This document shows, piece after piece, positions 1 through 64,000 of a stretch of 64,000 bases of DNA. Numbering within the stretch: the stretch's first letter is position 1; each line of letters begins with the position of its first letter. The notes below the pieces were generated by a model, which was not told the DNA's origin, ran no database searches, and saw only the letters and a program-made list of their open reading frames with translations. The stretch comes from Flavobacteriales bacterium (GTDB lineage: Bacteria; Bacteroidota; Bacteroidia; Flavobacteriales; Schleiferiaceae). The translations under genes and the position numbers were made by a program. The stretch covers positions 2,175,501-2,239,500 of the forward strand of contig CP051243.1 of assembly GCA_017795025.1 (NCBI GenBank), read 5' to 3'.

Positions 1-1
1 T

Positions 2-1396
2 GCATTAGAAAGAGCTGCAGCTGAAAAAGCATCTGCCAAACCTTGGAATGAAAAGGCGAAGGAAGTTAAGCAGTTATCGGCTGACATGTTTAACTACATT
101 GCCGAATTAAAAGATACCTTAATTGGTGTTTCTGGTGGATGGGAAGACCCTGAAACTAAAACGACTCCAAAAGCTTTAGATGCCAAATCTAAACCTTTAA
201 ATTACCTGGTAACCGAACAAGGTCCTCAAAAAGCAACTGAGCTTAAAAGCAAGATTGAGGAATTCCGCTCTAGAATGATTGCTATTGCTGGTGAAGATGC
301 TACTATCAAGAGTAATATTGAAAGTGTCTTTAATACAGATAAGCAACAAGAAGGAGACAAAGAGGTTACTTGGGAATTAGCAACCTTTGGCGAATACCCG
401 CTAGGGGCTATGCTAACCTTCTTAACCGACTACCAGGCACGGGTGCGAAATTCAGAATCAGAAGTTCTTTCTTATCTAATTAAGAAAATTGATGCTGGTA
501 CGGTTAAGTTTAATGCTGTTAGCGCGCAAGTAATTGCTCCAAGCTCCTACATTACCCAGGGAGATGAATATGAAGCAGAGGTTTTCCTAGCTGCCTATGA
601 TGATACTCAAGACCCTCAAGTGGAGTTGGTTGATGAAAATGGTAATACCATTCCTGTAGATCGTATTGAAAATGGTCGCGCTTATGTTAAAATTCCTGCG
701 AATGGAGTTGGACAGAGAACTTGGGGTGGTAAAATTAAAATCCAGCAAACTGATGGTGAGAAAGTATATGATGTACCTCAAACCACCTATACAGTCGCTC
801 CTCAGAGTGTGGTGATTTCTCCTTCAAAAATGAATGTACTTTACCGCGGTGTAGACAATCCCCTGGAAATTGGTGTACCTGGAGTAGAACCATCTAAGGT
901 GAGAGTTAATGGGCCGGGGGTTCGTCAAGTAAAACCTGGCGAGTACTCAGCTGATGTGACCAACATTAAAGGAAGTAAGGAAATTACTATCTCAGTATCT
1001 GTAGTCGAAACAGCTGCAGATGGCACAGAAACCACTCGTCCTGCAGGTACAAAAACCTTCCGTATCAAAGGTCTTCCACCTGCAGTGGGTAATATCTACG
1101 GACGTAGCGAAAACCTTTTATTGTCAAAAAGTGCGGTAGCTAATTCCACCGTTAATGCCACATTTGAGGACTTTGTGTTCGACCTAGACCTAGTAGTTAC
1201 GCAGTTCGAACTCGCCATCCCGGGCTCACCTCCCGAGCGTGTAAATGGCAACAAAATTCCTTCTTCCGCAAAAATTAAAATTGAGAAGTTAAAGCCTGGT
1301 CAAACGGTTACCTTCCGTAACATCAAAGCCAAAGCAGTGGGTAATCCACGCGTTAAAGTAGAGCGTGTTGCCTCTATCTCTGTTGACGTAAACTAA
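2..1396 (+). CDS. gldM: Gliding motility/T9SS protein GldM, 5'-truncated
   Basis: C-terminal 464 residues of GldM; the frame is open to the left edge, so the start and the N-terminal membrane helix lie outside the window. In this family GldM forms, with GldL, the inner-membrane motor of the type IX secretion system, and its long periplasmic part reaches GldK/GldN at the outer membrane. The visible part is consistent with the periplasmic domains: a helical Ala/Lys/Glu-rich beginning, then beta-rich repeats with Gly-Pro turns typical of D2-D4. Full-length relatives are a little over 500 residues, so only a short N-terminal piece is missing. gldN follows after 12 bases, the canonical gldKLMN order. 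Identification is secure from content plus neighbour; residue-level domain borders are approximate. Confidence 0.93.
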   Translation, partial: ALERAAAEKASAKPWNEKAKEVKQLSADMFNYIAELKDTLIGVSGGWEDPETKTTPKALDAKSKPLNYLVTEQGPQKATELKSKIEEFRSRMIAIAGEDATIKSNIESVFNTDKQQEGDKEVTWELATFGEYPLGAMLTFLTDYQARVRNSESEVLSYLIKKIDAGTVKFNAVSAQVIAPSSYITQGDEYEAEVFLAAYDDTQDPQVELVDENGNTIPVDRIENGRAYVKIPANGVGQRTWGGKIKIQQTDGEKVYDVPQTTYTVAPQSVVISPSKMNVLYRGVDNPLEIGVPGVEPSKVRVNGPGVRQVKPGEYSADVTNIKGSKEITISVSVVETAADGTETTRPAGTKTFRIKGLPPAVGNIYGRSENLLLSKSAVANSTVNATFEDFVFDLDLVVTQFELAIPGSPPERVNGNKIPSSAKIKIEKLKPGQTVTFRNIKAKAVGNPRVKVERVASISVDVN

Positions 1397-1408
1397 AAAA
1401 GTATAATC

Positions 1409-2245
1409 ATGAAACGATTGATTTTTTGTCTCGGTCTTGTTGGACTCTATCTGATGCCTCAGTCTGCTGATGCACAGGTAATCAGTCCTTCCGATGACGG
1501 TATCATCCCAGATTCGCCTAAGCATTACCATAACAATATGGTATTCCCTTACCCTTATTTAAGAGAGGCGGATATGTTATGGTCTACCCGTCATTGGGAA
1601 CGCATTGATATGAGACAAAAGATGAACCTGCACCTCTACTATCCGGTACAAGCTATTCCGGATCGTAAGTCTCTTTACGATGTAGTAGTAGATGGTATCC
1701 TTAGCGAAGGAACTATTGTGGAGGTTTTTGCCGATGATCGTTTCGAAATTCCTTTAACCCCTGATCAAGTTCGTGGCTACGTACAAATGGTAGACACCCT
1801 GCGCGATCCTGATGACCCCTCCATCATCCTGCTAGTGGATACCATTAGTATCACTTCCAAGGATGTGAAGTTTTGGGAGGTTAAGTCTGACTGGTATTTC
1901 GATAAGCAACGTGGAGAAATGAAAAACCGCATTCTCGGTATTTCACCGGTTGTTGAAAATCCAAAGACCTTAGATCGCTACAACTTATTCTGGGTATGGT
2001 TCCCAGATGCGCGTTATGCTCTAGCTACGCATGTAGCCTTTAACGGTCATAACAACAGCGCACGCTTAACTTACGACCAAGTATTCCACCTTCGATTCTT
2101 CGATTCAGTTATCTTTAAAGAGGATAATGTTTATGATCGTCAGATTGAAGAATATAAGCGTAGTTCAGCTTTAGATCAGCTTCTAGAAGCAGAGCGGATT
2201 AAAAATAATCTGCGTAACCTAGAGGCAGAACTCTGGGAGTATTAA
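1409..2245 (+). CDS. gldN: Gliding motility/T9SS protein GldN
   Basis: 278-residue secreted GldN. The N-terminus is a signal peptide (hydrophobic stretch over about residues 3-18, then an Ala-Asp-Ala-Gln cleavage region). The mature protein carries the strongly conserved block of this family: PYLREADMLWSTRHWERID, the FADDRFEIPLTP segment and the DRYNLFWVWFPDARYAL segment. GldN forms a periplasmic ring with the lipoprotein GldK under the outer membrane and is required for T9SS export and gliding. It sits 12 bases after gldM and is followed by a strong hairpin terminator, so the gld operon ends here. The next gene is a close paralogue. Confidence 0.95.
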   Translation: MKRLIFCLGLVGLYLMPQSADAQVISPSDDGIIPDSPKHYHNNMVFPYPYLREADMLWSTRHWERIDMRQKMNLHLYYPVQAIPDRKSLYDVVVDGILSEGTIVEVFADDRFEIPLTPDQVRGYVQMVDTLRDPDDPSIILLVDTISITSKDVKFWEVKSDWYFDKQRGEMKNRILGISPVVENPKTLDRYNLFWVWFPDARYALATHVAFNGHNNSARLTYDQVFHLRFFDSVIFKEDNVYDRQIEEYKRSSALDQLLEAERIKNNLRNLEAELWEY

Positions 2246-2268
2246 ACTGTATTTCTCACAATTTTGAA

Positions 2269-2302
2269 AAGAGCCGTCTCAAACTATGAGGCGGCTTTTT
2301 TT
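2269..2302 (+). terminator. Intrinsic terminator after gldN
   Basis: Nine-base stem GCCGTCTCA / TGAGGCGGC (one G-T pair) with a five-base loop and a run of seven T directly after. It separates gldN from the gldN paralogue, which must therefore rely on read-through or its own promoter. Confidence 0.9.
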
Positions 2303-2350
2303 ATTCCCTTACCTCATAATTCCTTACATTCCTAATACTAAATCTCATTC

Positions 2351-3175
2351 ATGTCTAAGCTCCAAATTTTTGGCATTCTACTTATCGCTTGCCTTTTGCC
2401 TTTTGGAGGAAGTGGACAAACCTTAGATCCCGATCAAGGAGTAGAACCGGACGAACCACCCGAGAATCCAGTCTTCCCTTATCCCTATCTAAGGGAGGCC
2501 GACCTCCTTTGGTCTACCCGTCATTGGGAGCGAATCGATGTTCGGGAAAAGTTCAACTTACATCTCTTCTATCCCCTACAAGCTATACCAAGGCGAAAGT
2601 CTCTTTTTGATGTGATTGTAGATGGAATTCTCCTCGAGGAAACCATACTAGAAGTTTTTGCGGATGATCGATTTGAAATTCCTTTAAGTCCTAATCAAGT
2701 ACGTGCTTATGTGCAGATGGTAGATACCTTAAGAGACCCCGACGACCCTTCTATAATCTTATTGGTCGATACCATTCGGATTACCTCCAAGGATGTCATT
2801 TATTGGGAAGTAAAGTCGGACTGGTACTTCGATAAACAAAGAGGCGAAATGAAGAACCGTATTCTAGGTCTCTCCCCTGTGGTCGAGAATCCCAAAACCT
2901 TAGACCGCTACAACCTCTTTTGGGTTTGGTATCCCGACGCACGGTTTGCCTTAAATAATCAACTTGCTTACAATAAAGGCAATACGAATATGCGATTAAG
3001 CTATGATCAGGTTTTCCTGCTGCGTTTATTCGACTCGGTTATCATCAAGGAAGATAATGTTTACGACCGCACCATTGAAGAGTACAAACGTAGCACTGCC
3101 CTCGAACAACTTTTAGAAGCGGAACGAATTAAAAACAATCTACGCAATTTAGAGGCCGAACTCTGGGAGTACTGA
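2351..3175 (+). CDS. gldO: GldN paralogue (GldO-type)
   Basis: 274-residue second GldN family protein, very similar to the upstream gldN over the whole mature part, including the PYLREADLLWSTRHWERID block, the FADDRFEIPL block and an almost identical C-terminus (EAERIKNNLRNLEAELWEY). The signal peptides and the first mature residues differ. Flavobacterium johnsoniae has an adjacent gldN/gldO pair with partly redundant roles in T9SS, and this arrangement matches. It lies behind a terminator, so expression may be independent of the gld operon. The symbol gldO is given by analogy of position; orthology to the F. johnsoniae gene, rather than a lineage-specific duplication, cannot be shown here. 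Confidence 0.85.
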   Translation: MSKLQIFGILLIACLLPFGGSGQTLDPDQGVEPDEPPENPVFPYPYLREADLLWSTRHWERIDVREKFNLHLFYPLQAIPRRKSLFDVIVDGILLEETILEVFADDRFEIPLSPNQVRAYVQMVDTLRDPDDPSIILLVDTIRITSKDVIYWEVKSDWYFDKQRGEMKNRILGLSPVVENPKTLDRYNLFWVWYPDARFALNNQLAYNKGNTNMRLSYDQVFLLRLFDSVIIKEDNVYDRTIEEYKRSTALEQLLEAERIKNNLRNLEAELWEY

Positions 3176-3409
3176 TTTGAAAGACTTCCATAATTAACGA
3201 ACCAAAAGCTTTACTCCCTGATAAGTCCCTCTAGGCCCAAACCCGTCAATAACCTCTTGTCGATAGATTTCAACGCCTCCTTAAGCTCCGGATAATGGAT
3301 GAATTGCTTGGTGCACATTTAATAACTCTCCTACGCTGCGATATAATACCCTGAATCCCCAAGCGTTAATAATTCTATCAGTTGATAGCCCCCACCATAC
3401 TGAGCAGTA
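3176..3409. other. Intergenic gap, possible decayed minus-strand ORF
   Basis: 234 bases without a supported gene. On the minus strand one frame reads as protein-like sequence from about 3406 to a stop at 3194-3196, interrupted by a single TAA near 3280. It may be the relic of a lost gene, but other frames are also partly open, so the case is weak. No terminator with a T-run follows the gldN paralogue. Confidence 0.25.
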
Positions 3410-3826
3410 ATGAGCAAAAAGCAAAACAGCATGGCGGTAAAATATCGAATCACAGAACGCAGGGACCTCCTAGATCCTAGCAAACCCAATAAATATTATG
3501 CTTACCTCGTAAACGCGGATGTTGTCGACTTAAAAACCATCTCCGCGGCAATGAGCGATGGGAGCACTTTAAGAGAAGCGGATATTTATGCGGTTCTGAT
3601 TGGCTTGGTGAACACCATTCAAGTGGAGCTCGAAAAGGGCAACCAAGTAAATCTTGGCGACTTAGGATCCTTCTACCTCTCCATTAATTCCAAGGGGGAA
3701 CTAAAGCCCGAAGACGTAAAACCCCAATCTATCCAAAGGGTTAAATTATTGTATCGTCCAAAGTCGAAGATGAAGCGTTTTCTAAAATCACTTTCATTTA
3801 AAAAAGACCCTAAATCCAAGGGCTAA
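3410..3826 (+). CDS. HU family DNA-binding protein (HU-HIG type)
   Basis: 138-residue small basic protein of the Bacteroidota HU-like group. Members start with an MAVKY motif, carry an extended N-terminal strand region and then the HU fold: helices (DGSTLREADIYAVLIGLVNTI), the conserved turn NQVNLGDLGSFYLSI, a DNA-binding arm region and a basic tail rich in Lys. The family probably binds DNA as a dimer and helps compact or bend the chromosome. Two starts are possible, ATG at 3410 or ATG at 3431 (MAVKY); the second matches the family better. The gene stands alone; the repeat block at 3967-4072 lies downstream. The specific role is unknown. Confidence 0.82.
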   Translation: MSKKQNSMAVKYRITERRDLLDPSKPNKYYAYLVNADVVDLKTISAAMSDGSTLREADIYAVLIGLVNTIQVELEKGNQVNLGDLGSFYLSINSKGELKPEDVKPQSIQRVKLLYRPKSKMKRFLKSLSFKKDPKSKG

Positions 3827-3966
3827 TTTCCTCAAGTCCTCTCTTCTAGTGCCCTAATAAAATGCCCAAATCCTTGGCGCTCTGCTTAAATTAACCCTCC
3901 GCTCTCCGCCTAGATTTCACGCACTGGAAAAGAATTCTGCAAGTAAATCATAAGGCTTCTCCTTTT

Positions 3967-4072
3967 AAAGCATTGGGGCGCTTTAATCAAAGTAATAAGA
4001 CGCTTTGCTTCTTGTAAAGGCTTGTTTTACCAAAAGCATTAGGATACTTTCTATAAAGCATTGAGACGCTTT
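3967..4072. repeat. Three copies of an 18-bp imperfect inverted repeat
   Basis: Copies at 3967-3984, 4033-4050 and 4055-4072 share the pattern AAAGCATT followed by four variable bases and a CGCTTT-like or TACTTT end, so each is itself a short palindrome (AAAGC...GCTTT). A half copy (AGACGCTTT) lies at about 3998-4007. The spacing between full copies is uneven (48 and 4 bases). They could be protein-binding sites or small hairpins ahead of the oxidoreductase gene. Confidence 0.6.
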
Positions 4073-4125
4073 TATTCGAGAATCCTGATGTCTCCTTCAT
4101 AACCAAGGTTATTTGACCTATTGGC

Positions 4126-4133
4126 TACCTTTA
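4126..4133 (+). promoter_or_regulatory. Putative -7 box (TACCTTTA)
   Basis: Near match to the Bacteroidota -7 consensus TAnnTTTG, ending five bases before ATG 4139. If used, the transcript would be almost leaderless. No clear -33 element was found at the usual distance. Confidence 0.4.
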
Positions 4134-4138
4134 GCCCC

Positions 4139-5146
4139 ATGAAAGAGGAGCTCTATATCATTGGACAAGGATTAGCCGGAACCATGCTAAGTATACGGCT
4201 TTGGCAAGACCAAATTCCTTTTAAAGTTATCGATGAACCTAGTCTGTCTCAATCCTCTCGAATCGCTGCTGGCTTAGCAAACCCTGTAGTTTTAAAACGC
4301 CAAAAGTGGGTGGCCGATGCCGAGCTTTACATGGAAGAAGCTCCTCGGTTCTACCCAGAGATGGAAGAATTGCTGCAAACGAAATTCTATCACCCCGTGC
4401 GACTGGAACATATTTTCCATAAGGCAGGAGAAGTAAACGACTGGCAGAGTAATGGGGAAAAACCACATTTAAAAAATCACCTCGGTCCAATTTTTAATGA
4501 CGCCTTACCAAGCATTACCGCACCGCATGGTCGTGGGCAGGTCAAGGGAATATTTTGGTTAGATACCGTGGCATTCATCGAAAGTTGGAAATCCTTCTTG
4601 CGTAAGCATGATTTACTTATCGAGCAAAAGTGGACTGCAGACACTTTAGGGGAAAACAGCACCAAGATTTTTTGCAACGGTCAACTCTTACGAGCCAGTC
4701 ATCCCCATTTGGCTGATGCTTTTAGTCCCACCAAGGGAGAGGTAATGCTAATTGAGGCCAGCTCCCTACCCGAAGACCGGATCTTACATGCCGGAGTATT
4801 TTGCCTTCCACTTGGAAACAAAATCTTTAAGGTAGGAGCCACCTATAGTCATCGAGAATTAAATCAAGAAACAACCGCAAATGGATTAGATTTCTTGAAG
4901 ACAAAATTGGAAGCCTTCTACACTGGGGAGTACCGTGTGATAGAACAATTAGCTGGCCTTCGCCCCAATATTAAAGATCGTAAACCTTTAATGGGCCGCA
5001 TCAGCGCAAGCGATTGGACTTTTAATGGCTTTGGTTCGCGTGGCGTTTTGATGGGCCCCTATCTAAGTCAGCACTTTTGTAATCACCTGCTTAATGGTGA
5101 AGCCCTCTCCCCGCAATGGGACCTTAACCGATTTACTTCAAGCTAG
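4139..5146 (+). CDS. FAD-dependent oxidoreductase (DAO family)
   Basis: 335-residue flavoprotein. The dinucleotide-binding motif is at the N-terminus (IIGQGLAGTMLSIRL, residues about 5-19), followed by an Arg-containing segment after strand two (SSRIAAGLANP) as in D-amino-acid oxidase/glycine oxidase-like enzymes. Near the C-terminus RPNIKDRKPLMGRI and FNGFGSRGVLMGPYLSQ match the second FAD-contact region of this superfamily. It resembles the oxidase half of MnmC without the methyltransferase domain, so an amine or amino-acid substrate is possible but unproven. I chose ATG 4139 over a TTG 18 bases upstream because the protein then begins right at the Rossmann strand and a -7 box sits between the two. 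Its end overlaps the convergent DUF983 gene by 14 bases. Confidence 0.82.
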   Translation: MKEELYIIGQGLAGTMLSIRLWQDQIPFKVIDEPSLSQSSRIAAGLANPVVLKRQKWVADAELYMEEAPRFYPEMEELLQTKFYHPVRLEHIFHKAGEVNDWQSNGEKPHLKNHLGPIFNDALPSITAPHGRGQVKGIFWLDTVAFIESWKSFLRKHDLLIEQKWTADTLGENSTKIFCNGQLLRASHPHLADAFSPTKGEVMLIEASSLPEDRILHAGVFCLPLGNKIFKVGATYSHRELNQETTANGLDFLKTKLEAFYTGEYRVIEQLAGLRPNIKDRKPLMGRISASDWTFNGFGSRGVLMGPYLSQHFCNHLLNGEALSPQWDLNRFTSS

Positions 5147-5531
5147 GCCCCCTTCGTTCGGGGTCGTACTTAACAAATAAGTTGAGCCAAGTGATTCTGG
5201 ATAATCGCAAGACCAATGGCGCCAAAACCAGAACTACCACCGTAAGAGCAATAATTATATCGGTGATTTCGGGCTCATAAATCAAATTCATTATGATATA
5301 GGTGGCCACGAACAAAGCCACCGAATAGCCATAGCTCACATACATCGCCCCATAAAAGAAGGAGGGCTCTATCTCATAGCGCAGGCCGCAATGCGGGCAG
5401 GTTTCATGCATCTTGAAAAGCTTGCCAAATTTATAGGGGTTCTTTTCTTCAAAAACCGCCCCTTCTTGGCAGCGTGGACACTTAAACTTAAAAATGCTGT
5501 GCAACTTCGTGCCTTTTGAAAATATGGACAT
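5133..5531 (-). CDS. DUF983 membrane protein
   Basis: 132-residue protein of the DUF983 family. A zinc-ribbon-like pair, CPRC near residue 19 and CPHC near residue 45, is followed by FFYGAMYVSYGYSVALF and two or three hydrophobic segments in the second half, giving a small inner-membrane protein with a cytosolic metal-binding head. The function of the family is not established; in other phyla some members lie near cytochrome oxidase genes, but nothing here supports that link. It is convergent with the oxidoreductase and divergent from the ABC-F gene, with only 23 bases to that start. Confidence 0.85.
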   Translation of the reverse strand: MSIFSKGTKLHSIFKFKCPRCQEGAVFEEKNPYKFGKLFKMHETCPHCGLRYEIEPSFFYGAMYVSYGYSVALFVATYIIMNLIYEPEITDIIIALTVVVLVLAPLVLRLSRITWLNLFVKYDPERRGPSLK

Positions 5532-5542
5532 AAACTAAAAAC

Positions 5543-5550
5543 TATTTTTG
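5543..5550 (+). promoter_or_regulatory. Putative -7 box TATTTTTG for the ABC-F gene
   Basis: Full match to TAnnTTTG, ending four bases before ATG 5555, which predicts a leaderless or near-leaderless transcript. No good -33 TTTG at the expected 19-21 base distance. Confidence 0.55.
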
Positions 5551-5554
5551 CCCC

Positions 5555-7510
5555 ATGCTTGGGATCAATAAACTCTCTTTACAACTTAACGACCGAATGC
5601 TTTTTGATGGGATTTCCTTTTTGGTAAACCCCGGGGAAAAGCTAGGCCTTGTCGGTAGCAATGGGGCTGGTAAATCAACCCTCTTAAAAACTATTGCCGG
5701 TGAAGCTACCGTCGACTCTGGGGATATCTCCAAACCCAAAGATTTTGCCATTGGCTATTTGCCGCAGGAGTTACCTCTTCACGACGGAAAAACCGTTTGG
5801 GAAGAAGCGGAATCTTCACTCAGCGAAATTAAGCATCTGCAAACAGCTATTGATGACTTAAATCACCAATTAGCCACGCGGGAAGACTACGAAAGTGATA
5901 GCTATTTAAAACTAATTGAAGACCTCAACCACTACACCGAGCGATTCAATTTGGTGGGCGGATACACCTATCATGCCGATTTAGAGAAAATTCTGCAGGG
6001 TTTAGGCTTCAAAGCCGAGGATTTCCACCGTCAAACTAGAGAATTTAGTGGGGGCTGGCGTATGCGGATAGAATTGGCCAAGCTACTCCTAGCCAAGCAT
6101 GATGTACTCTTACTGGATGAGCCGACCAACCACCTGGATATCCACTCCATTATATGGCTCGAAAGCTTTTTAAAGGAATATGAAGGGGCCATAATCATGG
6201 TCTCCCACGATAGAACCTTCCTCGATAACATTACCAAGCGCACCGTGGAAATCGTGAATGGCAAGGTGTACGACTATCCAGTGCCTTATTCTAAGTTTTT
6301 AGCCTTCCGCGAGGAGCGCCGCACCTTGCAAATGCAAGAACAAAAGAATCAGGAAAAAGAAATTAAGCATACCGAAGAGCTGATTGAGCGCTTTCGCTAC
6401 AAGGCCTCTAAAGCGGCATTTGCCCAAAGTCTCATCAAGAAGCTCGAAAAAATGGAGCGTATTGAAATTGACGACGATGACAGCCGTAAAATCAATTTTC
6501 GCTTCCCACCGGCACCGCGCTCCGGAAAGGTGGTGATCAAAGCCGAAAACCTAGCCAAATCGTATGGCGACAAGCAAATATTCGCCAAGGTAAACCTTGA
6601 AGTGAATCGAGGCGAACGCATTGCCTTTGTAGGACAGAATGGTCAAGGGAAATCGACCTTAGTAAAGGTGATTGCCGATAGCTTAGATCATGATGGGCTA
6701 ATCGAACTTGGCCATAATGTCGAGTTTGGATACTACGCTCAGGAGCAAGCGAAAACCTTGGAGGGCGATAAAACCCTATTAGAAACCATCGAAGATGCCG
6801 CGCCAGAAGACCTTCGCAAAAAGGCCAGGGACTTCCTTGGTGCCTTTTTATTTAGTGGTGAGGATGTTGACAAAAAGGTAAAGGTCCTTTCAGGTGGAGA
6901 GAAAGGTCGCTTGGCACTCTGCAAATTACTCTTATTTCCTCATAACCTGCTCATCATGGATGAGCCCACCAATCACCTCGATTTAAAGAGTAAGGAGATG
7001 CTTAAGAACGCCCTCCTACAATACGATGGCACTTTAGTGGTCGTATCGCATGATCGTCACTTTTTACAAGGCTTGGCCGATAAAATCTTCGAGTTCCGTG
7101 ATGGGAAGGTGCGCGAATTCCTAGGCAATATCGACGAATACCTCGAGGCCCGAAAGTTGGACGACTTCCGACAATTAGAGAAAACCAAAACCGAGGAAGA
7201 GGCAAAGCCAAAAGCGGAAAAGTCCGATAACTCGGGATTAAGCTATAATGAGCGGAAGCAACTGGATAAGGACATCCGGAAAGCCGAAAGAGAGGTGAAA
7301 TCCCTTGAGCAGTCCATTGAAAAAGAAGAGACTAAAATTGAGGAAATCGACAGCAAGCTTCACGACCCTGAACAGTTTAAAGAGCTGAGCAAGGAAGCGG
7401 ATTTCTACGAAAAATATGAAGCCCGGAAAGTCCAGTTAGAAAAGCTCATGCGCGATTGGGAAAAAGCCCAGGAGCATTTATTAACGCTGGAGGCTAAAAA
7501 GGAGGCCTAG
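5555..7510 (+). CDS. ABC-F family ATPase (translation factor type)
   Basis: 651-residue soluble tandem ATPase. Walker A motifs are GSNGAGKST (about residue 34) and GQNGQGKST (about 358); signature motifs are FSGGWRMR and LSGGEKGR; Walker B/EPTNHLD motifs follow each. The linker between the two domains is rich in Lys/Glu, and a C-terminal coiled coil (about residues 560-650) is like that of Uup/YfmR-type members. There are no membrane segments, so it is not a transporter. ABC-F proteins bind the ribosome E site and relieve stalls or, in some lineages, protect against antibiotics; which applies here cannot be read from sequence. The gene starts with a -7 box directly before the ATG and ends convergent to the hydrolase gene. 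Confidence 0.92.
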   Translation: MLGINKLSLQLNDRMLFDGISFLVNPGEKLGLVGSNGAGKSTLLKTIAGEATVDSGDISKPKDFAIGYLPQELPLHDGKTVWEEAESSLSEIKHLQTAIDDLNHQLATREDYESDSYLKLIEDLNHYTERFNLVGGYTYHADLEKILQGLGFKAEDFHRQTREFSGGWRMRIELAKLLLAKHDVLLLDEPTNHLDIHSIIWLESFLKEYEGAIIMVSHDRTFLDNITKRTVEIVNGKVYDYPVPYSKFLAFREERRTLQMQEQKNQEKEIKHTEELIERFRYKASKAAFAQSLIKKLEKMERIEIDDDDSRKINFRFPPAPRSGKVVIKAENLAKSYGDKQIFAKVNLEVNRGERIAFVGQNGQGKSTLVKVIADSLDHDGLIELGHNVEFGYYAQEQAKTLEGDKTLLETIEDAAPEDLRKKARDFLGAFLFSGEDVDKKVKVLSGGEKGRLALCKLLLFPHNLLIMDEPTNHLDLKSKEMLKNALLQYDGTLVVVSHDRHFLQGLADKIFEFRDGKVREFLGNIDEYLEARKLDDFRQLEKTKTEEEAKPKAEKSDNSGLSYNERKQLDKDIRKAEREVKSLEQSIEKEETKIEEIDSKLHDPEQFKELSKEADFYEKYEARKVQLEKLMRDWEKAQEHLLTLEAKKEA

Positions 7511-7533
7511 CCAAACGATTTAACCTTAAGCCC

Positions 7534-8955
7534 TTATTCCTTGAGGATTTTTTGTCGGCTAAAGTAATTGGCGCTTTTAATTTCCAATAGGTATATGCCT
7601 TTCGGCAGATGGGCCAAATTCAATTCTACCTTATCGCTGGCAGTATACTGGCCTACGATACGGCCATTAAGGTCCAGTAGGCTAATCTGACTGTCTTCTT
7701 CCAAACCTTCGAGGCTAAGCTGATTTTGGAAAGGGTTAGGATAAATACTGATATCGCCATCTGCGTAAGCTTCTAAGCCAATAAAACTGGAGCAACCTGT
7801 ACTGAGGCTATCAAATAAACGTACCGCTCCTTCTATAGATGGAGCTACACAACCTCCGTGATTAAAGGGTCCTTTTCCTACTGCCTTTACCATGGTTGCA
7901 CCATTCGCGGTCATAGCGGCATGCGCCTCCAAACTATTTTGAAAACTTACTTGCTCATCGTTAGTACAATAGTACATCCGCATTTCCATAGCCGGAAGCC
8001 AGTCATAATTGGAGTTCTCATTTAAAATGGTCCATAACCAGTGATTCTGACTAAGGGTGTCGGCAATAAAGGCATTTAAGATGGAATCCTCGAGGTACAT
8101 ACTTACCCGAGCGGGAAGTTTGGCATTTACCGAGTCCATGGGGAAGTTACCGTTAAAATAAGGGGGTATAGTTTGATCGTAAGGGGCCTTTAAGATTTCG
8201 GAAGGATTATTAAACAAGCTGCCGCCATAGCCCACATTCATACCCAATAATAAGTATACCACATAACCCGGATTGCTATAGGGCTGATCATTGATAAAGA
8301 TAGTAGCCTGCGATCCGGTTAAATTATAAGGTCCACTGGCGGGAGCCGCTGCCACCACATTAAACTCAGATTGTAGGTTTTCATCTTTAATGTACTTGGC
8401 GGTTGCCATACAGGCATGCCCTCCTTGAGAGTATCCGGTTAAAAATACCTCCGTATTTAAATTATAGCCAGGAATGCTATCCGCTAAAGCTTCTCGTACG
8501 GCTCGCATCATATCGATGGTGGCCGTGGCTTGAGTCTCGGCATGCAAATAGGGATGCAGACCTGGACTGTCGCCCAATCCTAAATAATCGGGCATAACCG
8601 TAACGTAACCCCTGCTCGCAAAAACTTTCCCGATGATGGATTCAAAATTGTTTCGACTAGGTACTTCCTCCCTTTCGAGGACGGTGCCATGATTATATAC
8701 CACTAAACTGAAGTCTGTGCAGTTTTTTAGGGGGATGGATAAAAGACCGGAGGCCAGACTGGTATTGCCATCCGCATCGGGAGTATTGTAAACTATTTTG
8801 TAGTTTGCCACATTGTACTTCGCTAAGCCATTGGCTACAAAGTTTATGGTAAAAGTAAAAGTGGTATCTAAGGGGGTAATGGACACCAGTTGCTGGGCTT
8901 TAAGACCAGTAGAGATTGCTAATAATAAGATTAGACCGAGTAGTTTTTTAGCCAT
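7534..8955 (-). CDS. Secreted alpha/beta hydrolase with T9SS type A signal
   Basis: 473 residues. Residues 1-20 are a signal peptide. The hydrolase body resembles secreted lipases/esterases: a strand with VVYNHGT, the GDSPG loop, and the nucleophile elbow GYSQGGHA (Ser near residue 175); an Asp and a late His (FNHGGC, near 367) complete a plausible triad. Residues from about 403 form a T9SS type A C-terminal domain (IYPNPFQNQLSLEG ... LPKGIYLLEIKSANYFSRQKILKE). The protein should therefore cross the outer membrane through the T9SS whose gldM/gldN genes lie at the window start. The substrate is unknown; a lipid or ester is likely. Confidence 0.88.
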   Translation of the reverse strand: MAKKLLGLILLLAISTGLKAQQLVSITPLDTTFTFTINFVANGLAKYNVANYKIVYNTPDADGNTSLASGLLSIPLKNCTDFSLVVYNHGTVLEREEVPSRNNFESIIGKVFASRGYVTVMPDYLGLGDSPGLHPYLHAETQATATIDMMRAVREALADSIPGYNLNTEVFLTGYSQGGHACMATAKYIKDENLQSEFNVVAAAPASGPYNLTGSQATIFINDQPYSNPGYVVYLLLGMNVGYGGSLFNNPSEILKAPYDQTIPPYFNGNFPMDSVNAKLPARVSMYLEDSILNAFIADTLSQNHWLWTILNENSNYDWLPAMEMRMYYCTNDEQVSFQNSLEAHAAMTANGATMVKAVGKGPFNHGGCVAPSIEGAVRLFDSLSTGCSSFIGLEAYADGDISIYPNPFQNQLSLEGLEEDSQISLLDLNGRIVGQYTASDKVELNLAHLPKGIYLLEIKSANYFSRQKILKE

Positions 8956-9108
8956 CGCGCAGTTTTTTGGAAAGATACAATTTTAGAGGCGGTGGTGGAA
9001 ACTAAGTCTACAGGCCTTTTTACCCCGCTCATTACCGTTATACTTCGTTGCCAAGAGTAATTGGCCTTAATGCGTTATAGGTGTTTATTTCCATCAATAT
9101 ATAGCAGA

Positions 9109-9348
9109 ATGGCAAGACAAAGCATATCACTCACCGAACCCAAGGACCGATGGTTGAAAAGCCAAGTAGAATCGAATGAGTATTCTAGCAAAAGTGAATT
9201 GGTTAATGATCTCATTCGACAGGCAAGAAAACAACAATCCCAGCTTGACTTACTTAGAGCGAAACTCCATTCGAGCGAGGAAAGTGGATTTACCACCGAG
9301 TCCAAGGAGCAAATTCTTGCCCAGGCCAAACAGCGGCTAAATGGTTGA
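9109..9348 (+). CDS. ParD-like antitoxin
   Basis: 79 residues starting MARQSISLTEP. The pattern fits ParD-type ribbon-helix-helix antitoxins: an N-terminal strand (QSISLTE), a helix with the SKSELVNDLIRQARKQQ segment, then a flexible acidic/basic tail that would wrap the toxin. ATG 9109 is preferred to a TTG 48 bases upstream because the family begins right at this strand. Its stop overlaps an ATG at 9341, the arrangement usual for a toxin gene, but no ParE follows directly; a second antitoxin-toxin pair starts 80 bases later. It may be an orphan, or it may act with the downstream toxin. Confidence 0.72.
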   Translation: MARQSISLTEPKDRWLKSQVESNEYSSKSELVNDLIRQARKQQSQLDLLRAKLHSSEESGFTTESKEQILAQAKQRLNG

Positions 9349-9405
9349 TAACAAGACCTCGGTGCTACATTTAGGTATAGAGGAACTTCCAAATTCAAGA
9401 TTCAG

Positions 9406-9413
9406 TAACTTTG
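9406..9413 (+). promoter_or_regulatory. Putative -7 box TAACTTTG before second antitoxin
   Basis: Consensus TAnnTTTG 14 bases before ATG 9428. It supports 9428 as the start of the second antitoxin rather than the ATG at 9341 in the same frame. Confidence 0.5.
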
Positions 9414-9427
9414 AAAAAATTCTTCAA

Positions 9428-9670
9428 ATGGACTTGCAGACACGAAAGCTCGAGTTTATCAAAGACTTCTTGAAATTAACCAGTGAGGAAGCCATAATCG
9501 AATTGGAGCGACTTCTAAAAAAGCAAAGATCAGCGGACTATAAGTCTGATCTTTCACCTATGACCGTAGAAGAATTGAATTCCCGAGTTGACCAATCAAT
9601 GAAAGACTCTAAAAGTGGTCGACTAACTGACTCCAAAACCCTTAAGTCGGAAATCGACAGATGGACTTAG
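9428..9670 (+). CDS. Probable antitoxin paired with RelE/ParE toxin
   Basis: 80-residue protein, MDLQTRKLEFIKDFLKL at its start, then an acidic helix and a Ser/Asp-rich tail. Bacteroidota often encode such short proteins immediately upstream of RelE/ParE-type toxins. The gene overlaps the toxin start by ten bases, which suggests translational coupling. The same frame is open back to an ATG at 9341 that overlaps the ParD-like stop; that longer form would place a promoter-like box inside the gene, so I take the shorter form. Assignment rests on size, position and N-terminal style, not on a catalytic motif. Confidence 0.6.
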   Translation: MDLQTRKLEFIKDFLKLTSEEAIIELERLLKKQRSADYKSDLSPMTVEELNSRVDQSMKDSKSGRLTDSKTLKSEIDRWT

Positions 9671-9981
9671 TCATCTTTTGGACTGATTTTGCGAAGAAAG
9701 AACTGAGGAAAATTTTTGACTATCATAAAGAGGAAGCCAGTCTTACTATCGCAAGAAAGATTGTTAAGGGCATTTACGAATCGACTCAGCAACTTAAAAG
9801 TCAACCTGAAATAGGTCAAAAAGAAGAACTGCTTATTAATCGACCCCAAGGATTTCGATATCTAGTTTATACGAATTACAAAATTATATATTGGATTAAT
9901 ACTGAAAATCAAAGACTTGAAATCACTGATGTTTTTGACGCCAGACAGAACCCCATTAAAATACAACGGAATAAAAAGTAA
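9661..9981 (+). CDS. RelE/ParE superfamily toxin
   Basis: 106 residues with the compact RelE/ParE fold pattern: an N-terminal strand (LVIFWTDFAKKEL), two helices (KIFDYHKEE and ARKIVKGIYESTQQL), the QPEIGQKEE turn, then strands FRYLVYTNYKIIYWI and a final strand with VFDARQNP. The conserved Arg before the YLVY-type strand and the C-terminal D-x-R are those seen in active relatives. Such toxins cleave mRNA on the ribosome (RelE) or poison gyrase (ParE); sequence by eye does not separate these. It overlaps the upstream antitoxin gene and is followed by a terminator hairpin. Confidence 0.82.
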   Translation: MDLVIFWTDFAKKELRKIFDYHKEEASLTIARKIVKGIYESTQQLKSQPEIGQKEELLINRPQGFRYLVYTNYKIIYWINTENQRLEITDVFDARQNPIKIQRNKK

Positions 9982-9982
9982 A

Positions 9983-10008
9983 AAACCCGAAGCCTTCACT
10001 TCGGGTTT
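9983..10008. terminator. Bidirectional terminator hairpin
   Basis: Perfect ten-base stem AAACCCGAAG / CTTCGGGTTT with a six-base loop, placed between the convergent toxin and crystallin-like genes. The T-run is better on the minus strand (six T) than on the plus strand. Confidence 0.85.
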
Positions 10009-10012
10009 AAAC

Positions 10013-10711
10013 TTAAGGGTACCTCCTATAAGTACGGGGCGGGTTTAGGGGGATAACTTGAATGGAACTAATTCTATTGTTCCAAAAATCGTGGGGGCCT
10101 GGAATCCAATCGCTGTAAATATCCATATACCTTCCTCGGTAATTAGCGTGTTCATACACTCGCACCTTGTAGCCCCGGGGAACATAAATAGCACTAATGC
10201 AATCGTTAAAAGCAAAGCCATTATGTCGACCTACGGACCAATTCCCATGGATACTCATTTGCTGACCACAAAATGCATCATTAAACACCACCACTTGGTT
10301 TCCAAAATTATACTGCGGTATTAAGGGTTGAGCTTGACGCCTGCGCACCACGCGAATACTGCGAATTCGATTCCTTAGAAAACGATCTCTTCTACCCAAG
10401 CCATCCCATGAATGCTGCAAGATTATGGGTTCTCCTCTAAAATTGCTGTGTTCATAGAGGTAAAGCTCAAAGCCTTCTGGGAGGTATATACTTTCGATGT
10501 TGAAACAAAAATCGCGATCAAATTCGCAAGACCAATCACGGTCAATAAACAAGGCCTCTCCCCTAAAATCTGTCGATTTATATAATTCGATATAGGCAGG
10601 AGTATTCCCAACCCGACTATTACGTGGATGTCGATTTCGATGGTCTCCGTGGGCAAGGGCCACTTGGAAACCCAAGAGGCCTAAAACGATAGGTAAGATG
10701 CGCTTTTTCAT
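10013..10711 (-). CDS. Secreted beta/gamma-crystallin-like protein
   Basis: 232 residues with a signal peptide (about 1-20, cleavage near ALA-HG) and a His/Arg-rich first mature segment. Two crystallin-like domains follow, each built from Greek-key motifs of the form YEHSNFRGEPIIL and YEHANYRGRYMDIY, where an aromatic-rich strand, F/Y-R-G and a later NRIRSIRV or NNRISSIQVI strand repeat. The domains cover about residues 40-120 and 135-225. Microbial beta/gamma-crystallins often bind calcium through (N/D)(N/D)xx(S/T)S loops; segments such as NRIRS and NNRISS occupy the expected place. A second Cys pair may form a disulphide. The role is unknown; an envelope or stress function is a guess. It is a single-gene unit. 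Confidence 0.75.
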   Translation of the reverse strand: MKKRILPIVLGLLGFQVALAHGDHRNRHPRNSRVGNTPAYIELYKSTDFRGEALFIDRDWSCEFDRDFCFNIESIYLPEGFELYLYEHSNFRGEPIILQHSWDGLGRRDRFLRNRIRSIRVVRRRQAQPLIPQYNFGNQVVVFNDAFCGQQMSIHGNWSVGRHNGFAFNDCISAIYVPRGYKVRVYEHANYRGRYMDIYSDWIPGPHDFWNNRISSIQVIPLNPPRTYRRYP

Positions 10712-10929
10712 AATACGGGCATTTGATACTCCTAATCCGAAATCCGTGCCAAGTGAAAATATTCCTTATCAGAATGAGCGAACGTGAGTGATTCTCTGGC
10801 TAAAGAGTCCTTTTTGATAGGGAAAGCATTCCACACCGGCTGCCCTTAATCCTCGCTGCTTGCGATGCTGAATGAAGATTAGAGCTTAAGGAGTTTCCAA
10901 ATAAGCGGCTTTATTTATGCAACATATCC

Positions 10930-10937
10930 TATTTTTG
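10930..10937 (+). promoter_or_regulatory. Putative -7 box TATTTTTG for tRNA-Arg(CCG)
   Basis: TAnnTTTG match 17 bases upstream of the tRNA 5' end, a fitting distance for a short leader. Confidence 0.45.
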
Positions 10938-10954
10938 CAGCCCTTACCAAGGAA

Positions 10955-11026
10955 GGCTCCGTAGTACAATGGATAGTATGCAAGTTTCCGGAGCTTGAGA
11001 TGCAGGTTCGATTCCTGCCGGGGCTA
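10955..11026 (+). tRNA. tRNA-Arg (anticodon CCG)
   Basis: The 72-base cloverleaf folds fully: acceptor GGCTCCG / CGGGGCT, anticodon stem CAAGT / GCTTG around the loop TTCCGGA (anticodon CCG), T stem GCAGG / CCTGC with loop TTCGATT, discriminator A. CCA is not encoded. It reads the rare-to-moderate Arg codon CGG. Confidence 0.93.
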
Positions 11027-11087
11027 CTACCTTTCTTGGCAGCTTTTACCTAAAGCTTGGATTTAAGTTTAAGCGGAGGCCCAATCT

Positions 11088-11159
11088 GGCCCCATAGTTC
11101 AATGGATAGAACGAAAGTTTCCTAAACTTTAGATGTAGGTTCGATTCCTACTGGGGCTA
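11088..11159 (+). tRNA. tRNA-Arg (anticodon CCT)
   Basis: Acceptor GGCCCCA / TGGGGCT, anticodon stem AAAGT / ACTTT around TTCCTAA (anticodon CCT), T stem GTAGG / CCTAC with loop TTCGATT, discriminator A, no encoded CCA. It reads AGG. It lies 61 bases after tRNA-Arg(CCG) and shares the T loop and the D-arm core AATGGATAG, so the pair may descend from one duplication and be co-transcribed. Confidence 0.93.
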
Positions 11160-11219
11160 CAAGTCTCCCCATTCTCGAGGATTTTAGCTTTCCTCCGCTC
11201 AGTAGAGCCTCCTAATAAG

Positions 11220-11227
11220 TAACTTTG
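11220..11227 (+). promoter_or_regulatory. Putative -7 box TAACTTTG for ppa
   Basis: Consensus -7 box 15 bases before ATG 11243. It overlaps the TTG codon at 11225, which argues against that codon as the start. Confidence 0.5.
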
Positions 11228-11242
11228 TGGAAAGCTTCCGTT

Positions 11243-11788
11243 ATGAATAAACCTTTTAATCCTTGGCACTCTGTATCCCCGGGCGAAAAGGCCCCAGATT
11301 ATGTAAATGGCATAATTGAAATCCCGCAAAATACCAGGGCTAAATATGAACTGGATAAAGAGTCGGGCCTTTTAAAAATGGATCGCGTACTTTATTCTTC
11401 CATGTACTATCCGGCCAACTACGGATTTATCCCGCAAACGTATTGCGACGATAAAGATCCATTGGACATCCTAGTTCTTTCGCAAATAACTGTCGTACCA
11501 ATGTGTATGGTTTCGGCCCGAGTAATTGGGGTAATGCGCATGCTCGATGGCGGGGAACTAGACGATAAGATAATTGCCGTGGCCGAGAATGATATGAGTG
11601 TTAATCACATTCACGATATTTCAGAACTACCGGCTCACTTTTTAAAGGAGCTTAAGAACTTCTTCGAAGATTATAAGAAACTAGAAAATAAAACCGTGGA
11701 GGTGGAAGACTTCCAAAATGCTGAAATTGCCAAGGAAATTGTAAATCAAAGCTTGGTAGATTACACGAAATTTATCGCCGACCAATAA
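11243..11788 (+). CDS. ppa: Inorganic pyrophosphatase
   Basis: 181-residue soluble family I pyrophosphatase, hydrolysing PPi to two phosphates and so driving biosynthetic reactions. Visible active-site segments are the E...K in [37 protein letters not shown] (the D-x-D-P-x-D metal-binding signature) and a later D-x-x-D-K in [11 protein letters not shown]. The length fits bacterial enzymes. ATG 11243 gives the usual [11 protein letters not shown] start; a TTG 18 bases upstream lies inside the -7 box. The next gene follows nine bases downstream, so ppa probably shares a transcript with the membrane protein and the sensor kinase. Confidence 0.95.
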
Positions 11789-11797
11789 TCAACTATT

Positions 11798-12220
11798 ATG
11801 CGCAAGACTTTTTTTTGGATATTAGGAATTGTACTAATCTTAGCTATCGGCTGGATTACCTTTTTATATTATGGCACTTACTCTGAGGGCGTTCGGGCCG
11901 GAACCGTGATTAAACTCTCCCGCAAAGGAGTGATCTTTAAAACTTGGGAAGGTCAGCTAAATATTCGCTCCTTTGGGGCCGTTAATAGCAATAATAACCT
12001 TTCCGAAGTATTTGAGTTCTCTATCGAGAGTGACCAAGAGCAGATTATCCAAACCCTCCAAGAAGTATCTTTATCTGGCGAGCGTGTAAACCTGCATTAC
12101 ATTGAAAGGTACCGCACCTTACCTTGGCGGGGAAGTACCAAGTATTTCATTACTCAAGTAGAACGCACGCCGCAAAAAAAGCCAGTGGAAGAGGACTTAG
12201 AGCGGGAATTATTTAACTAA
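11798..12220 (+). CDS. Small single-pass membrane protein, function unknown
   Basis: 140 residues: one N-terminal membrane helix (about residues 5-25, rich in Ile/Leu/Gly) and a beta-rich soluble part of about 110 residues beginning YSEGVRAGTVIKLSRKG and containing KTWEGQL. The pattern GxRxGxVxKxSxKGxxxKTWEGxL recurs in small Bacteroidota proteins that some annotations label, without basis I can see, as 6-phosphogluconate dehydrogenase. No catalytic motif is visible. It sits nine bases after ppa and one base before the histidine kinase, so it may belong to the same operon and could be a membrane partner of the kinase. Confidence 0.7.
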   Translation: MRKTFFWILGIVLILAIGWITFLYYGTYSEGVRAGTVIKLSRKGVIFKTWEGQLNIRSFGAVNSNNNLSEVFEFSIESDQEQIIQTLQEVSLSGERVNLHYIERYRTLPWRGSTKYFITQVERTPQKKPVEEDLERELFN

Positions 12221-12221
12221 A

Positions 12222-13526
12222 ATGAATCTTAAGGGCATAAAAGAGATTATTTATGGGGTTGAGCCAGAGTTCGACCTAAAGGATATTGTCTTCCATAAAA
12301 TCTGCTTTATTGCCACCTTAGGACTTACTATCGGCCTTGGGCTATCCATTTACATAAAGCAATGGGAAGTGGCCCTTATCGTGATCTTGGCCCAACTGGT
12401 CCTCACCCTTTGCTATTGGTTTTCGCGAATCATGCGTCTCTTTAAGGTAGCATGGGTGCTGTTTGTGATTACGAGTTATGTCCTCTTTATCCTTAACTAC
12501 TTTTTAAACAGCGGCTTAGATGGCACCACTTTGGTGATGAGCTTTATGACCCTTTCCATCCTATTTGCCGGAACCGAAAGTAAATTTCATTGGCGTTGGA
12601 CCCTCCTTCATGGAATAGTCTTCGGAGGCCTTGTAGTTATGGAGCTATCTTATGGAAAGGAATTTCTAAGTCTTTATAAATCCGAAGAACTCCGCTATAC
12701 CGATAACCTTGCCGTCTATTTGCTTTCCATTAGTTTCTTTTACCTAGTGTTTAGCCTTATTCGCGAAGCTTATGAACGCCAGCATGAGAAGGCCGAATCA
12801 CGTCGGTTGGAACTTAAAAAGAACAAGGAAGAACTTCAAAAAAGCTATACCGAACTTACCAAGCTTATTTCCATCATTGCGCATGATGTACGTAACCCCT
12901 TAGCCTCTATTGAGGGTTATTTTGAATTACTTACCAACGATGCTATTCCCAAGGAGGAAAAGGCAAAGCTTGAAAAAGAGCTGCTGGGCATGGTTCAAAA
13001 TACCGGGCATATGCTCGACGATATGGTTCATTGGTCCAAAGGTCAGCTTGGCGCCTACTCGACCAACTTTAAAACGGTAAGTATTGGAAGTTGGTTAAAT
13101 CGTACTATAGACCACCTCCGAGGCATGGCCAAGGCCAAAGGAATTGTAATTTATGATGATTATAACGGCGAGGAGAAGATGTTTTGCGACCCTAACCTTA
13201 TGACGGTGGTGATTCGTAACCTGCTGCAAAATGCCATTAAATTCAGCCCTCCTGGCAAACAGATAAACTTTAGAGCTCGTAGCATCGATGGCGGCACCTG
13301 GTTCGAAATTAAAGATCAAGGGATTGGGATTGAGAACGATAAAATCCCCGCGCTCTTTAGTGGTAAGGCCGAAAGTTCTTTGGGTACTAAACTCGAGCAA
13401 GGTACCGGCTTTGGACTCCTAATCGTTAAAGAGTACGTTGATTTACACCGTGGAAGAGTGGAGGTGTACAGCAAGGTGAATGCGGGCAGCACCTTTACCG
13501 TTACTATTCCCAACCGCCCGCATTAA
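12222..13526 (+). CDS. Membrane sensor histidine kinase
   Basis: 434 residues. The N-terminal half has five or six membrane helices (about residues 22-190) with only short loops, so the signal is probably sensed in or near the membrane. A short coiled linker leads to the dimerisation/phosphorylation helix with SIIAHDVRNPLASIEG (His near 220), then the ATPase domain: N box RNLLQNAIKFS, G1 DQGIGIENDKI, and G2 GTGFGLLIVKEYV. No response regulator is adjacent, so it is an orphan kinase. It follows the small membrane protein by one base and overlaps the convergent DUF2461 gene by four bases at its end. Confidence 0.92.
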   Translation: MNLKGIKEIIYGVEPEFDLKDIVFHKICFIATLGLTIGLGLSIYIKQWEVALIVILAQLVLTLCYWFSRIMRLFKVAWVLFVITSYVLFILNYFLNSGLDGTTLVMSFMTLSILFAGTESKFHWRWTLLHGIVFGGLVVMELSYGKEFLSLYKSEELRYTDNLAVYLLSISFFYLVFSLIREAYERQHEKAESRRLELKKNKEELQKSYTELTKLISIIAHDVRNPLASIEGYFELLTNDAIPKEEKAKLEKELLGMVQNTGHMLDDMVHWSKGQLGAYSTNFKTVSIGSWLNRTIDHLRGMAKAKGIVIYDDYNGEEKMFCDPNLMTVVIRNLLQNAIKFSPPGKQINFRARSIDGGTWFEIKDQGIGIENDKIPALFSGKAESSLGTKLEQGTGFGLLIVKEYVDLHRGRVEVYSKVNAGSTFTVTIPNRPH

Positions 13527-14182
13527 GCAGACTCAAGGGCATCATCAATAAAGTCCATAAAAGGAATAGCGGCGGCAAAGGCCGTTTTGATTTCCTCAAT
13601 CCCCTTAGCGTTAAAGATGGTGTCATCATCCAATTTTTTCATGATAACCATATCCTTATGCTTCAACAGTTCAATGTGCGGATGGTCGGCTTCAAACCCT
13701 TTGGGCTGACGTACCAACTTGTCGCCCGAAATGCCGCCAAAAATCTTTTTTAGATCCTGATTTTCGCTGATAGCTTGAAGCTCATCCCCTCGCACGGCAA
13801 TTAAATCCCGAAGGGCATTTAAAGCTTCTCTTGGCGGATGATATAAGCCTGTACCGATAAATAAATTGCCCGGCTCAATATGTAAGTAAAAATCACCGTA
13901 GCCCGGACCCCGTCGCTTCACCATTAAAGCAAAATTGTTTTTATAGGGCGGTTTATCAGGATGAAAACGGCGATTATTATTGATTCGGGCTAAATACTTC
14001 TTAGGATCCATCATCGTCATTGGATACACCTCTGCGAAAGCGCTTTGAAGGCTTTCGGCTAAATCAATTAAGCCTCCGCGAACCGTTTGGTAGCGTTTGC
14101 GGTTGGCATCCATCCACTCTTTAGTATTGTTGGCTCTTAAATCTTTAAGAAAGTCGTAGGTATCTGGATGGGCAGTTTTCAT
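13523..14182 (-). CDS. DUF2461 domain protein
   Basis: 219 residues matching the DUF2461 family over the full length: an N-terminal FLKDLRANNTKEWMDANRKRY block, then RINNNRRFHPDKPPYKNNFALM, YLHIEPGNLFIGTGLYHPP, and a C-terminal helical segment. No membrane or export signal, so cytosolic. The biochemical role of the family is unknown. It ends one base before the metG start on the same strand, so the two may be co-transcribed with metG first and this gene second. Confidence 0.88.
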   Translation of the reverse strand: MKTAHPDTYDFLKDLRANNTKEWMDANRKRYQTVRGGLIDLAESLQSAFAEVYPMTMMDPKKYLARINNNRRFHPDKPPYKNNFALMVKRRGPGYGDFYLHIEPGNLFIGTGLYHPPREALNALRDLIAVRGDELQAISENQDLKKIFGGISGDKLVRQPKGFEADHPHIELLKHKDMVIMKKLDDDTIFNAKGIEEIKTAFAAAIPFMDFIDDALESA

Positions 14183-14183
14183 A

Positions 14184-16220
14184 TTATCGAATTATGGAGC
14201 CATTAGGCATGGACTCTGGTACGGAGGTGAAGGTAAGCTTTCCGTCGGAATCTTCAGCCATCAAAATCATGCCCTGACTCATCACGCCTCGCAGTTTACG
14301 TGGAGCCAAATTGGCCACCACCGAAACCTTGGTGCCTGGTAATTCTTCCGGACTAAAATGCTCGGCGATGCCACTTACGATGGTACGCGTTTCAAATCCT
14401 AAATCCACTTCTAAGTGTAAAAGCTTATTCGCCTTCTTCACTTTTTGAGCCGATACAATCGTCCCCACACGAAGGTCGAGTTTAGTAAAGTCCTCAAACT
14501 GAATTTCGTCTTTTACCGGTTCATAGCTTGGGCCTTGCGCGGCCTTAGCCATGGCTTCTAATTTATCTTTTTGGGCTTCAATAATCTTGTCTTCTACCTT
14601 GCTAAACAAATGGCCGCTACTTGCAATTTTTGAACCTGGAGCTAAAAACTCCTTGCGGCTACATTCGGACCAAGCCCAATTCTCCATTCCTAAATCCTCT
14701 TGCAACTTGGCCGCACTAAAGGGTAAGAAGGGCTCCATCATCTGCGAAAGCTGAGCGGTAATTTGCGCCGCCACGTACATAATGGTTGCGGTGCGCTGTG
14801 GCTGATCCTTAATTCGTTTCCAAGGTTCTTGGTCGGCCAAATACTTATTTCCTAAGCGCGCCAAACTCATCATTCGAGATAGCGCTTCACGGAAACGGTA
14901 CTTTTCTAAAGATTCTTCAATAGTAGTGGGTGCTGCGGCAACTTCTGTTAAAGCTTCTTCGTCTACCGTTTCAAGTTTAGATGCCGCGGGAATAGCGCCA
15001 TCGTAGTATTTCTGCATCAAGACCTGTACTCGATTCACGAAATTGCCTAAGATGGCCACTAACTCACTGTTATTACGAGTTTGAAAATCCAGCCAGGTAA
15101 AATCATTGTCTTTACTTTCGGGGGCAGTAGCCGTTAACACATAGCGTAAAACATCCTCTTGCCCTTTAAAGTCCTCCAGATATTCGTGCAACCAAACGGC
15201 CCAATTCCGACTGGTTGAGATTTTCTTTCCTTCGAGGTTTAAGAATTCATTGGCAGGTACCTCATCCGCGAGATGAAAGCCACCGTGCTCCATTAGCATC
15301 GCTGGAAAAGTAATACAGTGAAAAACGATGTTGTCCTTGCCAATAAAGTGCACCAATTTGGTATCGTCCTTTTTCCAATAATCTACCCAGGCATCGCCCA
15401 GTAATTCCTTAGTGGCCGAAATGTAGCCAATGGGAGCATCGAACCAAACATAGAGGACCTTGCCTTCAGCATCATCCAATGGAACGGGAATCCCCCAATC
15501 TAAATCACGGGTCATACTGCGGGCCTGTAAGCCATCCTTGCTTTCGAGCCAACTCATGCACTGCCCGTAAACATTAGGTTTCCAGTCTTTATGTGATTGG
15601 ATATAGCTTTTAATCTTATCGCTCAGGTGATCAAGGGGTAAAAACCAATGCTTAGTTTCCTTTAATTCTGGGGCGGCTCCACTTAAGCGGCTCTTGGGGG
15701 AAATTAATTCGGTTGGACTTAAGGAGGTCCCGCAATTCTCGCATTGGTCGCCATAAGCCTCGGCGAAGTGGCAGTTTGGACATTCGCCCATAATGAAGCG
15801 ATCAGCCAAGAATTGACCGGCCTGTGGATCGTAATACTGGGCAGTGGTTTTCTCTTCTAAAGAACCGTTTTTATACATTTCCTTGAAGAACTCCTGCGCC
15901 GTTTTATGATGGGTTTCATTACTGGTACGGGAAAAAATATCGAAGCTAATCCCAATGTCTTTAAGGGAATCCCGAATAATCGCATGATACTTATCTACAA
16001 TCTCTTTCGGCTGTACCCCCTCCGCCTGTGCTTTCATGTTTATCGCCGCTCCATGCTCATCGGTACCGCACACAAAAATGAGCTCACGCCCCTGTTTACG
16101 TTGGTATCGAGCGTAAATATCCGAGGGCAAATAACACCCCGCTAAATGACCAATATGAACTGGTCCATTGGCATAAGGAAGGGCGGCGGTAATCGTATAT
16201 CGAGAAATATCCGTAGACAT
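14184..16220 (-). CDS. metG: Methionyl-tRNA synthetase
   Basis: 678-residue cytosolic enzyme charging tRNA-Met. The class I HIGH motif appears as PYANGPVHIGHLAG (about residues 15-28) and the KMSKS motif as the variant KKISTSRNW. A zinc knuckle (CPNCHFAEAYGDQCENCG, about 145-162) lies in the connective peptide. The C-terminal 110 residues form a tRNA-binding EMAP/Trbp111-like domain (FTKLDLRVGTIVSAQKVKKA ... LRGVMSQGMILMA), which makes this the long dimeric form. The upstream gap to the divergent esterase is about 130 bases and should hold both promoters. Confidence 0.97.
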   Translation of the reverse strand: MSTDISRYTITAALPYANGPVHIGHLAGCYLPSDIYARYQRKQGRELIFVCGTDEHGAAINMKAQAEGVQPKEIVDKYHAIIRDSLKDIGISFDIFSRTSNETHHKTAQEFFKEMYKNGSLEEKTTAQYYDPQAGQFLADRFIMGECPNCHFAEAYGDQCENCGTSLSPTELISPKSRLSGAAPELKETKHWFLPLDHLSDKIKSYIQSHKDWKPNVYGQCMSWLESKDGLQARSMTRDLDWGIPVPLDDAEGKVLYVWFDAPIGYISATKELLGDAWVDYWKKDDTKLVHFIGKDNIVFHCITFPAMLMEHGGFHLADEVPANEFLNLEGKKISTSRNWAVWLHEYLEDFKGQEDVLRYVLTATAPESKDNDFTWLDFQTRNNSELVAILGNFVNRVQVLMQKYYDGAIPAASKLETVDEEALTEVAAAPTTIEESLEKYRFREALSRMMSLARLGNKYLADQEPWKRIKDQPQRTATIMYVAAQITAQLSQMMEPFLPFSAAKLQEDLGMENWAWSECSRKEFLAPGSKIASSGHLFSKVEDKIIEAQKDKLEAMAKAAQGPSYEPVKDEIQFEDFTKLDLRVGTIVSAQKVKKANKLLHLEVDLGFETRTIVSGIAEHFSPEELPGTKVSVVANLAPRKLRGVMSQGMILMAEDSDGKLTFTSVPESMPNGSIIR

Positions 16221-16349
16221 AGCTTCAGTTTAGCTCACAAAAGTAAGCAAAGCCCTTGCGATAGAGGCATGCTAATTCCGCTCTAATTAGCATCTATAGT
16301 GCTGGGGCATTCAGGGCAGGTTTCCGACCTTTGTCAAAAGCAATTTGGA

Positions 16350-17117
16350 ATGCAATTATTTGCAAACGTTTTAGGTGAAGGAGCCGAGCATTTGGTAATC
16401 ATGCATGGTTTATTTGGCATGAGTGATAACTGGCAAACGCTCGGTAAAAAATGGGCTTCCCATTACACCGTTCATCTACTCGACATGCGAAATCATGGCC
16501 GCAGTCCCCATTCGGAGGAATTCTCCTACGAGCTTATGGCCGTAGATTTACTGGAGTATTTGGATGCCAAGAACATCGAGTCGGCCCACATTTTAGGCCA
16601 TAGTATGGGCGGCAAGGTAGCCATGCTCTTTGCGGTATTAAACCCTTCCCGTTGTAGTAGTTTAATTGTAGCCGACATTGCTCCCAAAGCCTATGAACCG
16701 CATCACCAAGAGGTAATTGAGGCCTTGGAGGGATTGGACATAGAGGCGATTAATAGTCGCCGGGAAGCGCAGGAAAACTTTGGACCTAAGCTGGAACTTG
16801 GCGTTCGTCAATTTCTACTTAAAAGCTTGTATTGGGAAGAGAAATCCAAATTGAATTGGCGTTTTAACCTACCCGTAATTGTGCGCGAGATTCAGAAAGT
16901 GGGCGAAGGCCTAGCGGCGAATGCTTACTTCGACCGGCCCACCCTATTCCTTCGGGGAGGCGATTCTTGGTATATCGCCGATTCGGATCAATCGGAAATA
17001 GAAAGTCATTTCCCGCAGGCGGAAATTGTCACTATCCCTAAGGCGGGCCACTGGTTACATGCCCAAGAACCGGAACTTTTCTTTGAGGCCGTTACCGAAT
17101 TTTTAAGCGGGCAATAA
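16350..17117 (+). CDS. Alpha/beta hydrolase, YbfF-like esterase
   Basis: 255-residue cytosolic alpha/beta hydrolase. Oxyanion segment VIMHGLFGMSDNW, DMRNHGRSPHS, nucleophile elbow LGHSMGGKVAM (Ser near 97), and a terminal GHWLHAQ His; this set is that of the YbfF/acyl-CoA esterase group. It lacks a signal peptide. ATG 16350 is preferred over GTG 16299: the intervening codons have no counterpart in the family and contain a -7-like GACCTTTG at about 16327-16334. The substrate is a short acyl ester by family analogy. The 3' end overlaps the convergent murI by 15 bases. Confidence 0.85.
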   Translation: MQLFANVLGEGAEHLVIMHGLFGMSDNWQTLGKKWASHYTVHLLDMRNHGRSPHSEEFSYELMAVDLLEYLDAKNIESAHILGHSMGGKVAMLFAVLNPSRCSSLIVADIAPKAYEPHHQEVIEALEGLDIEAINSRREAQENFGPKLELGVRQFLLKSLYWEEKSKLNWRFNLPVIVREIQKVGEGLAANAYFDRPTLFLRGGDSWYIADSDQSEIESHFPQAEIVTIPKAGHWLHAQEPELFFEAVTEFLSGQ

Positions 17118-17909
17118 GCGCTCTTCCAATTTAATATCCTTACCAAAGAAGAGCCTTGCCGTGGCTTTAAAAGCTGGCGTTTTCTCCGATACGAAAAATT
17201 GCTGTTTTGCTATTGCAGATGGGCTATTGCGAAGTGCATGCTCATCCAGGAGTTTCTTTAAAGCCTCGGCGACCAGGTTGGCCGAATTAAGCACTTGAAC
17301 CTGTGAACCTAAGTACTCCTCAAATTCATTTTGCAATAAGGGATAATGGGTACAACCCAAGATTAAATGGCTAAGGTCCTTCAAGGCCACGTCATTGAGA
17401 TAATGCGTCAATACGCCTTTACTCACCTCAGTTCCGGCAAAGCCCTCCTCTACTAAAGGCGCTAAGAGGGGTGTTGCCTTTTGCACCACCTTTAGTTGAG
17501 GCTCTAAGCTTTGTAAGCGATTGGCGTAAACTTTGGATCGCACCGTAGCGCGAGTGGCTACTAAACCAACCTTGCGGGCATTTAGCTTAAGCACCTCTTC
17601 CACCACAGGGTCCACCACATTAAGAATCGGGACCTGGGGCCACTCTTTCCTCAATTCGCGGTAAGCCATCGCTGATGCCGAATTGCAGGCGATAACAATG
17701 GCCTTGCAACCCGACTCTACCAAAAAACGGCTAATCCTTCGCGAATAATCTAAGATGGTTCCCTTCGACTTATCCCCATATGGGGCATGCCGAGTATCAC
17801 CGAAATAGATAAAAGACTCTTCGGGAAGCAAACGATTAATCGCCGAAGCAACGGTTAACCCGCCAACTCCGGAATCAAAAATACCTATGGGGTCCTTAGA
17901 ATTTGCCAT
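17103..17909 (-). CDS. murI: Glutamate racemase
   Basis: 268-residue racemase supplying D-glutamate for peptidoglycan. The start has GIFDSGVGGLTVA, the conserved substrate-binding loop; catalytic cysteines are in VIACNSASA (near residue 73) and LGCTHYPLLQ (near 185); YFGDTRHAPYG is also conserved. Cytosolic. A terminator hairpin lies just upstream of its start, marking the end of the Skp/BamA transcript, so murI expression depends on read-through or a separate promoter. The position after the bamA-skp genes is common in Bacteroidota. Confidence 0.96.
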   Translation of the reverse strand: MANSKDPIGIFDSGVGGLTVASAINRLLPEESFIYFGDTRHAPYGDKSKGTILDYSRRISRFLVESGCKAIVIACNSASAMAYRELRKEWPQVPILNVVDPVVEEVLKLNARKVGLVATRATVRSKVYANRLQSLEPQLKVVQKATPLLAPLVEEGFAGTEVSKGVLTHYLNDVALKDLSHLILGCTHYPLLQNEFEEYLGSQVQVLNSANLVAEALKKLLDEHALRNSPSAIAKQQFFVSEKTPAFKATARLFFGKDIKLEERLLPA

Positions 17910-17910
17910 A

Positions 17911-17938
17911 AAAAAACCCTGACGAAAATCGTCAGGGT
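17911..17938 (-). terminator. Intrinsic terminator after the skp-like genes
   Basis: On the minus strand a nine-base stem ACCCTGACG / CGTCAGGGT with a five-base loop is followed by a run of T. It lies between the stop of the OmpH-like gene (17963) and the murI start (17909). Confidence 0.88.
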
Positions 17939-17962
17939 ATAAAGGTACATTAAGTATTTTCC

Positions 17963-18472
17963 TTATTGGATGCCTAATTTGGCTTTAACCAATGGCATGA
18001 TATCTTCACCACCTTCGGCAAATACCACTACAGCCTTACTTTGTGAGCTATCTAAGATATAAGCAAAGCCTTTTTCGCGAGCTACATCCTCAATGGCTTT
18101 AGAAGCTTTTTCGAAGATGGGCTGTAAAAGCTCCACTTGCTTATTTTGCAAATCTTGCTGAGCACGCTGGCTAAACTCTTGAATACGTTGTTGAAGCTGC
18201 TGCAACTCTTGAGCTTTCGCCTCACGTGTTACGGTAGTCATCATTTGCTCATTTTGACGGAAAGCGGCGATTTTAGTTTCCAATTCCGTTTCCATATCAG
18301 TAAGGTCTTTTTGCAATTGCTCACTGTAACGCTTTAATTCTGCTTCAGCGGCTTTTGCTTCTGGCATCATGCCTACTAAGGCATCAGTGTCTATATGGCC
18401 AATCTTTTGCTGAGCTACAGCAGTACTGCTCAATCCAAAAAATAAGGCAGCTAGTAAGATGATTTTTTTCAT
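17963..18472 (-). CDS. OmpH/Skp-family periplasmic chaperone (second copy)
   Basis: 169 residues. A signal peptide (1-20, AVAQQ cleavage) precedes the mature start KIGHIDTDALVGMMPE, the strand that seeds the trimeric body of Skp. The middle (about 40-125) is a long Gln/Glu/Lys-rich coiled coil forming the tentacles, then a returning strand with FAYILDSSQSKAVVVF. Skp-type proteins hold unfolded outer-membrane proteins on the way to BamA. It is preceded by a paralogue and bamA on the same strand and followed by a terminator, so it is the last gene of this transcript. Confidence 0.92.
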   Translation of the reverse strand: MKKIILLAALFFGLSSTAVAQQKIGHIDTDALVGMMPEAKAAEAELKRYSEQLQKDLTDMETELETKIAAFRQNEQMMTTVTREAKAQELQQLQQRIQEFSQRAQQDLQNKQVELLQPIFEKASKAIEDVAREKGFAYILDSSQSKAVVVFAEGGEDIMPLVKAKLGIQ

Positions 18473-18497
18473 TGTTAGTGTTTGTTTAATGGTCCTG

Positions 18498-19010
18498 TTA
18501 TTCGTCCTCTAAATTTTCAATTACTTCGTCGCTGATATCAACTTTCTCACTCACATAAAGGGTAATCAGCTCACTCCCTTTATCAAATACAACATCGAGG
18601 TTTCGACGTCGAGCCACTTCTTGTACGGCATTAAAGATTTTGTCTTGCAGGGGTTTTATCAACTCTTGGCGTTTGATGTAAATCTTCCCTTTAATTCCAA
18701 AGTAAAGTTGTTGCTTTTGTTTCGCCTCCTCTTCCTTGGCTTTGATGGCGGCTTCGCGCTCGGCGCGTTTTTCCTCCGTCAATAAAATCTTTTCGGCCTC
18801 GTACTCTTTTCGCATGGCGTCGGCCTCACTTAACAGCGCTTCAATCTCACCTTCCCAAGTTCGGCTTAACTGATCTAACTGTTGTTGCGCTTTTGCATAT
18901 TCCGGAATCTGAGTAAGAACATATTCAGAATCTACAATACCGAATCGCTGTGCTTGTACCTGAATTCCAAAAACCAGACCAAAAAGTATGTACCAAATTT
19001 TTGTGCTCAT
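18498..19010 (-). CDS. OmpH/Skp-family periplasmic chaperone (first copy)
   Basis: 170 residues with signal peptide MSTKIWYILFGLVFGIQVQA, mature start RFGIVDSEYVLTQIPEY, a charged coiled coil (about 45-125, KEYEAEKILLTEEKRAEREA) and a closing strand LDVVFDKGSELITLYV. I chose ATG 19010 over one five codons upstream because it gives a clean signal peptide. Same family and likely the same job as the next gene; the two differ enough in sequence to be old duplicates. It ends 25 bases before the second copy and starts 71 bases after bamA. Confidence 0.92.
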   Translation of the reverse strand: MSTKIWYILFGLVFGIQVQAQRFGIVDSEYVLTQIPEYAKAQQQLDQLSRTWEGEIEALLSEADAMRKEYEAEKILLTEEKRAEREAAIKAKEEEAKQKQQLYFGIKGKIYIKRQELIKPLQDKIFNAVQEVARRRNLDVVFDKGSELITLYVSEKVDISDEVIENLEDE

Positions 19011-19081
19011 AATTGCCGGTCGCATTCACGCTTAATCTCTCATAATGAAAGCCTTTATGAGAGCGGGCGAAAATAACTTAT

Positions 19082-21562
19082 TTAAAATTGCTGTCCAATA
19101 ATAAAGTGCGTATTCCAACCGCTAGGTGAGTTTGCGCCAGGGATTGGATCGAAGCCGTAACCAAAGTCAACCCCTAGCAATCCAAACATCGGCATAAAGA
19201 TCCGAACCCCAAAGCCGGCAGAACGCTTGAGGTTAAACGGTTCATAGTTCTGAAAAGTATCGTAGTTGTTTCCCGCTTCCAAGAAAGCTAGGGTGAAAAT
19301 CTGAGCACTGGGGTTTTCGGTAATAAGATAGCGAAGCTCCAGGGTAAACTTATTATAGAGGGCACCGCCAATAGTGGAAACCGAAGTAGGAACAATACGG
19401 TTGTTCGGGTAACCTCTTAAACCAATAATCTCCCGACCATCCAGCACAAAGTTTTGCAGACCATCACCTCCCACGAAGAAACGCTCGAAAGGCGGTAAAC
19501 CTACGGCATCATTGTAAGTACCGAGGTAGCCAAATTCACCTGCAGCCTTGATTACCGTTTTCGGAAGAATCTCAGTAAACCAAGAGCTATTCATTTTAAT
19601 CTTATAGTACTCTAACCATTCGTAGCGCTCATTAGGCGTTAGGCCACTATAATCGCGACCATTTAATAGTGAAATGGGTAAGGTAAATTCTCCACTAAGG
19701 TTAAACAGGTTCCCTTTACGAGGATAGATCGGGAAGTCAACGCTATTACGCCCTAGGGTGATTTTATAATTGATATTATTCACGCGGCCGTCATCAAACT
19801 GAATTCCACCTAAAGGATAGTCGGTTAATCGGTAGCGTTGGAAATCGATAGCCTGGTACAGGGTAAAATAGTCATCCGGCCATTTTAATCTACGTCCTAA
19901 TCCCACGGTAGCTCCCGTAATAGATAAGCCTCTGTAGTTCGGATCATCGCTAGGTAAACCCGTAAGGTTTTGAATATTATGGTAAACGGAAACGGTAAGC
20001 GAGTTTGGCTTTTTACCTCCCAACCAAGGCTCGGTAAATGAGGCGCTGTAAGACTGGAAGAACAAACCATTACTTTGAGCTCGCAGATTGATTGTTTGCC
20101 CATCACCAGCCGGTAAAGGTTGCCATGCCGATTTATCAAAGATCTTTCTTGCCGAGAAATTGTTGAAGTTAAGTCCTAAGGTACCCACAATTCGTCCGGC
20201 ACCCCAACCCCCTTGAAGCTCCAGTTGCGAGGTACTTTGCTCGGCAACGATATAGCGAATATCTACAGTGCCGGTTTCGGCATTAGGCTGTGGCTCCACA
20301 TTTAATTTTTGCGGATCAAAAAAGCCGAGTTGCTGCAATTCACGTAGGGAACGTTGAATATCGCTCCGACGGAACAACTCCCCTGGCTTGGTGCGCAGTT
20401 CCCGAAGAATCACATGGTCGTTGGTACGGTCGTTTCCAACTACGGTCACCTTGTTAATCGTCGCCTGACGACCTTCCTGAATACGGATTTCTAAGTCAAT
20501 AGTGTCGTTTTGAACGCTCACCTCAACCGGAATCATATTAAAGAAGAGATAGCCATTATCAAGGTAGAGGGAAGAAACATCACCCCCTTGAGGATCTACA
20601 AAGAGCCGTTCATTTAAGAAAGAGGCATCATAAACATCTCCCTTTTTGATGGCTAGCACCTCGGTTAGAGTTTCGTCAGTATACTTTGAATTACCGAGCC
20701 AGGTAATATCACCAAAGTAATATTTGGGACCTTCCTTAACGTAGATGTCGATATTGATTCGATCATCTTCTACCGCATAAATACTATCCTTAATAATTCG
20801 GGCATCTCGGAATCCCTCGGCATTGTACTTTTCGATAATTAAGTCTTTGTCGGTGCGGTAATCCTCTTCAATCAGTTTGGAAGATTTAAAGATGGTCCAA
20901 ATTCGACTACGAACGGTTTCGTCCATCGCCTTACGCAGCTTTTTATCAGCTATTTGCTCATTGCCAATAAAATTGATGTCCTTAATCTTTACGCGCTCTC
21001 CTCGATCGACAAGGATATCTAATATCACAGAGTTACTCCGCGTGGTATCGGGCTTCTTACGAACCTCCACTTTGGCATTTAAATAACCATCACGAATAAA
21101 GAAATCCCGCGCTACATTGCGGGTGTTCACAATAAGGTTTTCGGTAACAATCAATCCACTGCTTAGGTCGAGCTCGTCCCTCAGGTTATCGCGTTTAGCC
21201 TTAGATAGGCCCTTGATGCCGTACTTACTGAGCTTAGGCAATTCGCGCAAACGAATTTCAAGAAAGATTAAATCGCCCTTTACCTCCGTAACATAAATGC
21301 CAATGTCGTCGAATAACTTCTGGCGCCATAAATTTTCGATGGCCTTGGTCGTTTCTTCACCGGGCAGGGTAATTTCTTGACCCACCTGTAAACCGGAAAT
21401 CAAGGTGATTACCTGCTTATCCAGATTATCGGAACCCGTAATGCGAATACCGCCAATTTCATATTTAAGTCCGGGAACAATATTAGGTTCTCCGGTTTGA
21501 GCTACGAGGCTCCAAGGTTGTAAAAGCAGAATTAATACCGCCAGCCGCAAAAGCTTGTGCAT
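19082..21562 (-). CDS. bamA: Outer membrane protein assembly factor BamA
   Basis: 826 residues. Signal peptide 1-21, then five POTRA domains over about residues 35-440 (for example IRITGSDNLDKQVI, INFIGNEQIADKKLRKAM, ITWLGNSKYTDETLTEVL, VTVVGNDRTNDHVILRELR) and a C-terminal Omp85 barrel with the lid-loop motif RGYPNN near residue 720 and a final aromatic residue (HFIIGQQF). BamA inserts barrel proteins in the outer membrane. It shares one base with the uppS stop, and the two Skp-like chaperones follow, so chaperone and insertase are co-expressed. Bacteroidota BamA is commonly in this setting. Confidence 0.96.
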   Translation of the reverse strand: MHKLLRLAVLILLLQPWSLVAQTGEPNIVPGLKYEIGGIRITGSDNLDKQVITLISGLQVGQEITLPGEETTKAIENLWRQKLFDDIGIYVTEVKGDLIFLEIRLRELPKLSKYGIKGLSKAKRDNLRDELDLSSGLIVTENLIVNTRNVARDFFIRDGYLNAKVEVRKKPDTTRSNSVILDILVDRGERVKIKDINFIGNEQIADKKLRKAMDETVRSRIWTIFKSSKLIEEDYRTDKDLIIEKYNAEGFRDARIIKDSIYAVEDDRINIDIYVKEGPKYYFGDITWLGNSKYTDETLTEVLAIKKGDVYDASFLNERLFVDPQGGDVSSLYLDNGYLFFNMIPVEVSVQNDTIDLEIRIQEGRQATINKVTVVGNDRTNDHVILRELRTKPGELFRRSDIQRSLRELQQLGFFDPQKLNVEPQPNAETGTVDIRYIVAEQSTSQLELQGGWGAGRIVGTLGLNFNNFSARKIFDKSAWQPLPAGDGQTINLRAQSNGLFFQSYSASFTEPWLGGKKPNSLTVSVYHNIQNLTGLPSDDPNYRGLSITGATVGLGRRLKWPDDYFTLYQAIDFQRYRLTDYPLGGIQFDDGRVNNINYKITLGRNSVDFPIYPRKGNLFNLSGEFTLPISLLNGRDYSGLTPNERYEWLEYYKIKMNSSWFTEILPKTVIKAAGEFGYLGTYNDAVGLPPFERFFVGGDGLQNFVLDGREIIGLRGYPNNRIVPTSVSTIGGALYNKFTLELRYLITENPSAQIFTLAFLEAGNNYDTFQNYEPFNLKRSAGFGVRIFMPMFGLLGVDFGYGFDPIPGANSPSGWNTHFIIGQQF

Positions 21563-22320
21563 TACGATATTTCAGATTTTAATTGCTCACTAATTTTTCC
21601 AAAACGCCTTTCCCGATTTTGATAGTCCAACATCGCTTGATACAAATCATCCTCGCGGAAATCGGGCCATAATTTAGGCGTGAAGTACAATTCCGAATAG
21701 GCGATTTGCCACATCAGGTAATTGCTAATTCGATACTCATTACTGGTTCGAATCAATAAATCGGGGTCCGGCATATGTGCCGTATATAGTTTAGAAGCCA
21801 TCGCTTCTTCATCAATACTTTCGAGACTGCGCTTACCTTCGGCCACCTCTTGAGCGAGGCATCGAGCCGCACGACTCAACTCCTCACGACTGCCATAACT
21901 CAAGGCGAGGGTGAGGGTCATATGATTATGATCTTTGGTAAGCTCGATCACTTCGGCTAATTCGTTTTGACAGTTTTTTGGCAAAGATGCAGTTTCACCA
22001 ATAGCTTGCAAACGAATATTATTGTCCTTAAGTGTTTTTAACTCCTTTTTAAGGCTGCTCACCAATAAGGTCATGAGTGCTTTCACCTCCGTTTTCGGGC
22101 GATTCCAGTTCTCGCTGCTAAAAGCATAAACGGTGAGAAACTTAACATCTACCTCGGCGGCAGCTGTGGCAATTCGACGCAGCGCGTCTACTCCATTTTC
22201 ATGACCAAAGGCACGAAGCATTCCCTTTTTCTTCGCCCAACGTCCATTGCCATCCATAATAATTGCAATGTGCTGAGGAGGGTTTTTTAGGGCCTTAACT
22301 TGTGCTTTTAAATCCGACAT
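21562..22320 (-). CDS. uppS: Isoprenyl (undecaprenyl) diphosphate synthase
   Basis: 252-residue cis-prenyltransferase making the C55 lipid carrier for peptidoglycan and O-antigen. The catalytic start IAIIMDGNGRWAKKKG (Asp near 23), FLTVYAFSSENWNRP and the late DLLIRTSNEYRISNYL region are all present; where most relatives have RTSGE, this one has RTSNE. Cytosolic, membrane-associated by family. It begins five bases after the DUF6089 stop and ends overlapping the bamA start by one base, so translation is likely coupled. Confidence 0.95.
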   Translation of the reverse strand: MSDLKAQVKALKNPPQHIAIIMDGNGRWAKKKGMLRAFGHENGVDALRRIATAAAEVDVKFLTVYAFSSENWNRPKTEVKALMTLLVSSLKKELKTLKDNNIRLQAIGETASLPKNCQNELAEVIELTKDHNHMTLTLALSYGSREELSRAARCLAQEVAEGKRSLESIDEEAMASKLYTAHMPDPDLLIRTSNEYRISNYLMWQIAYSELYFTPKLWPDFREDDLYQAMLDYQNRERRFGKISEQLKSEIS

Positions 22321-22324
22321 ATTC

Positions 22325-23152
22325 CTATTTACCTACAATAAAGTCTGAGCATTTTTCGTAGAGCTCCCCAAATTTAAAGGACAAGGTAAACCCGGTGAAA
22401 ATGTACCAATCGTTAGTACTGGGATTACCTCTTAAAAGGTTCTCTTTATTACTTTGACTCAGACTTCGATCAGCTAAGGTCGCAGATAATTCTGAAACTT
22501 CCTCTACTAAAATCTGTGGATCGGCGTAATAACCGCTTACATCATCAAGGTAATCGGTGTAGGTAGATCGGAAGCTGCTTTCTAATGCAAAAGCCGAATA
22601 ACGACCGAGAGACCATTTGTAGCCCAAAGAAAAAACGAAATAAGAACTGGCCGTAGCGTAAGGTGCTGATGCTCCAACGGAGGTGCCTTGTCCCTCGGTA
22701 CGCAAAGGACGTAGGTCATACCAAGAGCCGTTGTATCGAGCTTGAGGATTAAAAGTGAACACTCCAAAACCGGCGTTTATATAGGGAGTATGATTCATTT
22801 TGGTCCCGGGCTCAAATTCAAAAAAATTAAACTCCGCCGCCGAGTAAACCTCCCATATTTCCGATCGGAAGCTCAAATTCCGCTCCTTACGTTCATCTAA
22901 CCCCGAGTTGGCATCATCGGCCGCAATTAGTCCATAGTTCCCTTGGAACCTAATCGACCAGTAACGATTGAAGTTATAGCGCAAGAGCAAACCTCCATGA
23001 TAGCCACGAGGCAAATCAATGCGATAAGGGCCAACATCACCAATAAAATTGGAGCCACCACCATTAAAGCCTGCCTCTAAGTATTGAGCCTTAGCCGCAA
23101 AGGGCAGAGACGCAATTATCAGGGCAATGATTATGAAAGATTTATGCTTCAT
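22325..23152 (-). CDS. DUF6089 outer-membrane beta-barrel protein
   Basis: 275 residues with a signal peptide (about 1-22, AKAQY) and alternating hydrophobic beta strands ending in a barrel-like pattern. The first mature segment, LEAGFNGGGSNFIGDVG, and a conserved Arg-Tyr-x-Trp-x-x-R-Phe segment (NRYWSIRFQGNYG) are marks of the DUF6089 family, which Bacteroidota commonly encode between nadK and uppS/bamA. Function unknown; the context suggests a part in outer-membrane or lipid biogenesis. A 45-base gap separates it from nadK. Confidence 0.85.
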   Translation of the reverse strand: MKHKSFIIIALIIASLPFAAKAQYLEAGFNGGGSNFIGDVGPYRIDLPRGYHGGLLLRYNFNRYWSIRFQGNYGLIAADDANSGLDERKERNLSFRSEIWEVYSAAEFNFFEFEPGTKMNHTPYINAGFGVFTFNPQARYNGSWYDLRPLRTEGQGTSVGASAPYATASSYFVFSLGYKWSLGRYSAFALESSFRSTYTDYLDDVSGYYADPQILVEEVSELSATLADRSLSQSNKENLLRGNPSTNDWYIFTGFTLSFKFGELYEKCSDFIVGK

Positions 23153-23197
23153 TTTTGGGAGCGCAAATATAAGTAAATCAAGTGTTTTGCCGCGTGA

Positions 23198-24076
23198 TTA
23201 ATTCCTTTTATCCATTCCCCACATTAACTTGTTGCGCAGGGTTTTTGCAAATGTGTGCTCGGCTGTTTCAACGAGGGCAATGCTGAAATCCGCTCGACGG
23301 ATCTTTAAACTTTCCCCATTTCGAATGGAGTAAATTCTTGAATCTAAAGAAACTAAATTCCATTCCTCGCGGCTATTCACCTTAAGCTCAATTTCGCAAT
23401 GGTTGGGGATAACGAAAGGGCGAGCGGTTAGATTGTGCGGAGCAATCGGAGTTAAAACCAAGGTTTCGGAGCCCGGCATCATAATCGGCCCATTACATGA
23501 TAAGGAGTAACCCGTACTACCAGTTGGTGTGGCTACAATTAGGCCATCAGCCCAATAGCTATTAAAAAATTCGCCGTTAATGCTCACTTCCACTGTAACC
23601 ATGGCGGTGGTATCCTTACGACTCACTGTGATCTCGTTAAGGGCAAAGGGCATCTCCAAGTTTAGCGCCGAAGTTTCCAAACTGAGTAATCTACGCTGAC
23701 TAAGCTTATAGTCTTTACGAAAGAGCGCTTCTAAGCTATCTTCGATTTTCTGACGATTAACATTGGAAAGAAATCCCAGTCGTCCGGTATTAATCCCGAG
23801 AATGGGAATCCCACTATCCCGAACCAAAGTAGTAGCGTCGAGTATCGTTCCGTCACCTCCAATGGTAATTAAGAAGTCCGGGCGGTAAGCCATAAGGTCT
23901 TGATGATCACGAAAGGTTTCGAAGCTTAAGCCCAGGTCGCAGTGCTCTTCAATAAAATCGTTAAGCCTATGGTATACTTTAAAATCAACGCCTGACTCAA
24001 TGAGTATCGAATGTAAATTCTCGATGTCCTCGCGAGCCTCTGCGCTAATCTTCTTGCCGTATACCGCCAGCCTCAT
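23198..24076 (-). CDS. nadK: NAD kinase
   Basis: 292-residue cytosolic kinase phosphorylating NAD to NADP. The diagnostic GGDGTIL loop is at residues 93-99, followed by GINTGRLGFLSN, the NE of ALNEITVSR, and the glycine-rich WADGLIVATPTGSTGYSLSCNGP. C-terminal beta-rich dimer region present. It starts one base after the CBS-domain gene stop and leads the DUF6089-uppS-bamA-skp-skp series, giving a seven-gene minus-strand transcript. Confidence 0.96.
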   Translation of the reverse strand: MRLAVYGKKISAEAREDIENLHSILIESGVDFKVYHRLNDFIEEHCDLGLSFETFRDHQDLMAYRPDFLITIGGDGTILDATTLVRDSGIPILGINTGRLGFLSNVNRQKIEDSLEALFRKDYKLSQRRLLSLETSALNLEMPFALNEITVSRKDTTAMVTVEVSINGEFFNSYWADGLIVATPTGSTGYSLSCNGPIMMPGSETLVLTPIAPHNLTARPFVIPNHCEIELKVNSREEWNLVSLDSRIYSIRNGESLKIRRADFSIALVETAEHTFAKTLRNKLMWGMDKRN

Positions 24077-24077
24077 C

Positions 24078-24737
24078 TCAGATATTCAAATATTTAATCA
24101 AGCCTTCAAAGCGATCGGAAGCGGTATCATCAAAAAGACTTTCGTGATACAGCTCTAAGACTTCGTAATTATAACGCTCGAAAGATTTCACTATCCGACT
24201 TAAATCGCGCTGATTGATTTTTAGCGCCACTTTTAGAAAATCCGTTCCTTCCGACCTTAGCTGCAGGCCAAGAATCAGGGCGTCTTCCGACTCCACGATT
24301 TGAGCAATCTGTGAAATATGATAATCGCGCACGGCCACTTTTAAAACCACGACGCCGCCTCGTTCCACAAAACTCACTTGCTGACCTAAATCCCACATTA
24401 ACTCTTGCGGGGAAACATAGCCAATGTAATTTCCTTTCTCATCCAAAACCGGGAGGCAACTTAAATTCCCTTCTCCGGTAGTGCGGATGGCTTCATAAAT
24501 ATGGGTTGTTTCGGCAACGGAATAAGGCTTTAAAACCTTTAGATGTTTTTCGAGGGTGTCCTCCGAATTTTGAATATCCAACAAATCATCCTCCGAAATT
24601 AAGCCCAGATATTTCCCTTCGTGCAAAACAGGTAAATGACTGCATTTCAATTCCTCCATGGCTTCTAAAACAGTACTTGCCTGTTCTTCGATTCCCAAAG
24701 GTTTAAAATCATTTAAGATGTGGTCTTTTACTTTCAT
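24078..24737 (-). CDS. CBS-domain pair protein
   Basis: 219 residues from ATG 24737 (two further in-frame ATGs lie up to 15 bases upstream). Two CBS motifs cover about residues 1-125 ([21 protein letters not shown] and [21 protein letters not shown]), forming one Bateman module that would bind an adenine nucleotide. A C-terminal ACT-like part follows ([22 protein letters not shown]). Cytosolic. The partner is unknown; one base from nadK and head of this operon, it could sense adenylate or pyridine nucleotide state, but that is inference. Divergent from pdxJ with about 36 bases between starts, so promoters overlap. Confidence 0.85.
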
Positions 24738-24759
24738 AGACATAGCAAACATAAGGCTT

Positions 24760-24767
24760 TATCTTTG
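24760..24767 (+). promoter_or_regulatory. Putative -7 box TATCTTTG for pdxJ
   Basis: Exact consensus, ending six bases before ATG 24774, predicting a leaderless or near-leaderless pdxJ transcript. It also lies in the very short gap to the divergent CBS gene. Confidence 0.55.
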
Positions 24768-24773
24768 CCAACC

Positions 24774-25496
24774 ATGACAAAGCTATCTGTTAACATAAAT
24801 AAAATCGCAACCCTCCGTAATGCCCGCGGAGGCGACGTTCCAAATGTTTTGGAAGCGGCACTTAACTGTGAGCGATTTGGTGCTCAAGGCATCACCGTTC
24901 ATCCCCGTCCTGATGAACGACACATTCGTTATCAAGATGTGTTCGACCTCCGTCCGAAACTGCAAACGGAATTCAATATCGAAGGCTATCCTTCCGATGA
25001 TTTTATCGACCTCGTATTAAAGAATAAACCGGCCCAGGTAACCTTGGTTCCCGATCCCCCCGGAGTCTTAACTTCCAATGCCGGTTGGGACGCCATTAAA
25101 CATCAAACCTTTTTAAAGGAGGTGGTTGCTACCTTTAAAAACGCAGGAATACGCGTATCGGTATTTATGGAATGTGATCAATCTCAGATTGAGGCTGTGG
25201 CAAAAACAGGGACCGATCGAATTGAGTTGTACACCGAGTCCTACGCCAAAAACTTTACCCGAGATGCCGAACAAGCTGTTGCTCCCTTCCGTCAAGCCGC
25301 TTTATGGGCTCATGATTTGGGATTGGGCCTTAATGCTGGCCACGATTTAGATCGTGAGAATTTAGGCCATTTTGTTAAGGAAGTCCCTCATTTGCTGGAG
25401 GTTTCGATAGGTCATGCCCTCATTTCAGAGGCCCTCTATTTAGGCTTAGAAAACACTATCCAAGCTTACCTCAGAGTAATTGATATGGCCCAATGA
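24774..25496 (+). CDS. pdxJ: Pyridoxine 5'-phosphate synthase
   Basis: 240-residue TIM-barrel enzyme joining 3-amino-2-oxopropyl phosphate and deoxyxylulose 5-phosphate in vitamin B6 synthesis. Start [19 protein letters not shown] matches the family; phosphate- and substrate-binding segments [57 protein letters not shown] and [15 protein letters not shown] are in order. ATG 24774 lies directly after the -7 box; an earlier in-frame ATG at 24720 would overlap the divergent gene. It overlaps the LD-carboxypeptidase start by four bases. Confidence 0.97.
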
Positions 25497-26413
25497 TCCG
25501 ACCGCCTGCCCTAAAAAAAGGAGACCGCATTCGCATCGTTGCTCCCGCTCGAAAAATCAGTCGGGAGGAATTAAAACCTGCGCTCCAACAAATTACCAAT
25601 TGGGGTTTTGAAGCCCATTACACCGAGCGGCTTTTTGCTGAAGATCATCAATTTGCCGGTGATGACCACACACGAATTGCCGATTTTCAAGAAGCTTTAG
25701 ACGACCCCGAGTGTTCGGCAATTTTATGCGCAAGAGGAGGTTATGGCTCGGTGCGCCTGATTGACCATCTTCAATTTAATGGATTTAAAGCCCACCCCAA
25801 ATGGCTTATAGGCTACAGCGACATTACCGTTTTCCATTCGGCCTTGCACAATTTGGGTTTTGCAAGTCTGCACGCCACCATGCCCATTAACTTCCCGAGC
25901 AATAGCCCCGCTAGCCTCGACAGCCTCTTATCTGCCCTGAGCGGGAAGCAGTACGCCATTGAAGCACCGGTGCATCGGTTTAACAAAGTGGGCCAATGCA
26001 AAGCGCCGGTGATTGGCGGAAATATCAGCATGCTTTACAGTTTATTAGGTTCTCCTGAACAGCTAAACTGCAAGGGGAAAATTCTCTTTTTGGAGGACCT
26101 AGACGAGTATCTATACCATGTAGACCGCATGTTATATAATATTCGACGCAATGGCTACCTAGACCAAGTTGCGGGTATTATTGTAGGCTCCCTTTCGGAT
26201 ATGAATGATAATACTATTCCTTTTGGCGCTTCCGCTGAAGAAATATTAGATCGCCATTTCCAAGGTTTAGATATTCCCATAGCCTTTGGAATTCCTGCCG
26301 GACATTTAAACGATAATCAAACGTTTATTTTCGGACTAGAAGTTCAGCTCGAAATAGATTCGCAGAAAACAACAATTCGTTTTCCTGATGAATCAAAATC
26401 AAAAACTCGCTAA
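25493..26413 (+). CDS. LD-carboxypeptidase (peptidase S66)
   Basis: 306 residues. Serine carboxypeptidase that trims the terminal D-Ala from tetrapeptide muropeptides in cell-wall recycling. Visible: [19 protein letters not shown] start, [15 protein letters not shown], the nucleophile [12 protein letters not shown] (Ser near 109), [12 protein letters not shown], catalytic Glu in [15 protein letters not shown] and His in [11 protein letters not shown]. No signal peptide, so cytosolic, as expected. It overlaps pdxJ by four bases and yraN by 26 bases, so the three genes form one operon. Confidence 0.93.
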
Positions 26414-26738
26414 TTCGGGCGAAACCGCGGCCGCCAGACATTTACTTAGCCACAACTTTAAACTGCTTGAGCAAAATTGGCACTTCCGAAAAAAGGAGGT
26501 CGACCTGATTGCCATTGAAGGCGACACGCTGGTAATTGTAGAAGTAAAAACCCGCAGTACCGCCCGTTTTGGTGAAGCCTGGCAATTTGTAAATCGGCAG
26601 AAACAAAACTTCCTGATCAGCGCCGCTAATCAATATGTGCAGCAGCATAACTGGCAAGGACCGGTGCGCTTCGACATCATTGGTATTTGTTTAAACCCTT
26701 ATGCCTTAAAGCATATCCGTGATGCTTTTTACCCCTAA
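26388..26738 (+). CDS. YraN/UPF0102 endonuclease-fold protein
   Basis: 116 residues with the restriction-endonuclease-like core of the UPF0102 family: E-x-N-W-H-F-R-x-K-E-V-D-L-I near residues 25-40, then VIVEVKTRSTARFG; the D...E-x-K arrangement is the nuclease signature. C-terminal strand GPVRFDIIGI is also conserved. The role of the family is unsettled, with DNA repair or uptake proposed. The start lies inside the end of the LD-carboxypeptidase gene. Confidence 0.9.
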   Translation: MNQNQKLANSGETAAARHLLSHNFKLLEQNWHFRKKEVDLIAIEGDTLVIVEVKTRSTARFGEAWQFVNRQKQNFLISAANQYVQQHNWQGPVRFDIIGICLNPYALKHIRDAFYP

Positions 26739-26783
26739 ACCTAAAACATTGAAAGTCAGTATTGCTACATCAATGTAATTCTG

Positions 26784-26832
26784 TAATTTCGCGGCCGAAA
26801 AATAAGCCTGAAGCGTTCCCGGTGTGAACCGG
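26784..26832 (+). promoter_or_regulatory. Putative promoter and leader hairpin for the pseudouridine synthase
   Basis: TAATTTCG, a near match to the -7 box, at 26784-26791, then a leader of roughly 70 bases. Inside it CCGGT / ACCGG (26819-26832) closes a GTGA tetraloop of the stable GNRA class. The long leader contrasts with the very short leaders of other genes here and may have a regulatory role. Confidence 0.4.
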
Positions 26833-26866
26833 CAGTGGCGATAAGGGCAATGCAAAATTAACAAGC

Positions 26867-27787
26867 ATGAGCCGTAACAATTCCCGCCGAAATTCTTCGA
26901 ATTCTCGCGATGGTGGTCGGGGTAAAAGACCCAACCAAACTTCCAATTCTCGAAATAGCAATTCTTCCTCCTCGCGTCCAAGCAAGCCTTCCGGTGGACC
27001 GAAAAAATTTCGTCCTCGTAAGGAGGATCGCGAAGATCGTCGTATTCCTAAAACCAAAGGTAATATTGAAGGGGACCGTGGCGCAGTGCGCCTTAATCGC
27101 TTTATCGCCAACGCAGGAATTTCCTCTCGTCGCGAGGCTGATGATTTAATCAAAGCGGGTTTAGTAGAAGTAAATGGTAAGGTAATCCAAGAAATGGGTT
27201 ACAAGGTAATGCCCCGCGATAAGGTGCGCTTTAATGGCAGCGAAATCAAACGCGAAAAGAAAGTCTACTTCGTACTTAATAAGCCTAAAGGGTTTATCAC
27301 CACCACCAACGATCCAAAAGCGCGGAAAACAGTAATGGACCTAATGGCTCAAACCGGGCCCGAACGCATATACCCTGTTGGCCGTCTTGATCGTCAAACC
27401 ACCGGTGTTTTACTTTTCACCAACGATGGTGACTTCGCCAAACGCCTTACGCATCCTTCGCACGGCGCGCGGAAAATTTACGATGTTACCCTCGATAAAA
27501 ACCTCGACCTAAAAGACTTCCATGCCATTAGCGAAGGCATTGAACTTGCGGATGGCCCCATTAAAGTGGATCAAATCGCTTTTGTTGAAGGAAAGGACCG
27601 CAATCATGTAGGGGTAGTACTACACAGTGGTCGCAATCGCATTGTTCGTCGTATTTTCGAACACATGGGCTACCAAGTGGTTAAGCTGGACCGTACTGTA
27701 TTTTCGGGTATCACAAAGAAGAACTTACGTCGCGGACAATGGCGTAAATTAAGCCCCAAAGAAGTAGATACTTTGATGATGCAATAG
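26867..27787 (+). CDS. RsuA/RluB-family pseudouridine synthase
   Basis: 306 residues. The first 65 are a disordered Ser/Asn/Arg/Gly-rich tail, then an S4 RNA-binding domain (VRLNRFIANAGISSRREADDLI) and the catalytic domain with YPVGRLDRQTTGVLLFTNDG, where Asp is the nucleophile, and the late SGRNRIVRRIFEHMGY. The family modifies 23S or 16S rRNA; the best fit is RluB-type 23S modification, but this is by resemblance only. Basic low-complexity tails are common on Bacteroidota members and may aid RNA binding. Expressed from its own promoter with a structured leader. Confidence 0.9.
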   Translation: MSRNNSRRNSSNSRDGGRGKRPNQTSNSRNSNSSSSRPSKPSGGPKKFRPRKEDREDRRIPKTKGNIEGDRGAVRLNRFIANAGISSRREADDLIKAGLVEVNGKVIQEMGYKVMPRDKVRFNGSEIKREKKVYFVLNKPKGFITTTNDPKARKTVMDLMAQTGPERIYPVGRLDRQTTGVLLFTNDGDFAKRLTHPSHGARKIYDVTLDKNLDLKDFHAISEGIELADGPIKVDQIAFVEGKDRNHVGVVLHSGRNRIVRRIFEHMGYQVVKLDRTVFSGITKKNLRRGQWRKLSPKEVDTLMMQ

Positions 27788-27836
27788 AGTTGTATGAAAG
27801 ACTAAGTTTTTTCGTTTTGTCCTACAATTGCCCTTC

Positions 27837-30260
27837 ATGCTAAAACGCAGTTTAAAAATATTAGCCTGGTTATTCGGGGTGCTTAGCTTGATTTTTGGCA
27901 TCACCTTCGCCTTGCTATACTTTAGGCAAGACCAAATTCGCGATTTGGTTTTTGCTTCCATCAACGAAAATCTAAACAGCGAAATTTCGGTTCGAGAAGC
28001 GGGTATTTCTTTGCGGAAGTTCCCGAATGCTGCCATTCGCTTACAAGACGTTCATGCCGCTGGCAGTCATCAAATTGGCGATAGCCTCTTCTACCTTGAG
28101 GACCTCTTTGTAGAGTTTCGTATTTGGGATATGTTCGGAAGCGAAATTCCTATTAGCAAGCTAAGCTTAGAAAACGGCAACTTAAACTTGTTGCAAAAGG
28201 GAGAACGAAACAATTGGTCGATTTTTAAAGACAGTTCTGGAGAATCGGAAACTGCGATTAAGCTGGAATCCATTGCCCTTAAAAACATTAGCTATCGCTA
28301 TCAAGACGAGAGCACCGGGATAAAGGGCTTCATCAATAATTTAAATGCCCAAGGTAATTTTGGGGGAAGCAACTGGGACCTCAGCTTAAACTGGCAATCT
28401 CAAGCCGAAGCCTTTACGGTAGAGGAAGAGAACTACCTCAAGTCGGAAATCGTTTTTGACGGAGAAGGTCAGATGACTGGGGGTGATCGTTTCAATTTTG
28501 CCGCCGAGAAAGTTCGCTTAGGCACCATTAATGAACTTGAGGCATTTTTTGAGCTGGGTGAAGAAGGTTTACTGCGCATCAGTCACGAAAAATTCGACCT
28601 ACAAGAATTGCAAAACATTTATGCCATTCTTGGCATCGAATGGCCCGAAGATTTAAGCCTCCAAGGGGAAAGTGAGCTGCGAATTGATCTTATTATACGA
28701 GACAACCAAGAACTGCGCACCGAAGTTTTCGCCAGTTTACAAAACCTCTCGCTTCAAAGTCCTTGGTATACCGATGAAGATTTAGTGGCGCAGGTGGAGT
28801 ATTACCGTCAGGGGAAATTTGACCGACTTGAAATTCGCGAATTAAGAAATAGCGGCAGGAGTCGTGCCATACGTGGGACGATTCGCCAACTGACGAGTCC
28901 TCAATTAAACCTGCACCTTTCCCTTTCTGAGGATTATAACTACTGGGCAGCTTACCTGCCCAAGGATTGGCAAGTGAATAGTGGAAAACTAAAGGCCGAT
29001 TTAGACCTCCGCGGTCAATTTAAAGACTGGCAGTCCTTGGCCGGATCGGAACTGGCTAATGCTAGATTGGAAGGCAAAGTCGATTTTACGGATTTAAGCC
29101 TGGAGGATGCGGACGGCAATACCTATTCAATATCAAATGCTAAGACTCGTTTCGCCCAGAACAAACTTTATCTCGACACCCTATTAATCCAAAAGGAGAA
29201 AAGCGATTTAAGGCTGCAAGGACAAATAGATCGACCCTTGCGATTCATTAGCGATAGCACAAGTTTACTTGCGGCGCGCATGGTTATCGAATCGGAAAAC
29301 TTTGATTTAAACGATTTTTTAAGCGAAAGTGAAGGTTCGGAAGAGGGCAGCATGGGTCTGGCTTGGAAAGAACGATTGAATTTGCAGAGTCTTTTCCACC
29401 TCCACAACTTCCAATTTAGAAACTTCCAAGCGAAGGAATTAAAGGGGCAGCTTGAACTTAATAAAGGTTTCATCTTAGGCGATCGCATCAGCTTAATCGC
29501 CGATGAAGGTCGCTACACCGGGAATTTTAGTATTCATACTCCCAAGGACAGCAGCTATTACTTTAAGGCAAAGCTACAGGCCCAGCGGGTTAGGGTAGCA
29601 TCGGTATTTAGGAGCTTCGACAATTTTGACCAAGAAACGATTACTGCCGATAACCTAGATGGTATTCTCTCGGTAGATGCCCAAATATCGGCGCCAATGA
29701 GTCCAGCTTTAAATCTCGACCCACAAGGTCTGGAAGTTTTAAGTAAAATGACCATTGAGGAAGGGCACCTTCGCAATTACGAACCCATGCAGGAACTTTC
29801 CCGCTTTGCCGAAGTAGAGGAGCTTAAGGATGTGCAGTTTAATACCCTTACCAATACCATTACAATCTCCAAAGGCCAGATTCAAATTCCGGAAATGAGC
29901 ATATCCAGCAATGTGCTCAATATGGAGCTGAGTGGAACGCATGATTTTGAAAATCAAATTGACTATATCATTACGATGCGCTTGGGAGATGTTCTTTTTG
30001 CCAAGCGGGATAAGTCCTCCGAAAACAGTGAATTCGAAGAGCACCTGGCCATCCAAAAAAGAGATGACGACCACCGCATTCCCATCCGCATCAGCGGCAG
30101 TGTGGACGACCCAAAAATTAGCATCGACCGCGAGAGCATGGGCAAGTCTCTAAAAGAAAGCTTGAAGCAACAAGGTCAGGAAATTCGCGACCTCTTTAAA
30201 AAGGAAGAAAAAAAGGAGGAACAAGGCACGGGGCTTAAATTTGAGTGGGATGAAGGTTAG
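27837..30260 (+). CDS. AsmA-like envelope protein
   Basis: 807 residues with one N-terminal membrane helix (about residues 5-27) followed by a long periplasmic beta-rich part and a C-terminal AsmA-like block (LDGILSVDAQISAPMSPALNLDPQGLEV ... VLNMELSGTHDF ... IPIRISGSVDDPKISIDRE). The tail is Lys/Glu-rich. AsmA-type proteins are large grooved proteins thought to carry lipids between membranes; this one is in the size range of bacterial AsmA/TamB-like members. ATG 27837 is chosen over TTG 27828. The last 150 bases are repeated at 32458-32607 with three synonymous changes, so its 3' end is probably an insertion site. Confidence 0.85.
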   Translation: MLKRSLKILAWLFGVLSLIFGITFALLYFRQDQIRDLVFASINENLNSEISVREAGISLRKFPNAAIRLQDVHAAGSHQIGDSLFYLEDLFVEFRIWDMFGSEIPISKLSLENGNLNLLQKGERNNWSIFKDSSGESETAIKLESIALKNISYRYQDESTGIKGFINNLNAQGNFGGSNWDLSLNWQSQAEAFTVEEENYLKSEIVFDGEGQMTGGDRFNFAAEKVRLGTINELEAFFELGEEGLLRISHEKFDLQELQNIYAILGIEWPEDLSLQGESELRIDLIIRDNQELRTEVFASLQNLSLQSPWYTDEDLVAQVEYYRQGKFDRLEIRELRNSGRSRAIRGTIRQLTSPQLNLHLSLSEDYNYWAAYLPKDWQVNSGKLKADLDLRGQFKDWQSLAGSELANARLEGKVDFTDLSLEDADGNTYSISNAKTRFAQNKLYLDTLLIQKEKSDLRLQGQIDRPLRFISDSTSLLAARMVIESENFDLNDFLSESEGSEEGSMGLAWKERLNLQSLFHLHNFQFRNFQAKELKGQLELNKGFILGDRISLIADEGRYTGNFSIHTPKDSSYYFKAKLQAQRVRVASVFRSFDNFDQETITADNLDGILSVDAQISAPMSPALNLDPQGLEVLSKMTIEEGHLRNYEPMQELSRFAEVEELKDVQFNTLTNTITISKGQIQIPEMSISSNVLNMELSGTHDFENQIDYIITMRLGDVLFAKRDKSSENSEFEEHLAIQKRDDDHRIPIRISGSVDDPKISIDRESMGKSLKESLKQQGQEIRDLFKKEEKKEEQGTGLKFEWDEG
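30111..30260 (+). repeat. 150-bp direct repeat, copy 1 (3' end of AsmA-like gene)
   Basis: Covers the last 49 codons and the stop of the AsmA-like gene. It matches 32458-32607 at 147 of 150 positions with no gap. The differences are all third-codon-position and synonymous (Lys AAG/AAA, Thr ACG/ACT, Gly GGT/GGC). Homology stops right after the TAG. Confidence 0.97.
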
Positions 30261-30267
30261 TTCGCTT

Positions 30268-30468
30268 TCAGCTGTTAAAGAATTCCTCTAGGCTCAGGTC
30301 CAGAGCTTGGCAAATTAAAGTTAACTCTCCCACCCCTAATTTGGCGTATCCCGATTCGATTCTCGACACCCTACTTTGATTGGCACCCATCACCTCGGCC
30401 ATGGTTTCTTGCGTCATATTCCTATTCTCGCGCAACCTTCTTAGGCGAGCCCCCGTATCATCTTGCAT
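30268..30468 (-). CDS. XRE-type helix-turn-helix regulator
   Basis: 66-residue DNA-binding protein: almost nothing but a Cro/CI-like domain, with ARLRRLRENRNMTQETMAEVM, the recognition helix SRVSRIESGYAKLGVGEL and LICQALDLSLEEFF. ATG 30468 is preferred to an in-frame ATG 78 bases upstream because the family starts at this point. It ends seven bases from the AsmA-like stop (convergent) and is divergent from the mini-lipoprotein/T9SS substrate pair; the gap between holds two inverted repeats that may be its operators. It may act as an autoregulator or control the divergent genes. Confidence 0.88.
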   Translation of the reverse strand: MQDDTGARLRRLRENRNMTQETMAEVMGANQSRVSRIESGYAKLGVGELTLICQALDLSLEEFFNS

Positions 30469-30540
30469 TTTTGCAATATTTATAGACCTAAAAAAGGTCC
30501 AGATTAAGCTAATTAAGGGGGTTGATAGGAGACTAAAGTA

Positions 30541-30615
30541 AGTCAATTTCTATTGACTCCTTGATCGTAAACGTTTAAAAAACGGCCCAATCTAATTTTA
30601 TGCGATTCTGCATAA
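30541..30615. promoter_or_regulatory. Two inverted repeats, candidate operators
   Basis: AGTCAA-N6-TTGACT at 30541-30558 and TTATGC-N6-GCATAA at 30598-30615, perfect six-base arms with equal six-base spacers, plus an AAACGTTT palindrome near 30569. They lie in the gap between the XRE gene and the divergent lipoprotein gene. The two arm sequences differ, so they may not serve the same protein. Confidence 0.4.
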
Positions 30616-30698
30616 GAGCTTGACTCAAACCCTTTTTGATTTGCAAGTACATTAATCGCAAACCGATTAAAAACCTTGTTTAATTAAAGTTTAAAGCC

Positions 30699-30791
30699 AT
30701 GATTAAAAAAGCCGCTCGCGCAAAAACCGTCCTTCTTACTACCATTTTAGCATTATTTCTTAGCAGTTGCAGCGAGTACTTACCTGATTAA
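30699..30791 (+). CDS. 30-residue mini-lipoprotein
   Basis: A 31-codon frame (30 residues and TAA) that reads as a complete lipoprotein signal peptide: Lys/Arg-rich n-region (MIKKAARAKTV), hydrophobic core (LLTTILALF) and lipobox LSSC at residues 21-24, leaving a mature peptide of only seven residues starting at Cys. It lies 12 bases before the T9SS substrate gene and within the segment bounded by the direct repeats. It could be a real small lipoprotein or a leader peptide that tunes translation of the next gene. Short length means chance cannot be excluded, but the signal-peptide layout is hard to get at random. Confidence 0.5.
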   Translation: MIKKAARAKTVLLTTILALFLSSCSEYLPD

Positions 30792-30803
30792 TAGGCTTGC
30801 CTC

Positions 30804-32348
30804 ATGAATAGACCTATTCTCGTTTTAGTATCCGTTTTATCATTCTTCCTTAAAACACGTGCCCAAGAAGATAGCCTTAGCATTAGCTTAAGCAATTACT
30901 CTCATTCCCAGAGTATTGAGCATTACAATAACCATCTGTACCTGCCGATAAGTAAAATGACTTTAGGTAGTGGTTTTGAGGATTCCATTTACATTGTGAA
31001 GCTTGATCTAGGGCTCCACATTGTAGATAGTATTCCATTAAATAGTATTCTTCCATTTGAGAACCCCAGCTTTATGCATATCGGCGAGTTTAGAGTAATT
31101 GACTCTCTGCTGGTGGTGTCTGCCGCTTACAGCACTGTGGAATCAAATCCTAATTGCATTGAAGTAGAAAGTGCGCTGCTTTTCCTTGATGAAAATTTGA
31201 ACCTAGTAAGCCGCAAAATTATTCCCGCCCATGGTGATCAATTACTCGTGTTCGACCAATCGGGGGACGCTAGCCACATTGTTTTTAGCGGAGCGTTTTT
31301 CGAATGTGGGGGTATACGGTCTCCTCTCGTTGGTTACTACGACCTTATACAAGATTCATTAAATTATATCAGCACTCATCAGGTTGACACGATCAATGAC
31401 ATCACAATGGAAGCCATAGGACCATTCAGACACAATGAATTACTATACTTCGACCTATGGCCAATATCTTGGCGGAAAGGGTTTAAATCTACTCTAGTTT
31501 TAGACGATCAACTGCAACTAGTTTCTAATGGGAGTGCCATAGACCCGACCGTTTCCACCTCCAATATTCATGCTCATGGAGCCTTTATACCAACAAATGC
31601 TGGATTAAAACAGTTAGGATTGGCACGCACCTATCCATATGGATTTCTCCCCCCACTAGGTTCTCCTGATGGCTATTGGACAATTGGAGTCGCAGATATT
31701 GATAGTTTAGGAAATATTGGACCCATTGATACTTTCCCTCTGAGTGGTCATAATTATCAAACCAAAGAAAACCCATCCTCCAACCATCAGTTTGGCTTCG
31801 ATGGCTATGCCTATAATCAATCCGACTCAGTTTTCGTTATTCAGAATACCAAGCAAGTTCATTTTTACAATTATACCTCCCCAGATTCTACGAGCTTCTT
31901 TATTTACTCCCTCAATTTGAATAACAACACCGTTAATTGGTCAAGGGAGGTTCGAAGAAATGCGGTTGCGGGTGACCATGGTATCACCATTTTGCCTGGT
32001 AATAAACTGGCCATTTCATTTTCGGAGAATGATTCAGCCCGCTATGGTCGCGATAACTTAAAAGTGCATGTATGGATATTAGATGAAAAAGGAAGCATTC
32101 TTAGCAATGCTTGTTTTCCAAAGCGGCCAAGCTTAAATGTTTACCCCAATCCCTGCTCCGAAGTGCTCTATCTTGAAACGAAGAATAAAAATCAGCATTA
32201 CCGCCTTATTAACGCCTCTGGCCTTACTGTATCCGATGGAGTTTTAGTTCTCGGTAAAAACAGAATTGAGCTTGGTAAGCTACCAGAAGGATTTTACCAG
32301 CTCCAAATTGATCAACAATTTGTGGAGAAAATACTGATCAAACGCTAG
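30804..32348 (+). CDS. Secreted protein with T9SS type A signal, function unknown
   Basis: 514 residues. Signal peptide about 1-20, a mature part of roughly 410 residues rich in Ser, Asn, Asp and aromatic residues with no enzyme motif I recognise, and a T9SS type A C-terminal domain from about residue 443 (LNVYPNPCSEVLYLET ... LPEGFYQLQIDQQFVEKILIKR). The body may be beta-propeller-like, judging by recurring strand-turn-Asp patterns, but this is not certain. By eye its DNA looks more AT-rich than the genes on either side. It sits between the 150-bp repeats, so it is probably cargo of the inserted segment. Confidence 0.75.
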   Translation: MNRPILVLVSVLSFFLKTRAQEDSLSISLSNYSHSQSIEHYNNHLYLPISKMTLGSGFEDSIYIVKLDLGLHIVDSIPLNSILPFENPSFMHIGEFRVIDSLLVVSAAYSTVESNPNCIEVESALLFLDENLNLVSRKIIPAHGDQLLVFDQSGDASHIVFSGAFFECGGIRSPLVGYYDLIQDSLNYISTHQVDTINDITMEAIGPFRHNELLYFDLWPISWRKGFKSTLVLDDQLQLVSNGSAIDPTVSTSNIHAHGAFIPTNAGLKQLGLARTYPYGFLPPLGSPDGYWTIGVADIDSLGNIGPIDTFPLSGHNYQTKENPSSNHQFGFDGYAYNQSDSVFVIQNTKQVHFYNYTSPDSTSFFIYSLNLNNNTVNWSREVRRNAVAGDHGITILPGNKLAISFSENDSARYGRDNLKVHVWILDEKGSILSNACFPKRPSLNVYPNPCSEVLYLETKNKNQHYRLINASGLTVSDGVLVLGKNRIELGKLPEGFYQLQIDQQFVEKILIKR

Positions 32349-32457
32349 TCGTCAGCAGGAACGGGACTGCGCTTCGACTTAATCGATGGCCAACAGCGTA
32401 AAAATCAATATGGCTTTCTAAACTATTCTTCTATCACTCAAATTGCGACAAGCTTGA
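32349..32457. other. Unassigned 109-bp stretch at the right end of the insert
   Basis: No gene. One frame (from about 32358) reads roughly 35 codons without a stop and ends in TAG just inside the repeat at 32470-32472. Its beginning, GTGLRFDLIDG, vaguely resembles the AsmA-like tail GTGLKFEWDEG, which could mean an older, more decayed copy. Weak evidence. Confidence 0.3.
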
Positions 32458-32607
32458 CCAAAAATTAGCATCGACCGCGAGAGCATGGGCAAGTCTCTAA
32501 AAGAAAGCTTGAAGCAACAAGGTCAGGAAATTCGCGACCTCTTTAAAAAAGAAGAAAAAAAGGAGGAACAAGGCACTGGGCTTAAATTTGAGTGGGATGA
32601 AGGCTAG
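32458..32607 (+). pseudogene. 150-bp direct repeat, copy 2 (orphan 3' end of AsmA-like gene)
   Basis: A detached copy of the last 49 codons and stop of the AsmA-like gene. An in-frame TGA lies directly before it and there is no start, so it cannot be translated as part of a larger protein. All three changes relative to copy 1 are silent, meaning the two copies separated while both were still coding, as expected if one came from a related strain or element. Downstream lies the promoter region of the nuclease gene. Confidence 0.9.
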
Positions 32608-32668
32608 CCTGAGGCAGCAATTCAAAAGTTAATTGACACTGGCTTAACTTATGCTTACATAACATTTG

Positions 32669-32676
32669 TAACTTCG
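32669..32676 (+). promoter_or_regulatory. Putative -7 box TAACTTCG for the nuclease cluster
   Basis: One-base variant of TAnnTTTG, 17 bases before ATG 32694. It would start the long transcript covering the nuclease, the large secreted proteins and possibly the receptor genes. Confidence 0.4.
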
Positions 32677-32693
32677 CGCCCCAATTGTGAGGT

Positions 32694-33989
32694 ATGCTGA
32701 GAGGATTTATTGCACTCATTCTTTGTTGTTTAAGCTTCCAAGGCTTTGCGCAAACCGAAACCATCAAAGTGGTTTCTTACAATTTAATGTGGTATAAAAC
32801 AGGTTCTGCGCCCTGTAATCATAGTCGGACCAGCTCCCAACGTGATGCTGATTTGCAAACCATCGTTGATTACCTCGCCCCAGATGTTATGGTGGTTCAA
32901 GAGCTAGGTAACGCCCCGGTGAATCCATTGGTGATGTTGAGCGATATTTTTAATGTAAATGGCATAAGCCATTACGACCGAGCGGGCAGCAGTAACAACA
33001 GTTCGAGCAGCCTTGTAAATATGCTCTTCTACAATTCGGATAAACTGGAACTGGTTTCCCAAGACTTTATCGACCTCGATATTAATAATAGTCCCCTCAT
33101 CCGAGTAATTGACTTTTACCGACTTTATGTTAAAGACCCCGGTTTAGGCAGCCCGGGTGTAGATACCGTGTTTTTTACCATCGGCGTATGCCATTTAAAA
33201 GCGGGTAATTCAAGTGGCGATGCGGCAGAACGTGCCCGAGCCACTGCTGCGGTTATGCAGTATATCGACCAAAACGTGGGTGATGATAACGTCCTTTTCG
33301 CAGGTGACTTTAATGTGTACAGCGCCAATCAAACCGCTTTCCAAACCCTAGTAAACTACAGTACTAATCCAGCCATTAGTTTTAACGATCCCGAAAACCA
33401 AATGGGAAGCTGGAACAACAATAGCAGTTTTGCGAATTACCATACCCAAAGCACGCACAGCAGCTCGCAAGGTTGCTTTAGTGGTGGTGGCATGGATGAT
33501 CGCTTTGACTTTATCCTCATCTCCGATGCCATTAGTAATAATACTGATGGTTTGGCTTTTAGCGACTATCGTGCTGTGGGTCAGGATGGAAGCAGCTATA
33601 ATGGCAATTTAAACACTTCTTCCAACTTTAATGTTAACAGCACGGTAGCTAGTGCCCTCTATAATTTTAGTGATCACCTTCCGGTAGAAATCGAATTGGA
33701 AGCCAGTGTAAGTGGTATTGGACTAAATCCGGTTGACTGGATTCAAAAGGCCTGGACTATTGAAAACCCATTCGGTCAAAGTTTGCAGATGAGATTTAAA
33801 GGGGCTCTAGCGCATCGACCCCTTAAGGTGCAAATCTTATCCATCAACGGACAAGTAATGGGTACTTGGTCCAAGCAAGGGAATACAGAACTGGAAATTG
33901 AAACCGCCCATCTGCCGCAAGGCCTATACTTAATCCAGTTGCAAGATGGTGATCAGGTATTGGAAACTCGAAAAGCGATTAAAAAATGA
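32694..33989 (+). CDS. Secreted endonuclease/exonuclease/phosphatase-family enzyme
   Basis: 431 residues: signal peptide 1-19 (QGFAQ), then an EEP fold (about 25-330) with IKVVSYNLMWY, the metal ligand Glu in MVVQELGN, LFAGDFNVYS (catalytic D-x-N) and a late FSDHLPVEIEL with the active-site D-H. These are the signatures of DNase I-like/phosphodiesterase enzymes, so DNA, RNA or a phospho-compound is the likely substrate outside the cell. The last 75 residues resemble a divergent T9SS type A domain (LKVQILSINGQVMGTW ... LPQGLYLIQLQDGD) lacking the usual YPNP. It overlaps the next gene by four bases, so it is the first gene of the cluster. Confidence 0.88.
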   Translation: MLRGFIALILCCLSFQGFAQTETIKVVSYNLMWYKTGSAPCNHSRTSSQRDADLQTIVDYLAPDVMVVQELGNAPVNPLVMLSDIFNVNGISHYDRAGSSNNSSSSLVNMLFYNSDKLELVSQDFIDLDINNSPLIRVIDFYRLYVKDPGLGSPGVDTVFFTIGVCHLKAGNSSGDAAERARATAAVMQYIDQNVGDDNVLFAGDFNVYSANQTAFQTLVNYSTNPAISFNDPENQMGSWNNNSSFANYHTQSTHSSSQGCFSGGGMDDRFDFILISDAISNNTDGLAFSDYRAVGQDGSSYNGNLNTSSNFNVNSTVASALYNFSDHLPVEIELEASVSGIGLNPVDWIQKAWTIENPFGQSLQMRFKGALAHRPLKVQILSINGQVMGTWSKQGNTELEIETAHLPQGLYLIQLQDGDQVLETRKAIKK

Positions 33990-36160
33990 AGCCGTTCTTA
34001 GGATTTGCTTGCCTCATTGGGCTTATTATTTCAGGAAATCTCTCCGCGCAGAGCTACCAAGAAAAAACAACCTCAGCCAGTAATGTACGCTTAAATGTTA
34101 CCAACCTAGGAACCTTTGGAAATGCCTTTCGTGGTTATCGCGATGGTACCGGTAATCCCAGTGCCGAATATCCCGCTGGCTCGGGAGTAGAGCACATTTT
34201 TGAAGGTGGAATTTGGATTGGAGGCAAGGAAAATGGCGGACAAATTGTGGTTTCCACTTCGGCCTACGATGCCCCACAAGGCTATGCGCCAGGGCGCGGG
34301 GGATTTGAATTTCACGTAGACACCAGCATCACCGGAAATGCCCGTAACCTACAGGAATTTAGTAGCCTATTCGACAGTCGCTATTTTGCTCCTGATGCTG
34401 TATCGCATCAAGACTACGTGGCCACCTTTAGCGATAAAAGTATCGTGGTGCCCGGAACCCAAATTCCTATTAACGATCATACGCGTCCCATGGATGTGCG
34501 CGTAGAGATGGAAACTTATAATTGGAATTACAATTTTACCGACTTCATGGTCATCGTTAACCTTCGTTTTTACAATGAAGGTCAAAATACCTACGACGAT
34601 GTTTACACCGCCCTTTGGAATAATACCGTGGTACGAAATGTAAACATTACCCCAGCCGGAGCGGGCGGCTCGGCCTTTTACAATCGCGGAGGTAACGGCT
34701 TTATGGATTCCTTGGGCCTCGCCTATTGCTATGATGCTGCGGGAGATTTAGGTTTTACCGAAAGCTATGTGGGGCAAAAGTTTCTCGGCGCCACGGATAA
34801 AGAAGGATTTCACCACCCCGACCTCGACAGCAACTTCAACCCACTTAGCGGAACTTGGGAGCAAGATGATTTTATGCTCAATTACAATGCTTGGGTGTTT
34901 AACGATTTTAGTGCCGACTTCGCCTTTCCAACTACCGAGAATGATCGCTACCAAAAGATGAGTCAGGGTTTGAATCAAAACCCCTGTTGGGATAATCCTA
35001 GCGACCCCGCTTGTAATGGTCGTGATTTTCAGGCGGAACTCAATGTAGCTGGTAATCGCTCCGACCTTATCTCGGCCGGTCCCTTTAACAGCTTTGGCCC
35101 AGGGGACCTTATTGAGGTTTCCTTTGCCTACGTATTTGCTAAGAAAAATGAAGATGGGAACCCTAATCAGGATAACAACCTGGTACAACGCCAAAATTTA
35201 ATCAGCAATGCCGGATGGGCGCAACAAGCTTTTAATGGGGAAGACCAAAACTTCAACGGTATCTTAGATGCCGGAGAGGATAATGATGGCGATGGGGAAA
35301 TCACCCGCTTCATCCTTCCTTCACCACCTAGCATTCCCTATACTCGTGTAGAGCCCGGTGATGGTCAAATCGAAATTTACTGGTCCGATAATGCCGAGCG
35401 GAGTATTGATCCCATCAGCAACCGCGAAGACTTTGAAGGCTACCGTCTCTACCTTTCGAAACTCGGCTTTGATGTTACTGGAGTTCAAGATTTAAATCGG
35501 GACTTTAGCTTGATTGCGCAGTATGACAAGGCGGGAAATAACCTTTTTAATGAAACCGGCTTTGGTTCCGTAAAATTAGCCGAGCCTTACTATTTTGATG
35601 ATGACACTACCGCTTATCATTATAAGTATGTAATCGACAATATTCCCAATGGCTGGCAATATGCCACTGCCGTTACCGCCTTTGATGAGGGCAATCCTGA
35701 AAGTAATTTAGAATCTCTGGAAAGCTCCTTCCTTGCCAACAATAACCGGGCTTTTGCCGGAACCGGGCCGAATGAAAACATGGAGGAAAATCAACCCTTC
35801 GTGTACCCTAACCCTTATTACTATGGTGCCGCTTGGGAGGGGAAATCTAATTTCCAGGAAGAAAGCCGAAAAATCATATTTGCCAATTTACCCGCTCGCT
35901 GTGTAATTCGCATCTACACCAGCGGAGGTGACTTTATCGATGAAATTCGTCATGATGAAAATTACGACGGAAGCGATACCCGTTGGTTCCGAACCTTTGG
36001 CGCGGAAGACGCGGGCGAAAACCGCTTTAGTGGCGGTGAACACGCCTGGGATTTACTCTCGGTAGAGAGTCAAATTATCAGTCGTGGTTTATACATGTAT
36101 TCAGTAGAGGATTTAGATAGCGGTGAGCAGTTCACCGGAAAATTTGTGATAATTAAGTAA
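33986..36160 (+). CDS. Large secreted protein with FlgD/T9SS-like C-terminus
   Basis: 724 residues. Signal peptide about 1-22 (NLSAQSY). The N-terminal half (LNVTNLGTFGNAFRGY ... EHIFEGGIWIGGKENGG) resembles a family of large secreted proteins found beside TonB receptors in Bacteroidota and relatives; the family function is not known to me. A fibronectin-type-III-like region occupies about 450-590 and contains an acidic Ca-binding-like loop just before (DQNFNGILDAGEDNDGDGE). The C-terminal 120 residues contain VYPNPYYYG and IRIYTSGGDFIDEIR, ending LDSGEQFTGKFVIIK, like FlgD-type or T9SS sorting domains. Four-base overlap with the nuclease gene upstream and ten bases to the next suggests one transcript. 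Confidence 0.7.
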   Translation: MKPFLGFACLIGLIISGNLSAQSYQEKTTSASNVRLNVTNLGTFGNAFRGYRDGTGNPSAEYPAGSGVEHIFEGGIWIGGKENGGQIVVSTSAYDAPQGYAPGRGGFEFHVDTSITGNARNLQEFSSLFDSRYFAPDAVSHQDYVATFSDKSIVVPGTQIPINDHTRPMDVRVEMETYNWNYNFTDFMVIVNLRFYNEGQNTYDDVYTALWNNTVVRNVNITPAGAGGSAFYNRGGNGFMDSLGLAYCYDAAGDLGFTESYVGQKFLGATDKEGFHHPDLDSNFNPLSGTWEQDDFMLNYNAWVFNDFSADFAFPTTENDRYQKMSQGLNQNPCWDNPSDPACNGRDFQAELNVAGNRSDLISAGPFNSFGPGDLIEVSFAYVFAKKNEDGNPNQDNNLVQRQNLISNAGWAQQAFNGEDQNFNGILDAGEDNDGDGEITRFILPSPPSIPYTRVEPGDGQIEIYWSDNAERSIDPISNREDFEGYRLYLSKLGFDVTGVQDLNRDFSLIAQYDKAGNNLFNETGFGSVKLAEPYYFDDDTTAYHYKYVIDNIPNGWQYATAVTAFDEGNPESNLESLESSFLANNNRAFAGTGPNENMEENQPFVYPNPYYYGAAWEGKSNFQEESRKIIFANLPARCVIRIYTSGGDFIDEIRHDENYDGSDTRWFRTFGAEDAGENRFSGGEHAWDLLSVESQIISRGLYMYSVEDLDSGEQFTGKFVIIK

Positions 36161-36170
36161 ACTAAGAACA

Positions 36171-38396
36171 ATGAGAAGATTTCTACCCTTCTTTGCCGGA
36201 ATCCTACTTTCCGGAATGATCAGTGCCCAAAGCTCTTATCCTTTGGTAACGATCCAGCAGATTAACCAAGTAATCGACTTGGCGGCTTGTAACGATAGCT
36301 CCATTTATTTAGGCGACACCGTACGCTTCCGCGCGCACGTGGTGACAGATGGTGGCCTATCCGAAGTGCCTTCATCATCGGTCCAAGGTGGTTACCGTCC
36401 CTTCATTTATATGATTGACACCGCTGGTAATGGAGTTAGTGACTCTTTAATGGGAATTGAGGTAATGGGTGTTTATGAAGACGCCAATGGAAACGATCAA
36501 CCAGTTCCAGGGTTTACCGCATTATTCCAAGGTGATAAAGTTGAAGTGGTTGCTATTGTAGAGGAATACCAAAACAACACGCAATTAACTACAATAGGAG
36601 CAAATTCGGTTACCCTAATTTCTTCGGGCGACTTGCCATCATCTGCTTTCATCCCGAAAGTGTTGCCAGTAGCGGATTTCAATAATACTCAGCGAGTGAA
36701 TAATGTTCAAACAGGTGAGTATTGGCAGAATAGCTTCGTGGAGATTCAAAATGTGACTGTAGTGCAAGTGCTTCCATTTAATGGAAATAGAGTTAGCTTT
36801 AATGTTGCAGATGCTAATGGTAATATTATTAATGTCTCAGACCGGTTCCTGGCGCAGCGCACTCCATCCCATACAATAGTAAACCCGAACTCTCCTTCCG
36901 CTAGCGGTACTGGATCTTTCGTAGCTCCTTCCGTAGGTACTTTCTATTCTTCTTTAAAAGGTATTATCCGTCATTCAGGTAACGGTTGTACTGGTGGAAC
37001 CGGTCGTGGTTACGAAATCAACCCATTCGATTCTACCCATTACGCGGTTGGTGCCTCTGCGCCAAATATTACCAATGTATTTAGTTTCCCCGTGGTACCC
37101 AGCAGCAGCGATTCGGTACTTATTAGTGCTGATATTAGCGATGCTGATGGAACCATCGACACTGTACAATTATACTGGAGCGCGAACAGCAGCACTCCTT
37201 CCGGATCTTTCAGCTGGGTTAACATGAGCCTCGCCAGTGGTTCTACTTACGAATACTACATCCCAGCTCAGGCTGATGGTAGCATCGTTCGTTACTGGAT
37301 TCGCGCGGTAGACAATAGCGGTTCGGCCGTAGTTTATCCAGCTAGCCCTTCTGGCTTAGCCAATCCTTACTTTAACCACTATGCCGTTCGCGACAATGGT
37401 TTACGCATCTTCGATATTCAGTACAGTGGCAACGGAACCGGCGCTAGTGTATTTGAAGGTCAAACCGTAACAGTTCGTGGATTCATCACCTCTGCCCGTC
37501 GTGATTGCGATTTGGAATACGTATACCTACAAGATCCTAATGATACCATTTATGCTGGTATTGCTTTGATTCCTAACCAGGACCTAGACAATGTTTACCG
37601 CGATCAAGAAATCGTTGTAACGGGTACCGTTCAAGAAACCTTTGGGGTTACTTATTTGAATGTAGACAACTACGTAGGTTTAAGCAACAGCCAAACCATT
37701 ATGCCGACCCCAATCGATCCTTCTGATGCTAATTTAGATATGGAGATGTACGAAGGGATGTTGGTTTCGTACCAAAACCCGAATGGTGGTCAGATTTACA
37801 TTACTGATGGTGATGTTGGTTTTGCAGAATACACCATTGGTACCGACCCAAGCTTCGGCATGAGCCAGTCTTCTCGTGTATTAGCCGGTCGTCAGAGTGG
37901 TACTTCAGCCACCTCTAGCTTATACGTTTCCTTAATTTCCGATTCTAGCTATGTAACCAACAATGGTACTTTACAGGTACCTGCTATTATTGCCAATACC
38001 AGCATGACTATGGACGCCATGCACGGTATCCTTTGGTACAGCTTTGGAAATTACAAATTGTTACCTCGTAACAACTTTGATATCGTAAACCTAAGTGTGC
38101 CTGTTGATACAAACGGATGTAACGTTCCTACTAACGTGAGCATCGATGAAGTGGCCGCGGCCGACCTATCTGTGTATCCAAACCCAGCTCATGATGCTGT
38201 AAATATTAGCAGCCCTAATGGCAAGGTAAGCTTCCGCTTGATGGACCTAAATGGTCGTGTGGTATTAAGCAGCAACGACGATGCGCAAGCCCACACTTTA
38301 AACGTAAGTCAATTGGTAGCCGGAGTTTATGTTTTAACCACCATTGAAACTAAAACCGGATTGAGCAGCACCCATAAAATTGTGGTAAGCCACTAA
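36171..38396 (+). CDS. Secreted OB-fold-containing protein with T9SS type A signal
   Basis: 741 residues. Signal peptide about 1-19. Two OB-like regions: one around residues 40-170 (FTALFQGDKVEVVAIVEEYQ) and a clearer one around 425-520 (GQTVTVRGFITSARRD, VYLQDPND, DQEIVVTGTVQE). Such folds accompany secreted nucleases of the ExeM/EddB type. A middle domain (about 300-400) looks immunoglobulin-like. The C-terminus is a standard T9SS type A domain (LSVYPNPAHDAVNIS ... LVAGVYVLTTIETK). No nuclease active site is visible in this protein itself. Two genes after a secreted EEP nuclease, it may bind nucleic acid for it. A terminator follows. Confidence 0.75.
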   Translation: MRRFLPFFAGILLSGMISAQSSYPLVTIQQINQVIDLAACNDSSIYLGDTVRFRAHVVTDGGLSEVPSSSVQGGYRPFIYMIDTAGNGVSDSLMGIEVMGVYEDANGNDQPVPGFTALFQGDKVEVVAIVEEYQNNTQLTTIGANSVTLISSGDLPSSAFIPKVLPVADFNNTQRVNNVQTGEYWQNSFVEIQNVTVVQVLPFNGNRVSFNVADANGNIINVSDRFLAQRTPSHTIVNPNSPSASGTGSFVAPSVGTFYSSLKGIIRHSGNGCTGGTGRGYEINPFDSTHYAVGASAPNITNVFSFPVVPSSSDSVLISADISDADGTIDTVQLYWSANSSTPSGSFSWVNMSLASGSTYEYYIPAQADGSIVRYWIRAVDNSGSAVVYPASPSGLANPYFNHYAVRDNGLRIFDIQYSGNGTGASVFEGQTVTVRGFITSARRDCDLEYVYLQDPNDTIYAGIALIPNQDLDNVYRDQEIVVTGTVQETFGVTYLNVDNYVGLSNSQTIMPTPIDPSDANLDMEMYEGMLVSYQNPNGGQIYITDGDVGFAEYTIGTDPSFGMSQSSRVLAGRQSGTSATSSLYVSLISDSSYVTNNGTLQVPAIIANTSMTMDAMHGILWYSFGNYKLLPRNNFDIVNLSVPVDTNGCNVPTNVSIDEVAAADLSVYPNPAHDAVNISSPNGKVSFRLMDLNGRVVLSSNDDAQAHTLNVSQLVAGVYVLTTIETKTGLSSTHKIVVSH

Positions 38397-38408
38397 ATAT
38401 ATTTAGGA

Positions 38409-38437
38409 GGGAGTCTACTTCGGTAGACTCCCTTTTT
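38409..38437 (+). terminator. Intrinsic terminator within the cluster
   Basis: Ten-base perfect stem GGGAGTCTAC / GTAGACTCCC closed by a TTCG tetraloop and followed by five T. It divides the secreted-protein genes from the lipoprotein/receptor genes, so the second half is transcribed separately or by partial read-through. Confidence 0.92.
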
Positions 38438-38449
38438 AATCTTCCAGCT

Positions 38450-39907
38450 ATGCCGGGAAAAATTAGAATTACAGTTTTAGGATTGGCGCTCCTACTCATC
38501 GTGGGAAGTTGTCGCAAGGGGGAAATCGCTCGCAATGGGATTCCCGATACCTTCATTAGCTACGAAGCCATTAACCTCACCGGGCAAAACCGTTTAAACT
38601 CTTCGGTACGTCTTACTTGGTATGGTACCGATGGCGATGGTTACATTACGGGATATGAGCTTTCGCTCGATAACCAAAATTGGTTTTATACCACCACTCA
38701 AGATTCTGTTTTTCTTTTTGATATTCCTGCCGGTCAGGATTCGGCCGACATTAGCTTTTTCGTGCGTGCGATTGATAATGATGATAATATTGATCCCAGC
38801 CCGGCTTTTTTAAATGTACCCTTAATCAACACCCCTCCAGATGCGGCTTTCCTCGACGATCGCGGGCCCTCTGATACTGCTTTTATAGCCGCCACCTTTT
38901 TCTGGCAAGCTTCCGACCCTGATGGTGACAACACCTTAAAATCGGTTGAACTAAAAATTAATGATGGAGACTGGACCGAAATTGATCGCAGTCAAAACCT
39001 CATCACCTTCCTTCCCGATACCGCTGCTCAAAATGGCAGCACCACGGCCGAAATTTATTACGGCAACTCCACCGCTCCTGCCAACACCACTATTAACGGA
39101 ATTCGCGTAAACGACACCAACCGCGTTTACATCCGCTCCATTGATATTGCCGATGCGGTAAGCGATGTGGATACCAGCGAAGTATTCTTCTTCCGCGCCA
39201 AGCAAAGTGGTGTAAATATGCTTTGGATCTCCGGACACAATTCAAGCATCACCGCCGAGTACCGCTCCTATTTGCAGGCCAATAATCTCAATTACGATTT
39301 CCTAAACTTTGGCTATGCCCAAGGCGCCAATTTGCCGGTTTACTTTGAACCCACCGTCCAACTGATTTTTGATCAATACCAAACCGCATTTTTAAACCTT
39401 CCGGCTACCAATTTCCGTAATGCTGTTACCGGAGATGAAAAGCCCTTGATTGATTACTTGGCTCCTATTATCCAAAACTTTACCGATAATGGTGGGAAAT
39501 ATTTCCTCACCACCCAATTAACCAGCACCCAGGATTTAAGCGAGTCGCGCTCCGTATACCCAATTGATGATGTAGTCTTATCCACCGTACCTGGATCTCA
39601 AGCTCGGATTGTTACCGATTCGGCATTAGTCAATTTAACCGATACCGCTCGCTTTCCAGCATTACCTCCCAACAACGTAGAGTTTGGTGTAGTACCTATG
39701 GTTGCATCTGCGGACGCTCAAGATTTTTACCGTGCTCAAATTACACGCTTCCGCGGATGGAATGGTAGCTCCGAAACGGTGGCCGCTATCCGTAGAAGGA
39801 ACAATAAAATATCGCAAGTCTTCTTCTGCCTCGAGCTTCATCGATTTGATGAAACACCCGGTAGTTTAGAATCTTTAATCGGTGAAATATTTACGAATGA
39901 ATTCTAA
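38450..39907 (+). CDS. Surface-type lipoprotein, partner of TonB receptor
   Basis: 485 residues with a lipoprotein signal (LALLLIVGSC, Cys near residue 21). After it come Ig/fibronectin-like domains: SSVRLTWYGTDGDGYITGYELSLD and, around residue 150, TFFWQASDPDGDNTLKSVELKIND, then an alpha/beta-looking C-terminal half (MLWISGHNSSITAEYRSYLQANNLNYDFLNFG) that resembles a ThuA or glutamine-amidotransferase-like fold only loosely. No SusD features are present. It overlaps the receptor gene start by 11 bases, which argues for tight coupling of the two products. Function unknown. Confidence 0.75.
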   Translation: MPGKIRITVLGLALLLIVGSCRKGEIARNGIPDTFISYEAINLTGQNRLNSSVRLTWYGTDGDGYITGYELSLDNQNWFYTTTQDSVFLFDIPAGQDSADISFFVRAIDNDDNIDPSPAFLNVPLINTPPDAAFLDDRGPSDTAFIAATFFWQASDPDGDNTLKSVELKINDGDWTEIDRSQNLITFLPDTAAQNGSTTAEIYYGNSTAPANTTINGIRVNDTNRVYIRSIDIADAVSDVDTSEVFFFRAKQSGVNMLWISGHNSSITAEYRSYLQANNLNYDFLNFGYAQGANLPVYFEPTVQLIFDQYQTAFLNLPATNFRNAVTGDEKPLIDYLAPIIQNFTDNGGKYFLTTQLTSTQDLSESRSVYPIDDVVLSTVPGSQARIVTDSALVNLTDTARFPALPPNNVEFGVVPMVASADAQDFYRAQITRFRGWNGSSETVAAIRRRNNKISQVFFCLELHRFDETPGSLESLIGEIFTNEF

Positions 39908-42743
39908 GTTCCTTTACCGTATCCTGCCCTTGTTATTTTTAAGCTTAAGCTTAGTAGGACAAGAGGCTGAAGAAAAAGCTTCCTTAAGTGGAACCATCAC
40001 CGATGCCGTAACTGGTGAGTCGCTACCCGGCGCCAACATTGTTCTCGTGGGAACCTACCTCGGTGCGGCTACTGATTTTGAGGGAAATTATGTCATTAAC
40101 GGCATCAAGCCTCAGGATTACACCGTGAAAGTGCAGTTTATTGGTTACGAAACCAAGTTGTTTACGGGAATCTCCTTCGCTCCTGGAGAGTCTAAAGTGC
40201 TCAATATTAAATTAAAAGAGCAAAGTGAATCCCTAAATGAGGTTACCGTTGTTGGGAAGCGTGAACAAATTAGCTTAGAAAAAGCCAGTAGCGAAGTAAG
40301 CATTACCCAAGAGCAGATTTCGCAAATGAACGTGCGCGACGTTCAGGAAGTTTTGCAAATGCAAGCTGGGGTGGTAAAAACCCAAGATGGTTTGCAAATA
40401 CGCGGAGCACGGGTATATGAAACCGAATACATTGTAGACGGAATCTCTGCTCAGGATCCCTTGGCCGGAACTGGTTTTGGGGTAGATGTGAATTCCAGTG
40501 CGGTGGCCAGCGTAGACCTCATTACCGGTGGTGTGGGAGCTGAGTTTGGCGGTGGTAGTTCGGGCGTGGTAAACACCCGTATTCGCGAAGGCGGAGAGAA
40601 GTTTGAAATAAGTGGTCGCTACCAACGAGATAACCTTGGTGATGCTGGTGTTGCTAGCAGTTTTAATACCGACCGGATTGAAATTAACATGGGTACACCT
40701 ATTCCGGGCACAAAGAAAAAACTTACGCTTTTTGTGAGCGGCTCCGCTTTTATGAGCGATGGCTATTTTGGGCCGGTGGCTGATCAATTAAACAGCTCCT
40801 TATTTACCGCTAACCCCGAGTTTTGGGCACCCCGTTTTTCCAATGCCTTTACCAATACCATTAAGGTGGCTTATCGCCTAAAGTCGGGAACTAAGCTTAC
40901 GCTTACCAACCAGCATTCCTTAAACATTAACCAGAATACCCGAACCCTTCAAATTGTAGGTTTCGATGCCATTTTAACCCCTGGTTTTCAATATTCGCGC
41001 AGCAATAATCTGGATAATGCGACCACCTATACACATCATTCGAACCTTACCGCTTTAAACCTCAACCATCTTATCAATAAGAACTGGGGCCTAAGCTTTT
41101 CGGCCGGAAGGCTCTTCACTAATCTGCGGGCCGACGCTAACGGTCGCCCTTTCCGTACCGAAACCGTTGATCAAATTTTAGATGAGGAGCATATCGTTTC
41201 CTATCCGGTTTCCATTTTTAATCCCGGTGACCCTAGTGGCATTTACTACGTATCGGTAGGCGATGGCTTAGTAAACAACGGAGGTATCACACCCGTATGG
41301 CACGACCACTACGTAGAGGAATACAGCTTAAACGCCAAGGCCACTTGGATTCCGGATAACAAGCAACACGAACTTAGCTTCGGTATCCAAAACACTTTTA
41401 CCGAGTACCAATGGGTAGATGTGAGTCGCCCCTGGGTTGGAGCCCCCATCCGTATTAATGATAGTACCTCAACCCAATCGGTAAGCATCGGCTCTAGTAA
41501 CGATATTTGGGCGGTTAACCCAGCAGAAATAGGTATCTTCCTGCAAGATCAAATTAGCTACAAGGGAATTATTGCTACCCTTGGACTACGCCTAAATACC
41601 TGGGCTCCTGGCAAATTTGTGGATGATGCAGTTGCCGATCCAAGTGCACCGGTAATTGATCAAGTTCGCGAAGATTACAATGCCAAAACCGCCGAGGTAT
41701 TTGGTTTACGATGGAAAGCACGTCTTTTACCTAAAATCAACGTGAGCTTCCCGGTAACGGAAAATAATGTGCTGTACTTTAACTACGGTCACAGCATGCG
41801 TTTACCTCACCCTCGCTTTATTTATGCGGGTTTAGACCCGACCTATCAAGACCGTTCCTTCCTCGCCAGCCTAGGGAACCCCGATTTGGACCCTGAGGTA
41901 AACGTGAGTTACGAGATTGGCTTAAAATCGAAGCTCAACAAGGATTTGGCGATGAGCCTAACGGCCTTTAACAATAATCGTTTCGACTATATCGTGAGCC
42001 GTCGGGTGATTGTCGCCGACCAAACGGGAAGACCCACCACCAAGAATTTCTACATCAACCAGGATTACGCCAACATTTACGGGGTGGAGCTTGGTTTAAA
42101 CTATCGAATTGGCCGCTACTTTAACAGCTTTGCTAATGTGGGTTATCAGGTAGCGCGCGGTAAATCCAACTCCGCTCGTGAGTCCAGTTTGCAGATTGAA
42201 CAAAATGGGGAAGTTTCATTAACGCGCGAGCAATACCTTGCTTTCGACCGTCCTTGGAATATTAATACGGGAATCATTTTCGCGCCCGATAGTACCCTAC
42301 CCGTGTTAGGAATGGACCTTACCGGCTTTAGTGCCTTCTTATCTTATCAGTACACCAGCGGTTTCCGCTACACCCCTCAGCAGCAAACGGACGTAAATGA
42401 ATTGGGCCGTCCGATTTACGAACCATTGGTTGATCAATATTTACAAAATCAAGCGGAACCTTGGCATAACTTCGACCTTAAGCTCACCTACAACTTACCC
42501 CTGGGTCTCAAGAAGGGCAAGGGCATCTCCTTAAGTATTGAGATTCGAAATCTCAGCAATGCTAAAAACTCCCAGATCATCAATCCGGTTACGGGTAGAG
42601 CCTATGAGTTTGGCGACGATGTACCGCTTACTTGGCGAGACCCTCGCTACAACGGACCGCAAGAAAGTGGCCTTGATCCGCGCAACCCGGCACGATATCT
42701 GGCGCCTCGGCAAATTTTATACGGACTCGAATTTCGCTTTTAG
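39897..42743 (+). CDS. TonB-dependent outer-membrane receptor
   Basis: 948 residues. Signal peptide, then a carboxypeptidase-like regulatory domain (about residues 28-112: ASLSGTITDAVTGESLPGANI ... LNIKL), plug (SLNEVTVVG, RGARVYETEYIVDG, GGVGAEFGGGSSGVVN) and a long 22-stranded-type barrel ending LYGLEFRF. The layout is SusC-like, but no SusD gene is nearby. ATG 39897 is preferred to GTG 39882, because it begins the signal peptide. Such receptors import large substrates using TonB energy. Immediate neighbours are a lipoprotein upstream and a PorV-like barrel three bases downstream, a repeated grouping in this cluster type. The substrate is unknown. Confidence 0.92.
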   Translation: MNSKFLYRILPLLFLSLSLVGQEAEEKASLSGTITDAVTGESLPGANIVLVGTYLGAATDFEGNYVINGIKPQDYTVKVQFIGYETKLFTGISFAPGESKVLNIKLKEQSESLNEVTVVGKREQISLEKASSEVSITQEQISQMNVRDVQEVLQMQAGVVKTQDGLQIRGARVYETEYIVDGISAQDPLAGTGFGVDVNSSAVASVDLITGGVGAEFGGGSSGVVNTRIREGGEKFEISGRYQRDNLGDAGVASSFNTDRIEINMGTPIPGTKKKLTLFVSGSAFMSDGYFGPVADQLNSSLFTANPEFWAPRFSNAFTNTIKVAYRLKSGTKLTLTNQHSLNINQNTRTLQIVGFDAILTPGFQYSRSNNLDNATTYTHHSNLTALNLNHLINKNWGLSFSAGRLFTNLRADANGRPFRTETVDQILDEEHIVSYPVSIFNPGDPSGIYYVSVGDGLVNNGGITPVWHDHYVEEYSLNAKATWIPDNKQHELSFGIQNTFTEYQWVDVSRPWVGAPIRINDSTSTQSVSIGSSNDIWAVNPAEIGIFLQDQISYKGIIATLGLRLNTWAPGKFVDDAVADPSAPVIDQVREDYNAKTAEVFGLRWKARLLPKINVSFPVTENNVLYFNYGHSMRLPHPRFIYAGLDPTYQDRSFLASLGNPDLDPEVNVSYEIGLKSKLNKDLAMSLTAFNNNRFDYIVSRRVIVADQTGRPTTKNFYINQDYANIYGVELGLNYRIGRYFNSFANVGYQVARGKSNSARESSLQIEQNGEVSLTREQYLAFDRPWNINTGIIFAPDSTLPVLGMDLTGFSAFLSYQYTSGFRYTPQQQTDVNELGRPIYEPLVDQYLQNQAEPWHNFDLKLTYNLPLGLKKGKGISLSIEIRNLSNAKNSQIINPVTGRAYEFGDDVPLTWRDPRYNGPQESGLDPRNPARYLAPRQILYGLEFRF

Positions 42744-42746
42744 GAG

Positions 42747-43757
42747 ATGAAGAATTTAATCACATACCTCTTTGCCCTCCTCTTTGCCTTACCGGCAGGA
42801 GCTCAAATTTTACCCAATTACGGGGGCGAGCGAGCGGGCTTATCCGCCTTGAGCTTTTTGAAAAACGATATGAGCAGCCGCTCCCTAGGCCTAGCTGGAA
42901 CCAGCTTAGCTTTGGAAGGGGATGCCTACTCGGTAATGAATAACCCCGCCGCCTTAACCGAACTTAAGGAAACCAGCTATGGTCTCAGTCACCTATTTTT
43001 AGGCGGTGGCGTAAACCAATCTTTTTTAGCGGCTAATTACCCGCTAAGTGATAAAAGCAGCACCTTAAGTTTTAGCATCAATTCCCTGAACTCTGGGGAT
43101 ATGGAGGAGCGCACCGAGTTTCAACCGATGGGAACCGGACGCCAAGTTTCGGTTGCAAACATTGCCGTGGGAGCCACCTACGCTCGACAGCTTTCGGCTG
43201 TATTTAGTGCGGCAGTGAGCGTGAAGTATATTTATGAAGGAGTTGCGGGCTTTCATAACAGTAATGCAACGGTAGATTTAGCCTTCCTTTATAAAACTGA
43301 TTTCCGCGATTTGAAATTTGCGGCCATGGTGCAAAACTTTGGCGGTAACTCCTCTTTAGGAAGCGATGCTGATATTCCCACTACTTTTAATCGCAGTACC
43401 GGAATTGGACTGGAAGCCAATGTGGTTCCCACCATCTTTAAGCTTGGCTTAAGCATGGTACCCTGGAAACAAGGAGATCATAGCTTGCTCACGGGCCTCC
43501 AATTGAATCACCCGAACGACAATGCCGAGAATTACTCGGCAGGACTGGAGTACCGCTGGAAAGATATTTTCTTCGCCCGGGCAGGCTACCGAATAAGTGT
43601 TCGTCACCGACATATCCCCACCTTCGGAATTGGTGTGCGCAGTCGCCTCGGACAATTTCCCTTTTACATAGACTACGCGGCCAACCCAACCAATTTTATC
43701 GGCCTACAACATAGTATTGGCCTCCGTTTCCGACTCATTAGAATTGCTGATCGATGA
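42747..43757 (+). CDS. PorV/PorQ-family outer-membrane barrel
   Basis: 336 residues. Signal peptide about 1-19, then ERAGLSALSFLKNDMSSRSLGLAGTSLALEGDAYSVMNNPAAL, the hallmark start of the PorV/PorQ (UPF0164) group (residues about 27-70), and a 14-strand-type FadL-like barrel. PorV shuttles T9SS cargo from the translocon to the attachment complex; PorQ is a related component. Whether this copy serves the T9SS or the receptor next door is not known. It lies three bases after the receptor and overlaps the next gene by four bases. Confidence 0.82.
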   Translation: MKNLITYLFALLFALPAGAQILPNYGGERAGLSALSFLKNDMSSRSLGLAGTSLALEGDAYSVMNNPAALTELKETSYGLSHLFLGGGVNQSFLAANYPLSDKSSTLSFSINSLNSGDMEERTEFQPMGTGRQVSVANIAVGATYARQLSAVFSAAVSVKYIYEGVAGFHNSNATVDLAFLYKTDFRDLKFAAMVQNFGGNSSLGSDADIPTTFNRSTGIGLEANVVPTIFKLGLSMVPWKQGDHSLLTGLQLNHPNDNAENYSAGLEYRWKDIFFARAGYRISVRHRHIPTFGIGVRSRLGQFPFYIDYAANPTNFIGLQHSIGLRFRLIRIADR

Positions 43758-45013
43758 TGCGCAGTACAAGCATATTTAGTTTATTAATCCTGGCTTTAAC
43801 TTTAAGCTCTTGCGAGGATTATTGGGGTAAGAAAACCGATTTGGATTTTATTGACGTCCCACCGGACAACTCCATTCGCGACATTGCCTATGTCCCCATT
43901 TTACCGGTACTCGATGATTTTAACCGCCCTAGCGATGTGTGCGCAGGCTTCGACGGCCTCATTTACGTTGTTGATGAAGGCAGTCAGGAAGTTGTAGCCC
44001 TCGATGAATCGGGCCGAATACTAGGTCGAAAGTTTGTTCCCGGCGCCCGCTCTGTGGTGCAAGACCGTCGCTTCGATTTATTGGTCATCGGCACCAAAGA
44101 CTCGCTTTACAATGCGGCTAATGGGGATACCCTCTTAACCTTTTCAGCGATTTACCGTTTGCGAATGGCCGGTCAAGGCGCCTACAGCCTTTCCAATGCC
44201 CAGATTGTAAACACGATTATCCATCCTTTTTACTACACCGAAAGCAATCCTATTCGTCGTACGGTTGATTTTGTGCGCTTTATGCAAATTGGAATTATTG
44301 GGAATAATCAAGATCCTAGCCGCAATAATCAGTATTACGTGAGTCGGCAATATGTGCGCAATCCCGACCCCGACCCCAGTAACCCTGAGGTGAGCAGTGG
44401 TCCCTTAGGACCCAACGATGCCGTGCTTCATTTTGCCAATGATGATGTGTTGATATCGCCTATTTCTGTGCAAACGGCATCGGGCTTCTTTAACGACTTC
44501 TTCTCCTATCCTTCGGGAATTACCACCTTTACCCAGCCTCCTCAATTTGGTGCAGTTAGTGGAAGCAACTTTTTATACACTTCTTTGGAGCCTAATAATG
44601 CCCTTAAAGTGCAGTACATCGAGTTCATTGAAAGTGAATTTGGAGCCGAATACCGTCCTCGGATTTTGGCCTCCGGAGACACCTCTCAGGCCGATGGTTT
44701 TATTAATTCCCCCAATAAGTTTAGCGCCCCCAGAGCGATAACTTTTGCGGGCGATGGAACTCAGTTTCTGTTTGTGGTGGATAGCGAAACCGACTCTTTA
44801 TACCAATTCTCCTTAAATGGTTTTGAAGGTATTCGTCCCCCCGCGGCAGCCGGAATTGATCGCTATGTAAAAGCAAGCTTTGGAGGCACGGGTGTGGGTT
44901 TAATGCAGTTCAACGACCCTGTTGGGGTGGCTTATTATAACCAAATCGTGTACGTAGCCGATGCGGGTAATGGACGCATCATGCGCTTTAAACTAACCCT
45001 CGATTTCGATTAA
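43754..45013 (+). CDS. Lipoprotein with beta-propeller (NHL-like) body
   Basis: 419 residues, lipoprotein signal (LILALTLSSC, Cys at about residue 20). The body shows repeated propeller-like segments: RPSDVCAGFDGLIYVVDEGSQEVVALD and, near the end, FNDPVGVAYYNQIVYVADAGNGRIMRFKL, the NHL repeat pattern, so a six-bladed propeller is likely. Propellers of this kind bind ligands or proteins at the cell surface. Last gene of the receptor unit, coupled by ATGA overlap to the PorV-like gene, and followed by a weak hairpin. No enzymatic motif was seen. Confidence 0.75.
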   Translation: MMRSTSIFSLLILALTLSSCEDYWGKKTDLDFIDVPPDNSIRDIAYVPILPVLDDFNRPSDVCAGFDGLIYVVDEGSQEVVALDESGRILGRKFVPGARSVVQDRRFDLLVIGTKDSLYNAANGDTLLTFSAIYRLRMAGQGAYSLSNAQIVNTIIHPFYYTESNPIRRTVDFVRFMQIGIIGNNQDPSRNNQYYVSRQYVRNPDPDPSNPEVSSGPLGPNDAVLHFANDDVLISPISVQTASGFFNDFFSYPSGITTFTQPPQFGAVSGSNFLYTSLEPNNALKVQYIEFIESEFGAEYRPRILASGDTSQADGFINSPNKFSAPRAITFAGDGTQFLFVVDSETDSLYQFSLNGFEGIRPPAAAGIDRYVKASFGGTGVGLMQFNDPVGVAYYNQIVYVADAGNGRIMRFKLTLDFD

Positions 45014-45020
45014 TAAACCT

Positions 45021-45047
45021 GAGCCTCCTTTACTCATTAAAAGGCTC
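45021..45047 (+). terminator. Possible terminator at the end of the receptor cluster
   Basis: GAGCCT ... AGGCTC stem extended by TTTA / TAAA after a two-base bulge, but only two T follow, so termination may be weak. Confidence 0.4.
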
Positions 45048-45086
45048 TTAGAACTCATAACCCAATCTCGTTTAAAGGGAAAAAGC

Positions 45087-45094
45087 TACATTTG
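45087..45094 (+). promoter_or_regulatory. Putative -7 box TACATTTG
   Basis: Full consensus match ten bases before ATG 45105; it would start the four-gene unit 45105-47675. Confidence 0.5.
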
Positions 45095-45104
45095 AAATTC
45101 GAGA

Positions 45105-45518
45105 ATGCGGAAATTTATTTACATAGCACTGTTCGTACTTGCTCTTGGTCAAGTAACTGCTTGGGCTCAAAGTCCCCAAGGAGGTTCATCTATGCAGCAA
45201 TCCGCTCTTTGCCCACTATACATTCCCAATGCCTTTACACCAAATGGCGATGGTATTAACGATCAGTTCCAAATTCGCATCAGCGAAAACTGTGAGATGG
45301 TGAAATTTAACCTTCAAGTATTTGATCGTTGGGGTCGTCTGGTGTTTCAAACCACTAGCTTAGACAATGACCAGAGTTGGGATGGCAAATTCGAAAATCA
45401 AGATCTGCAGCAAGGAGTTTACCTCTTTAAATTAACCGCAGAAATGTTAAGCTACAACAATCAGAAGTCCGAACCGGTTAAGTATAACAAACAAGGTTCT
45501 GTCGTTTTGATTCGTTAA
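45105..45518 (+). CDS. Stand-alone T9SS type B C-terminal domain protein
   Basis: 137 residues. Signal peptide (about 1-21, AWAQS) and a short Gln/Ser-rich spacer lead straight into a gliding-motility-associated (type B) C-terminal domain: IPNAFTPNGDGINDQF, then VFDRWGRLVFQTTS, WDGKF and LQQGVYLFKLTAEM. In most proteins this domain is the export tag at the end of a large adhesin; here there is almost nothing before it. It could be a minimal T9SS substrate, a structural unit in its own right, or a decoy/inhibitor. It heads a four-gene cluster with spacing of two bases to the next. Confidence 0.85.
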   Translation: MRKFIYIALFVLALGQVTAWAQSPQGGSSMQQSALCPLYIPNAFTPNGDGINDQFQIRISENCEMVKFNLQVFDRWGRLVFQTTSLDNDQSWDGKFENQDLQQGVYLFKLTAEMLSYNNQKSEPVKYNKQGSVVLIR

Positions 45519-45520
45519 GC

Positions 45521-45913
45521 ATGTTTCCACACCTTTTTCTCCTCTTATTTTATTCCTTTTACCCAGCTCAGGAGAGCTTAAACCTTACTATCAAGGTAGA
45601 TGGTATTGAAGCCATCGAGGGTAAGTTAATGTTCAAATTATCAGATGCCAAGGGTAAGGTGATTAAGAAGTTCACGCATCCGGTTGATGAGAATCCCGAG
45701 ACCCTTACCATCAAACTTGCGCCTGGGCAATATGCCATCGCTTGTTTTCACGATGCCAATGATAATGATGAATTGGACACTGGGTTTACGGGAATCCCCA
45801 CCGAGAATTATGCCTTTAGCAATAATGTACGCGGCACCTTTGGTCCACCCGATTTAGCAGAGCAACTTATTACCTTGCAAGCCGCAAAGACCATCCAATT
45901 GCACCTTAAATGA
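45521..45913 (+). CDS. DUF2141 domain protein
   Basis: 130 residues. Short hydrophobic N-terminus serving as a signal peptide (about 1-17), followed by a small beta-sandwich: LNLTIKVDGIEAIEGKLMFKL, YAIACFHDANDNDELDTGFTGIPTENYAFSNN, the last segment being the clear DUF2141 signature with the Asp-rich loop that may hold a metal. Family role unknown; members are periplasmic or secreted. Two bases after the type B domain gene and overlapping the next by four. Confidence 0.88.
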   Translation: MFPHLFLLLFYSFYPAQESLNLTIKVDGIEAIEGKLMFKLSDAKGKVIKKFTHPVDENPETLTIKLAPGQYAIACFHDANDNDELDTGFTGIPTENYAFSNNVRGTFGPPDLAEQLITLQAAKTIQLHLK

Positions 45914-46680
45914 GAAAGCTGCTCTTCCTATTTCTCCTCAGCACTGGCCTCCCCCTTCAGGCACAAAATCCATTGGAGGGTGACTACCTTTTCTTCAGTT
46001 TAGGAGCTAGCCTCGATCAGTTTAACGACGCTTATGTTTCTCCCAATAATTACCGTGGCCTCTCCGGTCAACTGGGATTAGGATGGCATACCTATTCGGG
46101 TAAATGGATGAGTAATTTGGATATTACGGTTCATGGCGGTTGGCAAAATCCACTGGCCTATCCCGAGCAAAGCAATCAAACCTTTAGTTTGGGCTTTAGA
46201 GGACATTACAGTTTACGCTATCGTTTCTTGGAGCGCGGGAAACATCAAGTTTTAGCCGGCTTGCATAGTCAAAACATTTTTGTGCTTCGCGAACACAACC
46301 TTTACCGCAATAGCGCCCAAAGCTTCAGTGGTTTTTTTGGTTATGGCCCAAGCTTGGCCTACACCTATCACCGCGAAACAAAAATCTTCGGTGCCACCTG
46401 GTCCTGGTCTTGGCAAAGCGAATGGAATATCCCGCTGGGTACTTACCTCCTTCGACCCAATTACATTCGTCAGTATTCTGCCGGCGAGATTGGCGATAGA
46501 GGAAACCATTTCTTAAACGACACTTGGCAAACCGATTTCCGGCATAGTCTTATTTGGCACCGAGAAAATGGCAATCAAATTCGCTTAATGTACCAGTGGG
46601 AGTACTTTCAGACGGAGCGTTTTAACCCCTCCTATAATGGCGGGCACAGTATTCACTTGCAATTATTTTACCGCTTATGA
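45910..46680 (+). CDS. Outer-membrane beta-barrel protein, function unknown
   Basis: 256 residues with a signal peptide (about 1-19, LQAQN) and dense alternating strands rich in Tyr, Trp, His and Gly, ending in an aromatic barrel-like strand (HSIHLQLFYRL). No family recognised. Four-base overlaps with both neighbours place it within the same operon as the DUF2141 and peptidase genes, so it may be their membrane anchor. Confidence 0.65.
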   Translation: MRKLLFLFLLSTGLPLQAQNPLEGDYLFFSLGASLDQFNDAYVSPNNYRGLSGQLGLGWHTYSGKWMSNLDITVHGGWQNPLAYPEQSNQTFSLGFRGHYSLRYRFLERGKHQVLAGLHSQNIFVLREHNLYRNSAQSFSGFFGYGPSLAYTYHRETKIFGATWSWSWQSEWNIPLGTYLLRPNYIRQYSAGEIGDRGNHFLNDTWQTDFRHSLIWHRENGNQIRLMYQWEYFQTERFNPSYNGGHSIHLQLFYRL

Positions 46681-47675
46681 AACGATTGTTAGTGCCCCTA
46701 ATCGCCATAGCCCTATTTTCTTGCGAGCGCCAAATGATGCCCGAGGATCCTGGAAATGATCCCAGGGCAAATTTTAATAGTCTGGTGCAAACCGTGGGTA
46801 ATAAGTACAGCTTTTTCGAATTTAAGGGCATTAATTGGGAACAAGAAGCCCTTAAACAAAGTAGCAAGGTATCAGCGGGAATGAGTGATGAAGAACTATT
46901 CATGGTTCTCGACAGCTTGCTTTATGTTTTAAAAGATGGGCATGTAAACCTTACCTCGCCCTTCAATACCAGTCGAAACTGGCAGTGGTATTTAAATTCG
47001 CCGGATAACTTCAATGAAGAAAGTTTGGAGCGCTATTATTTAGATAGCGACTACCGTTTTAGTGGCGGATTTCGCTATCGTTATCTCCGCGATAGTATTG
47101 GCTATGTGCATTACGGCAGCTTTAGCTCCACCTTTAGTGAGGCCCAAATTGAAAACCTCTTTGCCTACTTTAAAGGGGCTAAAGGACTTATTCTCGACTT
47201 AAGAAACAATGGTGGGGGAAGCCTGAATAATACCTATCGCCTTGCGGGTCGTTTTACCGATGCCAGTGTTTCCGCACTAATTATGGATGAAAAAACTGGT
47301 GCGGGTCCCCAAGATTTTGGAAATGCAGTTTCGGTAAGCATTCCCGCCTTAGGGGCCAATCCCTTTCTCAAACCGGTTGTATTAATCACCAACCGAAGGT
47401 GCTATTCGGCCACCAACACCTTTACGGCCATCACTAAAAGTTTCCCTCAGTTTTACCATCTTGGAGATACCACTGGTGGTGGAGGTGGTATTCCGATCGA
47501 CTACGAACTACCCAATGGTTGGCGCTATCGTTTTTCCGCTACCCGCACATTTTTACCGGATGGTTTTAATATTGAAGGAGGTATTCCCCCCGACACGGCC
47601 TTCAATTTGGATCCCGCTGTCTTATCTGCAGGGCTTGATGGCTACATCGAATATGCCATCAACCACCTTAATTAA
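46677..47675 (+). CDS. S41-family peptidase lipoprotein
   Basis: 332 residues; lipoprotein signal (PLIAIALFSC, Cys near 16). The S41 core: an N-terminal helical cap with LYVLKDGHVNL, then IGYVHYGSFSS, the strand LILDLRNNGGGS and the nucleophile region TNRRCYSATNTFTAI (Ser near 243). The usual catalytic Lys of C-terminal processing peptidases about 25 residues later is replaced by a Gly-rich loop (TTGGGGGIP), so a tricorn-like Ser/His mechanism using the His of DGH is more likely. There is no PDZ domain. Last gene of the operon starting at 45105. Confidence 0.85.
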   Translation: MKRLLVPLIAIALFSCERQMMPEDPGNDPRANFNSLVQTVGNKYSFFEFKGINWEQEALKQSSKVSAGMSDEELFMVLDSLLYVLKDGHVNLTSPFNTSRNWQWYLNSPDNFNEESLERYYLDSDYRFSGGFRYRYLRDSIGYVHYGSFSSTFSEAQIENLFAYFKGAKGLILDLRNNGGGSLNNTYRLAGRFTDASVSALIMDEKTGAGPQDFGNAVSVSIPALGANPFLKPVVLITNRRCYSATNTFTAITKSFPQFYHLGDTTGGGGGIPIDYELPNGWRYRFSATRTFLPDGFNIEGGIPPDTAFNLDPAVLSAGLDGYIEYAINHLN

Positions 47676-47682
47676 AAGACCT

Positions 47683-48408
47683 TTAAAGCTTTCGAATTAA
47701 GCCCATTTCTGCGACGATTAACCAATGAAAGTGCTTATTGGGCACATCGTTTCGCGAAGGACTTAAAGAGTGCTGGCCTTGCAAGCCAAGGTCGAGGAGC
47801 CAACTATTGCTAAGCTTCCAACGGTATCCCGCTGCTAACTGCCCCTGCAATTGTAATCGAAACTGATCGCTGCTATAGAAGGGGGAAGAGTCTCTGGAAA
47901 GGTCTTCCGAATACAAACGGATTTTACGGCTGCCAATTTCGTAGATTAAGTTAAGGCCTCCGGCGAAATACCAAGCCTCTCGACTGGGGTCTAAAAAATA
48001 GTTCCAACGCAAAGGAATTTCGAGGTAATGCGAGGAACTCACCACCCGAAAGGCCCCCTTTGAAGAGCCTTCGCCTTCCTCGGGTACAAAACCATAATAC
48101 GGATCAATAGATTCAGGGAAATTAAGAGACCATTCCTCTTTGGATATCACCGATCTTCTTTGATAGTGGAGCCCTAAATCTAAAATAGAATTCTTGCCAA
48201 TCGCATACTGCCAAGATATACCCATTCCATAGGTCCATCCCGCTACATCCAATTCATTAAAGAGGTCGACCGAAGACGAATTAGGTCCGCTTAACCAATC
48301 GGAACCAAATCCGGTATTTACTCTTAAAATAAGGCTTGATTTAGCATCTCCATACTGACCATAAAGCGGTCCAGTCAAGATAAAAGCGAAAAGGAAAAAG
48401 CGAAGCAT
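47683..48408 (-). CDS. Outer-membrane beta-barrel (porin-like) protein
   Basis: 241 residues. Signal peptide about 1-17 (GPLYGQ), then about eight amphipathic strands (YGMGISWQYAIG, LDLGLHYQRRS, LEIPLRWNYF, YFAGGLNLIYEIG, LAAGYRWKLS, LDLGLQGQHSL), the pattern of small PorT/OmpA-like eight-stranded barrels common in Bacteroidota. The molecule lacks a periplasmic domain. Function unknown. It is convergent with the S41 gene, with seven bases between. Confidence 0.75.
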   Translation of the reverse strand: MLRFFLFAFILTGPLYGQYGDAKSSLILRVNTGFGSDWLSGPNSSSVDLFNELDVAGWTYGMGISWQYAIGKNSILDLGLHYQRRSVISKEEWSLNFPESIDPYYGFVPEEGEGSSKGAFRVVSSSHYLEIPLRWNYFLDPSREAWYFAGGLNLIYEIGSRKIRLYSEDLSRDSSPFYSSDQFRLQLQGQLAAGYRWKLSNSWLLDLGLQGQHSLSPSRNDVPNKHFHWLIVAEMGLIRKL

Positions 48409-48443
48409 TTAGTTGGTTTTAATACTAGTCTAATGTAAATAAT

Positions 48444-48968
48444 CTACGACTTGGGATCTTCAATCCAGGAGCTATACATCACGTAATTATTAGCAATCCG
48501 ATTAATTTCACCCGAGATCAATTCGGGGGTTATGTCCTTCACCTTCTTCGCTGGAATGCCAGCATAAATACTCCCACTTGGAATGTGGGTTCCCTCCAAA
48601 ACAATCGCGCCAGCGGCCACGATAGAATTGGACTCTACCACACAATCGTCCATCACAATGGCCCCCATCCCAATTAAAACATTGTCGTGTATCGTGCAGC
48701 CATGCACAATGGCATTATGCCCAATGGATACATTATTGCCAATATTTAAGGGGTGCTTTTGATAGGTACAGTGTAACACGGCATTATCCTGCACATTCAC
48801 CTTATTGCCCATTTTGATATAATGGACATCCCCGCGAGCCACGCTATTAAACCAAAAACTGCACTCCGAACCCGTGGTAATATCTCCAACGAGGGTTGCA
48901 TTATCTGCAATAAAGCAGTTCTCCCCTAGCTGGGGCGTTTTTCCTTTTACCGATTTTATCAGGGCCAT
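48444..48968 (-). CDS. Gamma-carbonic anhydrase-like hexapeptide protein
   Basis: 174-residue left-handed beta-helix protein. Hexapeptide repeats cover residues 12-140, and three His in the zinc positions are visible: NAVLHCTY, then VSIGHNAIVHGC. Close to the YrdA/PaaY group, which are often annotated as gamma-carbonic anhydrases; actual CO2 hydration is uncertain without the acid loop of Cam. Start at ATG 48968 (MALIKSV) fits relatives better than one six codons upstream. Its start is 87 bases from the divergent nifU-type gene. Confidence 0.88.
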   Translation of the reverse strand: MALIKSVKGKTPQLGENCFIADNATLVGDITTGSECSFWFNSVARGDVHYIKMGNKVNVQDNAVLHCTYQKHPLNIGNNVSIGHNAIVHGCTIHDNVLIGMGAIVMDDCVVESNSIVAAGAIVLEGTHIPSGSIYAGIPAKKVKDITPELISGEINRIANNYVMYSSWIEDPKS

Positions 48969-49032
48969 ATTGATTCTCTTTATCACTTCAAATTAAAGAT
49001 AAATGAGTGGGCCCCTAAAATGACAGCTCCCC

Positions 49033-49040
49033 TATCTTTG
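49033..49040 (+). promoter_or_regulatory. Putative -7 box TATCTTTG for the NifU-type gene
   Basis: Exact consensus 15 bases before ATG 49056, which supports that start over an ATG at 49020 that would lie upstream of the box. Confidence 0.55.
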
Positions 49041-49055
49041 CAAAAAATTATTCCC

Positions 49056-49703
49056 ATGGATACCGCGAAAGCTCCGGCAAGTGTATATGCAGAAATGACC
49101 CCTAACCCCAGCGTTTTAAAGTTTGTTGCTAATAAGCGCTTAGTAGAGGTTGATTCGGTTGAGTTTCGCAATATTGAGGAGGCCCAGCCCTCCCCGCTAG
49201 CCGTGAAGTTATTCCACTTCCCTTTTGTAAAAGAAGTATTCATTAGCGCCAATTATGTGGCCATTAGCAAGTACGAAATTGTCGAGTGGGAAGAAGTGAC
49301 CTTAGAGCTGCGTGAGCTCATTCGTGATTTTATTGCTGATGGTGGAGAAGTTCTCAACGAAGCCGCATTACAAGTAAAATCGGAATCCGGAGCGGAAGAA
49401 GAAAATGAAGCGAGCCAAGCTAGCGCTGGATTCGTTCATCCTGAAGAAACCCCTCAGGAAGACTGGGATGCCATTGACGAGAAAATCGTTTCGCTCTTAG
49501 AAGAATATGTAAAACCCGCAGTGGCTAATGATGGCGGTAATATCAAATTCTTAAATCATAAAGACGGTGTAGTAAGCGTGCTTTTACAGGGCGCCTGCAG
49601 TGGATGCCCAAGTAGCACAGCCACCTTAAAACAAGGTATTGAGGCCATGCTAATGAACTTTTTGCCGGGTCAAATAAAGTCGGTACAAGCCGTTAACGGC
49701 TAA
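49056..49703 (+). CDS. NifU-family Fe-S scaffold/carrier protein
   Basis: 215 residues with the Nfu architecture: N-terminal scaffold domain (MTPNPSVLKFVANKRL, about 10-95), an acidic linker, and a C-terminal NifU domain (about 135-213) with VKPAVANDGGNIKFLNH and the cluster-binding CSGC in GACSGCPSST. It should carry a 4Fe-4S cluster at a dimer interface and deliver it to client enzymes in the cytosol. Single gene, divergent from the carbonic anhydrase-like gene. The desaturase gene ends 14 bases after it on the opposite strand. Confidence 0.94.
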   Translation: MDTAKAPASVYAEMTPNPSVLKFVANKRLVEVDSVEFRNIEEAQPSPLAVKLFHFPFVKEVFISANYVAISKYEIVEWEEVTLELRELIRDFIADGGEVLNEAALQVKSESGAEEENEASQASAGFVHPEETPQEDWDAIDEKIVSLLEEYVKPAVANDGGNIKFLNHKDGVVSVLLQGACSGCPSSTATLKQGIEAMLMNFLPGQIKSVQAVNG

Positions 49704-49717
49704 ACCAAATTCTCTGC

Positions 49718-50830
49718 TTAAGCTAGTTTACCACTTCCGTAGATGCGCAAGCTATTGAGATGCGCTTGCACTGCTTGCCAAAGGGTTTTATGCTCGTAAT
49801 AGGGCAGGCCAAATTCCTTGGCGGTGTCTCTCACGATTTCGCTTAAAGCCGGATAGTGAATATGGCAGATATGAGGAAAGAGGTGATGCTCCACTTGGAA
49901 GTTCAAACCGCCTACAAACCAACCCACTAATTTGCTTCTACGGGCAAAATCGGAAGTAGTTTTTAATTGATGCGCTAAAAACTCATCGTCCATAGGCTTT
50001 CCATCTTCTGGTAAGTGGGAAACCTCTACATGATCTACTACATGCGCCAATTGAAACACAAAGCTGAGTACAAAGCCCGCAATGAGGTGCATCACCACAA
50101 AACCTAAAATTATCACATACCAAGAAGCTGAAAGGAAGATGAGCGGTAAAACGAGGAATAAACCAAAGTAAATCACCTTAGTGTAGATCAGTTTAATCCA
50201 CTCTTTGCGCAAATCGGCATCGCTCAATTTTGCAACTCCTTCTTTTTGATATCGTATGAGCTGAGCAAAATCTTTCATCGTAACCCAATTAAGGGTTAAA
50301 AGACTGTATAGGAATGGGGCATACCAAACCTGATAACGATGCGATTTTTTAAGAGGTTGATCAGGATGTAAGCGCAAAAGCCCATGCGTATCCAAATCAT
50401 CATCCAAACCTTCGATATTAGTGTAAGTGTGATGCAATACATTATGCTGCAAACGCCAGGTAGTTAAATTACCTGAAATCAGGTAGATGCTCGAAGCGAT
50501 GAAATCGTTCACCTTTGGACTGCGATGATAGGCGCCATGGGCTGCATCGTGCATTACCGACATACCCACTCCCGACATACCAAAACCCATCAGGGCGTAG
50601 AGGCCGAGTACCCATCCCCAAGCCGGGTTGAAAACGAATAAGGCAATAAATGGAACGAAATAAAAAGACAACATGGCGATTGTTTTGAAAAACATCGCGG
50701 AATTGGCCTTTGGATTAAGAGAATGCTCTTTAAAATACTGGTTTACCCGGCTGCGCAAAGTCTTACTAAAAGACTGGGCCTCAGCTCTTGGGAACTTGAT
50801 TTTATGCAGAGGATAAGAAGTGTTGGGCAT
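49718..50830 (-). CDS. Membrane fatty acid desaturase
   Basis: 370 residues. Four membrane segments and the three His boxes of front-end acyl desaturases: HDAAHG (near 97), HNVLHHTYTN (near 131), and QVEHHLFPHICHIHY (near 310). The QxxHH form of the third box is that of delta-5/delta-6-type enzymes and acyl-lipid/acyl-CoA desaturases; there is no cytochrome b5 domain. It probably introduces a double bond into membrane fatty acids, for example for cold adaptation. ATG 50830 (MPNTSYPLHKIKF) is preferred to one 44 codons upstream, which would run into the divergent pgi gene. Confidence 0.9.
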   Translation of the reverse strand: MPNTSYPLHKIKFPRAEAQSFSKTLRSRVNQYFKEHSLNPKANSAMFFKTIAMLSFYFVPFIALFVFNPAWGWVLGLYALMGFGMSGVGMSVMHDAAHGAYHRSPKVNDFIASSIYLISGNLTTWRLQHNVLHHTYTNIEGLDDDLDTHGLLRLHPDQPLKKSHRYQVWYAPFLYSLLTLNWVTMKDFAQLIRYQKEGVAKLSDADLRKEWIKLIYTKVIYFGLFLVLPLIFLSASWYVIILGFVVMHLIAGFVLSFVFQLAHVVDHVEVSHLPEDGKPMDDEFLAHQLKTTSDFARRSKLVGWFVGGLNFQVEHHLFPHICHIHYPALSEIVRDTAKEFGLPYYEHKTLWQAVQAHLNSLRIYGSGKLA

Positions 50831-50901
50831 AGAATTAATTTCATGGCTAAAATAATAAGGAAGATTAACTTCGCAGACGATATAGACTAAGACTTTCGAA
50901 C

Positions 50902-52551
50902 ATGTTGCAAGGTATCGATCCCAGCAAAACAACCGCTTGGCAGAAGCTGAAAGAAAAAGCAAAGACTATTGAAAAAACGCATATCAAGGATTTATTTGAA
51001 TCCGATGCCCAGCGTTTTGAAGAATGGTCTCGGCAACATAAAGACTTACTGTTTGATTTTTCTAAAAACCGGATTGACGCCGAAACACTTAGCCTTTTAG
51101 AGGAACTGTTTGAATCCTGTGCCGTAAAGGAGGGCATTCAAAAGATGTTAAATGGAGAGCGCATAAATGAAACTGAGGACCGGGCCGTTTTACATACCGC
51201 CTTGCGCGATTTTAGTGATCGTGAGATTAGGGTTGACGGTAAAAATGTTCGCGAGGATATTGAAGCGGTATTAGAGCAAATCCAAGATTTTTCCGACCTA
51301 CTCATTTCTGGTAATTGGAAGGGTTTCTCTGGGAAAACCATTAAGCATATTGTTAATATCGGGATTGGAGGCAGCGACCTTGGTCCCTTAATGGTTTACG
51401 AAGCTTTAAAGCCTTACCAAAATCACCTAAAGTGTCATTTCGTTTCTAATGTCGACGGTGCCCATATTAGTGAAACCTTAAAGGAATTAGATCCTGAGCA
51501 AACGCTTTTCATTATTGCCAGCAAAACCTTTACGACCCAAGAAACTATGACCAATGCCCATTCGGCGAGAGCATGGTTCTTGCGGAGTAGTGCCTCAGAA
51601 AGTGATATCGCCAAGCATTTTGTGGCCGTCTCCACCAATCGCGAAAAAGTGGTTGAGTTTGGAATTGACCCTACCAATATGTTTGTTTTTTGGGACTGGG
51701 TTGGCGGACGATACTCGGTATGGAGTGCTATCGGCCTTAGCCTCGCTTGCGGATTAGGTTATAAAAACTTTGAGAAGCTATTAAAAGGGGCGCATGGAAT
51801 GGACCTTCATTTGGCCAAAGCTGATTTTAAAGATAATATACCCATGTTAATGGCTGCCTTGGGCATTTGGTATGTCAATTTCTTAGGGGCCGAAAGTGAA
51901 GCGATTATTCCTTATGATCAAAATATGCATCGCTTTGCCGCTTATTTCCAGCAAGGGAATATGGAGAGTAATGGGAAATACATCAATCGCAATGGCCAAA
52001 AAGTAAACTATGCCACCGGCCCAATCATTTGGGGCGAGCCTGGCACGAATGGTCAGCATGCCTTTTTCCAGCTTATGCATCAAGGAACCCGGTTTATTCC
52101 GGCCGACTTTATCGCTTTCGCAGAAAGTCATTACGAGATCGGCGATCATCATCAAAAACTACTATCTAACTTCTTAGCCCAAACGGAAGCCCTAATGATG
52201 GGTAAAACTTCAGGAGAAGTAGAAGCGGAAATGCGTGCCCGTGGGGATTCCCAAGAAAAGATAGCCAAAATTGGACCTTACCGCGTATTTGAAGGCAATA
52301 GACCGACCACTTCCATCCTTGGAAAAAAGTCGGACCCCGAAAGCTTAGGAGCGCTAATAGCAGCCTATGAACATAAGATTTTGATTCAAGGCATCGTTTG
52401 GAATATTTATTCCTTTGATCAGTGGGGAGTAGAACTGGGAAAACAACTCGCCGGAACCATATTACCACTGCTTAAAGAAGACCTTGAAATCGACAAAGAC
52501 GCGAGCACTAAAGGATTAATTAACTACATTAGAACAGCCCAAAAGCACTAA
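50902..52551 (+). CDS. pgi: Glucose-6-phosphate isomerase
   Basis: 549-residue cytosolic enzyme interconverting glucose 6-phosphate and fructose 6-phosphate. Signatures: [32 protein letters not shown], the SIS segment [32 protein letters not shown], and [19 protein letters not shown] containing the catalytic Glu/His area, then the late KGLINYIR with its Lys. Length as in the E. coli enzyme. A coiled-coil lipoprotein gene follows after 11 bases, but no link in function is evident. Confidence 0.97.
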
Positions 52552-52562
52552 ACACGACCAAA

Positions 52563-53444
52563 ATGTTAAAAAAATTAGGCATCATCTCCTTAAGCCTCAT
52601 AATTTTTACGGCTTGTAATCAGGAAATAGAAGCAGAGAATGCACGCTTAAAAGCAGAAGTAGATTCTTTAAAAACGTATAGTGCGGATCAAGAATCGGCT
52701 ATTACCGAATTCATGGCCACCTTCGATGATGTGCAAAGCAATTTGGACTCGATTCGCTCTCGTGAGGAATCCATTCGTGAAGTTCAATCTGGAAACCCTG
52801 AATTTAATAATAACACCGGCGATCGTCGCGCAAAACTGATATCAGATATCGAAGCCATCAACTCCTTATTGGAGGAGAATAAATCAACCATCGACGATTT
52901 GCGTCGCAAATTAGCATCCAGTCGCGGCGATACGCGCAAGTTTCAAAAAATGGTGGAGAATTTGAACCGCCAAATTGAAAAGAAGAACGAAGAAATCGTG
53001 GCCCTTTACACCCAATTAAAGGAGGCGAATTTTCAAATTGATCAGCTCAACACCAAAGTTGGCATCTTAACCGAAACAGGTTTAGCTCAGCGCAAGCAAA
53101 TCGACAAACAAGACTCCGAACTGCATAAGGCCTATTACACTATGGGCACCTACAAGGAACTTAAAGAAGCTGGAGTGGTAGATAAAGAAGGTGGATTTAT
53201 CGGCATTGGCCGCACCGAAACGCTAGTGGATGATTTTAATACTGAATACTTTACCCAAATAGATATTCGTAATTCTACCAATTTGAGCTTTAATGGGGAG
53301 TATAAAAAAGTGGAGTTAGTAACAAACCACTCCAGCGATACTTACGTATATGAGGAGGAAGGAGATTTAAAAAAGTCTCTAAAAATTACAAATCCCGAAA
53401 AATTCTGGGAGAATTCGAAGTATCTAGTAATTTTGCTAGATTAA
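52563..53444 (+). CDS. Coiled-coil lipoprotein
   Basis: 293 residues. Lipoprotein signal (SLSLIIFTAC, Cys at about 18) followed by a long coiled coil (about 20-195: ENARLKAEVDSLKT ... EKKNEEIVALYTQLKEANFQIDQLN), then a small globular domain with FIGIGRTETLVDDFNTEYF and a C-terminal strand region. Similar Bacteroidota proteins are sometimes labelled as Cbp1-like adhesins, which I cannot verify. It should be anchored in the outer or inner membrane and project into the periplasm. It follows pgi by 11 bases. Confidence 0.75.
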   Translation: MLKKLGIISLSLIIFTACNQEIEAENARLKAEVDSLKTYSADQESAITEFMATFDDVQSNLDSIRSREESIREVQSGNPEFNNNTGDRRAKLISDIEAINSLLEENKSTIDDLRRKLASSRGDTRKFQKMVENLNRQIEKKNEEIVALYTQLKEANFQIDQLNTKVGILTETGLAQRKQIDKQDSELHKAYYTMGTYKELKEAGVVDKEGGFIGIGRTETLVDDFNTEYFTQIDIRNSTNLSFNGEYKKVELVTNHSSDTYVYEEEGDLKKSLKITNPEKFWENSKYLVILLD

Positions 53445-53489
53445 GAGGGACAGGCCGCCCACACTAAAATTGGGGCTGGTATTTTTTTT

Positions 53490-53961
53490 ATGAGTGTTGA
53501 TAACAAACGTTTTTTTCAGGCGATGAAATGGGTGGTTCGTCTACTCATGGCATTAATCGTATTCGACCTTTTCTTATCATTATTAAAAGGAAGTCTTTCA
53601 GATATTTTCCCCCAATCACGAATTGGCCATAGTATCATTAGCACTTTTATTAATTCTTGGTTTACTGCGGTTTTCATTCTTTTCTTACGAAGATGAGTAC
53701 GAGATTATCCATATTGATACCCGTAGTTTAGTTTTTGGCTTTTTGGAAAGCCCGAAGCATAAGCATTACGAGTTTGCTAAAAACATCTTAGCGGATTATA
53801 GCATTCAAAAAGGATTCTTGAAGTATAAAGTGATCATTACCGTACATTCCAGCACAGGCGACAAGAAGCTTCGCCGATTTGACCTCTACTTCCTCGATCA
53901 AGCTAAGCGCGATTACGTAGAAAATTCTCTTAAAAAAGTCCTCGAGCATAATCGCAAGTAG
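53490..53961 (+). pseudogene. Membrane protein gene with apparent frameshift
   Basis: Two overlapping frames read as one protein. The first (ATG 53490) has one membrane helix (VVRLLMALIVFDLFLSLL) and runs out in a second frame change region; the other, with no ATG, carries a second helix (LAIVSLALLLILGLLRF) and a soluble domain (DEYEIIHIDTRSLVFGF ... FDLYFLDQAKRDYVENSLKK) to the stop at 53961. Removing one base in the CCCCC run at 53609-53613 joins them into one two-helix protein of about 156 residues. This could be a true mutation, a sequencing error in the homopolymer, or recoding. The alternative is two genes, the second from a TTG at 53623. Function unknown. Confidence 0.6.
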
Positions 53962-53978
53962 TGGATTACTTGATTGCT

Positions 53979-53986
53979 TACCTTTG
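53979..53986 (+). promoter_or_regulatory. Putative -7 box TACCTTTG
   Basis: Consensus -7 box 14 bases before ATG 54001; supports that start over TTG 53974. Confidence 0.5.
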
Positions 53987-54000
53987 CAAAAACGATTGCA

Positions 54001-54435
54001 ATGCAAACAGGACTGCTACACTTACATAGCTCACTACCCTATCTATTTTTACCTTTATTACTGATTAGCATTATTAGCTTTTGGATTAAAGTAGGAGGCA
54101 AAGCTGAATTCGGTAAAACCGATAAGCTACTAGCCCTTTTTACGCTAATCCTCAGTCACTTGCAATTAGTTTTCGGACTATTATTATACTTTATTGGCCC
54201 CAAAGGATTCCAATACTTCTCGCAAGAAGGCTTTATGAAAAATGATATTGCCCGTTTCTATGCTGTAGAACACATCAGCATTATGATTATCGGCATTGCC
54301 CTGATTACCGTTGGGTATTCTGGAGCAAAGCGCAAATCAAGCAGCCCAGCAAAATTTAAACATCTGGCGATTTACTACAGCATTGGAGCCGTACTCATTT
54401 TATCTCGGATTCCTTGGGAGGCCTGGCTTTCCTAA
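54001..54435 (+). CDS. Four-helix membrane protein, function unknown
   Basis: 144 residues with four membrane helices (about residues 9-30, 46-66, 84-108, 121-140) and conserved-looking His: LHLHSSLPYLFLP, LSHLQLVFGLLLYF, AVEHISIMIIGIALI. This His pattern in a four-helix bundle recalls small cytochrome b-type or cytochrome oxidase-assembly proteins, but no haem motif can be proven. The hydrophobic profile and size match a Bacteroidota family without known function. It ends three bases before hflX, so the two are probably co-transcribed. Confidence 0.72.
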   Translation: MQTGLLHLHSSLPYLFLPLLLISIISFWIKVGGKAEFGKTDKLLALFTLILSHLQLVFGLLLYFIGPKGFQYFSQEGFMKNDIARFYAVEHISIMIIGIALITVGYSGAKRKSSSPAKFKHLAIYYSIGAVLILSRIPWEAWLS

Positions 54436-54438
54436 ATT

Positions 54439-55638
54439 ATGATTGAAACCAAAAAGAAAACCTCTAATAAGCGTGAAAGCGCGGTTTTAATTGGTGCGAT
54501 TACCGCATTTCAGAGCGAAGAAAAAGTAAATGAATATCTGGATGAGTTGGCCTTTTTGGCCGATACTGCCGGAGCAGATTCATTAAAGCGCTTCACCCAA
54601 AAATTAGACGCTCCTAACCCAAAGACATTTTTAGGCTCTGGGAAAATTCAAGAAATCGCCGCTTACATTAAAGCGGAGGAGATTGACTTGGCGATTTTTG
54701 ATGATGAGCTCTCCCCTTCCCAAATCAAGAATGTGGAACGCATTTTTGAAATTAAGGTCTTGGATCGCACCAATTTGATTTTAGACATTTTCGCCGCAAG
54801 GGCCCAAACCTCCTATGCGAGGACGCAGGTCGAATTAGCACAATATCAGTACCTCCTGCCACGCCTTACGAATATGTGGACCCACCTTAGTAAGCAAAAA
54901 GGGGGTATTGGAATGAAAGGTCCTGGTGAACGCGAAATTGAAACCGACCGAAGAATTATTCGCGATAAGATCTCCCTGCTTAAAAAGCAATTGGTGAAAA
55001 TCGACAAGCAAATGGCGGTGCAACGTTCGAATCGGGCCAGCATGGTGCGAGTAGCCCTGGTAGGTTACACCAATGTTGGTAAATCTACCTTGATGAACCT
55101 CATGAGCAAGTCAGAGGTCTTTGCCGAAAACAAGCTCTTCGCTACCCTCGATACCACTGTGCGAAAAGTAGTGATTCATAATCTCCCTTTTCTCCTTAGT
55201 GATACAGTTGGTTTTATTCGCAAGCTCCCCACCCAACTGGTGGAGTCCTTCAAATCAACTTTGGATGAGGTGCGCGAGGCTGATGTTCTCCTGCAAGTAG
55301 TGGATATTTCCCATCCTAACTTTGAAGAGCATATTGAAACGGTAGACCGAACCATCGCTGAAATAGATGGAACGGATAAGCCAACCATCATGATTTTCAA
55401 TAAAATTGACGCCTACGAACCAGAATATCGCGATCCAGATGATTTGACGGAAGCGGAAAATAATCGACATTTAAGCCTCGACCAATGGAAGGCTACTTGG
55501 TTTGCCCGTACCGACCGTCAAGCTGTATTTATATCGGCTACAGAAAAAGAAAATGTGGAGGATTTACGCAATCGCTTGTACGAAACGGTGGCCGAAATTC
55601 ACGCCAGGAGGTACCCAAACAATAACTTCCTGTTTTAA
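54439..55638 (+). CDS. hflX: GTPase HflX
   Basis: 399-residue ribosome-associated GTPase. N-terminal HflX domain (PKTFLGSGKIQEIAAYI, DDELSPSQIKNVE), then the glycine-rich linker KGGIGMKGPGEREIETDRR and the G domain: G1 GYTNVGKSTL (near 207), G3 SDTVGFIRKLP, G4 NKID, and a late SAT motif. HflX splits stalled or hibernating 70S ribosomes, often after heat or antibiotic stress. It follows the four-helix membrane protein by three bases and leads to the malic enzyme after 14. Confidence 0.95.
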   Translation: MIETKKKTSNKRESAVLIGAITAFQSEEKVNEYLDELAFLADTAGADSLKRFTQKLDAPNPKTFLGSGKIQEIAAYIKAEEIDLAIFDDELSPSQIKNVERIFEIKVLDRTNLILDIFAARAQTSYARTQVELAQYQYLLPRLTNMWTHLSKQKGGIGMKGPGEREIETDRRIIRDKISLLKKQLVKIDKQMAVQRSNRASMVRVALVGYTNVGKSTLMNLMSKSEVFAENKLFATLDTTVRKVVIHNLPFLLSDTVGFIRKLPTQLVESFKSTLDEVREADVLLQVVDISHPNFEEHIETVDRTIAEIDGTDKPTIMIFNKIDAYEPEYRDPDDLTEAENNRHLSLDQWKATWFARTDRQAVFISATEKENVEDLRNRLYETVAEIHARRYPNNNFLF

Positions 55639-55652
55639 GTTAAAAACATATC

Positions 55653-57938
55653 ATGGCAGCTAAAATAAGTAAGAAGGTAAGCCTGGAGTACCACGCCCAA
55701 GGGCGCCCCGGGAAAATTGAGGTGATTCCTACCAAACCCAGTAACTCGCAAAGGGACCTATCCATTGCCTACTCTCCGGGAGTGGCCGATCCTTGTTTGG
55801 AAATTGCCCGCGATAAAGAAAACGTGTATAAATACACGGCTAAGGGAAACCTGGTTGCCGTAATCTCCAATGGCACTGCCGTTTTGGGTTTAGGTGATAT
55901 CGGAGCCGAAGCCAGCAAACCCGTCATGGAAGGAAAAGGGGTTCTCTTTAAGATTTTTGCCGATATCGATGTTTTCGACATTGAGATTGACGAAAAAGAC
56001 CCCGCCAAGTTTGTAGAACACGTAAAAGCTATATCCCCCACCTTTGGAGGGATTAACCTCGAAGATATCAAGGCCCCCGAAAGCTTCTACATCGAAGAGC
56101 GACTTAAAGCCGAACTAGACATTCCGGTGATGCACGACGACCAACACGGTACGGCCATCATCGCCAGTGCAGCCCTGCTTAATGCGGTGGAGTTTGTCGA
56201 CAAAAAGTTAGGTGAAATAAAAGTGGTTTTTAACGGTGCCGGTGCCAGCGCCAGTGCTACGGCCAAGTTATTTATGAGCTTGGGCGTAAAGCCCGAAAAC
56301 CTTTTAATGGCAGATAGCAAAGGGATTTTAACCAAAAGGAGAAAAGACCTCAAAGAAGAAAAGGCCTACTTCGCGAGAGAAACAGATCGCGATACTTTGG
56401 AGGAAGCCTTGGTCGACGCCGATGTTTTTGTTGGTCTTTCGGTGGGCGGAATTCTTAGTCAGGATATGGTGCGTAGCATGGCTAAAAACCCGGTCGTTTT
56501 CGCTCTTGCCAATCCTAACCCCGAGATTCAATATCACGAAGCCAAACAGGCGCGTAAGGATATCATTATTGCTACCGGTCGATCCGACCATCCTAACCAA
56601 GTAAATAATGTGCTGGGCTTCCCCTTCATTTTTAGAGGCGCTCTGGATGTACGAGCAAAAAGCATTAATGAGGAAATGAAAATCGCCGCCGCCCGGGCGA
56701 TTGCCGATTTGGCGAAAGAGCCCGTACCCGAAATTGTAAACCTCGCTTACAATGAAAGTAACCTTCAGTTTGGCGCTGATTATATCATACCCAAACCCTT
56801 TGACCCTCGCCTAATCACCAAAGTAGCAAAGGCAGTAGCCAAAGCGGCCATGGATAGTGGAGTTGCCCAGGAGCCCATCAAAGATTGGGACGCCTATCGC
56901 GAGCAACTCTTGAGTCGCCTAGGTAGAGACGATAAATTTATTCGACTGGCCCAGGAAAAGGCTTCGAAAAATCCGCAACGCGTGGTACTGGCCGAAGGCG
57001 ATGATTTAAAAACCTTAAAAGCTGCTCAAATAGTGGTTGACGAAGGTTTGGCTCGTCCGATTCTCCTCGGAAAAAGAGATAAAATCGCTGAGCTAATCAA
57101 CGAAAACGGACTGGAAGACATCGCTCATTTACCGGTAATTGACCCACGCGAATCAGGACCTAAATCCGAGGCCTATGCCAAATTGCTTTACGAGAAAAGG
57201 CAACGAAAGGGCATTACTATGTACGAGGCGCGCAAGTACATGCGCGATCGGAATTACTACGGTGTGGCCATGACCGAACTAGGCGATGCGGATGCCTTTA
57301 TCTCGGGGACCACCAAACGCTATAAGGAGGTGATAAAACCCATCTTTAAAATTATGGGGGCCTCCGAAGGGGTTAGTCGAATCGCGGGGATGTACATTAT
57401 GCTCACCAAGAGAGGGCCGATGTTCTTTGCGGATACGACGGTAATCAAAAACCCTAATGTTGAAGATATCGTCCAAATCACAAAACTCTTGGCCGAAGCC
57501 ATTCGTCGGATTAATATGCAACCCCGCATTGCCCTTTTAGGCTATTCTAATTTCGGCAGTACTGGAAACGATGAGGTGTCGACAACCATGAGCAAAGCCA
57601 CCGAAATTTTACATAAGGAAGATCCCGACTTAATTGTAGATGGTGAGCTGCAGGCTAATTTTGCGCTAGATCAGGAACTCCTGAAAGAGAACTTCCCCTT
57701 TAGCACTTTGGTCGGCAAAAAGGTAAATGGCTTTGTATTTCCTGATTTAGCCTCCGGTAACATTGCCTATAAGATGCTCCAGTCCTTTGAAGCTGCCGAG
57801 GCTTTAGGTCCGATGCTGCTAGGAGTAAATCGCTCTGCGCATATTTTACAAATGGGAGCATCCGTGCGGGAAATCGTAAATATGATTACCTTAGCATGTA
57901 TCGACGCCCAAACGCGTAAACCGAACCTAAAACGCTAA
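55653..57938 (+). CDS. maeB: NADP-dependent malic enzyme with phosphotransacetylase-like domain
   Basis: 761 residues in two parts. The N-terminal 430 are malic enzyme: [16 protein letters not shown], the divalent metal and catalytic segment [20 protein letters not shown], and the NAD(P) loop [15 protein letters not shown]. The C-terminal 330 form a phosphate acetyltransferase-like domain ([18 protein letters not shown] ... [22 protein letters not shown]), usually regulatory (acetyl-CoA responsive) and lacking catalysis in MaeB proteins. It oxidatively decarboxylates malate to pyruvate with NADPH. The usp gene follows after two bases. Confidence 0.94.
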
Positions 57939-57940
57939 AA

Positions 57941-58744
57941 ATGAACATTTTAATCCCTACCGATTTTTCCGATAATGCGGAATTAGCCACGGAGTTTGCC
58001 TTTCAAATTGCAAGGGCCGGCAATGGACATGTAACTGTTCTTCACGCTTACGACCTTCCCTATTCCGATCGTTCCATGAGCACCTCACTTTTGGAGGTGA
58101 TGAAGGAAAATGCAGAAAGCAATATGAAGGATTTGGAAGCCAAGTTGAAAGATAAATATGGTTCTGGCTTTGACACGCTGGTTCGTCTTGGTAACCCCAT
58201 CCGATTAATTTCCGAATCCTCCAAAATGGAGAAAATTGATCTGATCGTAATGGGAACCAAAGGAGCTAGTGGTTTAGAAGAAGTTTTAATTGGCTCCAAT
58301 GCAGCAAGCGTGATTCAAAACACGAAAAAGCCGGTTTTAATCATTCCTCCCGAGGCGGTATGGAAGGGCATTAAAAAGATTGTTTTTGCTTGTGACCTCG
58401 ATCCAAAAGTTAAGGAGCAACCCCTGGAACGTTTACGGAACTTTGCTAAAACGCTGGGCGCGAGTGTGGACATTGTACACGTGCAAAATGAAAAGGCTCC
58501 AGCCGATGGAAGTCGTGCCTTTTACACCAAGCATCTAGCCGAGGTTACCCACGAGTTTAGCATCTTAAAAAACTCGGATATCGAAGAAGCCATCACGGCG
58601 GAAGCCAAGAAAGAGGACGCGAATGTAATTGCCGCAATCGCCAAGCGCTATGGCTTTTTTGAAGGAATGTTCCACCGCAGTGTAACGAGCAGACTAGCCT
58701 ACCACACCCAATTACCTTTATTGGTACTTCATGAACCTAAATAA
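57941..58744 (+). CDS. Tandem universal stress protein
   Basis: 267 residues holding two Usp folds: residues 1-140 (MNILIPTDFSDNAELATEFA ... DLIVMGTKGASGLEEVLIGSNAASV, with the ATP-binding G-x-x-G-x-x-S/N pattern GASGLEEVLIGSN) and 141-267 (IKKIVFACDLDPK ... FHRSVTSRLAYHTQLPLLVLHEP), the second lacking that loop. It may bind ATP and respond to starvation or redox change. It starts two bases after maeB, likely co-expressed. Confidence 0.92.
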   Translation: MNILIPTDFSDNAELATEFAFQIARAGNGHVTVLHAYDLPYSDRSMSTSLLEVMKENAESNMKDLEAKLKDKYGSGFDTLVRLGNPIRLISESSKMEKIDLIVMGTKGASGLEEVLIGSNAASVIQNTKKPVLIIPPEAVWKGIKKIVFACDLDPKVKEQPLERLRNFAKTLGASVDIVHVQNEKAPADGSRAFYTKHLAEVTHEFSILKNSDIEEAITAEAKKEDANVIAAIAKRYGFFEGMFHRSVTSRLAYHTQLPLLVLHEPK

Positions 58745-58781
58745 GCTTTAAACCTTATTTAAGTAGCTTGATATCCAATCT

Positions 58782-59855
58782 ATGCAGATTGAACCTATTG
58801 AGGCGTGGCTGTCGCCTAAATCCAGCCCATTATTAATTGCCGGCCCTTGCAGTGTAGAAAGCGAGGAGCAGATGATGAATACCGCTGATTCCTTAGCAAA
58901 ATCAGGCTTGGTGTCGGCCTTTAGAGGTGGGGTATGGAAACCCCGCACAAAGCCCGGTTCCTTTGAAGGCATTGGGGCACCCGCTCTTAAATGGCTCAAA
59001 CAAGCTGGTACCAAGCATCAGATTCCGGTAATTACTGAGGTGGCGAATGCCAAGCATGTGGAAGAAGCCCTAAAAGAGGAAATCGATATGCTGTGGATTG
59101 GGGCGCGCACCACCGTAAACCCCTTTTATGTGCAGGAAATTGCCGATGCCTTGGAGGGTACTGATATTCCTGTTTTCATAAAAAACCCCATTCACCCAGA
59201 AGTGAAATTATGGTTGGGGGCTATTGAACGTCTCCAACAAGCCGGACTAAAAAAACTAGCCGCCATTCACCGCGGTTTTTTCGCTTATCAAAGTCAGCCC
59301 TTCCGCAACGAACCTAAATGGGAGGTGTTTTTTGAACTCCGCCGGCTCGCCCCAGATTTACCTGTTATTTGCGACCCCAGCCATATTGCCGGTCGAAGCG
59401 AGCTTATTGGAGAAGTTTGCCAATCGGCCCTCGACCTTGGAATGGATGGTTTTATGATTGAATCGCATATTGAACCCCATAAGGCCCTAAGTGATCCCTT
59501 GCAGCAACTGCGGCCCTACGACCTAGACTTAGTTTACAAGGCCCTTGAAAAGCGGGAAGAAGCCATTGACGATGAGCGCTTTATTTCCAAATTAGAAGAA
59601 CTTCGTCGTCAGATAGATCAAGTTGATTCCTCCATCCTCGATTTAATCGCCCGTCGGCAAGATTTAGCCAAGGCCATTGGACCGGTGAAGTACGAAAACC
59701 AAGCTACCATTTTCCAAATGCGTCGCTGGTTTAAGGTGCTCGAAAACCGTAAACAAAAAGGCCTAAGTCTGGATTTAGAAGAAGAATTGGTGCACGAATT
59801 ATTTCAACTGCTCCATAAATATTCCATCGATACACAGATTAAAAATCACCATTAA
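58782..59855 (+). CDS. Bifunctional DAHP synthase/chorismate mutase
   Basis: 357 residues. Residues 1-260 are a type I-beta DAHP synthase (LLIAGPCSVESEEQM, the GVWKPRTKPGSFEG loop, PVITEVANAKHVEEAL, VICDPSHIAGRSELI), which joins PEP and erythrose 4-phosphate as the first step of aromatic amino acid synthesis. Residues about 270-355 are an AroQ-type chorismate mutase helical domain (SKLEELRRQIDQVDSSILDLIARRQDLAKAIG). The fused mutase, here at the C-terminus, lets chorismate or prephenate feed back on the synthase in similar proteins. The stop overlaps the YceI start by one base. Confidence 0.94.
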   Translation: MQIEPIEAWLSPKSSPLLIAGPCSVESEEQMMNTADSLAKSGLVSAFRGGVWKPRTKPGSFEGIGAPALKWLKQAGTKHQIPVITEVANAKHVEEALKEEIDMLWIGARTTVNPFYVQEIADALEGTDIPVFIKNPIHPEVKLWLGAIERLQQAGLKKLAAIHRGFFAYQSQPFRNEPKWEVFFELRRLAPDLPVICDPSHIAGRSELIGEVCQSALDLGMDGFMIESHIEPHKALSDPLQQLRPYDLDLVYKALEKREEAIDDERFISKLEELRRQIDQVDSSILDLIARRQDLAKAIGPVKYENQATIFQMRRWFKVLENRKQKGLSLDLEEELVHELFQLLHKYSIDTQIKNHH

Positions 59856-60376
59856 TGCGAATTGCCGTTTTTTTCCTTCTTAGCCTTTTTGCCCTTACTA
59901 CTCAGGCGCAAAACCTCGACACCAGTCAGTCCAAGGTAAGTTTCGAAGTTCAAAATTTAAAGGTGAACACCGTTGAAGGGAGCTTCTCGGGCCTCTCTGG
60001 CTGGGCTTACCTCAACCCCGACGCGAAAAAGAAAAACCTATTAAAGGTATGCTTAGACGCTAGCACCATCCATACCGGCATTAGCATGCGAGATAAAAAC
60101 CTGCGTGGTCCTGATTTCTTTGATGTGAGCCAATATCCCCAAATATGCTTCACCGGAAAAACCTATAAGTACCTGGGTGATAATAGATGGGAGGTAAAGG
60201 GCATCTTGCAAGTAAAAGATCAAAAAAAGGAAATCACGGTTTGGCTTATTCAGAACAACCAATTGCTTACTTGTCAATTTACGATTAACCGACTCGAGTA
60301 CGGATTAGGACCAGACTACAGCAGCTTTACTATTGGGGAAGAAGTAACCATCAAGGTTCAGCTGCATCACCGCTAA
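59855..60376 (+). CDS. YceI-family periplasmic protein
   Basis: 173 residues with signal peptide (about 1-18, TTQAQ). The YceI lipocalin-like fold is recognised from SKVSFEVQNLKVNTVEGSFSG at the start, the SIHTGISMRDKNLRGPDFFDV segment and FTINRLEYGLG near the end. The family binds isoprenoid or other amphiphilic lipids in the periplasm. It overlaps the DAHP synthase stop by one base. No further partners. Confidence 0.9.
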   Translation: MRIAVFFLLSLFALTTQAQNLDTSQSKVSFEVQNLKVNTVEGSFSGLSGWAYLNPDAKKKNLLKVCLDASTIHTGISMRDKNLRGPDFFDVSQYPQICFTGKTYKYLGDNRWEVKGILQVKDQKKEITVWLIQNNQLLTCQFTINRLEYGLGPDYSSFTIGEEVTIKVQLHHR

Positions 60377-60425
60377 AAGAAACGCTTAGAAATCATTTGA
60401 AAAGGTTTCAAGCCTTGGCTCTTTG

Positions 60426-60433
60426 TACCTTTG
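60426..60433 (+). promoter_or_regulatory. Putative -7 box TACCTTTG for recJ
   Basis: Full consensus ending four bases before ATG 60438, predicting a leaderless or near-leaderless recJ transcript. Confidence 0.55.
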
Positions 60434-60437
60434 AAAC

Positions 60438-62180
60438 ATGATCAAAGCGAAAGAAATCCAATGGCTACCCAAGCCACAATCTTCCCCCGAGAAGCTCCAA
60501 AAGCTGAAAGAAGAATTGGATTTGGATCCGCTCATTCTGGAGCTGCTCTTGCAAAGAGGAATCCATGACTTTGAAAGTGCCCGCGCTTTTTTTAAACCGA
60601 GCTTGACGCAACTGCACGACCCCTTTTTAATGAAGGACATGGATCGGGCGGTTAGGCGCCTCCATCAGGCAAAAACCCAGGCAGAGCGTATAATGATTTA
60701 TGGTGACTACGATGTTGATGGCACCACCTCTGTAGCCTTGATGGCCAATTTTCTAGCTCCACACTACGATAATTTTATCACCTACATACCAGATCGCTAT
60801 AAGGAAGGCTATGGGGTTTCCCTCGCCGGAATTGATACCGCTGCCGCGGAGGGGGTAAGCTTAATCATCGCCTTAGATTGCGGCATTAAAGCTTTGGAGC
60901 AGGTTGGCTATGCCCAGGAAAAAGGCATCGACTTTATTATTTGCGATCACCATACTCCCGGACCCAGCCTACCCGAAGCAGCGGCCGTGTTAGATCCCAA
61001 ACGGAAAGATTGCCCCTATCCCTATAAAGGTTTAAGTGGTTGTGGAGTGGGCTTTAAACTTTGCCAGGCCCTTTGTAAAGAATGGGAAATTGATGAGGCT
61101 GAAGCCTGGCGTCAATTGGATTTATTGGCTTTAAGTATTGGCGCCGATATCGTGCCCATGACTGGTGAAAACCGGGTGCTAGCGCACTTTGGATTAGAAA
61201 AAATTAACTCCGACCCCTCCGAAGGAATTCAGGCTTTACTGGAAACCTCCGGAAGTGTAAATAAGCGTTTGAGTATTGGTGATGTGGTTTTCATTCTCGC
61301 TCCGCGCATTAACGCGGCTGGTCGACTGGCTCATGCCGGAGAAGCAGTAAACCTGCTGCGCGGACAAGATCTGAGTCTCCTACCCGAGATTGCCAAGGAA
61401 ATTGAAAACCGAAATCAAGAGCGCAAGGAACTCGACCGAAGCATTACTAAAGAGGCCCTAGCCCAAATTGAGCAAGACATTCCCGCGGAAGCTTATAGCA
61501 CGGTGGTTTTCGACCAATCGTGGCATAAAGGCGTTATTGGGATTGTGGCCTCCCGCCTGATTGAAAACTGGTATCGCCCCACCATCGTTCTTACCCAATC
61601 TGGAGATAAACTAGCGGGCTCGGCTCGTTCGGTGGAAGGTTTCGACCTCTACAAAGCTTTGGAGGCCTGTGAGCAAGAGTTGATTCAATTTGGAGGTCAT
61701 GCAGCGGCAGCAGGAATGACGCTAAAACCCGAGCAACTACCTGCTTTTAAAGCCGCCTTTGAAAAAGCGGTTCGCGAACAAATTTTACCGGAGCAAAGAC
61801 TGGAGCGATTGCACTATGACTTGGAAATAACCGCCGAGGATATTGACGCCAAGTTGTATCGCCTTATTCAACGATTTGCCCCCTTCGGTCCCGAAAATTT
61901 AGCGCCTACCTTTCTCATTCGCGGCTTAAAAGACCAAGGCTCACGCGTGGTTGGCGAGGAGGGTAAACACCTAAAATTAAACTTGGTAGATCCCGATAGC
62001 GGATTGTGTATTGAGGGAATAGGCTTTAACTTAGGCTCCAAGCTAGCTATCTTACAAAAGGAAGAAAGTGTAGCGCTGCTCTTTCATTTAGAGCTCAATG
62101 TATTTAGAGGTCAGGCCAGTTTACAAATGCGCGTGCTCGACCTTAAAGCAAACCAAGAATTAAAAGATGAGCATGGATAA
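60438..62180 (+). CDS. recJ: Single-stranded-DNA exonuclease RecJ
   Basis: 580-residue DHH-family 5'-3' exonuclease for recombination and mismatch repair. Motifs in order: MIYGDYDVDGTTSVALM (metal ligands), LDCGIK, the DHH motif in ICDHHTPGPSLPE, then IVPMTGENRVLA; the DHHA1 domain has GGHAAAAGMTL; a C-terminal OB-like domain (EDIDAKLYRLIQRFAPFGPENLAPTF) completes it. Its end overlaps the next gene start by 14 bases. Confidence 0.96.
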   Translation: MIKAKEIQWLPKPQSSPEKLQKLKEELDLDPLILELLLQRGIHDFESARAFFKPSLTQLHDPFLMKDMDRAVRRLHQAKTQAERIMIYGDYDVDGTTSVALMANFLAPHYDNFITYIPDRYKEGYGVSLAGIDTAAAEGVSLIIALDCGIKALEQVGYAQEKGIDFIICDHHTPGPSLPEAAAVLDPKRKDCPYPYKGLSGCGVGFKLCQALCKEWEIDEAEAWRQLDLLALSIGADIVPMTGENRVLAHFGLEKINSDPSEGIQALLETSGSVNKRLSIGDVVFILAPRINAAGRLAHAGEAVNLLRGQDLSLLPEIAKEIENRNQERKELDRSITKEALAQIEQDIPAEAYSTVVFDQSWHKGVIGIVASRLIENWYRPTIVLTQSGDKLAGSARSVEGFDLYKALEACEQELIQFGGHAAAAGMTLKPEQLPAFKAAFEKAVREQILPEQRLERLHYDLEITAEDIDAKLYRLIQRFAPFGPENLAPTFLIRGLKDQGSRVVGEEGKHLKLNLVDPDSGLCIEGIGFNLGSKLAILQKEESVALLFHLELNVFRGQASLQMRVLDLKANQELKDEHG

Positions 62181-62931
62181 AGGAACTGTTTTTATAACCG
62201 GGGCCACCAGTGGCATTGGCAAAGCAACTGCCGAGCGTTTAGCGCAAGAAGGCTATAAATTGATTTTATGCGGCCGACGTGCGGATAGATTGGAAAACCT
62301 TAAAGCAGAGTTATCCGTTTCTACTGAGGTGTATAGCCTAGTGTTTGATGTTCGCGACCGTGAAGAAGTAATCCAGCAGATAAACAGTTTACCCGAGGCC
62401 TTTCAAAACATTAGCGTACTCATCAACAATGCCGGAAACGCGCATGGCTTAGACCCCATTCAAAATGGCAATTTAGACGATTGGGAAGCGATGATGGACA
62501 TTAACGTTAAAGGTTTGCTGTATGTCTCAAAGACCATTATGCCTCGCTTTATTGCCGCTCAAAAAGGGCATATCATTAATATCGGTTCAACCGCAGCTAA
62601 GGAAGTTTACCCGAATGGAAACGTGTATTGTGCTTCTAAACATGCGGTAGACGCTATCAATCAAGGCATGCGAATCGACCTCAACAAGCACAATATTAGA
62701 GTGGGTGCGATTCACCCCGGAATGGTGGAAACCGAATTTAGTGAGGTCCGATTTAAAGGGGACACCGAAAAAGCCGGGAAGGTTTATAAAGGGTTTAGAC
62801 CCTTACAAGCCGAGGATATTGCTGATATCATTTCCTTTGTGATTAGCCGGCCCTATCACGTAAATATTGCCGACCTCGTGGTGATGAGTGTCGATCAGGC
62901 CAGTAGCACCATCGTTAATAAAACGACTTAA
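62167..62931 (+). CDS. Short-chain dehydrogenase/reductase
   Basis: 254-residue NAD(P)-dependent oxidoreductase. Cofactor loop TGATSGIGKATAERL, NNAGNAHG, catalytic Ser in IGSTAA and Y-x-x-x-K in VYCASKHAVD, and PGMVETEF. It belongs to the YdfG/serine-dehydrogenase-like group of 'NADP-dependent 3-hydroxy acid dehydrogenases', but the substrate is not certain. A start two codons later (ATG 62173) is also possible. It overlaps the recJ end, so the two share a transcript, and it overlaps the convergent peptidase by four bases. Confidence 0.9.
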   Translation: MSMDKGTVFITGATSGIGKATAERLAQEGYKLILCGRRADRLENLKAELSVSTEVYSLVFDVRDREEVIQQINSLPEAFQNISVLINNAGNAHGLDPIQNGNLDDWEAMMDINVKGLLYVSKTIMPRFIAAQKGHIINIGSTAAKEVYPNGNVYCASKHAVDAINQGMRIDLNKHNIRVGAIHPGMVETEFSEVRFKGDTEKAGKVYKGFRPLQAEDIADIISFVISRPYHVNIADLVVMSVDQASSTIVNKTT

Positions 62932-64000
62932 GACTGCTTTTCATTTAAGCTCGCCAAACGAAGCTTGGGCTCATCTGGCTCGGCTAAAGGAAGTTCGAGC
63001 GAATCAATGCGCTTTTTCAAGGGCTTCATGAAGTCCATATAATCAGGCATAAATGCTTCACTGATGGGTTCCGCTTCAGGCAGGTCTTGTCGTAAGGGAT
63101 CCACTTGTTGTCCATTTACCCAAAAGCGATAACATACGTGTGGTCCGGTAGCTAGTCCGGTGCTTCCCACGTAACCAATTACATCCCCTTGACGCACGCG
63201 ACTTCCCTTGCGGATGCCTTTGGCAAACTTGCTCATGTGCAAATATTGGGTGGTGTAGGTACTATTGTGACGCACCTTAACGTAGTTTCCATTTCCACGG
63301 GTGTAGGCCGCTGCGATAACTTCGCCATCGGCGGTAGACATAATGGGCGTACCGTGCGGTGCCGCATAATCGGTTCCTAAATGCGGTTTCACCCTTTTTA
63401 AAACGGGATGAAAACGGCGCGGATTAAAGCGTGAGGAAATTCGGAAGAAATCCAAAGGCGCTTTTAAGAAGGCCTTGCGAAGACTACGCCCTTCCTCATC
63501 AAAATAGTCGCGGTAGGTCGTATCATTATCGTAATAGAAAGAGTAGAAGGAACGATTGCTATGGTGAAAGTTAGCCGCTAAAATGCGACCCATCCCCACC
63601 AATACTGAATCCTGAATGTATTTCTCCTCATAAATGAGTTTGAAGTAATCGCCCGGTTGAATGCGGAAAAAGTCGATGGTCCAAGCATAAACCTTAGACA
63701 GCTCCACCGCGAGGGCTGGAGAGCCTCCTTCTTCGATTAAGCTTTCATATAAAGAGGAGCTAATTACGCCACTGATGGACTTTTCTTTAATCGTTACCTC
63801 TTCCTCTCCCAAGTATACTTCGCCGCTATCTCTTAAATCGAATACCACATAATTAATGGCCGAAGGGCGGTACACCATATAACGGGCTACTTGCGAACTA
63901 TCGCGATTCTCGGCGAAGATGGTGTAGTTTTTTCCGCTGCGAAGGTTCCGTACATCAAATACCTCCTTGTAATTGGTAGCAATGCGGTGAATCATACCGT
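62928..64000 (-). CDS. M23-family peptidase, 5'-truncated
   Basis: Last 357 residues of a larger protein; the frame is open beyond the ATG at 63995 to the window edge, and relatives are usually over 400 residues, so the N-terminus with its export signal is missing. An OapA/LysM-like N-terminal region (about 1-190) precedes the LytM domain with VKPHLGTDYAAPHGTPI (H-x-x-x-D zinc ligands), GNGNYVKVRH, TTQYLHMSKFAKGI and TGPHVCYRFWVNG. The usual final H-x-H is H-x-C here, so the second zinc ligand position is Cys. It should cleave or help control cleavage of peptidoglycan cross-links at the cell surface. Confidence 0.88.
   Translation of the reverse strand, partial: GMIHRIATNYKEVFDVRNLRSGKNYTIFAENRDSSQVARYMVYRPSAINYVVFDLRDSGEVYLGEEEVTIKEKSISGVISSSLYESLIEEGGSPALAVELSKVYAWTIDFFRIQPGDYFKLIYEEKYIQDSVLVGMGRILAANFHHSNRSFYSFYYDNDTTYRDYFDEEGRSLRKAFLKAPLDFFRISSRFNPRRFHPVLKRVKPHLGTDYAAPHGTPIMSTADGEVIAAAYTRGNGNYVKVRHNSTYTTQYLHMSKFAKGIRKGSRVRQGDVIGYVGSTGLATGPHVCYRFWVNGQQVDPLRQDLPEAEPISEAFMPDYMDFMKPLKKRIDSLELPLAEPDEPKLRLASLNEKQS

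Follow-up and report, generated by a model that had tools for sequence, protein, structure and literature searches.

Where integrase-bearing genomic islands sit at gene 3′ ends, direct repeats of the gene end bracket the cargo and the gene itself is restored. Gene-end duplications are also known from Escherichia coli, where, according to the available excerpts of one study, 56 of 60 Lac-negative clones arising from incoming DNA with homology to the lacZ end yielded the PCR product that marks a duplicated lacZ end; the 14 duplications sequenced measured 109 to 950 bp, and the authors attributed them to a circle that, having lost some of its homology, underwent a single crossover (PMC3240628). 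For Vibrio cholerae, a process akin to homology-facilitated illegitimate recombination (HFIR) has been proposed, in the excerpts available, for the growth of type VI secretion system (T6SS) effector-immunity arrays (PMC5361080). Homology-assisted illegitimate recombination is likewise offered, in the accessible part of a further report, as an explanation for dimorphic small variable segments (PMC2884548).

Here, we describe a duplicated gene end that brackets cargo in a Flavobacteriales bacterium of the Schleiferiaceae (G000), whose genome is a single contig of 3.44 Mb and 99.97% complete. The window (the whole stretch of DNA analysed) is 64,000 nucleotides long, and all coordinates lacking a locus label refer to it.

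A duplicated gene end brackets a small island

The locus begins with a complete AsmA-like gene of 807 amino acids (aa) (27837..30260, plus strand), a full-length relative of which lies at the equivalent position in six genomes of the same genus. The name "AsmA" is a weak one, as the match to PF05170 (E=1.2e-5, 24.7 bits) falls under the cut-off of 29.8 and the NCBIfam matches likewise fall under theirs. The last 49 codons of this gene plus its stop form copy 1 of a direct repeat (30111..30260, plus strand), with the cargo directly 3′ of it; copy 2, also on the plus strand, occupies 32458..32607. An in-frame TGA abuts the 5′ side of copy 2, which is thus an orphan gene end. The repeat starts with codon CCA of the AsmA-like gene and ends directly past the stop codon. 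As the original prediction had described, the copies align free of gaps with 147 of 150 bases identical, and the three differences, at 30203 (G/A), 30230 (G/T), and 30257 (T/C), are synonymous, all at third codon positions. In a search of the whole genome (E ≤ 0.001), the repeat matches these two places only, with copy 2 at 1.1e-69. A window-wide scan for direct repeats (≥30 bases, seed 14) recovered, as the only other families, two blocks of one 930-base duplication, at 1541-3171. This duplication (1409-3172) has a 930-base spacing, and its DNA is 74 to 75% identical.

Under random change in a noncoding copy, three synonymous differences out of three would have a probability of 0.005 to 0.017, which favours divergence before the event; synonymous differences alone are what one would expect of copies that had served as functional gene ends in two strains. 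The earlier claim that both copies diverged while coding is, as such, favoured, on a basis of only three sites.

Between the copies lie the three genes originally reported. A 66-aa XRE-family regulator (30268..30468, minus strand; HTH_3, 1.7e-13) is convergent with the AsmA-like gene and set 7 bp past its stop. It is followed by a 30-aa lipoprotein-like open reading frame (ORF; 30699..30791, plus strand), with a lipobox judged by eye and no family match in Pfam or NCBIfam, which may be either a stub or a small lipoprotein in its own right, and by a 514-aa T9SS substrate (P0002; 30804..32348, plus strand; Por_Secre_tail PF18962, 1.3e-6). The GC content of the cargo is 40.9%, versus 44.6% for the AsmA-like gene. 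No recombinase is evident among the ORFs of the island, and there is no further integrase-sized ORF between the copies, in agreement with the previous statement that the 2.2 kb are integrase-free. Among six proteins searched with PADLOC for a defence role, the only matches were HTH models on the XRE regulator.

The cargo ends in a 109-bp spacer (32349..32457, plus strand), whose right edge is a novel joint between positions 32457 and 32458. The spacer has no significant match among the loci compared (best other blastn E, 0.17; tblastx, none). Read in the frame that continues past the T9SS substrate stop, the spacer can be aligned to the AsmA C-terminus with a score of 34; 2 and 3 of 1000 shuffles scored at least as high with the G000 and G003 ends, and 12 to 29 of 1000 did so with the other three. 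At the DNA level, the fraction of 500 shuffles that attained the scores of the spacer against AsmA ends ranged from 0.018 to 0.66. We make no claim that the spacer holds a third AsmA end in decayed form: most of the DNA-level scores are unremarkable, and the frame was chosen post hoc.

To the right of copy 2, an intergenic stretch of 86 bp (32608..32693, plus strand), which has the length of an empty junction, precedes the conserved right neighbour, a T9SS-type endonuclease/exonuclease/phosphatase-family gene (EEP; 32694..33989, plus strand) identified by PF03372, PF18962, and synteny. The 86-bp stretch carries a conserved element just before EEP: its right part matches, over 21 to 51 bp, the region before EEP in G001 to G006, and we infer that it holds the promoter.

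Empty and occupied junctions in related genomes

Relatives of the AsmA-like gene were found in 45 of 58 other genomes, and the loci of the best 29 of those 45 were compared. EEP is the neighbour on the same contig in 17 of these, of which 13 are empty, with an AsmA-EEP gap of 46 to 243 bp (approximate, since the EEP start was taken from the alignment), and four are occupied, with gaps of 986 bp (G005 and G001), 2177 bp (G003), and 4570 bp (G002); the gap in G000 is 2433 bp. The empty site that the original prediction proposed to look for thus exists in related species: counting G000, 13 of 18 linked junctions are empty and five are occupied, the relatives all being other species. The remaining 12 of 29 loci have no EEP in the flank examined, nor did it appear in three of them that were extended 11.8 to 13.3 kb downstream. 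The gene order CBS, pdxJ, LD-like, pseudouridine-synthase-like ("rsm"), AsmA, EEP is kept in the six same-genus genomes and in G015, where the first four labels are putative.

In a tree of nine genomes built from six genes of the region, the five occupied genomes form one clade (UFBoot 100), with the position of G000 inside it weak (65). With 13 of 18 junctions empty and the occupied genomes in a single clade, the empty junction would most simply be the ancestral state, and the site would have turned into a cargo site within the occupied clade. A second AsmA end was not found in the other four occupied junctions, where the best matches are of chance size (≤21 bp), and a duplicated end is present in one of eight junctions compared, that of G000.

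The occupied junctions carry differing cargo of 0.99 to 4.57 kb. Those of G005 and G001 hold a 239-aa secreted-type protein (L044:10821-11540 and L045:9359-10078), 64% identical between the two, versus 96.6% identity over six concatenated proteins of the region; DNA identity drops from ~0.9 to ~0.7 across the cargo and is 0.98 to 1.0 around the EEP start. In G003 and G002, an XRE gene (truncated in G002) adjoins AsmA, accompanied by a 64-aa peptide with a GG motif, which we take to be a double-glycine leader, and by a protein of 290 to 327 aa that is 41% identical between the two. The G002 junction also encodes a C39 peptidase ORF next to an ABC membrane-plus-ATPase ORF, and that of G003 a 113-aa ATPase fragment as part of an ABC exporter. 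Together, the XRE, GG-type peptide, and C39/ABC exporter parts at L050:2226-6823 and L046:9753-11931 resemble a bacteriocin-like export cassette.

Homologues of the T9SS substrate occur at no fewer than eight loci in at least six other genomes among 395 genomes of the order (at most three candidates scored per genome shown). Those listed are 25 to 37% identical, all belong to the same family, and none lies at an AsmA-EEP junction. A divergent XRE gene stands beside the homologue at two of the eight loci (G003 C22 and G014), and a lipoprotein-like gene of 349 to 373 aa, lacking a Pfam match, precedes it at three of the eight (G005, G014, and G023); one of the eight, L068, is cut by a contig end. 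Given these neighbours at other substrate loci, the combination of XRE, lipoprotein, and T9SS substrate looks like a recurring cassette. The loci at which a homologue is accompanied by the divergent XRE, the lipoprotein-like gene, or both are L069, L071, L067, and L074. No homologue of the substrate was found in plasmids, nor was there a match in viral contigs, which were scanned by peptide pattern, a method sensitive to close relatives only.

In a search of 59 genomes, the best match of the window's XRE regulator outside its own genome is the XRE at the G003 junction (1.3e-11; 24/62 identical, score 133), versus 20/55 and 19/57 identical (scores 81 and 80) for the two cassette XREs, a similarity by which the regulator may have sat at the AsmA-EEP junction earlier.

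Orphan gene ends elsewhere in the genus

From G000, we took the window and 60 stretches of 20 kb (1.264 Mb, with a 1-kb overlap between two stretches), and from the sister species G005, L044 and 40 stretches (0.820 Mb, with an overlap of ~2 kb). Local direct repeats (60 bases, 80%) amounted to 77 pairs in the G000 sample, most of them arrays or tandem gene duplications, and eight loci were compared with their ORFs. Orphan ends were sought as same-strand matches, within 8 kb, to the C-terminal 50 aa of any ORF with a length of ≥120 aa, with ≤45 open codons before the match; this filter drops orphans longer than ~95 codons, so orphan lengths are not comparable. The scan returned four matches among 1066 ORFs in G000 (AsmA, tspO, and two from one gene in a repeat array, L116) and three among 702 in G005 (a GNAT gene in L170, an ORF antisense to a large repetitive gene in L182, and one in L187). 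By our reading, AsmA, tspO, and GNAT are orphan ends behind cargo in the 2.08 Mb sampled, GNAT being less clean.

The tspO locus (L085:4304-6780, equivalent to G000:C1 232304-234780, minus strand) runs tspO, gene A (265 aa), an orphan tspO end of 198 bp, and gene B (252 aa). Genes A and B have near-identical starts and diverged bodies. Overall, they are 38% identical, yet a 384-bp block comprising the tspO end, the intergenic DNA, and the first ~30 codons is 96% identical, and a simple duplication is thus insufficient for this locus. At the GNAT locus of G005 (L170:14311-16912), the GNAT gene is followed by a 177-aa protein of secreted type (by eye), a DnaB_C fragment, and a second GNAT end; this copy matches the gene at 93% identity across 129 bases and stops 9 bases short of the gene end. 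Synonymous differences make up 4 of 10 at tspO and 7 of 16 at GNAT, and 14 of 29 when pooled with AsmA (P 0.0013 against 0.215); given the individual counts at tspO and GNAT, the coding-divergence argument is clear for AsmA alone. A mirror scan with gene 5′ ends gave 22 matches in G000, of which 21 fall in L116 and L126, both of which look like repeat arrays, and the remaining one in L120; in G005, it gave two (L164 and L187). A 5′-end counterpart of the orphan ends may therefore exist.

It is conceivable, and we put it forward tentatively, as something we rather doubt, that insertion without an integrase, anchored at conserved gene ends, regularly stacks and swaps secreted and surface protein genes in this genus, with cargo added time and again behind a conserved gene and an orphan copy of its end often left there. 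Were this so, orphan ends would be a readable record of past captures, and if they are common in these genomes, past gene captures would be countable from sequence alone. This possible recurrence is more interesting than the single locus.

Proposed origin of the insertion

Because the right part of the 86-bp stretch is conserved before EEP, copy 2, the 86 bp, and EEP together amount to a whole empty-type junction. Copy 2 is thus probably the original AsmA end, displaced, much as had first been guessed, and copy 1 probably arrived with the cargo. The reading that fits best, and that we hold with somewhat more confidence than doubt, is that an empty allele acquired the occupied allele of a related strain by single-crossover (HFIR-like) insertion. 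A fragment of the occupied allele (AsmA 3′ end, XRE, mini-lipoprotein, and T9SS substrate) from a close strain would have entered a cell with the empty allele, and its ends would have been joined illegitimately, creating the joint 32457/32458 in an end-joined circle. A single homologous crossover within the 3′ end of AsmA would then have inserted the 2,347-bp unit. AsmA would have stayed intact, ending in one of the copies, with its original end displaced downstream as an orphan. The donor, the circle, the single crossover, and the original status of copy 2 are what we infer from the arrangement of the locus. Possible microhomology at the joint amounts to no more than a few bases, as read from this genome alone. 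A ComEC homologue at 1.517 Mb is compatible with DNA uptake; it shows that uptake is possible, no more. Insertion by single crossover from a related strain was the second reading of the original prediction.

The same product would result if, conversely, a cargo-bearing chromosome had received a fragment of the empty allele (AsmA end, 86 bp, and EEP) through a homologous exchange located within EEP or past it, combined with an illegitimate joint at 32457/32458. The XRE genes at the same place in G003 and G002 (truncated in the latter) suggest that occupied is the older state in the clade; if the cargo site is indeed old there, the empty allele that took part in the event would be a retained or re-emptied one, which tells against the favoured direction. 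We consider this converse exchange unlikely.

A little less probable again is a tandem duplication of the AsmA end plus cargo in one lineage, followed by loss of the second cargo, or a 150-bp template-switch copying. The tspO locus retains both downstream genes, as such a duplication would give, yet the contrast there between genes that are 38% identical and a 384-bp block that is 96% identical tells against it. At the AsmA locus, duplication would require a second deletion that ended exactly at the stop codon and restored the empty-type 86-bp stretch, and the three synonymous-only differences would be improbable under noncoding drift (P 0.005 to 0.017).

The reading first preferred, an element integrating at the gene's 3′ end, now seems improbable indeed. 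Tyrosine recombinases often target the 3′ ends of genes, and the repeat terminates precisely with the stop codon, as it would if an integrase supplied in trans had inserted a small recombinase-less element whose replacement end is copy 1. The island is free of a recombinase, however, and a genome scan for tyrosine recombinases (Phage_integrase, PF00589) gave three matches, at 1.128, 1.359, and 1.677 Mb, the nearest being 0.53 Mb off the locus at 2.2056 Mb. The other four occupied junctions have ≤21 bp of match to the AsmA end, the repeat stands at no second place in the genome that would mark a second insertion, and P0002 lacks a match in plasmids and, within the close-relative range of the scan, in viral contigs. 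Moreover, two other orphan gene ends bracket unrelated cargo.

An assembly artefact can practically be dismissed, as the assembly consists of one contig and three sites distinguish the copies.

Comparison with known systems

Single-crossover insertion of this kind is already known; the present locus is probably a case of it in a Bacteroidota genome, a clean natural footprint of apparent one-sided recombination by which cargo would have been gained without a mobile-element enzyme. As in integrase islands, the cargo lies between directly repeated copies of a gene 3′ end, but no integrase was found near the locus and the sister occupied sites are repeat-free. Dimorphic segments share with this locus their small size, a fixed site, and differences between relatives, whereas a gene-end duplication of such size is not described in the available excerpts of that report (PMC2884548). 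Growth of T6SS arrays likewise adds a module via a homologous anchor and displaces the old gene end downstream; in the portion of that study available, it is an effector gene that is displaced, whereas here AsmA remains whole and the cargo consists of XRE and a T9SS substrate (PMC5361080). HFIR in E. coli conjugation, as far as the excerpts of that work extend, resembles the present case in its insertion beside a gene end, in the duplication of that end, and in doing so with no site-specific recombinase, and the 150 bp duplicated here fall within the range of 109 to 950 bp reported for it (PMC3240628). The E. coli duplications arose with an engineered plasmid under selection, whereas the Bacteroidota locus carries a natural cargo of 2.2 kb behind its 150-bp duplication (PMC3240628, excerpts).
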